Shown here piece by piece: positions 1 through 31,932 of a stretch of DNA of 31,932 nucleotides. The stretch covers positions 1-31,932 of IMG/VR virus record IMGVR_UViG_3300021963_000436. One strand, 5' to 3'. Under the pieces are notes generated by a model, which saw only the letters and a program-made list of their open reading frames with translations, had not been told where the DNA came from and did not search any database. Position 1 is the first letter of the stretch, and the number at the start of each line of letters is the position of its first letter. The translations under genes and the position numbers were made by a program. This stretch comes from a virus.

Positions 1-995
1 TACCAAATCCATTTAATGTAGGTATAGGAACAGTAAACGGAATTGATCTTTTAAATACTGCTTTTGATCCGACAAACTTTGTAACTAACGATTCTTATGG
101 ATTAGCTCCAGTAAATATAACACTAAATATAACATACTTAGTAGGAGGAGGAGCAGCAGCAAATGCTCAAATAAACGAATTAACGTATATCTCTTCTATT
201 AGTTCTAATTTTACGCATCCTGTAAATCCTGGAGTTGCTACAACCATACAAAACTCTGTAGCTACAAACAACACTACTAGAGCTGTTGGTGGTGGAGACG
301 GTGATACACCGGAAAGCTTAAAGTTAAATACTTTAGCAATGTTCCCTTCTCAGATGAGAGCTGTAACGCAGCAAGATTATCTCGGGATGGTCTTAGGAAT
401 GCCTCCTAAATTTGGACAAGTAGCTAAGGCTTATGTGACTAAAGATACAGCAACTTTTGCTCAATACCTAGTTGGAGAACCAGGAGAAAGAGATCCTCTC
501 GCTACTTCTATTTACTTACTTAGTTATAATACTGCAGGACAGTTTACTGATCCAGGACCTGCTTTGCTTAAAAATATTCAAACTTATTTAGGGCAGTATA
601 GAATGCTCACAGATACAGTTATTTTAAAGCCTGCTTATATAGTAAACATTCAAGTTAATTTTGATATTATAGTAAGGCCGAATTATACTTCTAGGGATGT
701 TATCGCTAATTGTCTAATAGCTTTAAAAGCTTACTTTAATAGAGAGAATTGGCAAATTAACGAACCTATTATTATATCTGAAATCTATACACTATTGGAT
801 CAGATAGCTGGTGTGCAGACTGTCCAGAAAGTACAGATTAATAATATCGCAGGTACCGGACAAGGTTATTCGCAGTATAGTTATGATATACCAGGAGCAA
901 CATTAAATGGAATTATTTATCCTTCTCTAGACCCAAGTGTCTTTGAAGTTAAATATCCAGATGTTGATATTAAAGGACGCGTAGTAACAATGTAA
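1..995 (+). CDS. Baseplate wedge protein, T4 gp6-like (5' partial)
   Basis: The reading frame is open from base 3 to the TAA at 993-995, so the gene begins upstream of the window; the internal ATG at 339 is not its start. The visible 330 codons contain a baseplate-J-like signature, GGGDGDTPESLK, followed by FPSQMRAVTQQDYLGMV. This is the pattern found in T4 gp6 and P2 gpJ-type baseplate proteins. The rest is a beta-rich C-terminal part. In T4, gp6 dimers build the inner wedge ring around the hub and hold the wedges together. The genes downstream are also tail structural genes, which supports the call. The next gene starts 4 nt after the stop codon. The family is clear, although equivalence to gp6 rather than another J-like protein is inferred. 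Confidence 0.85.
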   Translation, partial: PNPFNVGIGTVNGIDLLNTAFDPTNFVTNDSYGLAPVNITLNITYLVGGGAAANAQINELTYISSISSNFTHPVNPGVATTIQNSVATNNTTRAVGGGDGDTPESLKLNTLAMFPSQMRAVTQQDYLGMVLGMPPKFGQVAKAYVTKDTATFAQYLVGEPGERDPLATSIYLLSYNTAGQFTDPGPALLKNIQTYLGQYRMLTDTVILKPAYIVNIQVNFDIIVRPNYTSRDVIANCLIALKAYFNRENWQINEPIIISEIYTLLDQIAGVQTVQKVQINNIAGTGQGYSQYSYDIPGATLNGIIYPSLDPSVFEVKYPDVDIKGRVVTM

Positions 996-999
996 TAAC

Positions 1000-2259
1000 A
1001 TGGCAGTATATCAAATATTTTCATCCGCTGACGCTACTATCTATTCAAGGTACCCTACTAAAAATACAGGAAGGGATCCTATTCTAGAAGTATCTGCAAA
1101 AAACTCACAGGACGGAGTTAGATTCTTAAATAGAACTTCTATAACTGATAATCCGTACTATACATACGATCTAGCTGCAAACAGTGATTACTCAACAACT
1201 GACGCTTATTTTCCAGTAACGGATATTAGAAGAGCCTTATTACAGTTTGCTCCGGCTGAAATCGCTAAGCTAAAGACTTTTGCTTCACAATCCGTAAGTG
1301 GATCTTGGCAAGCAAATTTAAAAATGTTTTTAGCTTCTGCTCAAAACTTAAATACAACTTACTCTTTAGAAGCTTATGCAGTATCTCAGTCATGGACTAT
1401 GGGTACAGGACAGTTTGCACAAGAACCTGAATCTAGAAACGGAGTAAGTTGGGAGTATACAGGACCTTATCAAGCATCACCTGCTTGGAGTATAACCGGA
1501 AGTAGTTTTCTTACAAATTATTCAGGAAGTCAGTTTTTTGATTATATGTCTAATAAAGATATCAATATGGATATCTCTGACATAGTTAACGGATGGTTTT
1601 CTGGATCGAATGCAGGCGGTATAAACAATTACGGACTTGAGGTTAAACACCCAAGTTATGTAGAACAAAATACAAGCTCTTTTGTAGACTTAAAGTTCTT
1701 CTCTGTTGATACTCATACAATCTATCCGCCGACTATACAGTTTATGTGGGACGATGCTTATTATTACCCGCAAGGAACTAATTATGTATTAAATGACCAG
1801 ATTACTATTGTCTTACAGAACAACTTAGGTCAGTTTAAACAAAACCAGGTATATAAAATGAGAACGGGAGTAAGGTACACCTATCCTCCTAGAACTTTCT
1901 CAACACAGTCTGCTTACCTAACCTCTCTCTATCTACCCGAAAATACATACTGGTCTTTACAGGATGTTAAAACAGAAGAAATAGTAGTAGATTTTGATCC
2001 GACATATACAAAATTAAGTGCTGATAGTGTGAGTAATTATTTTACTCTTTATACCGCTGGCTTGGAAGTTAATAGATTTTATCGTATCTTAATAAAGACA
2101 AACATCTACTCTACCACTTACGGACCTCTATCAGTGTATGACAATGAGCAATCAATCTATAATGCACTGTCGTTGTACGGTACACAAGATCTCGCTCTAC
2201 TACCGGCAGAGGAAGTTATTTATACAGGGCAGAATTTGATGTTTAAAATAGTTGAATAA
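1000..2259 (+). CDS. Virion structural protein with DNRLRE-like fold
   Basis: A 419-aa protein lying directly after the gp6-like gene. The first half shows the layout of DNRLRE-type beta-sandwich domains: an N-terminal ADATIYSRYPTKNTGRDPIL segment (about residues 10-29), RRALLQFAPAEI (about 77-88), a central Trp/Tyr-rich stretch, then ISDIVNGWF and NNYGLEVKHPS (about 192-220). DNRLRE domains occur in surface and carbohydrate-related proteins. The C-terminal half is also beta-rich and I do not recognise it. Position and its 1-nt TAATG overlap with the next gene suggest a baseplate or tail-surface component made with the wedge proteins. No catalytic motif is visible. The role in the virion is inferred from context; the domain similarity is by eye. 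Confidence 0.65.
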   Translation: MAVYQIFSSADATIYSRYPTKNTGRDPILEVSAKNSQDGVRFLNRTSITDNPYYTYDLAANSDYSTTDAYFPVTDIRRALLQFAPAEIAKLKTFASQSVSGSWQANLKMFLASAQNLNTTYSLEAYAVSQSWTMGTGQFAQEPESRNGVSWEYTGPYQASPAWSITGSSFLTNYSGSQFFDYMSNKDINMDISDIVNGWFSGSNAGGINNYGLEVKHPSYVEQNTSSFVDLKFFSVDTHTIYPPTIQFMWDDAYYYPQGTNYVLNDQITIVLQNNLGQFKQNQVYKMRTGVRYTYPPRTFSTQSAYLTSLYLPENTYWSLQDVKTEEIVVDFDPTYTKLSADSVSNYFTLYTAGLEVNRFYRILIKTNIYSTTYGPLSVYDNEQSIYNALSLYGTQDLALLPAEEVIYTGQNLMFKIVE

Positions 2260-2603
2260 TGAAGCAAGAAGTAAATCTTGTTAAAGAAGTTTACGGACGC
2301 AATACATATACTAGAGTAGTAGATACCTCTTTTTCAGAGTTATATACTCCAGTAACTGCTTCTATTGCTCCAGAACAACTTACAATAGAGGAATTTTTTG
2401 ACTTATACGATCAGTTATTTTTTGAGATCCCTGCTATGGGTGAAGTTAATTCTCATGAATACTTAGTTAAGAGGAGCACGGAATATTTAGGAGGTGGGGT
2501 ATTAACAGACAATGAAAGAGCTTATATTGAAGAAATTAATTCTTTAAGGCAACAGCTGCTCGAAGCAAATCAGAATTATTTGAACTTAAGTAAGATACTG
2601 TAA
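2259..2603 (+). CDS. Small tail-region protein, coiled-coil C-terminus
   Basis: A 114-aa protein joined by TAATG overlaps to the gene before (2259) and the gene after (2603), so the three are probably translated together. The N-terminal half is mixed, with an acidic patch (EEFFDLYDQLFFEIP, about residues 44-58). Residues 81-114, from LTDNERAYIEEINSLRQQLL onward, form a heptad-like helix ending in Leu/Ile and probably oligomerise. I do not recognise a named family. Small proteins with a C-terminal coiled coil are common between baseplate genes, so a minor structural or assembly role for the adjacent large baseplate protein is plausible. That role is inference only. Confidence 0.6.
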   Translation: MKQEVNLVKEVYGRNTYTRVVDTSFSELYTPVTASIAPEQLTIEEFFDLYDQLFFEIPAMGEVNSHEYLVKRSTEYLGGGVLTDNERAYIEEINSLRQQLLEANQNYLNLSKIL

Positions 2604-5600
2604 TGGAAGTAGTAGATGTAAGATATTTAGGGTCTGACGGACAGTATCAAGAATACTCTCCTTCCGATCTTGCTTTAATCAGTAAAGCATTAATAACTAC
2701 CAATTTTGGTGGTGCAGACGATTATATTGAATACTTCGTAAAAGACGAAGCTGGAACAGTTTTAAGCAGTAATTACTCTGATGCTAAATACGAAGTAGGA
2801 GATACAGATCCTGTAACAGGCACTACAACAACTATTTACGTTAATCCAGAAGAAGACGCAAAGAGGTTAGGGTATAACAGGGGTATAGTAAATGTAAAGT
2901 ATAATTTTTTTAGAAAATTACTACTTTCATCTGCTACTCCTGATCAAAATTTCTGGATAACAGAAGTATCTCCTTCTAGAACAGAAATAAAAGTAGCAAG
3001 ACAAGATCTATCTAACGATCAATTAGTAAATGCTTTCGCTATCTTTAATGCTACTCTAGCTGCGGACGCTTACTATCCTTCCTTTTACTTAAACTTCGGA
3101 ACAGATAGGTTAGTAATAGCTACTAACGCTCTTTACATAGAGGAACAAGGAAACGGGTACATTCTATTCAAACTTTACGAACCTCTTCCCGACGAGTTTG
3201 ATGTAAAATCGACTTTCTGGACTACGATTGCTATAGCTGATTCTGCAGAATTTAATGTTAGTATAAATGTAGAACCTGAAATAACTCAGGACTTTACTCC
3301 TATAAAAGGACCTAACTATAAGGTCAACATTAATAATACTGTTAATCAGACAACTCCCTATTACGACTATACTTCACTTTTCGCTACATCTGTAACTTCT
3401 TCCTTCCAACAGCTCAGATCAATGATGGATGAAAAAGGAATACAGATTAACGTTGATTATAGTAATTTTGAAAACTTTGTACGATTCTCTTCAGCAACAG
3501 AAAGGTTATATAATTTCGTATATAAGTTACAGTTAATTGAATCTGCTTCTGTAGGTTTAGCACAACCCAATACAACACAGGCTAAGATATTACTACAAGC
3601 ACAGGTCGATAATACGATTACAAAATTTGACGGATATGAGTACTTCCTGTACTTTGATTCTGGTTCTTATTCTTGGCCTAAGCAAAATAGTTCTCAACCT
3701 TACTTACTATACTCGGTAACTTCTTCACAAGCCGTTAACTGGTTAGGTAGTATAAATACAGTACCTTCCGCAGGTACAGCAAGTCTGTACTATTCTGCTT
3801 CTGTTTACGATGATTTAAATTCTAATCTACTGCAGTATACAACGCCGCAGTATATAAGAGACGATAGTCAGAATATACCGTACCTAGTATTTCTAGATAT
3901 GATCGGACAACACTTCGACAATATCTGGATATACTTAAAGGATGTAACAAATAGATACTCAGCAGAGAATAATCCATTTGTAGGTATTTCATTAGATCAG
4001 GTTTCTGAAGCTATTAAATCTTTCGGGGTAACACTATACACTAACACAAGTGTTGCAGATAATATTTATTATTCTCTTTTAGGACTAAATCAAACAGGTT
4101 CAACTCTACCGGTAACTTCGAGCCTTTACTCTACCGTAGTATACAGTAGTAGCAGTATTTATCCTCTTGCAGGACAGCCATATTTAACTGCTTCTCTATC
4201 ATTACCTCCTCTTGAAGAAGAGAAGATCAACAGATATGTTATAACTTTTATAACTGGATCTCCGGGATATACTTCAAGTTTTGAGACTCTACCGAGTACG
4301 CAAATTACAGATGAAATTTATAAGCGCATCTACCACAACCTTCCGTACCTACTCAAAACAAGAGGTACAGAGAGGGGCGTAAGAGCTTTAATAGCAACTT
4401 TCGGTATCCCGAATGACATATTACAGGTTCATGAGTATGGTGGGTACGATTATTTACAAGTACCGGGTATTCAAGAAATTTCTAATACTAGAATTATAAC
4501 AGGAAGCGTTTTAGGACTTTCTAGCAGTTTGTTAGATCCTTATGCTACCTCACAGTACTACGATTATACTTTAATGAAAACTTCTGGAGATGTTGAAATA
4601 GCATTCTCTCCAGCCGATTCAATTAACGCCAGTATAACTTCCTCTGGGTATGTAACCTCTTCTGCACAACCTGGATACTTTAATATTATGCAGCTCATTG
4701 GAGCTCCTAACTTACAGTATTCAAGTTCATATACACCTCTTGTAAGTACGGCTAATACTTATTTCGACGCAGAATATACAAGCAGATATAATGTCTGGGA
4801 CTTTATTAGAGTTATAAAGTACTATAATAATTCCTTGTTTAAAATGTTAAGAGACTGGGTACCAGCTAGGACAAGTCCTAGTACTGGTATCGTTATTAAG
4901 TCTCATATGCTTGAGAGAAACAAGTATCCTAGAAAAGAACCTACTGGAACGACTAGTAGTTTCGATGCAGATTATCATCTACTAGCTGTAACAGGTTCAG
5001 ACGGAGGCGCAGTTGTAGGAAGTACTGCATATGTAGAAGCCGTACCGGTACAGTATAGTAACTATTCATTTCCTTTATCTGGTTCTCCCGGTATTGTGTA
5101 TATGAGTTCTTCTGACAATGTTCAGAAGTATACAGGAGAGTTTAGCGGTAGTTATATCGATGCTACTGATAATTATTTCCCGCAAACAGACGTTTCTACG
5201 TACTATTTTCCTTGGACATCTTCAGTAGCTCCATCACAGCATGGAGGGCAGAATATTTTATTCTTAACCTACTCCCTAGGTCCTACTTTCCAAAATATTA
5301 CAGGATCTGTTATCTCTCAAAGAGTTTTAGACTTAGATTATAATTATAGTCAACTCGCTCCTACTAACTACGGACTAGTAACACAGTCTTTAAGTCAGAG
5401 TCTTGTTATCGGTCCAGTTAATCAAAGTCAACAACCATATTCCCAGTACGCTCAGTACCAGGATTTCAACCACATATCTCGACCGTATATAATACCGAGA
5501 TACAGTGGATCCTATCTTTCTGGTCTCGCCTACAATCAGTTTACTTCTGAAAGTGCAGCATATTCTGGAGACGTCTCCTACGGAGGTCAGCCAGTTATTA

Positions 5601-7405
5601 ACTACTACTCAAATAGACTCGGTCTATTTACACAGGTAGTTACTAGTTCGTTTTTACCTGGAAAAGTAAATGCTACTTTAGCATACTTCGCCGATGTTAC
5701 TGGCGGTTTGTTTGAGCTAAATCAGAATAATAGAAACTGGACTGATGTTCAAAATATCTTTAAAGCAGGAACTGTTGGAACTATTAAGCAGTTTGATAAC
5801 AAAAAATACTCAAACCAAGTAGGTACAGACGGTATTAAGTCTATTTACAACAGTGGGTATAATTATACTCCTCAATTATATTTCTCAACAGGATCTACTA
5901 ATGCTGAAGGAGCAGATACTAAGCTTTATTTTGAGTATACAGGAGATGTTTCAGTAACTACTTTTACCGGGCTTAATAACATAGGCAGTGGTAGAATAAG
6001 TGGTTCTAATGTAGTAGATTACCCTGTCGTAATAGATAACGCGACTATAAGATCAGGTGATATTTTTAATATCTTTAACACAGAGAATCCAGCTAGTACA
6101 GAATTCTCTCCAGGTACAGCTGGTGCTTATCCAAGTTACACAGCTTCTCAAGCCGGACAGAAAACTTTTACTGTTAACTTAGGAGTTAATATTCAGTTTA
6201 AAAACCTAGCTTCTGCTGCCGACGTAACTAGCGGGTCTTATTCTTTTGGTAGTTACCTAAACGGAACAAGTTTAATAGGTACTGAGCAGACAGTAAATTA
6301 TACCTCTAGCTTTACTCCTGCTTCAACTTTAACTGGATCTATTTACAAAAATACTACTCTTGCTAATCCAGATAGTACTCCTACTCAAACTGGAGCTACC
6401 TTGATTAATAGTGGTCCTTTCGATTTATACTTAAATGGTATATTTTCTAATACGATAGGAGCTGTTACCTCTTGGATTTCTTCCAGTATCTTTGAATGGT
6501 ATGAAGGAGGCGGTTACCGTCAAGAGTATCTTGTAATCGATAGTAGTATTGATATATCGAGCAATTTTAATAATTATAATACACAGTATCCGACAGTCTT
6601 AAATGATTTCCCAATCTCGGGCGGTACTAGTTTACCTGCTAGCGGTGTTTCTTCCTCGCAGCAAATAATAAGCTATACAACACCAGCTATCAATCTAAGT
6701 CCAAACGATAAAGTTGTATTTAAGTTTAGACAGGACGGAATGTCTTCCTCTAACTTTACTTCCTCTATTTTCGTAGGAACTGCAAATAATTCCTTATCAG
6801 CAGGAACAATTTCTATCGGACAAGGAGGATATCCATACGCAACAGCTTCATTAGGTAATTTTATCGAAAGCGTAGCAGATATTAGCGATCTAGAAAGTAC
6901 TATTACCTTTAGCGGTAATCTAAGCCAATATTACGGATATCAGTTTGTTCCAGCTTTCGCTTCTGCTGCTGTAGTGTATACAAGTAGTCTTTACACTCAA
7001 TATGGAGATGTAAACGTTACTTTTATTCCGCAAGTCGGAGATAAACTAGTGATAGCTGATTTTAGTGGATTGACTCAAGAACTAGATGTCCTGCAGGCAA
7101 GTATCAATCCATCAACAAATAAGTTGGTAATTACGACAGTGCCGCAGATTATTGAAAACTGGAGATTAAATCCAAGTTTAATTAACCGTTTTCTGCTCTT
7201 ACGCAGGTATAAAGACGAACAGAACGTTATCTTAACTTTCAATAAAAATCCAGGACAAACCTCTTACGGATTCTTAATCCCAAGCACAATTAACCCTGAA
7301 GTAACAAACAATATAAACACTCTTCAAGCTGCTGTACAGTCTCAGTTACTGTCCACTCAAGCAGACCCACCTATTAATACCGTAAACGGAGGAACTTTTG
7401 GTTAG
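2603..7405 (+). CDS. Giant baseplate wedge/tail protein (gp7/gpI-like region)
   Basis: At 1600 aa this is the largest gene in the window. It starts in a TAATG overlap. Most of it is Ser/Thr/Tyr/Asn-rich beta sequence, typical of elongated tail proteins. Around residues 575-615 it contains LPYLLKTRGTERGVRALIAT followed by FGIPNDILQVHEYGG. This matches the 'KGT...G...LL..FGI' signature of P2 gpI-like and large T4-like wedge proteins. In T4, gp7 (1032 aa) follows gp6 and links the inner wedge to the periphery. Order and motif suggest this is the functional equivalent, enlarged by extra beta domains. It is not clearly homologous along its length. It could also include fibre-attachment domains. 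No enzyme motifs are seen. Confidence 0.65.
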   Translation: MEVVDVRYLGSDGQYQEYSPSDLALISKALITTNFGGADDYIEYFVKDEAGTVLSSNYSDAKYEVGDTDPVTGTTTTIYVNPEEDAKRLGYNRGIVNVKYNFFRKLLLSSATPDQNFWITEVSPSRTEIKVARQDLSNDQLVNAFAIFNATLAADAYYPSFYLNFGTDRLVIATNALYIEEQGNGYILFKLYEPLPDEFDVKSTFWTTIAIADSAEFNVSINVEPEITQDFTPIKGPNYKVNINNTVNQTTPYYDYTSLFATSVTSSFQQLRSMMDEKGIQINVDYSNFENFVRFSSATERLYNFVYKLQLIESASVGLAQPNTTQAKILLQAQVDNTITKFDGYEYFLYFDSGSYSWPKQNSSQPYLLYSVTSSQAVNWLGSINTVPSAGTASLYYSASVYDDLNSNLLQYTTPQYIRDDSQNIPYLVFLDMIGQHFDNIWIYLKDVTNRYSAENNPFVGISLDQVSEAIKSFGVTLYTNTSVADNIYYSLLGLNQTGSTLPVTSSLYSTVVYSSSSIYPLAGQPYLTASLSLPPLEEEKINRYVITFITGSPGYTSSFETLPSTQITDEIYKRIYHNLPYLLKTRGTERGVRALIATFGIPNDILQVHEYGGYDYLQVPGIQEISNTRIITGSVLGLSSSLLDPYATSQYYDYTLMKTSGDVEIAFSPADSINASITSSGYVTSSAQPGYFNIMQLIGAPNLQYSSSYTPLVSTANTYFDAEYTSRYNVWDFIRVIKYYNNSLFKMLRDWVPARTSPSTGIVIKSHMLERNKYPRKEPTGTTSSFDADYHLLAVTGSDGGAVVGSTAYVEAVPVQYSNYSFPLSGSPGIVYMSSSDNVQKYTGEFSGSYIDATDNYFPQTDVSTYYFPWTSSVAPSQHGGQNILFLTYSLGPTFQNITGSVISQRVLDLDYNYSQLAPTNYGLVTQSLSQSLVIGPVNQSQQPYSQYAQYQDFNHISRPYIIPRYSGSYLSGLAYNQFTSESAAYSGDVSYGGQPVINYYSNRLGLFTQVVTSSFLPGKVNATLAYFADVTGGLFELNQNNRNWTDVQNIFKAGTVGTIKQFDNKKYSNQVGTDGIKSIYNSGYNYTPQLYFSTGSTNAEGADTKLYFEYTGDVSVTTFTGLNNIGSGRISGSNVVDYPVVIDNATIRSGDIFNIFNTENPASTEFSPGTAGAYPSYTASQAGQKTFTVNLGVNIQFKNLASAADVTSGSYSFGSYLNGTSLIGTEQTVNYTSSFTPASTLTGSIYKNTTLANPDSTPTQTGATLINSGPFDLYLNGIFSNTIGAVTSWISSSIFEWYEGGGYRQEYLVIDSSIDISSNFNNYNTQYPTVLNDFPISGGTSLPASGVSSSQQIISYTTPAINLSPNDKVVFKFRQDGMSSSNFTSSIFVGTANNSLSAGTISIGQGGYPYATASLGNFIESVADISDLESTITFSGNLSQYYGYQFVPAFASAAVVYTSSLYTQYGDVNVTFIPQVGDKLVIADFSGLTQELDVLQASINPSTNKLVITTVPQIIENWRLNPSLINRFLLLRRYKDEQNVILTFNKNPGQTSYGFLIPSTINPEVTNNINTLQAAVQSQLLSTQADPPINTVNGGTFG

Positions 7406-7411
7406 ACTCCC

Positions 7412-7420
7412 TATTTATTA
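7412..7420 (+). promoter_or_regulatory. TATTTATTA intergenic motif
   Basis: A TATTTATTA copy in the 33-nt gap before the gene at 7439, ending 18 nt upstream of its ATG. It belongs to a recurrent set (see findings). It could be a late promoter element, but that is unproven. Confidence 0.35.
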
Positions 7421-7438
7421 GAAGAAAAACAGTAAAAC

Positions 7439-8104
7439 ATGGCATATTTAAGTAACACGACAGTTGTTGTAGACGCTATTTTAACCGATAAGGGAAGGCA
7501 ACTACTCGCTCAAAACGATGGCTCTTTCCAAATCACACAGTTTTCTTTGTCTGACGATGAAGTAGACTACACTCTTTATAACCCGAATCATCCTTCTGGA
7601 TCAGCATTCTACGGAGAAGCTATTGAGAACATGCCAATCATACAAGCTTTCCCTGAGTCTCAAGAGATTATGAAGTATAAGCTTATTACCCTGCCTAGAG
7701 GTACTGCAAAACTGCCAGTTATTTCTATTGGGTATACCACTATCGTACTTAAGCAAGGTTCTTCTATTTCTATTACTCCGCAGACATTAAATTATCTTGG
7801 AGCTGTTTCAACTTTCGAACAATCTGGATATGTTGCAACGATTGGAGATGTTAGAACTACTGCTGCTTTCAATGGCGTAGGTATTAATACACCACAAGCA
7901 ACTGCTTTAAATGCTACCGGAGTAACTACAGTAGGAACTAATGTCTCTAAGACTGTAATAGGTACTTCAATTAACATTACTGCCACAACCGTAAACACCC
8001 TCTTTGGAAATAACAGCACCCTGTATACTACACTCACTGTTATAGGACGCGATTCTGGTGCAAGATTATTCGTTCCGGTTCAAATAACAAAAGTAACACA
8101 ATAA
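7439..8104 (+). CDS. Virion structural protein (DAILTDKGRQLLA family)
   Basis: A 221-aa protein. Its N-terminus has DAILTDKGRQLLAQNDGSF (residues about 12-30) followed by ITQFSLSDDEVDYTLYNP. I recognise this as a recurring motif in structural proteins of uncultured marine and freshwater phages, but I know of no solved function. The remainder is Thr/Val-rich beta sequence, with no signal peptide or membrane segment. It follows the giant baseplate gene after a short gap carrying the TATTTATTA motif, and the next gene starts 4 nt after its stop. Context suggests a baseplate or fibre-connector role. Confidence is high that it is a virion protein and low for anything more precise. Confidence 0.65.
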   Translation: MAYLSNTTVVVDAILTDKGRQLLAQNDGSFQITQFSLSDDEVDYTLYNPNHPSGSAFYGEAIENMPIIQAFPESQEIMKYKLITLPRGTAKLPVISIGYTTIVLKQGSSISITPQTLNYLGAVSTFEQSGYVATIGDVRTTAAFNGVGINTPQATALNATGVTTVGTNVSKTVIGTSINITATTVNTLFGNNSTLYTTLTVIGRDSGARLFVPVQITKVTQ

Positions 8105-8108
8105 GAAT

Positions 8109-9194
8109 ATGTCATTTACAAGACTTGCTCCAACAGATTTTGTGATTAGCTCGGACTCTATTACAGCTCCGGCTTGGAGTGCTAATCAACCCACGTTAAC
8201 AACTTTTTATACCGCATCCTCTATTCCATCCACTACCATTACTCAAGGAGCTTTCTATTTGAATGTCTACCAAACACAGAGTACTGCGACAGGAGCTGCT
8301 GTGCAATTCGCTATTGCATACGGTAATATTAATGGTTCTGGATCTCAGTGGTATAACCCGCTTGTTCCTGGTGTATCTCCTTCCTTAACAACCTACAGAC
8401 AGTACGAAACCCTTGTTTATGGTCCAGCCCTTTCCGGCTCCTTACAAGGATTTAATTTCGGAGGTCTCGCTACAAACGCTCCTGATATCTTCGCTATAAA
8501 CGTAGACAGAAACAGGTATAAAGAGAGTTTGATGCCAGGTACTTTTAATTTAAGCCTCTCAAGTTCTGCAGGAGAAATTACCCTTTGTGATAATAGTAAT
8601 GACGTTACAACTGTTACATACTTAGACTGTGGTAGGGTCTTTAACCTTGTTTCCGGTTCTTACGGAAGAGCTACTACAACCACTAGTGCTGGACAGATAG
8701 CTCCAGGATATACCGCTTCCGGTTCTTATGGTTTTTACCTTCCCGATATCGGTACTATACTTTTAAATGCTAGTGCCCTTAATCTATCTGCTGTTCAAGG
8801 AGGAATCGGATTACCAGTGGATAGGTCTAACTACGGATCAGGTAGCTACTCTCTTAATGCTTCTGCTTCTTATACTTCTACCAATAACACAGTACTCTTC
8901 CAAGCTATTTCAGCTAGTAAAGAGTTTGAGTTAAACTCTCAAGAGACTATCTCATCTGATTACGTCTTTGTTAGAATTGGTAATGCTGATTATAACTACT
9001 CAACCAATCCGACATTCGTATCTGGATCAGGTGAAGTATTATATTCAACTATGATATACAGTCCACAAACCTATATCACAACTGTAGGAATGTACAACAA
9101 TAATAGTGAACTTTTAGCAGTAGCTAAAATGTCTAAACCTCTTGTAAAAGACTTTACGAAGGAAGCACTTATACGTGTAAAACTCGACTGGTAA
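8109..9194 (+). CDS. Tail/baseplate structural protein with shared C-terminal module
   Basis: A 361-aa beta-rich protein. The N-terminal region (MSFTRLAPTDFVISSDSITA, then AVQFAIAYGN and a YETLVYG segment near residue 100) is of a type I recognise from phage structural proteins. The C-terminal ~90 residues contain NADYNYSTNPT, YITTVGMYNNNSELLAVAK and a terminal V-K-L-D-W. The same layout makes up nearly all of the small protein at 12965-13336, so the module is mobile or duplicated within the tail region. The last residues may cap or trimerise a fibre. No catalytic motif is visible. The spacing of 4 nt from the gene before suggests co-expression. The exact virion location is unknown. Confidence 0.6.
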   Translation: MSFTRLAPTDFVISSDSITAPAWSANQPTLTTFYTASSIPSTTITQGAFYLNVYQTQSTATGAAVQFAIAYGNINGSGSQWYNPLVPGVSPSLTTYRQYETLVYGPALSGSLQGFNFGGLATNAPDIFAINVDRNRYKESLMPGTFNLSLSSSAGEITLCDNSNDVTTVTYLDCGRVFNLVSGSYGRATTTTSAGQIAPGYTASGSYGFYLPDIGTILLNASALNLSAVQGGIGLPVDRSNYGSGSYSLNASASYTSTNNTVLFQAISASKEFELNSQETISSDYVFVRIGNADYNYSTNPTFVSGSGEVLYSTMIYSPQTYITTVGMYNNNSELLAVAKMSKPLVKDFTKEALIRVKLDW

Positions 9195-9205
9195 TAAAAT
9201 AATTC

Positions 9206-10573
9206 ATGAGTAGATCATCAAATAGCCTTAAAACATCTGATGTCATTACTACTCCGATCAAACTGGTATACACTTCGTCGTACGACTGTAGTACACTTGC
9301 GGAGTATGGAATGGAGGTTTTGAGTGGAGTGAATGGCCCTGTAACTATAACAGGCTCTATTCCACAAGAGACTTTAAACTATTGGTCTACAAGACATCTT
9401 TATTATTCTAACTACCTTACCGGATCATTTCCAGTTTCTGCTTCAAGCGCAGATAACTTTTTACAGTCTACAGCTGCTTCCGGTTCTTTAGATTCAGATA
9501 ATAGATATTTCCCTACTGAATCGAATGCTCGTATAACTATACTGTCTATACCAAGAGGAGTATTTGGCGAAAAGATTGCTAAGAGTAATTTTATACTTTC
9601 TTCTTCTGCTTACTATATAATAGATGACGGAAACGGTAACCTTGTAGATCAAGCATCGGGAAGTCTGCATGTAGGTAATATTATTTATCCGCAAGGAATG
9701 GTGATCTTTACCAATCCTAACTATTTAGATATTTTACCATGCCCTACCGGGTCAACTACTACGACAACCTCTACTACAAGTACAACGACTACTGCTGTTC
9801 CGACAACTACGACAACTTCTACTACAAGTACTACAACTACCGCTGCTCCAACAACCACAACTACGAGCACAACCACTAGTACAACAACAGAGGTACCTAC
9901 CACGACTACTACTAGTACGACTACTAGTACAACAACAGCAGAACCTACTACGACAACTACTAGTACAACAACGAGCACAACAACTTGTGCTCCACAGAAT
10001 GCGCAAAGTATGTACTATAATTACGATACTGGATTACCTACAATGTTCGGAACCGGTTCTGCCGAAGCCGCTTGTAATTTATCAGTTAGTGCTTCTACCA
10101 TATACTATAATACTTCGTTAGCGCTTACTACAGGCACACCTTTATACTATGATGAATGTCTTACTGTACCAATAACAGCTAGTGCTTATACAGATACTCC
10201 TCAACAATACTTTAAAATTGGTCCATACTACGTAAATTTTGAAACTGATGGATATACTGTAAGAAGTGTAACAGCTTGTCCTACTCCGACTACAACCACC
10301 ACTACATCTACAACTACTAGTACAACTACGGTAACATATACTTACTATGCTGTAGACAGGTATACTTGTGATTCACCATCAGGACCTTGTACTTTCGCTG
10401 AATCAACCTTTATAGCAAACACTTCTAGCGGGTTAACTCTAGGTAATTACTACTTAGATGTACCTTCAGGAAACATTTATAATATCACGTCTACTACAAG
10501 TAGTGGCGCTTATTTTATAACATATCTATCTGGAGCTGGTACTGCCAACTGTAGTGTTCTTTGTTCAGCTTAA
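9206..10573 (+). CDS. Thr-rich mucin-like tail fibre/adhesin candidate
   Basis: A 455-aa modular protein. Residues 1-183 form a Ser/Tyr-rich N-terminal domain ending in LPCPTGS. Residues 184-263 are five 16-residue repeats of the type TTTTTSTTTSTTT-x-x-P. Residues 264-361 form a small Cys-containing beta module (AACNLS, YYDECLTVP, ending VTACPTP). A second Thr tract (362-375) leads to a final module with several Cys residues (YTCDSPSGPC, NCSVLC). Rigid Thr/Ser/Pro linkers between compact domains are typical of extended, often O-glycosylated surface proteins. Its place at the end of the tail genes and before a glycosyltransferase cassette suggests a fibre or receptor-binding protein. Function and glycosylation are inferred, not shown. 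Confidence 0.6.
   Translation: MSRSSNSLKTSDVITTPIKLVYTSSYDCSTLAEYGMEVLSGVNGPVTITGSIPQETLNYWSTRHLYYSNYLTGSFPVSASSADNFLQSTAASGSLDSDNRYFPTESNARITILSIPRGVFGEKIAKSNFILSSSAYYIIDDGNGNLVDQASGSLHVGNIIYPQGMVIFTNPNYLDILPCPTGSTTTTTSTTSTTTTAVPTTTTTSTTSTTTTAAPTTTTTSTTTSTTTEVPTTTTTSTTTSTTTAEPTTTTTSTTTSTTTCAPQNAQSMYYNYDTGLPTMFGTGSAEAACNLSVSASTIYYNTSLALTTGTPLYYDECLTVPITASAYTDTPQQYFKIGPYYVNFETDGYTVRSVTACPTPTTTTTTSTTTSTTTVTYTYYAVDRYTCDSPSGPCTFAESTFIANTSSGLTLGNYYLDVPSGNIYNITSTTSSGAYFITYLSGAGTANCSVLCSA
9755..9994 (+). repeat. Five 48-bp Thr-rich coding repeats
   Basis: Exactly 240 bp encoding five 16-residue units, each ending in a Pro preceded by two variable residues (AV, AA, EV, AE, CA). The DNA units differ at many synonymous Thr and Ser codons while the protein pattern is kept. 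That suggests old repeats held by selection rather than a fresh expansion. Confidence 0.9.
10289..10330 (+). repeat. Second Thr-rich linker tract
   Basis: A 14-codon tract (TTTTTTSTTTSTTT) that resembles one unit of the 9755-9994 array and sits between the two Cys-containing C-terminal modules. Like the first array it follows a Cys-Pro-Thr, suggesting a repeated module-plus-linker architecture. Confidence 0.75.
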
Positions 10574-10592
10574 AAAGTAAATAAAATTTGTT

Positions 10593-11588
10593 ATGAAAAA
10601 TCTACGTTACATTTGTGCACAACCCAGGCTAATATACTATGCTTGGCAGGTTGAGGTTATGATTAATAACTTTATCAAACAAGGAATCAATCCAAATAAT
10701 ATTGATATTCTTGTTGCCTGGAATCCAGAAGATAAGACATCTACTCCTGAAAATATAGAGGCGTGGACTAAGTTAGCTGAATCTTACAACAGTGTCCGTT
10801 TTTTCTTTTATAGAGATACTAGACAACAGCCGATTCACTATATCTCTTCAGTACGTCCAAATATTCTCAAACAGCATTTTGCAGCACATCCTGAATTAGA
10901 AAAAGAAGCTATCTTTTATCACGATTCAGATATCGTCTTTACTAAGAAGCCTGATTGGAGTTCTTTACTTGAGGATAATATTTGGTATTTAAGTAACACT
11001 AATAGTTACATAAACTACGACTACATCGTCTCAAAAGGACAAGATGTCTATGATAAAATGTGTGAAATAGTTGGAATAGATCCTATCATACCCAAACTGT
11101 TAAATTCAAACTCAGGAGGAGCTCAGTATATTTTAAAAAATGTTAATTATACGTATTGGGAGAAGGTAGAGAGAGATTGCGAGAAACTATTTAAGGAAAT
11201 AACTGACTTAAGTAATGAAAAAGTACAGCTAGATAAACATACAGTATCAGAAGATGTAGCAAGAAGTCCATATCATCCTTTGCAGATATGGTGTGCTGAT
11301 ATGTGGGCTGTATTATGGAATGGATGGTTACTAGGAAATGAGACTAAGGTAGTACCGGAGATGAATTTTAGCTGGGCTACGGATAGTATACAACGGTGGG
11401 AAGAGACGACAATTTTTCATAACGCAGGCGTTACTTGTTCATGCGGTAGACAGTTTTATAAAGCTAATTATATAGAAAGTTTACCTTATAGTATAGAGCA
11501 GAGCAATTACAGAGACGTTACTTGCGGGTATAATTACGTTAAAGAAATAATCGAAACATCTCAAAAATCATGTTTAATACAAAAGTAG
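10593..11588 (+). CDS. Glycosyltransferase, GT-A-like with DxD motif
   Basis: A 331-aa protein without signal peptide or membrane segment. The sequence IFYHDSDIVF (about residues 107-116) holds a DxD motif, the usual divalent-cation and nucleotide-sugar site of GT-A glycosyltransferases. Further conserved-looking elements are NSGGAQYIL (about 170-178), WCADMWAVLWNGWLLG (about 233-248) and IFHNAGV (about 274-280). The arrangement loosely recalls plant-type hydroxyproline/serine O-glycosyltransferases (HPAT/SERGT), which act on Hyp/Ser-rich proteins. I cannot confirm that by eye. It follows the Thr-rich tail gene by 19 nt and overlaps the methyltransferase gene by 19 nt, so the products may act on the same glycan. 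The donor and acceptor are unknown. Confidence 0.65.
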   Translation: MKNLRYICAQPRLIYYAWQVEVMINNFIKQGINPNNIDILVAWNPEDKTSTPENIEAWTKLAESYNSVRFFFYRDTRQQPIHYISSVRPNILKQHFAAHPELEKEAIFYHDSDIVFTKKPDWSSLLEDNIWYLSNTNSYINYDYIVSKGQDVYDKMCEIVGIDPIIPKLLNSNSGGAQYILKNVNYTYWEKVERDCEKLFKEITDLSNEKVQLDKHTVSEDVARSPYHPLQIWCADMWAVLWNGWLLGNETKVVPEMNFSWATDSIQRWEETTIFHNAGVTCSCGRQFYKANYIESLPYSIEQSNYRDVTCGYNYVKEIIETSQKSCLIQK

Positions 11589-12088
11589 TACATTCAGAAA
11601 ATCCTTTAGAGCATTGGTCTGATATAAAAGACGTGGAAGGGAAAGTAGTTTTAGATTTAGGTTGCGGATGGTTATTTCAGCCGCATGAATCGACTCCAGA
11701 ATACCTAATAAATCGGGGTGCTAGCAAAGTTGTAGGAGTGGATGTAGCTTGCGGCGAAATCGAGCAGCTAAAAGAAAAGTACCCTGAACATGTCTTTGTA
11801 TGTAAAGCAGTTACAAGCGTAGAAAGTCTTTTAGAACTTCTAGTTGAATATCAACCCTCCGTAATTAAAATGGATATAGAAGGTCATGAAGCTCATATGC
11901 AGTACATAACAGCAGAGCAATTTTCTTGTGTAGAAGAGATTGCTGTTGAATATCATAATCCAGAATGTAAAAGAATATTGACTGAAAAATTAGATGAATT
12001 TGGTTTTGAGATTTTCTCAATAAACCAGTTCGGATGGTTTTGTACTGATATTAATCAGATGGGAATAATGCACGCTAAAAGAAAATAA
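11570..12088 (+). CDS. FkbM-type SAM-dependent methyltransferase
   Basis: A 172-aa protein with a class I SAM-binding fold: motif I VVLDLGCGW at about residues 26-34, an acidic strand end at VVGVDVACGE (about 51-60), and IKMDIEGHEAH at about 99-109. The MDIEGHE sequence is the hallmark of FkbM-family enzymes, which often O-methylate sugars or polyketides. It lies between two glycosyltransferase-like genes and overlaps the first, so methylation of a sugar laid down by its neighbours is the simplest role. No membrane or export signal is present, so it should act in the host cytoplasm during virion assembly. The family assignment is strong; the substrate is inferred. Confidence 0.8.
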   Translation: MFNTKVVHSENPLEHWSDIKDVEGKVVLDLGCGWLFQPHESTPEYLINRGASKVVGVDVACGEIEQLKEKYPEHVFVCKAVTSVESLLELLVEYQPSVIKMDIEGHEAHMQYITAEQFSCVEEIAVEYHNPECKRILTEKLDEFGFEIFSINQFGWFCTDINQMGIMHAKRK

Positions 12089-12089
12089 A

Positions 12090-12962
12090 GTGGAAATAAT
12101 AAAAGCTACATACGGAGGAGTTGATTGTATTGAGAAGATACGAGCTAAAATAAACGGAAATAAGCTTATAATTCGTTCTAGTAATGACATTATAGGAGAC
12201 ACTCAACCAGGAGTTGTGAAGTATCTAGATCTTACGATAGAAAATAAAGGAGTAATTACTGTTCATAGTATTAAAGAACATAACCTCTTTGTATTTCCTC
12301 AATCAGAACACGAGAGATTGGGGATATTCTATTCAAATAATAATAACAGTACTATATACCCTGCAATTAAAGCATCGTTAAAATCAATTCTAAAAGCGTC
12401 TGAGAATAAGGCTGATATTTTAACGTGTATGTGGCAGCATGAACCTGAAAATCCTTTTCCGGAGTTTATCGCCTGGACCCATACTTGTAGCCATTTAAAC
12501 CAATTACTTCAAGTAATGCAATTGCTTTACCAAGCAAGAGAGATTAACAAATACAAATACGTTTCTTTCTTAGAACACGATGTATTATATCCAGAAGGTT
12601 ATTTTGATTTTCCTGAGTTTGAAGAAGGAAGTGTAATGACAAATATGAATTACATGGGTATTAATTCTGAAGGATTTCAGCCGCTAGGACAGAAAGATGA
12701 ACCTTTTCATCAAATGACAATGAGGTTTGACGAAGCAATTCGACATTGCGAGTCGATATTATCTAATGCTCTTATTCGAAATGCTGGACTTATAGAACCC
12801 CAGACCCTGATACGAAAGCAGTGGGAATCTAATCACCCTGCAATACACGTAAATCACGGGAAACACTTTACTTCTCATTATAACGTTTACACAAAGAATG
12901 TGTTTCCGGAACACAGCTACTGGGGCTTACATAAGGATGTTTGGCCGTTTTACTATTTATAA
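12090..12962 (+). CDS. Glycosyltransferase-like protein with DUF3395-like N-terminus
   Basis: A 290-aa protein with a GTG start one base after the previous stop; no nearby ATG fits better. Residues 1 to about 60 (IKATYGG, then NDIIGDTQPGVVKYLDLTI) resemble DUF3395, a beta domain also found in DnaJC11-like proteins. The rest contains YVSFLEHDVLYPEGYFDFPE (about 158-177), where EHD could serve as a DxD-like metal site, and later His-rich segments (NHPAIHVNHGKHF). I read it as a second glycosyltransferase acting with the two upstream genes. The 3' end overlaps a TATTTATAA motif preceding the next gene. The fusion with a DUF3395-like domain is unusual. Function is moderately supported at best. 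Confidence 0.5.
   Translation: MEIIKATYGGVDCIEKIRAKINGNKLIIRSSNDIIGDTQPGVVKYLDLTIENKGVITVHSIKEHNLFVFPQSEHERLGIFYSNNNNSTIYPAIKASLKSILKASENKADILTCMWQHEPENPFPEFIAWTHTCSHLNQLLQVMQLLYQAREINKYKYVSFLEHDVLYPEGYFDFPEFEEGSVMTNMNYMGINSEGFQPLGQKDEPFHQMTMRFDEAIRHCESILSNALIRNAGLIEPQTLIRKQWESNHPAIHVNHGKHFTSHYNVYTKNVFPEHSYWGLHKDVWPFYYL
12954..12962 (+). promoter_or_regulatory. TATTTATAA motif overlapping stop codon
   Basis: A TATTTATAA variant whose last bases are the TAA stop of the upstream gene, 2 nt before the ATG at 12965. The flanks (ACTATTTATAAGTATG) match the site at 29931-29946 with one difference. Confidence 0.3.
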
Positions 12963-12964
12963 GT

Positions 12965-13336
12965 ATGCCATCGTACGCACCATATACATTAGATCTAGGA
13001 GCTGAAACTACAATTTACGTAAATGAAGTAAAATGTAGAGTTTTAGAGAATGATTTTAATTACTCTCAGAACCCTACTGTCTTTAAAGCAACTACTCTTA
13101 TTACAGGTTCTTCTGCATTACCTTTTTATGCACCAGAAAGCGGTTCCGCTATAAATGGTCAAATTGTAGACGGTACCCTAGCCGATAATATAACAGGATC
13201 TTCCTTTCACCCCTACGCAACTACTGTAGGACTTTACAACGAAGCTAACGAGTTACTTGTTATCGGAAAATTAGCTACTCCTTACCCTATTCCTTCTAAT
13301 ACAGATATAACTTTTATTGTTAGATGGGATAGTTAA
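12965..13336 (+). CDS. Small virion protein, paralogue of an upstream C-terminal module
   Basis: A 123-aa protein (MPSYAPYTLDLGAE...). I prefer the ATG at 12965, 2 nt after the previous stop, over an in-frame TTG at 12941 that lies inside the upstream gene. It contains ENDFNYSQNPT, HPYATTVGLYNEANELLVIG, K-L-A-T-P and a C-terminal VRWDS. The same spacing and residues occur in the last ~90 residues of the 8109-9194 protein. It therefore looks like a free-standing copy of that tail module. It lies after the glycosylation cassette, which appears inserted between tail genes. A role as a fibre tip or cap is a guess. Confidence 0.6.
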   Translation: MPSYAPYTLDLGAETTIYVNEVKCRVLENDFNYSQNPTVFKATTLITGSSALPFYAPESGSAINGQIVDGTLADNITGSSFHPYATTVGLYNEANELLVIGKLATPYPIPSNTDITFIVRWDS

Positions 13337-13354
13337 CAACGTAATTACAAGTTT

Positions 13355-13822
13355 ATGACTGAAAAATGGTTTATATATGAAGGCGGTTTCGTAAAAGAGT
13401 ACGATTCTGTCGATAAATTCCCTGAAAAATGTGTAGGTTTCGTGTATAAGATTACCAACATAAAGACTGGTAAATTCTACATCGGTAGGAAATCTCTTTT
13501 TTCAAATACCAAGAAAAAATTAACTAAGAAAGAACTTGCCGAACACGAAGGTCCGGGTAGAAAACCTACAAAAAAGCTTGTAACTAAAGAATCTAACTGG
13601 CAAGATTACTGGGGATCTAATAAAACTATCTTAGATGAAATTAAGCAGACTGGATCTCAAGACTTCCGTAAAGAAATACTTAAGTTCTGCTTTAATAAAA
13701 AACAACTTACTTACTGGGAAGTGCATTATCAGTGCATAGAAGGAGTTCTCATGTCGGATAAGTCTTACAACGACAATATCTTAGCTAAGTTTTTTCGCAA
13801 AGATTTGGAAATCTCAGAATAA
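13355..13822 (+). CDS. GIY-YIG family endonuclease (SegE-like)
   Basis: A 155-aa protein. Residues about 28-47 read GFVYKITNIKTGKFYIGRKS: the GIY-equivalent strand (VYKIT), the YIG strand (YIG) and the following Arg expected in this nuclease fold. YWEVHYQ near residue 119 provides the Glu usually found on a later helix and used for metal binding. The layout resembles T4 SegE-like free-standing endonucleases, and homologues in T4-like phages are often annotated that way. It is the first of three DNA-metabolism genes placed among structural genes. It could be a homing nuclease or a fixed resolvase- or repair-like enzyme. No intron is visible nearby. Confidence 0.75.
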   Translation: MTEKWFIYEGGFVKEYDSVDKFPEKCVGFVYKITNIKTGKFYIGRKSLFSNTKKKLTKKELAEHEGPGRKPTKKLVTKESNWQDYWGSNKTILDEIKQTGSQDFRKEILKFCFNKKQLTYWEVHYQCIEGVLMSDKSYNDNILAKFFRKDLEISE

Positions 13823-13843
13823 TTCCTTAATATTCCTAATAGA

Positions 13844-13850
13844 AGAGGAG
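13844..13850 (+). promoter_or_regulatory. Shine-Dalgarno sequence of the primase gene
   Basis: AGAGGAG ends 5 nt before the ATG at 13856. It is the only strong Shine-Dalgarno-like sequence I see in front of a start codon here; other genes have A/T-rich leaders. Confidence 0.6.
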
Positions 13851-13855
13851 TATAC

Positions 13856-14779
13856 ATGGAAAATTCACGTCTAGTTTTAGGTCTTTTGCATAGTTTAATA
13901 GGAAAATCAAAGCCTTCAACAAAAGGTAACTATGCCTTTCACTGTCCATTCTGCAAGCATCATAAACCTAAGTTAGAAATAGACCCTAAAACAGGTTTTT
14001 ACCATTGTTGGACTTGTCAACCTGCTACAAAAGGAAGAAATCTAGTTTCTCTCCTCAAAAAACTACATGCTAGTCCTGCACAGCTGACTGAAATGCGAGG
14101 ATACTTTCCAGACGGAAAAGGTAATGTCGAAGATAAAACGTACACAGTCGTACAGTTACCGAAAGAGTTCATACCTCTTGTACAAAGTAGTACAAAGCTA
14201 GTTTATAGACAAGCTAAAGCTTACGTAAAGAGTAGAGGTATAACAGAAAAGGATATTTTAAAGTATAATATTGGATACTGTGAATCTGGTAAGTATGCAA
14301 ATTCAGTAATTATACCCTCTTACGATAAAAACGGACGTATTAATTATTTTATTTCTAGGTCTTTTGAAAGAGATCCAGCTAGAAAGTATAATGCGCCTTC
14401 TTGTAATAAAAACGAGTTGATAGGATTTGAGTATTATATTAATTGGAAGGTACCTGTAGTATTATGTGAAGGTATTTTCGATGCAATTGCACTAAGAAGA
14501 AACGCAATACCATTGTTTGGTAAGTCGATACCTAAAGCTCTCATGATGAAGTTAGTAGAGAACGATGTACGGACGGTATATTTGGCTTTAGATAATGACG
14601 CTTTGAAAGAAGCCTTGAAATATTCTGTAGACCTTTTAAACCTCGGTAAAGATGTTTACCTTATTGAGCTTAATAGTAAAGATCCATCGGAAATAGGCTT
14701 TGAGGAAATGACTAAATACTTGCATACTGCCAAGCAGCTTACCTTTAGAGAATTACTTTTAAAAAAAATGCACCTATGA
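13856..14779 (+). CDS. DNA primase, T4 gp61-like
   Basis: A 307-aa protein. A CHC2-type zinc-binding domain is at the N-terminus: CPFCKHHKPK (about residues 30-39) and YHCWTC (about 49-54). A TOPRIM domain follows, with VVLCEGIFDAIAL (about 200-212, holding the catalytic Glu) and LALDNDA (about 242-248, the acidic pair). This is the domain order of DnaG-type and T4 gp61 primases, which make RNA primers for lagging-strand synthesis; T4 gp61 is of similar size. It works with a replicative helicase that is not in this window. The start is supported by the window's best Shine-Dalgarno. It overlaps the exonuclease gene by 4 nt (ATGA). The enzyme class is confident. Confidence 0.88.
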   Translation: MENSRLVLGLLHSLIGKSKPSTKGNYAFHCPFCKHHKPKLEIDPKTGFYHCWTCQPATKGRNLVSLLKKLHASPAQLTEMRGYFPDGKGNVEDKTYTVVQLPKEFIPLVQSSTKLVYRQAKAYVKSRGITEKDILKYNIGYCESGKYANSVIIPSYDKNGRINYFISRSFERDPARKYNAPSCNKNELIGFEYYINWKVPVVLCEGIFDAIALRRNAIPLFGKSIPKALMMKLVENDVRTVYLALDNDALKEALKYSVDLLNLGKDVYLIELNSKDPSEIGFEEMTKYLHTAKQLTFRELLLKKMHL

Positions 14780-15414
14780 TAATTGAACAAAGAAGCCCGG
14801 AATGGTTTGATCTTAGAAGAGGTAAGATAACTAGTTCCGAAATCCATAAAATAATGGGAAAAGAGTCGTTTAGTGAGACTGCTAAAACGTACTTACTTGA
14901 AAAAGTGTGTGAACATTATAACGGGTACAGTGAACCGGCTTCTGGACAAGCCCTAGACTGGGGTACAGAGATGGAGTCTGTAGCTATAGAGTATTACGAA
15001 CAGGCAACCAGTTTAAAAGTAGATAAAGCTCCTTTTATCGCCTATAACGACTACTACGGAGGCTCTCCAGATGGTCTTGTTTCGCCGAATGGAATTATAG
15101 AAGTAAAGTGTCCTTATAAATCCGCTAACCACTTCAAGCATGGACTTATAGATACTCCAGAAAAGTTTAAAAAAGCTACACCAAACTACTACTACCAGTG
15201 TATATCGAATATGATTTGCGCTAAAGCTACGTGGTGTGACTTTATTAGCTTTGATCCTCGCGTAAAAGAAGGGTACCAGATGTTTGTATTCAGGTTAGAA
15301 TTAAATCATGAAGAAGCAGAGAGTATTAAGGAGAGGGTAGGTTCCGCAGTAGAGTACATGGCTGGATTGAAAATAGAGATAGAAGCTGCTCGTTCAAACA
15401 ACTCTTCCTGCTAG
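14776..15414 (+). CDS. YqaJ/lambda-type exonuclease (recombinase nuclease)
   Basis: A 212-aa protein that begins QRSPEWFDLRRGKITSSE (residues 5-22), the standard N-terminus of the YqaJ viral recombinase / lambda exonuclease family. The catalytic core GGSPDGLVSPNGIIEVKCPY (95-114) provides Asp99, Glu109 and Lys111 of the PD-(D/E)xK site. Such enzymes resect double-stranded DNA ends for single-strand annealing recombination and repair. Many T4-like phages instead use gp46/gp47 for resection, so this may be an alternative or additional system. No annealing protein is seen next to it. The ATGA overlap with the primase suggests coupling. The family call is strong. Confidence 0.87.
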   Translation: MIIEQRSPEWFDLRRGKITSSEIHKIMGKESFSETAKTYLLEKVCEHYNGYSEPASGQALDWGTEMESVAIEYYEQATSLKVDKAPFIAYNDYYGGSPDGLVSPNGIIEVKCPYKSANHFKHGLIDTPEKFKKATPNYYYQCISNMICAKATWCDFISFDPRVKEGYQMFVFRLELNHEEAESIKERVGSAVEYMAGLKIEIEAARSNNSSC

Positions 15415-15415
15415 A

Positions 15416-15424
15416 TATTTATAA
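15416..15424 (+). promoter_or_regulatory. TATTTATAA intergenic motif
   Basis: Located in the 15-nt gap between the exonuclease stop and the nucleotidyltransferase start, ending 5 nt before the ATG at 15430. It is a one-base variant of the recurrent TATTTATTA. Confidence 0.3.
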
Positions 15425-15429
15425 TCAGT

Positions 15430-16011
15430 ATGATTAATGCTGAATTATTAGGAAAAAGGATCGCAGAAGCTATTTTAAATGAATCTGGACCTTGTTTCTA
15501 TCCAGGAAGGTTTAAGCCACCACACAAAGGACACTACCAAGCTGCTAAAGACTTAGCTAGTAGAGACTATGTGAAAATGGTATATATTATTATAAGTAAT
15601 AAAGTTGTTGACGGAATTACTCCAGAGGATTCTCTTGCTATTTGGAATATGTATCTTGCAGCAGAACCAAACCCTAAAATTAAAGTACAAATCTCTAAAA
15701 AAGAATCACCAGTAGTTGATATCTACGAATACCTTGAGAAAAATCCGACGGTAAGTCCGGTATATGTTTCTGCAGGAGATGATGAGATTGACGATGTAGA
15801 GTATGTTTCTTCTTTGCAGAAAGAATTTGGAGATAGAGTTAAACTTATAAAGGTTCATGAAAAAGCAGGAGAAATAACAGCCCCGCACGTTAGAAATTTA
15901 CTAGCTACTGGCGATTACGAAGGTTTTGCAGAAGCAGTACCTCAAGCTGCATTCAATAAAGGTGCTGCACCGAAAATTTTTAAAATGCTTGCACCAAAAA
16001 TCGAAAAGTAA
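15430..16011 (+). CDS. Cytidylyltransferase/NMNAT-like nucleotidyltransferase with leader peptide
   Basis: A 193-aa protein. YPGRFKPPHKGHYQAAKDLA begins at residue 24 and carries the HxGH signature (H32-K-G-H35) of the nucleotidylyltransferase superfamily. ITAPHVRNLL near residue 147 is in the place of the ISSTxxR motif that binds the triphosphate. Members join a nucleotide to phosphorylated substrates, for example NMN to make NAD. The first 19 residues (MINAELLGKRIAEAILNES) precede the fold and end in I-L-N-E, so they look like a removable targeting peptide. The gene overlaps the metallopeptidase gene by 1 nt. The superfamily is certain by motif; the substrate and head packaging are inferred. 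Confidence 0.8.
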   Translation: MINAELLGKRIAEAILNESGPCFYPGRFKPPHKGHYQAAKDLASRDYVKMVYIIISNKVVDGITPEDSLAIWNMYLAAEPNPKIKVQISKKESPVVDIYEYLEKNPTVSPVYVSAGDDEIDDVEYVSSLQKEFGDRVKLIKVHEKAGEITAPHVRNLLATGDYEGFAEAVPQAAFNKGAAPKIFKMLAPKIEK

Positions 16012-16796
16012 TGGACCAAACTAAATTAGACTTACTAAAACACTTTATTCGCTTCTGTAAAAAGGAGTTAAACATACAGTCTTTACCTAAAATTTCAATG
16101 GTAAATGATAAGTCCTTCGTTGAAGACCGTAGATCTTTTGGTGAGTATAGTCCCGGATTAATGTCAATTAAGGTATTTTATCCAGGAAGAAACCTAGCTG
16201 ACGTTTGTAGAAGTCTTGCACACGAATTAACTCATCATCGCCAGCAAGAGTTGGATTTAATTTATGATTTAGCAGGTGAAACTGGTACAGAAATTGAGAA
16301 TGATGCTAATGCAATGGCAGGTATTATAATGAGAGAGTATGGAAGACTCAATCCCAACGTATATGATCTTGAAAATCTAAAACAAGTACCTTTAAGAGAA
16401 GTAGGAAGACTTGAAAATCCCTATCCATGGAAGTACGACTTTGTAGATGATGACGGGAACATATTTTATTCTTTTAATACCCCGGAACATACTTACAGTG
16501 TGGCATTTACCTTGCATGATGAAGATCGATACGAACTCTTTTTTAATACTGCAGGAGATATGGGACAGGATACTGGAGAGAATGTAGCTATGAGAGTACT
16601 TTCAACCGTAGGAGATATTACAAACAAGTTTATTGAGAAATATAAACCCGAAGAAGTAGTTTTTCGCCCTATTAAAACTAAAGGAGAGGGAGATGAAAGA
16701 AGATTTAGAGTATACAAAATCTACTTAGAAAAAAACTTACCTTCAGACTATAAGTTATTTACGATGGCGAATACGTTCCATCTTATGAAAAAATAA
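16011..16796 (+). CDS. Zincin-type metallopeptidase-like phage protein
   Basis: A 261-aa protein starting in a TAATG overlap with the nucleotidyltransferase gene. LAHELTHHRQ gives the HExxH zinc motif (H71, E72, H75), and EIENDANAMAG about 20 residues on supplies a probable third ligand Glu (E96), as in the IrrE/ImmA-like E-x-x-A-N pattern. The C-terminal half (from about residue 138, PYPWKYDFVDDDGNIFYSF) is an alpha/beta domain ending near YKIYLEKNLPSDYKLF; it seems typical of phage proteins but has no named function I know. It could be a virion-associated protease, a toxin-type peptidase or a structural protein with a zinc site. Peptidase activity is inferred. Confidence 0.65.
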   Translation: MDQTKLDLLKHFIRFCKKELNIQSLPKISMVNDKSFVEDRRSFGEYSPGLMSIKVFYPGRNLADVCRSLAHELTHHRQQELDLIYDLAGETGTEIENDANAMAGIIMREYGRLNPNVYDLENLKQVPLREVGRLENPYPWKYDFVDDDGNIFYSFNTPEHTYSVAFTLHDEDRYELFFNTAGDMGQDTGENVAMRVLSTVGDITNKFIEKYKPEEVVFRPIKTKGEGDERRFRVYKIYLEKNLPSDYKLFTMANTFHLMKK

Positions 16797-16802
16797 ACCG
16801 TT

Positions 16803-17405
16803 ATGGAAAATACATTAAAAAAAGAGTTTAATCCTCGCGATGTACAGAGGATGCGAAATATTATCACCGGTAATACTAACGATAGAACTCAAATACAGAC
16901 CGGATACGAGAAAAACAGTCAAGTCTATAAAGAAGGGGACGTTTGGGAAGAGAATGGAAAAAAATGGACAATTAAAAACGGAATAAAACAGTCCATAACT
17001 AAGCTTGATGAAATTAAGAAGCTTGTTGTAATACCTTTTTCTTGTCCGGAATGTAGACAAGTAATGAAAGTTAACGAGTACAACAAGAAAATGTGGGCAA
17101 TACATCAAAAGTGTTTTGACTGTGTAGTTAAGATGGAAAGTGAAATGAAACGTTTAGGAAAGTGGAATGAATACTGTGATAATATTATGAACCGAAACAA
17201 GAATGCCGAACTAGACGATCTAGAGAGAGCATTAGAGGATTGGGTTGAAGAGTCAGAAACCTTTGTATCTGAAGCTGGTGAAGTAGAGAAATGGGGGGGC
17301 GGAGATAAAAAAGCAATATACAAGCAGGTAAAAGAGGAGATTGCTGAACTAAAGAAACGCGATATTTATAATGGAAAAAAACCAGAAGAAAATGCCATTT
17401 GCTAG
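16803..17405 (+). CDS. Zinc-ribbon phage protein of unknown function
   Basis: A 200-aa protein. The N-terminal part (NPRDVQRMRNIITG, then YKEGDVWEENGKKWTIKNGI, about residues 47-66) is a pattern I associate with conserved uncharacterised T4-like phage proteins. A zinc ribbon follows: CPECRQVM (about 81-88) paired with HQKCFDC (about 100-106). The C-terminal third is acidic and helical (LDDLERALEDWVEESE). Zinc ribbons of this kind often bind nucleic acid or stabilise small domains. No catalytic motif is visible. It begins 6 nt after the metallopeptidase gene, and its 3' end overlaps the next gene. It is coding with high confidence; the function is unknown. Confidence 0.6.
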   Translation: MENTLKKEFNPRDVQRMRNIITGNTNDRTQIQTGYEKNSQVYKEGDVWEENGKKWTIKNGIKQSITKLDEIKKLVVIPFSCPECRQVMKVNEYNKKMWAIHQKCFDCVVKMESEMKRLGKWNEYCDNIMNRNKNAELDDLERALEDWVEESETFVSEAGEVEKWGGGDKKAIYKQVKEEIAELKKRDIYNGKKPEENAIC

Positions 17406-17970
17406 TAGAGCTCAACAAGAATTTATGTTCGTCAAACATCCCAAGGTTGCAAAAAAGTGGGCAAAACATACTCCTGATATTAAGAACCTACCTCAACATG
17501 TTAGTGAAGATTCTGTAATGCAAGATCATTGGGAACATCCTGGATGTGAAGATAAGATCGGCAAGATTTTCGTAGTTCTAAAGCCATCTCCTGAGTCTAC
17601 TCCAAAGGACGTAGTACACCAAACACATGCTTTTGGTATGGGACAGTACGAGCCGCAAGATGTTCATGGCGTATATATGGATAAAGATGAAGCAGATCTA
17701 GTAGCGGAAGCAGCTTGTACTGAATTGTATAAACACCTTTCAGAAGTTGAAAAGAAAAAAGATCATGTGATGAGTGAAATCGAAAAGCATATCGCTAGAC
17801 TTCAAAAAGAGATTAATTCTCACATGAAAGAAGCTACTAGCCATCCAGAACTTGCTGAAGGTCATCACCAACTTGCAGAAAAGAAGATGAATATGATTAA
17901 AGGGTTACACGGTAAACATAAAGCAGTTAAGTCTGCAAAGAAAGAATTACCTAAAAAAGACGAAAAATAA
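17392..17970 (+). CDS. Conserved phage protein MPFASRAQQEFMF-type, helical
   Basis: I place the start at the ATG at 17392 because MPFASRAQQEFMFVKHPKVA resembles the N-terminus of a common small phage family. The alternative ATG at 17371 adds 7 residues, gives a longer overlap with the upstream gene and directly follows a GATATTTATA sequence. The protein is then 192 aa. The middle contains FVVLKPSPESTPKDVVHQTH. The last ~80 residues are a Lys/Glu-rich coiled coil (SEIEKHIARLQKEINSHMKE and on), with His-rich stretches. The next gene starts in a TAATG overlap. No enzymatic motif is seen. A head-associated or scaffolding-like role is possible but speculative. Confidence 0.6.
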   Translation: MPFASRAQQEFMFVKHPKVAKKWAKHTPDIKNLPQHVSEDSVMQDHWEHPGCEDKIGKIFVVLKPSPESTPKDVVHQTHAFGMGQYEPQDVHGVYMDKDEADLVAEAACTELYKHLSEVEKKKDHVMSEIEKHIARLQKEINSHMKEATSHPELAEGHHQLAEKKMNMIKGLHGKHKAVKSAKKELPKKDEK

Positions 17971-18332
17971 TGGAACAGTACGGTACTTTTATTGGAACCT
18001 TGATGCAGAGTCGTAACCAAGCTCACATCTATCATCTTCAGACCAACTCCTATGCACAGCACGTTGCTTTACAAGGATATTACGAAGGTATTATTGATCT
18101 TATCGACGGACTAGTCGAATCTTACCAAGGACGTTATGGTATTCTCCGCGGCTATAAGATGGCAGGCGTAATTAAAGAAGACGAGAACGTTGTAACCTAT
18201 TTTGAAGGACTTGCTAAGTTTGTAGAAACTATTAGAACTCAAATTCCACAAGATTCTTATATTCAAAACCAGGTTGACGAAGTAGTCGACTTAGTTGAAT
18301 CTACTAAGTATAAGCTTAAATTTTTACACTAA
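17970..18332 (+). CDS. Dps/ferritin-like helical phage protein (DUF5856-type)
   Basis: A 120-aa all-helical protein. [20 protein letters not shown] (about residues 12-31), [20 protein letters not shown] (33-52) and QGRYGIL recall the short Dps-like or ferritin-like proteins of T4-like phages (DUF5856 in my recollection). His, Asp and Glu residues in the first two helices sit at helical spacing. Whether the protein binds metal is not known to me. The gene touches both neighbours by TAATG overlaps, so it is part of the 16.0-18.8 kb translation chain. Ferroxidase activity should not be assumed, since several classic ligands cannot be verified by eye. Confidence 0.65.
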
Positions 18333-18832
18333 TGCTTGACGAAAAGAAAGGTACTTGCTGTGGTAAATGTGGACACGTTCACGTAAAAGGGACTTCATGT
18401 CCCAAACCTTTTTTAACAGGAAAAAGTCACTGTAGTAGGAGAACTAATGAAATGCATACCATGGCCGATGACGGTCCGGATGAGTTTCACCAAGTAAGAG
18501 CCGATCATGAAGAAAGCTACGAAACAGAAGACTACTGTGCATCCTGTCTTGGTGAATATCTTCTAGAATACGAACATAAGATAGAGGAAGCTGAGTATAA
18601 GGGACGAAAAGTAACTCTTGGTAAACCATTCTTAACACCCGGCGGTCCTAAAAAGAGGTCTGTATACGTTAAGAATGCTAAAGGAAATGTCGTAAAGGTT
18701 AACTTCGGTGATCCTAACATGCGAATAAAGAAATCCAATCCTGCACGCAGGAGAAGTTTTAGAGCTAGACATAAATGTGACACCCCGGGACCTCGTTGGA
18801 AAGCAAGATACTGGTCCTGTAAAGCTTGGTAA
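18332..18832 (+). CDS. Modular Cys-rich phage protein with conserved C-terminal module
   Basis: A 166-aa protein in two parts. Residues 1 to about 75 are Cys/His-rich ([15 protein letters not shown], then a later CASC) and may bind zinc. From about residue 88 ([20 protein letters not shown]) to the end lies a basic module with [20 protein letters not shown] and a C-terminal [21 protein letters not shown] recognise that module in many phages without a known role. The two parts are joined by KIEEAE, an I-x-E tripeptide of the type cut by T4 gp21 protease. The gene starts in a TAATG overlap and ends right before the next ATG. Head association is an inference. Confidence 0.65.
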
Positions 18833-19231
18833 ATGATTAAGCTCGTAGACATATTAAATGAAATAATTGAAGAGAAAGACGATAGGTGTCTACGTATTGC
18901 TCGCCGTAAGTACGATAAGCCTTCTGCTTACAGATCAGGTGCTATCGTTAGATGTCGTAGAGGAGAAATTTGGAAAGGTTTAAAAGAAGAAGATCTTATA
19001 CAAGAAAAAGAATCTCTTCACAAATGGTTCTCTAGACAAGGCGGAGAAGGAGGATCAAAGGGTTGGGTCGATTGTAATACATGTCGTAAAGACCCGAAAA
19101 CAGGTAGAAAAAAATGTAAAGCATGCGGTCGTCAAAAAGGCGAAGAGAGAGCTAAGTATCCATCCTGCCGACCAACACCATCTCAATGTAGTAGATCAGG
19201 TAAAGGTAAAACTTGGGGAAAAACAAAATGA
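18833..19231 (+). CDS. Leader-bearing modular protein (DUF5872-like C-terminus)
   Basis: A 132-aa protein that starts immediately after the previous stop. MIKLVDILNEIIEE (residues 1-14) matches the leaders of the next genes and ends in L-x-E and I-x-E. A basic module, CLRIARRKYDKPSAYRSGAI (about 19-38) and CRRGEIWKGL, follows. LIQEKES then leads into a DUF5872-like module: SLHKWFSRQGG, GWVDCNTCRK, CKACGRQKGEERAKYPSC, RPTPSQC. Both modules recur in T4-like phage proteins, and neither has a function I know. The high Lys/Arg/Cys content suits a DNA-facing or zinc-binding head-internal protein. It overlaps the following gene by 4 nt when that gene starts at 19228. Confidence 0.65.
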   Translation: MIKLVDILNEIIEEKDDRCLRIARRKYDKPSAYRSGAIVRCRRGEIWKGLKEEDLIQEKESLHKWFSRQGGEGGSKGWVDCNTCRKDPKTGRKKCKACGRQKGEERAKYPSCRPTPSQCSRSGKGKTWGKTK

Positions 19232-19611
19232 TTAAGTTAATTGACATACTAAAAGAAAGTACGTTTGATTCTAAACAGCACGTAGCAATATTTACTGGTC
19301 CTGACGGAACTGCTAATGTATATAAATTAGCCGACGGTACGTATTATGCTGAAGTAGAAGGAGATCCTTCATACGATATGATAGCAAAAGATGCTATGGA
19401 GATGGCAGTTAAACTAAAAAGAGATGGCCTAACAACTCGAGTAGCAGGTGAATTAGAAGAAGGAGTTCATGATCCAGTCAAACCTGGAATTCTCAAAAAA
19501 AGACTCGGAAAACTATCATGTTCTAGAGTGAGATCGGCTAAATCCAAATTAAAAGATAAAGGAACGCATTATGCAAAAGCGTTACAGCGATATTTAAACT
19601 ATCATTGCTAA
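19228..19611 (+). CDS. Leader-bearing modular protein
   Basis: The ATG at 19228 is chosen over 19213 because it gives MIKLIDILKES, matching the previous gene's leader, and forms the usual ATGA overlap. The product is 127 aa. After the leader comes a small beta module (HVAIFTGPDGTANVYKLADG, then YYAEVEGDPSYDMIAKDAME). The sequence GELEEG then introduces a basic module: VHDPVKPGILKKRLGKLSCS, RVRSAKSKLKDKGTHYAKAL, QRYLNYHC. I recognise the latter as a widely conserved phage sequence without a known job. The L-E-E link between the two modules is a candidate prohead-protease site. No catalytic residues are evident. Confidence 0.65.
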   Translation: MIKLIDILKESTFDSKQHVAIFTGPDGTANVYKLADGTYYAEVEGDPSYDMIAKDAMEMAVKLKRDGLTTRVAGELEEGVHDPVKPGILKKRLGKLSCSRVRSAKSKLKDKGTHYAKALQRYLNYHC

Positions 19612-19967
19612 TGATCAATCCTAAAGACATAGAAGTATTTAATCGTGCAGTTAAGGGTAACTATAAGTTTAAGAAACTAAGCGATTCTTTATATTTTGCT
19701 CAGATTGACAAGAATGAATTAGGAGCTTTTAATCTAATAGTTAACGATGCTGGTATCTATTTATATGAGTATCCTGGACAGAGTGGAGTATTTTTTGAAA
19801 TAGTCTATAAATTAACAGGTGGACACTTTAGTACTGCTTTAATAGGAAAAGTAGAAAACGGTAAATTCATACAGTTTAATCTTAAAGATTTTTCTGATGA
19901 AATAACTGTTCTTCCACGGAAAGTTGAAAAACAGATAAACGATAAAATAACAAAAGCCTTAAAATGA
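19611..19967 (+). CDS. Small protein of unknown function
   Basis: A 118-aa protein. The ATG at 19611 makes the usual TAATG junction; the upstream in-frame TTG at 19605 lies inside the previous gene and is less likely. The sequence is an alpha/beta mix, with FKKLSDSLYFAQIDKNELGA (about residues 19-38), a Tyr/Gly-rich turn region (GIYLYEYPGQSG) and a basic C-terminal helix (KVEKQINDKITKALK). Unlike its neighbours it lacks an obvious L-x-E leader (MINPKDIEVFNRAVKG). It overlaps the next gene by 4 nt. I do not recognise the family. Confidence 0.55.
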   Translation: MINPKDIEVFNRAVKGNYKFKKLSDSLYFAQIDKNELGAFNLIVNDAGIYLYEYPGQSGVFFEIVYKLTGGHFSTALIGKVENGKFIQFNLKDFSDEITVLPRKVEKQINDKITKALK

Positions 19968-20710
19968 TAAAATTAAAACACCTACTTCCGGAATGTCATG
20001 AATGTGGACGTGATTGGAATCACGGACATGACCACGAAGCCGGTATGGCTAAGAACGAATTAAGAGATATGATCTCTAATGCTTCTAAGATCGATCAAAT
20101 GGTCGGTGAAAGCGATAATTTACCAGGATGGGTATCAGCTTATATTAGTCTTGCAGCCGATTATATGCATTCAGTAGCTGAATACTTGGGCGGCGAATCT
20201 AGTAGAGACGAAGAACCAGGTCCTGGATATGGAATTGAGGAAGCTAAGAAAGGTATGGGTTTCAGAGACCCTGAATTTAAAAAAGTAGCCATACCAGTAA
20301 TGAATGATATGCTGGAAGATTGCTTAGATAATTACGATGGAGATTTTGATACGTGGGCAGAATACGGAATGTCACACCCTCCTATGAATGTTCAAGATGG
20401 TCTTGCTAAGTTAGAGCAAATGAGCAATCACGAGGAAGTTGAAAAATTCAAACAAGCGGCTTACAGCCAAATTAAAAAACACTTAGAAAAAGGCTTAAAC
20501 GAAAAGAAAAAGCCATCCGCTGGTCTTACAAAAGCACAAAAATCTGATGTAGCTAAAAAAGCACATGCAGGTAAAGATATCGGTAAAAAAGGACCTGGTT
20601 TTGAGAAAATAGCTAAGGCTGCAGAAGAGAAGTATGGTTCAAAAGAAGCTGGACAGAAAGTTGCAGCAGCAGCTATGTGGAAGGGAGTTAAAGCTAGAAA
20701 GAAAGGCTAA
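19964..20710 (+). CDS. Leader-bearing three-module phage protein
   Basis: A 248-aa protein beginning MIKLKHLLPECHECGRDWNH, a leader related to those at 18833 and 19228 and ending in L-P-E, followed by a Cys/His-rich patch. A helical module follows (AKNELRDMISNASKIDQM, GWVSAYISLAADYMHSVAEY), a type I recognise from T4-like phage proteins. YGIEEAKKG separates it from a central acidic helical region. GLNEKKKPSAGLTKAQKSDV opens the final basic module (ending EAGQKVAAAAMWKGVKARKK), another sequence repeatedly found in phage proteins. The I-E-E and L-N-E tripeptides fall between modules, which suggests processing. The gene overlaps its predecessor by 4 nt. Function is unknown. Confidence 0.65.
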   Translation: MIKLKHLLPECHECGRDWNHGHDHEAGMAKNELRDMISNASKIDQMVGESDNLPGWVSAYISLAADYMHSVAEYLGGESSRDEEPGPGYGIEEAKKGMGFRDPEFKKVAIPVMNDMLEDCLDNYDGDFDTWAEYGMSHPPMNVQDGLAKLEQMSNHEEVEKFKQAAYSQIKKHLEKGLNEKKKPSAGLTKAQKSDVAKKAHAGKDIGKKGPGFEKIAKAAEEKYGSKEAGQKVAAAAMWKGVKARKKG

Positions 20711-20728
20711 CCGAAATAAATCAAAAGT

Positions 20729-21328
20729 ATGGATTTACAAAAACTTAAAGGACACGTACCTGATTCTGTGATTGCACAAATTCCAGAGGTAATGGAGAAA
20801 TTTCAAATTAACACTCCCTTACGTCTTGCACATTTTCTTGCACAATGCGGACATGAATCAGGCGGTTTTAGAGTTGTAAATGAAAATCTAAACTACAGCG
20901 CTAAAGGATTACAAGGTATTTTTAAAAAGTATTTTCCTACCGCTACCTTAGCCGAACAGTATCAACGCAAGCCTGAAAAAATTGCTAATCGCGTTTATGC
21001 TTCAAGAATGGGTAATGGAGACGAGGCTTCTGGTGAAGGATTTAAGTTTCGCGGTCGTGGTTTTATCCAATTAACAGGAAAAACTAACTACACAGCCTTT
21101 GGTAAGGCTGCAGGTGTAGACACCGTTGCAAACCCCGATTTAGTAGCAAGTAAATACCCTTTACTTTCTGCTGCATGGTATTGGAACAGTCGAAAATTAA
21201 GTGCAGTAGCCGATCAAGGTGCTGGAGATGATATAGTAACGAAAGCTACTAAGTTAGTAAATGGCGGTACGATTGGATTAGCTGATCGTATTAAGCATTT
21301 TAAAGAGTATCATAATTTACTCAAATGA
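20729..21328 (+). CDS. GH19 endolysin (chitinase/lysozyme family)
   Basis: A 199-aa single-domain protein. RLAHFLAQCGHESGGFRVVN (about residues 32-51) carries the catalytic Glu (E43) typical of family 19 glycosidases. KFRGRGFIQLTGKTNY (about 107-122) is the second hallmark block, and AWYWNSRKL (about 150-158) and TKLVNGG complete the fold. Phage GH19 enzymes cut the glycan backbone of peptidoglycan at lysis. There is no signal peptide or membrane segment, so release should need a holin, and no membrane protein gene is adjacent. It overlaps the next gene by 4 nt. The enzyme could act within the virion instead, but a lysis role is most likely. Confidence 0.88.
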   Translation: MDLQKLKGHVPDSVIAQIPEVMEKFQINTPLRLAHFLAQCGHESGGFRVVNENLNYSAKGLQGIFKKYFPTATLAEQYQRKPEKIANRVYASRMGNGDEASGEGFKFRGRGFIQLTGKTNYTAFGKAAGVDTVANPDLVASKYPLLSAAWYWNSRKLSAVADQGAGDDIVTKATKLVNGGTIGLADRIKHFKEYHNLLK

Positions 21329-21579
21329 AAAAAAGAACATTAATAAACGAAGTTAGGCAATTTAAAAAAATTGCAGGTTTACTAAAAGAAGATCACTTTT
21401 ACGCACCTGACTATCTTCTACAAATGCTAGGAAACCAAGAAGCTGTAGACAGATTGATAAGTCAGTTCGAAGAAGACCATGCTACTGTAGAAGACCCTGA
21501 AGGAGATAATGCCCGTGATTACTTATTGAGCATAGATAATCCAGAAGAGTTAATGAATGCAGTTAAAGATTACTTATGA
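21325..21579 (+). CDS. Small leader-bearing protein (KTLINEV family, copy 1)
   Basis: An 84-aa protein starting MKKRTLINEVRQFKKIAGLL followed by K-E. This leader is nearly the same as at 22096 and 22572. It holds two candidate protease tripeptides (INE and LKE). The body is acidic and helical (YLLQMLGNQEAVDRLISQFE, then DEP-type segments) and ends NAVKDYL. Apart from the leader it has no visible similarity to the other two. It overlaps the endolysin gene and the following gene by 4 nt each. A role as a small internal head protein, by analogy with T4 IPI-IPIII, is my inference. Confidence 0.6.
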   Translation: MKKRTLINEVRQFKKIAGLLKEDHFYAPDYLLQMLGNQEAVDRLISQFEEDHATVEDPEGDNARDYLLSIDNPEELMNAVKDYL

Positions 21580-22049
21580 CAAACAGAGACATAATAAGAA
21601 AGTTAATTTTAAATGAAGTCGAAAAAATGGAACCTAAAGTTCAATCTTTCGACGATGATCCTATTAACTTTATTTTACAGAAATACCCGACCCTTAAGAA
21701 GACTTTAGAAATGCTAATGACACCAGCATTCAAAGATTATATCACGGGTATTTATATTATTGCACCTAAGCCAACTACGTTTAAAATCGTATTGCATAAC
21801 GGGCAGTCTTTCCTTTTAACTTTCCTAGGTAAAGCCTACGAAGCAACTGTTGGCGGTAAGAAATTTTACCTACAAACAATAGGTGAAAGAGAAAGATGTG
21901 TGAATGCTATTGCTAGGCTTCTTGCAATTGGAAATCCAATCGAAACAAAAGGACCAGAAGGAGAGGAAAAGGTAGCTGGAGAAGAGCCGGAAGAAGGTCC
22001 TGAACCAGAAACACCAGGCGAGGCAGGTGAAGAAGAAACTGAATCTTAA
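21576..22049 (+). CDS. Leader-bearing protein with acidic tail
   Basis: A 157-aa protein. Residues 1-14 (MTNRDIIRKLILNE) form an amphipathic leader ending in I-L-N-E. The middle is an alpha/beta domain (FKDYITGIYIIAPKPTTFKI, then LHNGQSFLLTFLGKAYEATV and KKFYLQTIGERERCVNAIAR). The last ~35 residues are almost all Glu, Gly and Pro (EEPEEGPEPETPGEAGEEET) and probably disordered. The end of its coding sequence (GAA ACT GAA TCT TAA) recurs as non-coding sequence at 22511, marking a duplication. I do not recognise the domain. Function is unknown. Confidence 0.6.
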   Translation: MTNRDIIRKLILNEVEKMEPKVQSFDDDPINFILQKYPTLKKTLEMLMTPAFKDYITGIYIIAPKPTTFKIVLHNGQSFLLTFLGKAYEATVGGKKFYLQTIGERERCVNAIARLLAIGNPIETKGPEGEEKVAGEEPEEGPEPETPGEAGEEETES

Positions 22050-22161
22050 AAAATAGTTATTATTTATTATAACATTACTTAGCTTTATAAAAAAAATGAA
22101 AAAGAAGACATTAATAAACGAAGTAAAGCAATTTCAAAAGATTGCGGGTATTATAAAAGAA
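22036..22161 (+). repeat. Direct repeat, copy 1 (gap plus leader)
   Basis: This runs from the last codons of the 21576 gene through the intergenic gap into the first ~22 codons of the 22096 gene. It matches 22511-22634 with few differences: AAACTGAATCTTAAAAAATA, then TATTTATTATAACATTACTT, then the KTLINEV leader codons. The offset is about 475 bp. Confidence 0.8.
22061..22069 (+). promoter_or_regulatory. TATTTATTA intergenic motif
   Basis: A copy within the 46-nt gap before the ATG at 22096, 26 nt upstream of it. It lies inside the direct repeat. Confidence 0.35.
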
Positions 22162-22491
22162 GAGAAAAGAGAAACTTGGGCTGAAAACAACAAAAGGTTG
22201 ATGCAAGCATTTCGACAGGCAAAAATTGACCCTCAAAAACCTGCATATTGCGTTACAGGTTGGGGACGTGGACATGACGTTTATAAGGTCCCTCAAGCAC
22301 AAAATCTTCTTATTGATATAATGGAAGAAGCAGGTAAATATGAACTCGATGTAAGAATGATACAAGATCCAGAAGCTACTGCCGGTTATTACGAAGAGAG
22401 CTTTAAAGAAGTAATTGATAGAGAGCAACTAGTACCTAAACTAGAGGTTGAGTCTCAAGATGTTGAAACAGGTTGGGAAATTTGGCAATAA
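22096..22491 (+). CDS. Small leader-bearing protein (KTLINEV family, copy 2)
   Basis: A 131-aa protein starting MKKKTLINEVKQFQKIAGII followed by K-E-E. After the leader, residues about 34-80 (LMQAFRQAKIDPQKPAYCVT, then KVPQAQNLLIDI) align by eye with a segment of the 22572 protein (VQQAFQKAGIDMNKPIHVVQ, then KANPKAFLADL). The two genes are therefore paralogues with diverged bodies. The C-terminus is acidic and ends in GWEIWQ. No catalytic motif is seen. The gene is preceded by a TATTTATTA-bearing gap rather than an overlap, so it may start a transcript or a separate expression unit. A head-internal role is inferred from the leader. Confidence 0.6.
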   Translation: MKKKTLINEVKQFQKIAGIIKEEKRETWAENNKRLMQAFRQAKIDPQKPAYCVTGWGRGHDVYKVPQAQNLLIDIMEEAGKYELDVRMIQDPEATAGYYEESFKEVIDREQLVPKLEVESQDVETGWEIWQ

Positions 22492-22510
22492 GCTATTAGA
22501 ATAAGTAGGA

Positions 22511-22634
22511 AAACTGAATCTTAAAAAATAGTTGCTATTTATTATAACATTACTTACCTTTAGAAAAAAAAATGAAAAAGACATTAATAAACGAAGTTCG
22601 CCAGTTGCAGAAGATAGCTGGAATTTTAAAAGAG
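22511..22634 (+). repeat. Direct repeat, copy 2 (gap plus leader)
   Basis: The second copy of 22036-22161. Its first ~16 bases match the 3' coding end and stop of the 21576 gene but are non-coding here, which indicates a tandem duplication that carried a fragment of the upstream gene along. Confidence 0.8.
22536..22544 (+). promoter_or_regulatory. TATTTATTA intergenic motif
   Basis: A copy in the 80-nt gap before the ATG at 22572, 27 nt upstream. It is the duplicated counterpart of the 22061 site. Confidence 0.35.
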
Positions 22635-23240
22635 AACGAAGATAACGTTATTCCTGGCGGACCTGATTGGGTTTCTCTAAGTGTATTTTTAGAGGCTTTA
22701 GGTCTAAACCCTAAAGACCCTATTTTCCAAGGAGCGATGAAGAATAGAGATATTGAAGAATTACTACAGATGATAGAAGATACAGCAGGACTTGATCAGT
22801 ACACTAAGAGTGATCTAATCGATGCGATGGAAGAAGCTCAGTTCAGCCAAGATATGATTGATTTTATAATCGATGAAAATCCTTTAGTAAAAGGATTGGA
22901 AAGGGGTTTAATGGAGGATGAAAATTCTGATTCAGAGACAGTTCAGCAAGCTTTTCAAAAAGCAGGTATCGATATGAACAAACCGATACACGTAGTGCAG
23001 AGTGGAGAGGAAGAAGGAGAGCCGTTTAAAGCAAACCCTAAAGCTTTTTTAGCAGATTTAGATCAAGAAATTAAAGATTACGACGAGCAAAACGAAGACC
23101 CTGAATTTCCTTCAGGTATTGCGTATGACTACGAAGCAAGCGATATACATTCTCCAGAAGAAGCTGGATTACCGAGATCAGTAGTAGCGAAACTAGCTGT
23201 AATGTTTGGTGAAGATTTTGAATACATAATCTTCCAGTAA
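22572..23240 (+). CDS. Leader-bearing acidic protein (KTLINEV family, copy 3)
   Basis: A 222-aa acidic protein starting MKKTLINEVRQLQKIAGILK followed by E-N-E. Residues about 30-110 are helical (SLSVFLEALGLNPKDP, then NRDIEELLQMIEDTAGLDQY) and absent from copy 2. From about residue 120 (TVQQAFQKAGIDMNKPIHVV) it shares a domain with the 22096 protein. The C-terminal part (GLPRSVVAKLAVMFGEDFEY) is unique. It is the last gene before the strong hairpin terminator at 23272-23296, so it probably ends a transcription unit. No enzyme motif is visible. A head-internal role is inferred from the leader only. Confidence 0.6.
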   Translation: MKKTLINEVRQLQKIAGILKENEDNVIPGGPDWVSLSVFLEALGLNPKDPIFQGAMKNRDIEELLQMIEDTAGLDQYTKSDLIDAMEEAQFSQDMIDFIIDENPLVKGLERGLMEDENSDSETVQQAFQKAGIDMNKPIHVVQSGEEEGEPFKANPKAFLADLDQEIKDYDEQNEDPEFPSGIAYDYEASDIHSPEEAGLPRSVVAKLAVMFGEDFEYIIFQ

Positions 23241-23271
23241 ATTTAATACTAAATAACAAAATAACTTTAAG

Positions 23272-23296
23272 CCCGGCCTATAAAGCCGGGTTTTTT
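23272..23296 (+). terminator. Intrinsic terminator
   Basis: A six-bp GC stem CCCGGC (23272-23277) pairs with GCCGGG (23285-23290) around a 7-nt loop, followed by six T residues (23291-23296). In such AT-rich DNA this stands out as a Rho-independent terminator. It sits 31 nt after the stop at 23240. Confidence 0.9.
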
Positions 23297-23343
23297 GTTG
23301 TTCTTTTGAATAATTTTAACTATATTGAATTAAATAACTAGTT
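23297..23343 (+). promoter_or_regulatory. Possible promoter/operator between terminator and next gene
   Basis: This AT-rich stretch lies between the terminator and the ATG at 23344. It has two TTGAAT words about 20 bp apart and a perfect 12-bp palindrome, ATAACTAGTTAT (23334-23345), that overlaps the start codon. A promoter is expected after a terminator, but no convincing -35/-10 pair with normal spacing is visible. Confidence 0.3.
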
Positions 23344-23601
23344 ATGCGAATACAAACTGTACAACGAACTATAAAGACTGCTTGCGGTAAGACGATTAGT
23401 TACCTACAAACTACCGGAAGTCCTGCAGTAAAAGCACACTCAACTGAAGGACCAGCAATTACTTATCCAGAGCATGAAGGAATAGCTCCAGAATACTACC
23501 TTTATGGTATAAAGTATACAAAAGCTAAGTGGAAAGAAGCTCTAGCACAAACCAAGGCTATGCCGTCTGGTGATCCGATTCTTTTAGAACAGCAGTACTA
23601 A
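23344..23601 (+). CDS. Small conserved phage protein upstream of terminase
   Basis: An 85-aa protein, the first gene after the terminator. The N-terminal half (MRIQTVQRTIKTACGKTISY, then LQTTGSPAVKAHSTEGPAI) is beta-like. The second half (EYYLYGIKYTKAKWKEALAQ) ends in a short basic helix. It resembles small uncharacterised phage proteins I have seen, but I cannot name the family. A palindrome overlaps its start codon, so its expression may be controlled separately from the genes upstream. It lacks the L-x-E leader of its neighbours. There is no evidence for a DNA-binding motif. Confidence 0.5.
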   Translation: MRIQTVQRTIKTACGKTISYLQTTGSPAVKAHSTEGPAITYPEHEGIAPEYYLYGIKYTKAKWKEALAQTKAMPSGDPILLEQQY

Positions 23602-23603
23602 TC

Positions 23604-23612
23604 TATTTATTA
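23604..23612 (+). promoter_or_regulatory. TATTTATTA intergenic motif
   Basis: A copy 2 nt after the stop at 23601 and 12 nt before the ATG at 23625. Confidence 0.35.
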
Positions 23613-23624
23613 CTAAACACTACT

Positions 23625-24104
23625 ATGGAATTTAACATTCAAAAATTCTTAGTTAAAAATAAATTGACTAAAAGATCTCTTTTTAAGGAAGACGATAATA
23701 CAGGTGCTTTAATGAAGACTGGTGCTGAACAGGAGGAAATGTCTGACGAAGAAGAGTTTGATCTCACCTCAATCGATCCATACGGCGGAGAATATAATAA
23801 AGACGAGTGGGGAAATAATGCTTATACCCGAACATTTCCTGATAGAGACGATGAAAAAGAACCTACTGCTTCAAATATGAGAGTAGATAGGGCTACAAAG
23901 AATCTTCACTCAAAGCAAATAGAGCTCCAAAATTTAGAGAATCAAAAAGATACTTTATTAATGCAGTTGAGAAGCGGGCAGTTAAGTCTTGATCAATATA
24001 AACAGTCTATAGGGAACATACCCACACAAATTAAAAAGCTTAGAGCTGATATAGAAAAAGTTATGAACGTCTCTACAGACGACGATAGCGAAGTTCAGAG
24101 CTAG
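23625..24104 (+). CDS. Acidic coiled-coil protein; possible small terminase subunit
   Basis: A 159-aa protein located directly before the large terminase. Residues 1-22 (MEFNIQKFLVKNKLTKRSLF, then K-E) resemble the leader of the 29310 protein (F-x-L-K-K-F-L-x-x-N-K-L). The middle is acidic and disordered (EEMSDEEEFDLTSIDPYGGE). Residues about 88-148 form a coiled coil (KNLHSKQIELQNLENQKDTL, then IPTQIKKLRADIEKVM). T4 small terminase gp16 has a similar length (164 aa), a central coiled coil and the same genomic position. This makes gp16 equivalence plausible, but there is no sequence-level proof. A capsid-targeted protein is the alternative. Confidence 0.5.
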   Translation: MEFNIQKFLVKNKLTKRSLFKEDDNTGALMKTGAEQEEMSDEEEFDLTSIDPYGGEYNKDEWGNNAYTRTFPDRDDEKEPTASNMRVDRATKNLHSKQIELQNLENQKDTLLMQLRSGQLSLDQYKQSIGNIPTQIKKLRADIEKVMNVSTDDDSEVQS

Positions 24105-24120
24105 TTGTAAAACAAAACTA

Positions 24121-25710
24121 ATGAGTCAAAGAGCGAATATAAGTGAGGCTATTAAGCAAGAGCTTATAAAATGCAAACAAGATCCTGTATACTTCATGAA
24201 GAAGTACTACACGATCCAACACCCTACCAAAGGTAGGATGACCTTTAACCTCTATCCTTTTCAAGAAAAAGTTCTATACCTACTTCAGAAGCACGATTAC
24301 TCCATTATAAACAAGTCAAGACAGTTGGGTATCTCTACTCTAACTTCAGCTTTTTCTTTATGGATGATGTTATTTGAGCAAGATAAAAATATTCTTGTTC
24401 TAGCCACCACACAAGCCACTGCAAAGAACATGGTAACTAAGGTAAGGTTTGCTTATGATAACCTACCTCAATGGATGCAATTACCAGTCCTTGAACACAA
24501 CCGTCTTTCTTTGCGTCTAAAAAACGGATCACAGATTAAAGCTGTTTCTGCAGCCACGGATAGTGCACGTTCTGAAGCAGTATCGTTACTTGTAATAGAT
24601 GAAGCCGCTTTTATTGATAAGATCGACGACATCTTCACTGCTGCACAGCAAACACTTGCTACCGGAGGTCGTTGTATCGCTTTATCTACCCCTAATGGTG
24701 TAGGTAATTGGTTTCATAGAGAGTTTACCCGTGCACAGATTGGTGAAAATAGGTTTACTCCAATCAGTCTACCATGGACAGTACATCCAGAAAGATCACC
24801 AGGATGGAGAGAAGAACAGACTGCACAGTTAGGTCCTAGAGCAGCAGCACAAGAATGTGATTGTGACTTTTCTACATCAGGTGATACCGTAATCGAACCT
24901 TCGACCTTAAATTGGTACCAAGAAAATACAGTTAGAGAGCCACAAGAAAAGTCTGGTCCTAATCAATCTTATTGGGTGTGGCATTACTGCGATGCAATGA
25001 AGAGTTACATGGTAGTGGCTGACGTAGCTAGAGGGGACGGTAAAGACTATTCTACCTACCATGTTATAGAGGTCGATACTTTAGTACAAGTAGCTGAGTA
25101 TAAGGATCAGATATCTACGAAAGACTTTGCACGTATGCTTGTCTCCCGAGCTATTGAGTGGAATAATGCTATGCTTGTGATAGAGAATGCTAACATAGGT
25201 TGGGATGTAGTTACAACTATACAAGAAATGGGCTATCCTAATCTCTACTACTCTCCTAAATCAGAAATAGCAGGTACACAGATTGAATTATACGTGCAGA
25301 AGTTTGACAAAGGAGATGGAATGGTGCCAGGTTTTAGTATGAATCAACGAACCCGTCCTCTTGTAATTGAGAAGTCAAGATCTTTTTTAGAAGAGAAAAG
25401 TGTTGTAATAAGGTCTCAAAGACTCTTAGATGAATATAGGGTCTTTATCTGGAAACACGGAAAAGCACAAGCACTTCAAGGATATAACGATGACCTTGTA
25501 ATATCTTTTAGTACTGCCTTGTTCTTACGTGATACAGCTATTCGATTCAGACAAACTGCAATGGATTTAACCTACGCAAGCTTGAATAGTTACTCAAGAA
25601 CTCAAGGAGATTTTCAAGTCTACACACCACAAAATACTCAAAATCAACAAAATCCCTGGTCAATGCAAGTCGGAGACCGTCATGACGATATTACTTGGCT
25701 TTTGGGATAA
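24121..25710 (+). CDS. Terminase large subunit, T4 gp17-like
   Basis: A 529-aa DNA-packaging motor. The N-terminal ATPase has a Walker A-type loop NKSRQLGISTLTS (about residues 63-75), Walker B LLVIDEAAFID (about 156-166, with the catalytic Glu after the Asp) and the coupling motif ALSTPNG (about 186-192). The C-terminal RNase-H-like nuclease shows VADVARGDGKDYST (about 299-312), VIENANIGWD (about 355-364) and HDDITWLLG at the end, giving the acidic metal ligands. The enzyme cuts concatemeric DNA and pumps it through the portal. It is shorter than T4 gp17 (610 aa). The start at 24121 has no Shine-Dalgarno. It is followed by the portal gene after a TATTTATTA gap. Confidence 0.93.
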   Translation: MSQRANISEAIKQELIKCKQDPVYFMKKYYTIQHPTKGRMTFNLYPFQEKVLYLLQKHDYSIINKSRQLGISTLTSAFSLWMMLFEQDKNILVLATTQATAKNMVTKVRFAYDNLPQWMQLPVLEHNRLSLRLKNGSQIKAVSAATDSARSEAVSLLVIDEAAFIDKIDDIFTAAQQTLATGGRCIALSTPNGVGNWFHREFTRAQIGENRFTPISLPWTVHPERSPGWREEQTAQLGPRAAAQECDCDFSTSGDTVIEPSTLNWYQENTVREPQEKSGPNQSYWVWHYCDAMKSYMVVADVARGDGKDYSTYHVIEVDTLVQVAEYKDQISTKDFARMLVSRAIEWNNAMLVIENANIGWDVVTTIQEMGYPNLYYSPKSEIAGTQIELYVQKFDKGDGMVPGFSMNQRTRPLVIEKSRSFLEEKSVVIRSQRLLDEYRVFIWKHGKAQALQGYNDDLVISFSTALFLRDTAIRFRQTAMDLTYASLNSYSRTQGDFQVYTPQNTQNQQNPWSMQVGDRHDDITWLLG

Positions 25711-25713
25711 AGA

Positions 25714-25722
25714 TATTTATTA
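25714..25722 (+). promoter_or_regulatory. TATTTATTA intergenic motif
   Basis: A copy in the 15-nt gap between terminase and portal, ending 3 nt before the portal ATG. This spacing is too tight for a -10 element serving that start codon. Confidence 0.35.
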
Positions 25723-25725
25723 AAT

Positions 25726-27678
25726 ATGGCAGAACAGCAACCACAGAGAAATCTATTTTCTACCTTAAAAAGACTATTTTCCACAGATGTTATCATTCGT
25801 AACGATGGAGGAGAGCTTAAGACAGTAGATATAGATAATATACAGGTAAATGGTGTACTACAGACTAATGCTCTTGTAGACCGTTTTAACCGTATCTATA
25901 CTACTTCTACCTCTTATGGTGTAAATTTAAATTTATCACAGAACTACCAAAGTGCTCGTGTACAAATTTATGCCGACTACGAAGCAATGGATACAGATCC
26001 AATTATTGCTTCTGCTCTCGATATTATTGCCGACGAATGTACTTTAAAAAACACACAAGGAGACGTAATTCAAATTAGATCAGCAGATGAAAACATTCAA
26101 AAGATACTTCGAAGCCTTTTTTATGACGTGCTCAACATTGAGTTTAATCTCTGGTTCTGGATTCGAAATATGTGTAAGTATGGTGATTTTTTCCTTAAAC
26201 TAGAAGTTGCAGAAAAATACGGAGTGTATAATGTTATTCCGTTTTCAGCTTACAACATCGTACGTCTAGAAGGTACTAATCCTACAAATCCGTCAGAGGT
26301 AATTTTTAAGTACGATCCAACTGCTGCTCTAGGAGCTACTGCAGGGTACTCTACTTCGTACCAAAACACTGATCTAGGTATTACCTTTTATAACTACGAG
26401 ATGGCCCATCTAAGGTTGATTGGTGATATTAATTACCTACCTTATGGACGTTCTTACCTAGAGCCAGGCCGTAGATTGTATAAGCAATATGTACTTATGG
26501 AGGATGCGATGATGATTCATCGTCTTACTCGTGCCCCACAGCGCCGTATTTTTTACGTAAACGTAGGTGCTATACCTCCTAACGAAGTTGAAAACTATAT
26601 GCAACGTATGATTAACAAGATGAAGAAAACTCCTCTTGTTGATCAAAAGACAGGTCAATATAATCTTAGTTATAACGTACAGAATATGCTTGAAGATTTC
26701 TTCATTCCTGTACGCGGTAATGATACTTCAACTCGTATCGACAATGCACCGCCTCTTGAATACAACGGTATTGAAGATATTAACTACTTACTTAATAAAC
26801 TATTTGCAGCCCTTAAAATCCCTAAAGCATTCCTCGGATATGAAAAGGATTTGACAGGTAAGGCTACTCTAGCTGCCGAGGATATTCGTTTTGCACGTAC
26901 TATTGAGAGAATACAACGAATTGTACTTTCTGAATTAACTAAGATTGCTCTTGTACATCTTTATGCACACGGATACGACGATGAATCACTAACTAACTTT
27001 GACCTTGACTTAACTACTCCTTCTATTATCTACGAGCAAGAAAGAATTGCTCTTATGAAAGAGAAAATGGACTTAGCTACTCAGATGATGGAGACTAATT
27101 TCTTACCTACTGATTGGATTTACGATAAATTGTTCCATTTTTCTGAGGAAGAATTTGATGAATACCGTGATCTGGTAGTAGAAGATAAGAAAAGAGCGTT
27201 CCGTATTAAGCAGATAGAAGAAGAAGGTAATGATCCAGCAGAGAGCGGACAGGCATACGGAACACCGCATCAAATCGCTTCTATGTACGGTGGATACGGT
27301 ACAGCACCTCTTTCTGGAAATAATGTACCGCAAGGATATGATGAAACTAATCCTAACGAACCTACAAAGCTTCCAGGTAGACCTGAAAGTAAAGTATCTT
27401 TAATTAATACCCACGATGATCCTCTCGGAAGAGATAGGTTAGGGGTATATGACCTAAAATCGAAACCTAATACAGGCGAAAACGGCAGTAGCTTAAAGAC
27501 TAAATTTACAGGCGGAAGTCCATTATCATTACGAGAAGAACGTAGTATAACTAAAGCTACTTATCTTCAAAATAGAGAAGCTCTCAGGACTTTTACCAAG
27601 AAAAGAGTGAATTTATACGAAGAACCAAGTGATCTTTTAAATGAATCCCGCATTAAACCGGATTCAGATTTAATATAA
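25726..27678 (+). CDS. Portal protein, T4 gp20-like
   Basis: A 650-aa portal vertex protein. Typical blocks are MDTDPIIASALDIIADECTL (about residues 87-106), a long core with PYGRSYLEPGRRLYKQYVLM, EDAMMIHRLTRAPQRRIFYV and RMINKMKKTPLVDQKTG, then the VRGNDTSTRIDNAPPLEYNG region and FAALKIPKAFLGYEKD. Gp20 forms the dodecameric ring through which DNA enters and to which the neck binds; in T4 it also nucleates prohead assembly. The last ~120 residues are Gly/Pro/Asn-rich and probably disordered, ending SDLLNESRIKPDSDLI. T4 gp20 is 524 aa, so the tail is longer here. That terminal L-N-E could be a maturation site, which is speculative. Confidence 0.92.
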   Translation: MAEQQPQRNLFSTLKRLFSTDVIIRNDGGELKTVDIDNIQVNGVLQTNALVDRFNRIYTTSTSYGVNLNLSQNYQSARVQIYADYEAMDTDPIIASALDIIADECTLKNTQGDVIQIRSADENIQKILRSLFYDVLNIEFNLWFWIRNMCKYGDFFLKLEVAEKYGVYNVIPFSAYNIVRLEGTNPTNPSEVIFKYDPTAALGATAGYSTSYQNTDLGITFYNYEMAHLRLIGDINYLPYGRSYLEPGRRLYKQYVLMEDAMMIHRLTRAPQRRIFYVNVGAIPPNEVENYMQRMINKMKKTPLVDQKTGQYNLSYNVQNMLEDFFIPVRGNDTSTRIDNAPPLEYNGIEDINYLLNKLFAALKIPKAFLGYEKDLTGKATLAAEDIRFARTIERIQRIVLSELTKIALVHLYAHGYDDESLTNFDLDLTTPSIIYEQERIALMKEKMDLATQMMETNFLPTDWIYDKLFHFSEEEFDEYRDLVVEDKKRAFRIKQIEEEGNDPAESGQAYGTPHQIASMYGGYGTAPLSGNNVPQGYDETNPNEPTKLPGRPESKVSLINTHDDPLGRDRLGVYDLKSKPNTGENGSSLKTKFTGGSPLSLREERSITKATYLQNREALRTFTKKRVNLYEEPSDLLNESRIKPDSDLI

Positions 27679-27686
27679 TACGTTGA

Positions 27687-27695
27687 TATTTATTA
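27687..27695 (+). promoter_or_regulatory. TATTTATTA intergenic motif
   Basis: A copy in the 32-nt gap after the portal gene, 15 nt before the ATG at 27711. Confidence 0.35.
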
Positions 27696-27710
27696 GTAAG
27701 CTTATCAGGA

Positions 27711-28562
27711 ATGATCAAACATAGCAAATACAAAAATACAGGGATTTTATTTGAATTACTAGTGAGGCAAGCTACTTCCGACCTCATGGGAAATAAAGAT
27801 CCTAAAGCTGTAAAGATTTTTAAAAAGTATTTTACAGAAACTGAACTAGGAAGAGAGTACAATCTTTACAGTACTGTACTAAATGCTCCGAAATTAAGTG
27901 AAAGCAAGGCTGAAATTCTAATTAGTACTATTACCGAACAAGCAAAAAAGCTTGATAGAGAGAAACTAGGACGGGAAAAGTACAATCTGATCAGGGAAAT
28001 TAGAAAACACTATGATCTTGATGATTTCTTTAAGGCAAAAATCGATACTTACAGGATTTACGCCTCTGTCTATACTTTACTAGAGAGTCAACTCTTAAGT
28101 AAAGCTTCTAGTACTAAGCAAATCATTACTAATAAGTTAACTATCCTTGAGCATATCACGAAAGAAACTCTTACTGAGAGAAAAGTAGCTTCTAAAGTAG
28201 TTGAAGAGTTTATGAAAGAGGATAAGGAAATTAGAATCCTTGCTTATAAAATTCTTGTAGAGAAATTCAACGATAAGTATGCCGGTTTGTCTGTAGAGCA
28301 AAGAGATTTGCTAAAAGAATACATTAATAATGTATCAGATACAAAAAAACTAAGAACCTACCTTAATACAAAGCTCCTAGAAGTAAAAACAGAACTTTCT
28401 GCCCTTAAAGAAAGTACAGAAGATAAGGTACTGCACATTAAATTGAATGAAGTTTTAAACTTTATTAAACCTATACAAGCTAATGACTATATTAAAGACG
28501 AAGTCTTGGTTGGTTTAATGCAATATTATCAACTCATTAGCGAACTTAAAACTGTTAAATAA
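27711..28562 (+). CDS. Post-portal helical protein, possible prohead core component
   Basis: A 283-aa protein, almost entirely helical and Lys/Glu/Leu-rich. It begins MIKHSKYKNTGILFELLVRQ followed by ATSDLMGNKD, an N-terminus I recognise from uncharacterised proteins that follow the portal in other phages. In T4 the portal is followed by prohead core proteins gp67 and gp68, then the gp21 protease and gp22 scaffold. Position and helicity suggest a core or scaffolding function here, though I see no sequence match to those proteins. No catalytic motif is present. The gene overlaps the following one by 1 nt (TAATG). Confidence 0.55.
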   Translation: MIKHSKYKNTGILFELLVRQATSDLMGNKDPKAVKIFKKYFTETELGREYNLYSTVLNAPKLSESKAEILISTITEQAKKLDREKLGREKYNLIREIRKHYDLDDFFKAKIDTYRIYASVYTLLESQLLSKASSTKQIITNKLTILEHITKETLTERKVASKVVEEFMKEDKEIRILAYKILVEKFNDKYAGLSVEQRDLLKEYINNVSDTKKLRTYLNTKLLEVKTELSALKESTEDKVLHIKLNEVLNFIKPIQANDYIKDEVLVGLMQYYQLISELKTVK

Positions 28563-29308
28563 TGAATAATCAGTTCGCCACACAGTATTTGTTAGAAGAA
28601 TTAGAGGATGAGTATAGTTCTCTGGAATCTATGCTTAAACAGCTTGGTACTAGTGAAGATGGTATCAAATTATTGATGAGCGGAGTACGGAATAAACACA
28701 TTACACCAGAAGGTGCTATTGAAATAGCTAAATTAACAGTAGGTGTTAAAGAAATGAGTACAACCGGCGGTGGTGTAACAGGCGGACCTACTGCTGCTAC
28801 ATGGGATCCACAAGGACCGACAGGAACCGGAGAGCAAATAGCTACTACAAAAGCATTTAAGAAAAAAAAATATCAAGAAGATGCACCGAGACTAGCTGGT
28901 GATCCTTCTAAGACTACAAAACAGGGAGCTAAAAATCTATCAGCCTATTCTAGTGTCGGATTTACAAAAGCACCAAGTGCAAAAGAAACTGCAAAACAAA
29001 TTCAAGGAGTAGACGTAGAAAATTTATGGGATGAAAATCCCACTGCTATGAATGAATCTCGTGCTTACTCTAAATTTAAAAAAGAAGCTGCTACAAGACC
29101 TAAGGACCAACAAATGCACGAAGCAGTTAAGATGATTCATAGTAGACTTGCTGAGGTGTCCAAGATTCTAGAATACGCTCAGCAAATGAGAGCTGAGTTA
29201 TCTGAAGGGGATCAAGCAATGACGTATAATCATAATACTAAAAAAATGTTTGAGAGAATCAATTCTAAAGTAGTTGAAATTTACTCTAAAACAAGGCAAC
29301 TAAAATAA
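28562..29308 (+). CDS. Post-portal modular head protein candidate
   Basis: A 248-aa protein. The N-terminus MNNQFATQYLLEELEDEYSS could be a targeting helix with L-E-E. A Gly/Thr/Pro-rich linker follows (GGGVTGGPTAATWDPQGP, about residues 69-86). From AMNESRAYSKFKKEAATRPK (about 162-181) onward there is a helical module (KMIHSRLAEVSKILEYAQQM, RAELSEG) that I recognise from other phage head-region proteins. The Gly-rich linker flanked by helical parts would suit a protein spanning the prohead interior. It starts in a TAATG overlap, and the next gene begins 1 nt after its stop. Function is inferred from position alone. Confidence 0.55.
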   Translation: MNNQFATQYLLEELEDEYSSLESMLKQLGTSEDGIKLLMSGVRNKHITPEGAIEIAKLTVGVKEMSTTGGGVTGGPTAATWDPQGPTGTGEQIATTKAFKKKKYQEDAPRLAGDPSKTTKQGAKNLSAYSSVGFTKAPSAKETAKQIQGVDVENLWDENPTAMNESRAYSKFKKEAATRPKDQQMHEAVKMIHSRLAEVSKILEYAQQMRAELSEGDQAMTYNHNTKKMFERINSKVVEIYSKTRQLK

Positions 29309-29309
29309 G

Positions 29310-29792
29310 ATGGAAAATAATTTCGATTTAAAGAAATTTTTACTGGAAAATAAACTTGCTTCGGAAGCGAAAGTAACCAGTCCGAAAGTACAGGAAGTTT
29401 ACGATAAGCTGGTAGAAACTATTAATAAGATAGCTAAGACATTATCAGATGATGAAGCTTATGAACTTCATGAAAAATTAAAAAAGTTTTTTACTGGTGG
29501 AATTTTTAACGAAGGAGTTGAAAGAGGTGAATCTGGTTTGTATGTTACTGGAAGAACAAGAGAAGATAACACTAGAATAGCTCAAATGATAGAGGATATG
29601 GAGTTGCATGCTGAATGGAATGCACGTGAAGGATATTGGTTTTTCGAAGAAGAAGAGGATATGTATGATGCATTAGAGAGAATAATTCAAAAAGGATTAG
29701 ACGAGTACGGAATCAACGCACGTATTGAAGGTGTGTTTGATAATGAGCAAATGAGTGATTATATGACAAAAAGAATGAAAGACCGTTATTAA
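29310..29792 (+). CDS. Leader-bearing protein of unknown function
   Basis: A 160-aa protein starting MENNFDLKKFLLENKLASEA, a leader like that at 23625 and with L-L-E and A-S-E tripeptides. Residues about 25-60 are helical (VYDKLVETINKIAKTLSDDE). The second half is an acidic alpha/beta region rich in aromatics (GLYVTGRTREDNTRIAQMIE, then AEWNAREGYWFFEEEEDMYD), possibly a compact fold with two similar halves (residues about 71-105 and 109-150). No known motif is seen. It lies between head-assembly candidates and before a tiny basic gene. Head location is inferred. Confidence 0.55.
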   Translation: MENNFDLKKFLLENKLASEAKVTSPKVQEVYDKLVETINKIAKTLSDDEAYELHEKLKKFFTGGIFNEGVERGESGLYVTGRTREDNTRIAQMIEDMELHAEWNAREGYWFFEEEEDMYDALERIIQKGLDEYGINARIEGVFDNEQMSDYMTKRMKDRY

Positions 29793-29802
29793 ATTATAAG
29801 TC

Positions 29803-29931
29803 ATGGCAAAAGTAAAAAATGCAGGTGGTAGTGTCAAAATAAACTTTGGCAAGAAAAAAGAAGGTAAAGCAAGAAAATCATTTAACAAACACGATAGAAG
29901 TGAAAGAAACTATCGCGGACAAGGAAGATAA
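29803..29931 (+). CDS. Tiny basic conserved phage protein (42 aa)
   Basis: A short gene in the gap between 29792 and 29944. It encodes MAKVKNAGGSVKINFGKKKE, then GKARKSFNKHDRSERNYRGQ, then G-R and stop. About 14 of 42 residues are Lys or Arg, plus one His. The NFGKKKxGKARKSxNKHDR and YRGQGR segments look like a small basic sequence I have met near head genes in other phages. It probably binds nucleic acid or the acidic prohead core. The ATG at 29803 is 10 nt after the upstream stop and its own stop overlaps the following TATTTATTA site region. Function is unknown. Confidence 0.65.
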   Translation: MAKVKNAGGSVKINFGKKKEGKARKSFNKHDRSERNYRGQGR

Positions 29932-29932
29932 C

Positions 29933-29941
29933 TATTTATTA
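29933..29941 (+). promoter_or_regulatory. TATTTATTA intergenic motif
   Basis: A copy filling the 12-nt gap before the ATG at 29944, ending 2 nt upstream of it. The context ACTATTTATTAGTATG nearly equals the site at 12952. Confidence 0.35.
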
Positions 29942-29943
29942 GT

Positions 29944-31923
29944 ATGAAAAATATTCAAGCCCAGTATCAAGACCTTCTCGAAGGTAAAATGTCAAAAGCA
30001 AACTTCATGCGTAATGTTCGTATGCAGTTTCCTCAACATATTTCTTCTGTTTCTTCTTTTGAAGATTCTGTAAAAATACTAAAAGGAAAACGTATTCTTT
30101 CTGAAAATCAAATAAGTGAGTTATCACCGGCTCTGAGAAGAGCTGCTTACGATACTGCTAAAGCACAAATAGATCCGGATAATCCTTTAAGTGCAAATAG
30201 AAGAAGAAGCCAAGCAAGTACTTTCGGATACCAAATAGATCCTGGAATGAAGAAAAAGTTAGATTCTCTATTTGTCGGTACCGGTTATAAAGTAAAACTA
30301 GTAAAGACACCGACTGGAATGCATTTAGACTTGGTAGATGAGAGTGGAAAAACGGCTGTTGAACTTGAGATTTCAAAAGACACTTACAATATAAAACAAA
30401 AACATCTCATAGACGAGCCAATTATAAGGAAACTTGAAAGAGTTGTTAAATATATTCAGAGCAGTGGAGAATTAGGGGAAAGCTTAAACGAAGCTTTCAA
30501 AGATAGTACTAACAACGAACTTGCATCATACTTAGGAACTTTAAAAAATGAACTAAACGCAGAAAAAGATCCTAAAAAGAAAAAGCTTGTACAAAAAGAT
30601 CTTGAAGACGTTAAAGCAGAACTTAAAAAGAGAAGAAAGGAAAAATCTGATAATTTAAACGAAGCTAAACAGCCGATTGGTGTTTACGGACATAATCCGA
30701 ATGCCGAAATGGATGAATATAGGGGTATTGATTACGTAAACTACTACCAAGCCTACAAAGGCATTCAGTACGAACTTTCTAAGATGCCTGAAATCACTGA
30801 TGAGAACTACATCAAGGCTAGAAAAAAAGTTGTTGCTAATATTTTAAAAGATCCGGATGCATACAAAGATTTACAGCTTGCTAACTTTAAGGCTGTAAAA
30901 GAGATGGATAAGGATTTAGAAATGAAAGATGTAAAGAAAGATAATTTGGTTGATAAGCCAAATGAAATGAAAGTTGTTAAGAAAGACGTCAAAGGAAATA
31001 CAGAAGCTACTTTAGAAAAGAAAGAAGCTAAGAAGTCTAAAACTGCTAAGGTGCCTGTAATGACTCAAGCACCTAAAGGTAGTTTGAAAGCTTTTGAAAC
31101 TCCTGGCAAAGAGAAAGTAATGGCTCTTAAAGAGGCATATGAATTAGAAAAAAACCTAGATTCATTAAAATCAAATGCAACAGGTGCATTATCTGCTCAT
31201 AAACTTTCGCATGGTGGAGATACTAAGAATAAGCCTGTAGCACTAAAAGCAATAGAAGATATTAAAAACGCTACTTCAGCAGTACAGATTTTTAATATTC
31301 TACATAAGACCGGACTTTTTGATAAAGTCGAAATTAAAGATATTTTAAAAAAACACGATACTAAGACTCCTTTTACAGTAGCAAACGAAACCAAAGTACA
31401 GTCTCTTAAAGAGCACATCCTTGACGAACTTATGCAACCTAACCTTGAACACGAACATATTAATGTAGGTTCACGCGTTAAAAAAAAAGGCCTTAAAGAT
31501 TACGATGCTGCACAAGTAGGTAATGTCACTGGATTTGATGGTGATACTGCTACTGTGAAGTGGGATAATGATTCTGTTGAACACCTACAGATAAACGTTC
31601 TTACTAAAAAAGAAATACCACAGCTACCAGACGCAGCGGAGAGATGGGCTAAAATACCAGATAGCCCTTTTATGAAGAGACAAGAAGCAGAAGAAGTGAA
31701 AGAGAGTGAAGAAGATAAGAAAACTAGACTTAAAAGTTTAAAAGAAAAAATAGTAAAAGCTTTAGAAAAAGAAGGTTATGCAGTACAGACACAAGGAGGT
31801 CAGACTTTAAGCGCTGGTAAAAATACTTCACAAGGTATTACAACAGCACGGGATTTAGAAAGAGCAACTGGAGATCAACTTACAGTATTAGATACTAGGA
31901 CTGGCCGAAAAACACAAGCATAA
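29944..31923 (+). CDS. Large Lys/Glu-rich modular head protein candidate
   Basis: A 659-aa protein of several parts. Residues 1 to about 55 (MSKANFMRNVRMQFPQHISS, SSFEDSVKILKGKRILSE) resemble a module I have seen in phage head-region proteins. A folded segment follows (about 100-165). Long Lys/Glu-rich helices run from about 190 to 235 and 320 to 380. Residues about 507-545 (VGSRVKKKGLKDYDAAQVGN, VTGFDGDTATVKWDND) look like a KOW/SH3-type barrel. The tripeptides LNEA (about 181 and 238), LKEA (about 394) and ILDE (about 491) lie between parts and fit prohead-protease sites. It is followed by a TAATG junction. Scaffold/core or processed internal protein are both possible; I cannot choose. Confidence 0.55.
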   Translation: MKNIQAQYQDLLEGKMSKANFMRNVRMQFPQHISSVSSFEDSVKILKGKRILSENQISELSPALRRAAYDTAKAQIDPDNPLSANRRRSQASTFGYQIDPGMKKKLDSLFVGTGYKVKLVKTPTGMHLDLVDESGKTAVELEISKDTYNIKQKHLIDEPIIRKLERVVKYIQSSGELGESLNEAFKDSTNNELASYLGTLKNELNAEKDPKKKKLVQKDLEDVKAELKKRRKEKSDNLNEAKQPIGVYGHNPNAEMDEYRGIDYVNYYQAYKGIQYELSKMPEITDENYIKARKKVVANILKDPDAYKDLQLANFKAVKEMDKDLEMKDVKKDNLVDKPNEMKVVKKDVKGNTEATLEKKEAKKSKTAKVPVMTQAPKGSLKAFETPGKEKVMALKEAYELEKNLDSLKSNATGALSAHKLSHGGDTKNKPVALKAIEDIKNATSAVQIFNILHKTGLFDKVEIKDILKKHDTKTPFTVANETKVQSLKEHILDELMQPNLEHEHINVGSRVKKKGLKDYDAAQVGNVTGFDGDTATVKWDNDSVEHLQINVLTKKEIPQLPDAAERWAKIPDSPFMKRQEAEEVKESEEDKKTRLKSLKEKIVKALEKEGYAVQTQGGQTLSAGKNTSQGITTARDLERATGDQLTVLDTRTGRKTQA

Positions 31924-31932
31924 TGGAGAAAC
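31923..31932 (+). CDS. Start of next gene (3' partial)
   Basis: The final bases read TAATGGAGAAAC: the stop of the upstream gene overlaps an ATG at 31923 followed by GAG AAA. The same TAATG junction is used by at least seven gene pairs here, so a new gene probably begins. Only M-E-K is visible. Confidence 0.5.

Follow-up and report, generated by a model that had tools for sequence, protein, structure and literature searches.

Streptococcal serine-rich-repeat glycoprotein loci encode an adhesin with a Ser/Thr low-complexity stalk, constant initiating glycosyltransferases (GtfA/GtfB) and strain-variable downstream glycosyltransferases. The chlorovirus PBCV-1 carries out its own multi-enzyme assembly of a capsid glycan, which contains methylated sugars and is N-linked to Asn of the capsid protein. 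Among phages, the mycobacteriophages Che8, Corndog and Myrna are described as using phage-encoded glycosyltransferases to glycosylate the C-termini of capsid and tail-tube proteins (Freeman et al. 2023, as cited in PMC12363180 and PMC12619734), and these glycans are reported to shield virions from antibodies (PMC12363180; PMC12619734). We found no description of poly-Thr, mucin-like or Thr-rich glycosylated phage tails in the literature outside subscription papers.

Here we analyzed a locus at positions 9206-12962 of IMG/VR record IMGVR_UViG_3300021963_000436, within a window of 31,932 nt (the whole stretch of DNA analyzed). The window is a T4-like phage contig whose closest isolate is Flavobacterium phage immuto, and the host of this phage is probably a member of the Bacteroidota. 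A fibre protein with Thr arrays is followed by a glycosyltransferase (GT1), a short FkbM-like methyltransferase, a second glycosyltransferase (GT2) and then further tail genes:

8109-9194, + strand: upstream tail protein with a shared C-terminal domain, the edge of the variable slot
9206-10573, + strand: tail/fibre protein, 455 aa, proposed glycan acceptor; has an N-terminal domain, a pair of Thr/Ser/Pro arrays and two C-terminal domains that contain Cys
9752-9994, + strand: Thr array 1, 81 aa, five 16-aa units, 48-bp period
10265-10336, + strand: Thr array 2, 24 aa, separating the two Cys-containing domains
10593-11588, + strand: GT1, 331 aa, phrog_4417, predicted GT-A fold, proposed initiating enzyme, DxD at D111/D113
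11570-12088, + strand: short FkbM-like SAM methyltransferase, 172 aa, variable cassette position 1
12090-12962, + strand: GT2, 290 aa, GTG start, predicted GT-A fold, L-rhamnose-binding-lectin-like N-terminal motif, variable cassette position 2
12965-13336, + strand: small tail protein (also listed as 12941-13336 with a TTG start)

The four ORFs from the fibre protein through GT2 lie where the original prediction had placed them, with GT1 starting 19 nt past the fibre stop, the methyltransferase ORF overlapping GT1 by 19 nt and the tail genes restarting at the ATG at 12965. Two minus-strand ORFs over the array (9721-9978 and 9752-10006) were discarded as low-complexity artefacts, and scans of Rfam and for tRNAs gave no match.

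The Thr/Ser/Pro repeat of ~80 residues predicted in the fibre protein is indeed present, but it is not a single region: there are two arrays (residues 183-263 and 354-377), which together contain 70 Thr and 14 Ser in 105 residues. The units of array 1 are of the type TTTTTSTTxTTTTxxP. Since all four ACN codons are used for Thr in the arrays (27/27/9/7) and codon differences between units are mostly synonymous (60 of 76; binomial test against 1/3, nominal because units are not independent), simple DNA slippage is excluded as the origin of the array. The fibre N-terminal domain (9206-9745) is kept in relatives both with and without arrays. We also note a candidate acceptor peptide for the GT1 of the window, TTTTTSTTSTTTTAVP.

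GT1 belongs to phrog_4417 (its residues 5-322 align with positions 2-291 of the 293-position profile, E = 1.9e-63), a family annotated as "unknown function" and also known as "prophage pi2 protein 34", whose members in isolate phages adjoin capsid or tail genes. GT1 has no Pfam match, and a search of PDB sequences gave no meaningful match. Its AlphaFold (AF2) model (pLDDT 95) was assigned by Foldseek to the GT-A fold, with UGGT, glycogenin and alpha-1,3-GalT as the nearest solved folds; D111 and D113 are invariant in 24 diverse members, and D111, D113, GAQ176-178, W233, M237, H276 and G279 are conserved without exception in phages of Bacteroidota and of Firmicutes as well as in cellular homologues. 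Thus, judged by its predicted structure, GT1 is a GT-A fold glycosyltransferase with an intact DxD. Two of its fold neighbours, UGGT and glycogenin, are protein-glycosylating enzymes, but with TM scores of only about 0.45 to these and no sequence match, GT1 shares their fold while a common family is not supported; likewise, no membership of GT8 or GT24 (CAZy) was found by sequence (no such Pfam match among 48 members and no PDB sequence match). A faint similarity to Hyp/Ser protein glycosyltransferases (HPAT/SERGT) that had been suggested for this enzyme gained no support at E <= 1 in Pfam searches with 48 members, in a library in which such models were not confirmed, and no solved reference was found for a structural check of 10593-11588 against HPAT/SERGT. 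Cellular homologues of GT1 are found in RiPP-like loci that also encode LanC-like proteins, C39 exporters and peptides with a GG leader, and thus the family plausibly acts on peptides.

The methyltransferase, originally called FkbM, carries the SAM motif VLDLGCG and the FkbM-type motif IKMDIEG, both invariant in its relatives, but its match to TIGR01444 FkbM (E = 0.0035, 17.8 bits) falls below the cutoff of 37.7, and neither TIGR01444 nor PF05050 was matched above cutoff; thus, we refer to it as FkbM-like only. In relatives, other genes stand in its place. The second glycosyltransferase-like gene was borne out by AlphaFold and Foldseek, which predict a GT-A fold for GT2, with matches that include the PBCV-1 glycosyltransferase structures 2p6w and 2p73; no match to GT2 was found among annotated phages. 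At the GT2 N-terminus, the GDPxxGxxKYL motif of the SUEL/L-rhamnose-binding lectin is matched in several domains (E = 1.4e-9 for the whole-chain profile, with weak single-domain scores and only about 26-40 residues aligned).

Co-occurrence of the cassette and Thr repeats in related phages had been set beforehand as a test of the prediction. We sampled relatives via the neighbouring tail gene at 7439-8104, which is blind to both GT1 and arrays, and counted closed loci. The result was positive: seven loci had both an array and GT1, none had an array only, three had GT1 only and 34 had neither (Fisher P = 3e-6), and deduplication gave 6, 0, 3 and 23 in the same categories (P = 9e-5), although these P values overstate independence because many of the sequences are related. 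In 28 longer contigs of this sample, array clusters occurred only with GT1 or where the contig ended inside or directly beside the array. The usual order is the array protein followed by GT1, within structural gene clusters. As a point against the pairing, about half of 143 distinct GT1 genes lack an array ORF at most 700 nt upstream (77 have one). Some GT1 genes without an upstream array have arrays elsewhere on the contig, but most cellular ones do not. The idea that the exceptions L046, L048, L053, L059, L060, L064, L065 and L069 are array-less was rejected, because Thr-codon clusters lie elsewhere on those contigs.

The coupling is not absolute in either direction. In a Thr9 scan blind to GT1, which took in array ORFs followed by 1 kb or more of sequence, GT1 was the next or an overlapping gene for 8 of about 41 array ORFs (hand count), which speaks for the coupling; the idea that GT1 accompanies every Thr array was rejected, because 33 of 41, in other phage groups, lack it, and an array alone thus does not imply GT1. 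Conversely, the persistence of the cassette without any Thr-rich protein, which the original prediction named as refuting it, was found in one sublineage (L031, L034, L036 and L134), in which the neighbour of GT1 is a 176-aa fibre N-domain homologue that lacks an array. No Thr cluster was found on the L031, L034 and L036 contigs, which are fragments, or within the locus of L134, and the DxD is intact in the GT1 of L031, L034 and L134. Thus, either GT1 has another acceptor in this sublineage or it is a relic.

The pairing of GT1 with arrays recurs in unrelated phages. Among complete isolate genomes, a strict Thr pattern was found in 13 of 15 with GT1 and 0 of 13 without it (P = 3e-6, again overstating independence), where the controls were found through homologues of just two tail proteins, with immuto added, and where the match in one of the 13, SAC12B, lies outside its Thr-rich neighbour gene; the neighbour proteins of LP65 and SAC12B are Thr-rich in a looser way. 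In isolates that have a GT1 homologue, the Thr sequence is an array or a C-terminal tag and its carrier is often a major capsid or tail protein, including in Firmicutes phages. Specifically, among homologous major tail proteins, C-terminal Thr tags are present only with GT1 (phiFL1A, R3.3, bIL285), while those of phiJL-1, Bassarid, cIP1, Streptococcus phages and phiMH1 have neither GT1 nor tag. In all, the array carriers fall into 14 groups without detectable mutual likeness.

While GT1 keeps its position after the array, the genes behind it are swapped among relatives. Besides GT2, we found 23 gene families behind GT1, for the most part sugar transferases and methyltransferases; those recognized are GT6, GT2, Gly_transf_sug, Fringe, FkbM and other methyltransferases, an epimerase and one radical SAM protein, such that all Pfam-recognized genes except the radical SAM protein are glycan- or methyl-modifying. 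Relatives without the module represent the empty site, with the small-tail-protein domain fused directly to the fibre N-domain (L099, 5348-6244, 298 aa). The cassette occupies a fibre/adhesin slot, and its make-up varies from one related phage to another, either as a unit or gene by gene.

We consider it quite probable that GT1 initiates O-glycosylation of Thr arrays in virion proteins and that the cassette elaborates the glycans, forming a virion-glycosylation module. The original proposal of a self-contained system that glycosylates the phage's own fibre is thus supported by evidence that is indirect but strong, namely the blind co-occurrence, the unrelated carriers and the glycan-modifying genes of the cassette. 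The analysis establishes the genes, their GT-A folds, the intact DxD, the linkage of GT1 to Thr arrays and the variability of the cassette; we infer glycosylation of the arrays, sugar identity, the order of steps and glycan methylation. The fibre protein would be anchored via its N-terminal domain, and its Thr arrays would make up a mucin-like stalk set between small domains that contain Cys. GT1, as the constant initiating protein O-glycosyltransferase, would use a nucleotide sugar to place the first sugar on Thr (Ser) side chains within the arrays, a step that would probably take place in the host cytoplasm, ahead of tail assembly. The genes behind GT1 would lengthen and cap the glycan: in the window, GT2 would add a sugar and the FkbM-like protein would methylate a sugar. 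Cassette differences would give each phage its own surface glycan. The most likely role, of which we are less sure, would be that of a stiff sugar-coated stalk, with variation in its glycan serving to change how the phage interacts with host surfaces or to avoid non-productive binding or recognition.

We considered that the Thr arrays might be mere flexible linkers or tags, with GT1 and the cassette modifying another target, such as host surface polysaccharide, as in serotype conversion. Arrays in phages without GT1, GT1 loci without an array and the resemblance of GT2- and GT6-family slot enzymes to polysaccharide enzymes would all fit, but array presence is tied to GT1 in blind samples and in isolates with homologous tail proteins, this coupling holds on carriers with no other detectable likeness, and the array protein usually precedes GT1 inside structural clusters; we therefore regard this explanation as improbable. 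The reading that GT1 is a general virion-protein glycosyltransferase, for which Thr arrays are the commonest substrate and folded tail or capsid surfaces can also be modified, overlaps our main explanation and is the more credible alternative, if still rather unlikely: the array-free sublineage, three of whose members have an intact DxD, and the loosely Thr-rich neighbours in LP65 and SAC12B agree with it, while the tight coupling elsewhere does not.

Glycosylation of phage DNA bases appears very improbable. The window phage is T4-like, but the T4 DNA glucosyltransferases have a GT-B fold, whereas that predicted for GT1 is GT-A. Moreover, GT1 tracks Thr arrays and structural genes, and its cellular homologues are in peptide-modification loci. 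Virus-encoded DNA-modifying glycosyltransferases are known (work cited in PMC12619734), and VPE25 has both a GT1 homologue and glucosylated DNA, but its DNA modification was ascribed to a separate T4-like beta-glucosyltransferase (PMC4999554).

More broadly, we lean slightly toward the view that phrog_4417 performs a Thr-array-directed virion O-glycosylation common to unrelated Bacteroidota and Firmicutes phages, in which one enzyme reads Thr tags carried by fibres, tail tubes or capsids (apparently, in some phages, by only a fraction of subunits, via programmed frameshift) and in aquatic T4-like phages feeds a swappable glycan cassette, a phage counterpart of bacterial surface-antigen variation. 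This view offers a testable function for an unannotated family found beside capsid and tail genes of lactococcal, enterococcal, staphylococcal and lactobacillus phages, with the proposed rule that a Thr array plus a GT1-family enzyme indicates glycosylation of a virion protein. If this holds, sugar-coated virions would be far commoner than the few mycobacteriophage cases, aquatic phages would diversify their surface glycans via cassette swaps, and one proposed peptide-modifying enzyme family would connect phage virions with Bacteroidota RiPP-like loci.

The locus shares with the mycobacteriophage systems phage-encoded glycosyltransferases and virion proteins as (here proposed) acceptors. However, the Che8 capsid and tail proteins lack a Thr array, unlike the window fibre, and the Che8 glycosyltransferase genes are at the genome end, whereas those of the window adjoin the acceptor gene. 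Kinship between the Che8 enzymes and GT1 was rejected for gp109 and gp110, the two compared (HHalign probability <=0.2%). Like the serine-rich-repeat loci, the module combines a low-complexity stalk, a constant initiating glycosyltransferase and variable downstream glycosyltransferases, but those loci are bacterial, depend on accessory Sec export and use the GT-B enzymes GtfA/B rather than the GT-A fold predicted for GT1. PBCV-1 offers the parallel of a virus whose own set of enzymes builds the glycan of a virion protein, the sugars of PBCV-1 being in part methylated; it differs as a eukaryotic virus with an N-linked glycan on Asn of the capsid protein and no Thr arrays. Relative to other phrog_4417 members, the window adds a mucin-like acceptor of great length and, downstream, a cassette not seen in the isolate regions examined. 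Thus, while virion glycosylation is known from mycobacteriophages, the GT1 family, the Thr-array acceptor and the swappable cassette appear to be new.

We confirmed the four ORFs and the spacing on which the original prediction had built a self-contained system decorating the phage's own fibre with a methylated glycan: a fibre protein (9206-10573), GT1, the proposed initiating glycosyltransferase (10593-11588), an FkbM-like methyltransferase (11570-12088; score under the curated cutoff) and GT2 (12090-12962). The two Thr arrays of the fibre protein (nt 9752-9994 and 10265-10336) flank one Cys-containing domain; their Thr residues are written with all four codons and unit-to-unit differences are mostly silent, and therefore the amino acid has been kept, not the DNA. 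The window is a complete IMG/VR record with T4-like terminase, portal and baseplate genes, and among isolates Flavobacterium phage immuto comes closest, at 57% for the terminase. Elsewhere in the window, small, otherwise dissimilar proteins (21325-21579, 22096-22491 and 22572-23240, also 18833, 19213 and 19964) begin with a common short leader (MKKKTLINEVKQFQKIAGIIKE-like, MIKLVDILNE-like) whose last residues are (I/L)xE; because this leader resembles T4 capsid-targeting sequences with the gp21 protease site, these may be internal head proteins.

GT1 was assigned to phrog_4417, a family without a function label. Foldseek with its AlphaFold2 model (48-sequence alignment; pLDDT 94.9) returned GT-A enzymes, with UGGT best, followed by glycogenin and alpha-1,3-galactosyltransferase; the model also matched Orf49 of Lactobacillus phage LP65 (TM 0.72). 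Across 24 family members, drawn from phages of Bacteroidota and of Firmicutes and from bacteria, the DxD, a GAQ motif, W233, M237, H276 and G279 are invariant. The predicted structure of GT2 (pLDDT 86.5) is likewise that of a GT-A enzyme, and its N-terminal stretch resembles L-rhamnose-binding lectins (motif GDPxxGxxKYL, window 12090-12300), so the glycosyltransferase may carry a fused domain for sugar binding.

We examined co-occurrence in loci retrieved through a neighbouring gene (7439-8104), a sample blind to GT1 and arrays. Closed loci comprised 7 with array and GT1, 0 with the array only, 3 with GT1 only and 34 with neither (deduplicated: 6, 0, 3 and 23). Among 28 longer contigs of the same scan, GT1 occurred in two, both with arrays, and two further array-cluster contigs stop inside or right beside the array. 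When we scanned instead for nine consecutive Thr codons, GT1 adjoined 8 of ~41 array ORFs with room. In group-2 relatives (~50-55% identity), arrays often lie upstream of GT1 on proteins without the window's fibre N-terminal domain, and when all GT1 loci are taken together, the array carriers sort into 14 groups among which we detected no likeness.

The module occupies a slot whose genes vary among relatives, bounded by the tail gene at 8109 and a GIY-YIG gene at 13355. Many module-less relatives join the fibre N-terminal domain directly to the domain encoded at window 12965 (298 aa in relative L099), some others have different fibres, and in immuto the place is taken by tail fibre and tail spike genes. 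The Thr arrays with GT1 are one of several alternatives that can fill this fibre position. In most of 40 window-related loci surveyed (L001-L040), the array protein is followed directly by GT1. Over all 40, up to six genes separate GT1 from the next tail gene, representing 24 clusters including GT2. Pfam recognised glycosyltransferases (GT6, GT2, Gly_transf_sug, Fringe; GT61 below cutoff), methyltransferases (11, 24, FkbM), an NAD-dependent epimerase and one radical-SAM/SPASM protein, and gave no match for several clusters. GT1, the first enzyme, thus stays in place, and the remaining cassette genes are exchanged. We also noted that 13355-13822 encodes a SegE-like GIY-YIG protein (Pfam E=6.5e-26) with the PHROG label 'NAD synthetase', as is the immuto gene at the same place annotated, probably a propagated mislabel. 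In relative L013, a 208-aa ORF directly preceding GT1 (687 nt upstream) looks by eye like a 2OG-Fe(II) oxygenase, making a hydroxylation step possible. The fibres upstream of GT1 in L013 and L032, and the one at L087 3952-5361, consist of long SNFIGxxAGxxATNA-type repeats.

GT1 homologues were found in 74 phage records, with capsid or tail genes adjoining in most of those read. A strict DNA pattern for arrays matched 13 of 15 GT1-bearing genomes versus 0 of 13 without GT1 (Fisher 3e-6); the SAC12B match falls outside its Thr-rich neighbour, and in R3.3 and LP65, both negative by this pattern, virion proteins or neighbouring ones end in Thr-rich stretches. Within the genus Coetzeevirus, R3.3 has GT1 and tags, and phiJL-1, Bassarid and cIP1 have neither. 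Thr tags occur on major tail and/or head proteins in bIL285, 1706, CHPC836, iLp84 and R3.3; in phiFL1A, a Thr/Ser array ends the major tail protein and GT1 overlaps that gene's stop; and two array proteins lie upstream in Chryseobacterium phage MA9V-3. Five phages, VPE25 and 9183 for the capsid gene and RQ1, SA2 and TPWB06 for the tail protein gene, show an open Thr array in a shifted frame immediately past the annotated stop and ahead of GT1:

L083 5752-6001, shifted-frame Thr array after major capsid/tail gene stop
L413 5800-6001, the same
L410 5672-5931, the same
L414 5713-5930, the same
L430 4757-4926, the same

The shift is -1 in VPE25 and 9183 (A AAA GGG in 9183) and +1 in RQ1, SA2 and TPWB06, at CCC TAA; judged by sequence, this suggests a programmed frameshift that would tag a fraction of subunits.

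Cellular GT1 homologues occur in Sphingobacterium, Chitinophaga and Pedobacter (HHalign 100% for the one compared), beside LanC-like proteins, C39-peptidase ABC exporters and peptides with a GG leader, of which some have a Thr-rich core. This neighbourhood is consistent with peptide modification, and the clusters (bacterial loci L390-L409; homologues ~440-590 aa) are possibly unrecognised glycopeptide RiPPs. Examples from these RiPP-like clusters are:

L402 5995-7524
L400 1942-2169
L390 2173-2367

The coupling has exceptions. In four GT1-bearing loci (L031, L034, L036 and L134) we looked for an array and found none in reach; of these, L031, L034 and L134 retain the DxD. Many phages have Thr arrays (nine consecutive Thr codons) without GT1. 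Therefore, GT1 is unnecessary for some arrays, and an array for some GT1 enzymes. By eye, GT1-less arrays of other phage groups (L269, L282, L287, L309 and others) are followed by small hydrophobic (holin-like) or peptidase-like genes. Since the coupling of GT1 and arrays is nonetheless strong, the Thr arrays are the likely acceptor of the putative GT1 glycosylation. We set this system apart from the known virion glycosylation of mycobacteriophages because the two Che8 enzymes compared, gp109 and gp110, are unrelated to GT1, and because glycosylation in Che8 acts on untagged proteins, in contrast to the Thr-array proteins here.
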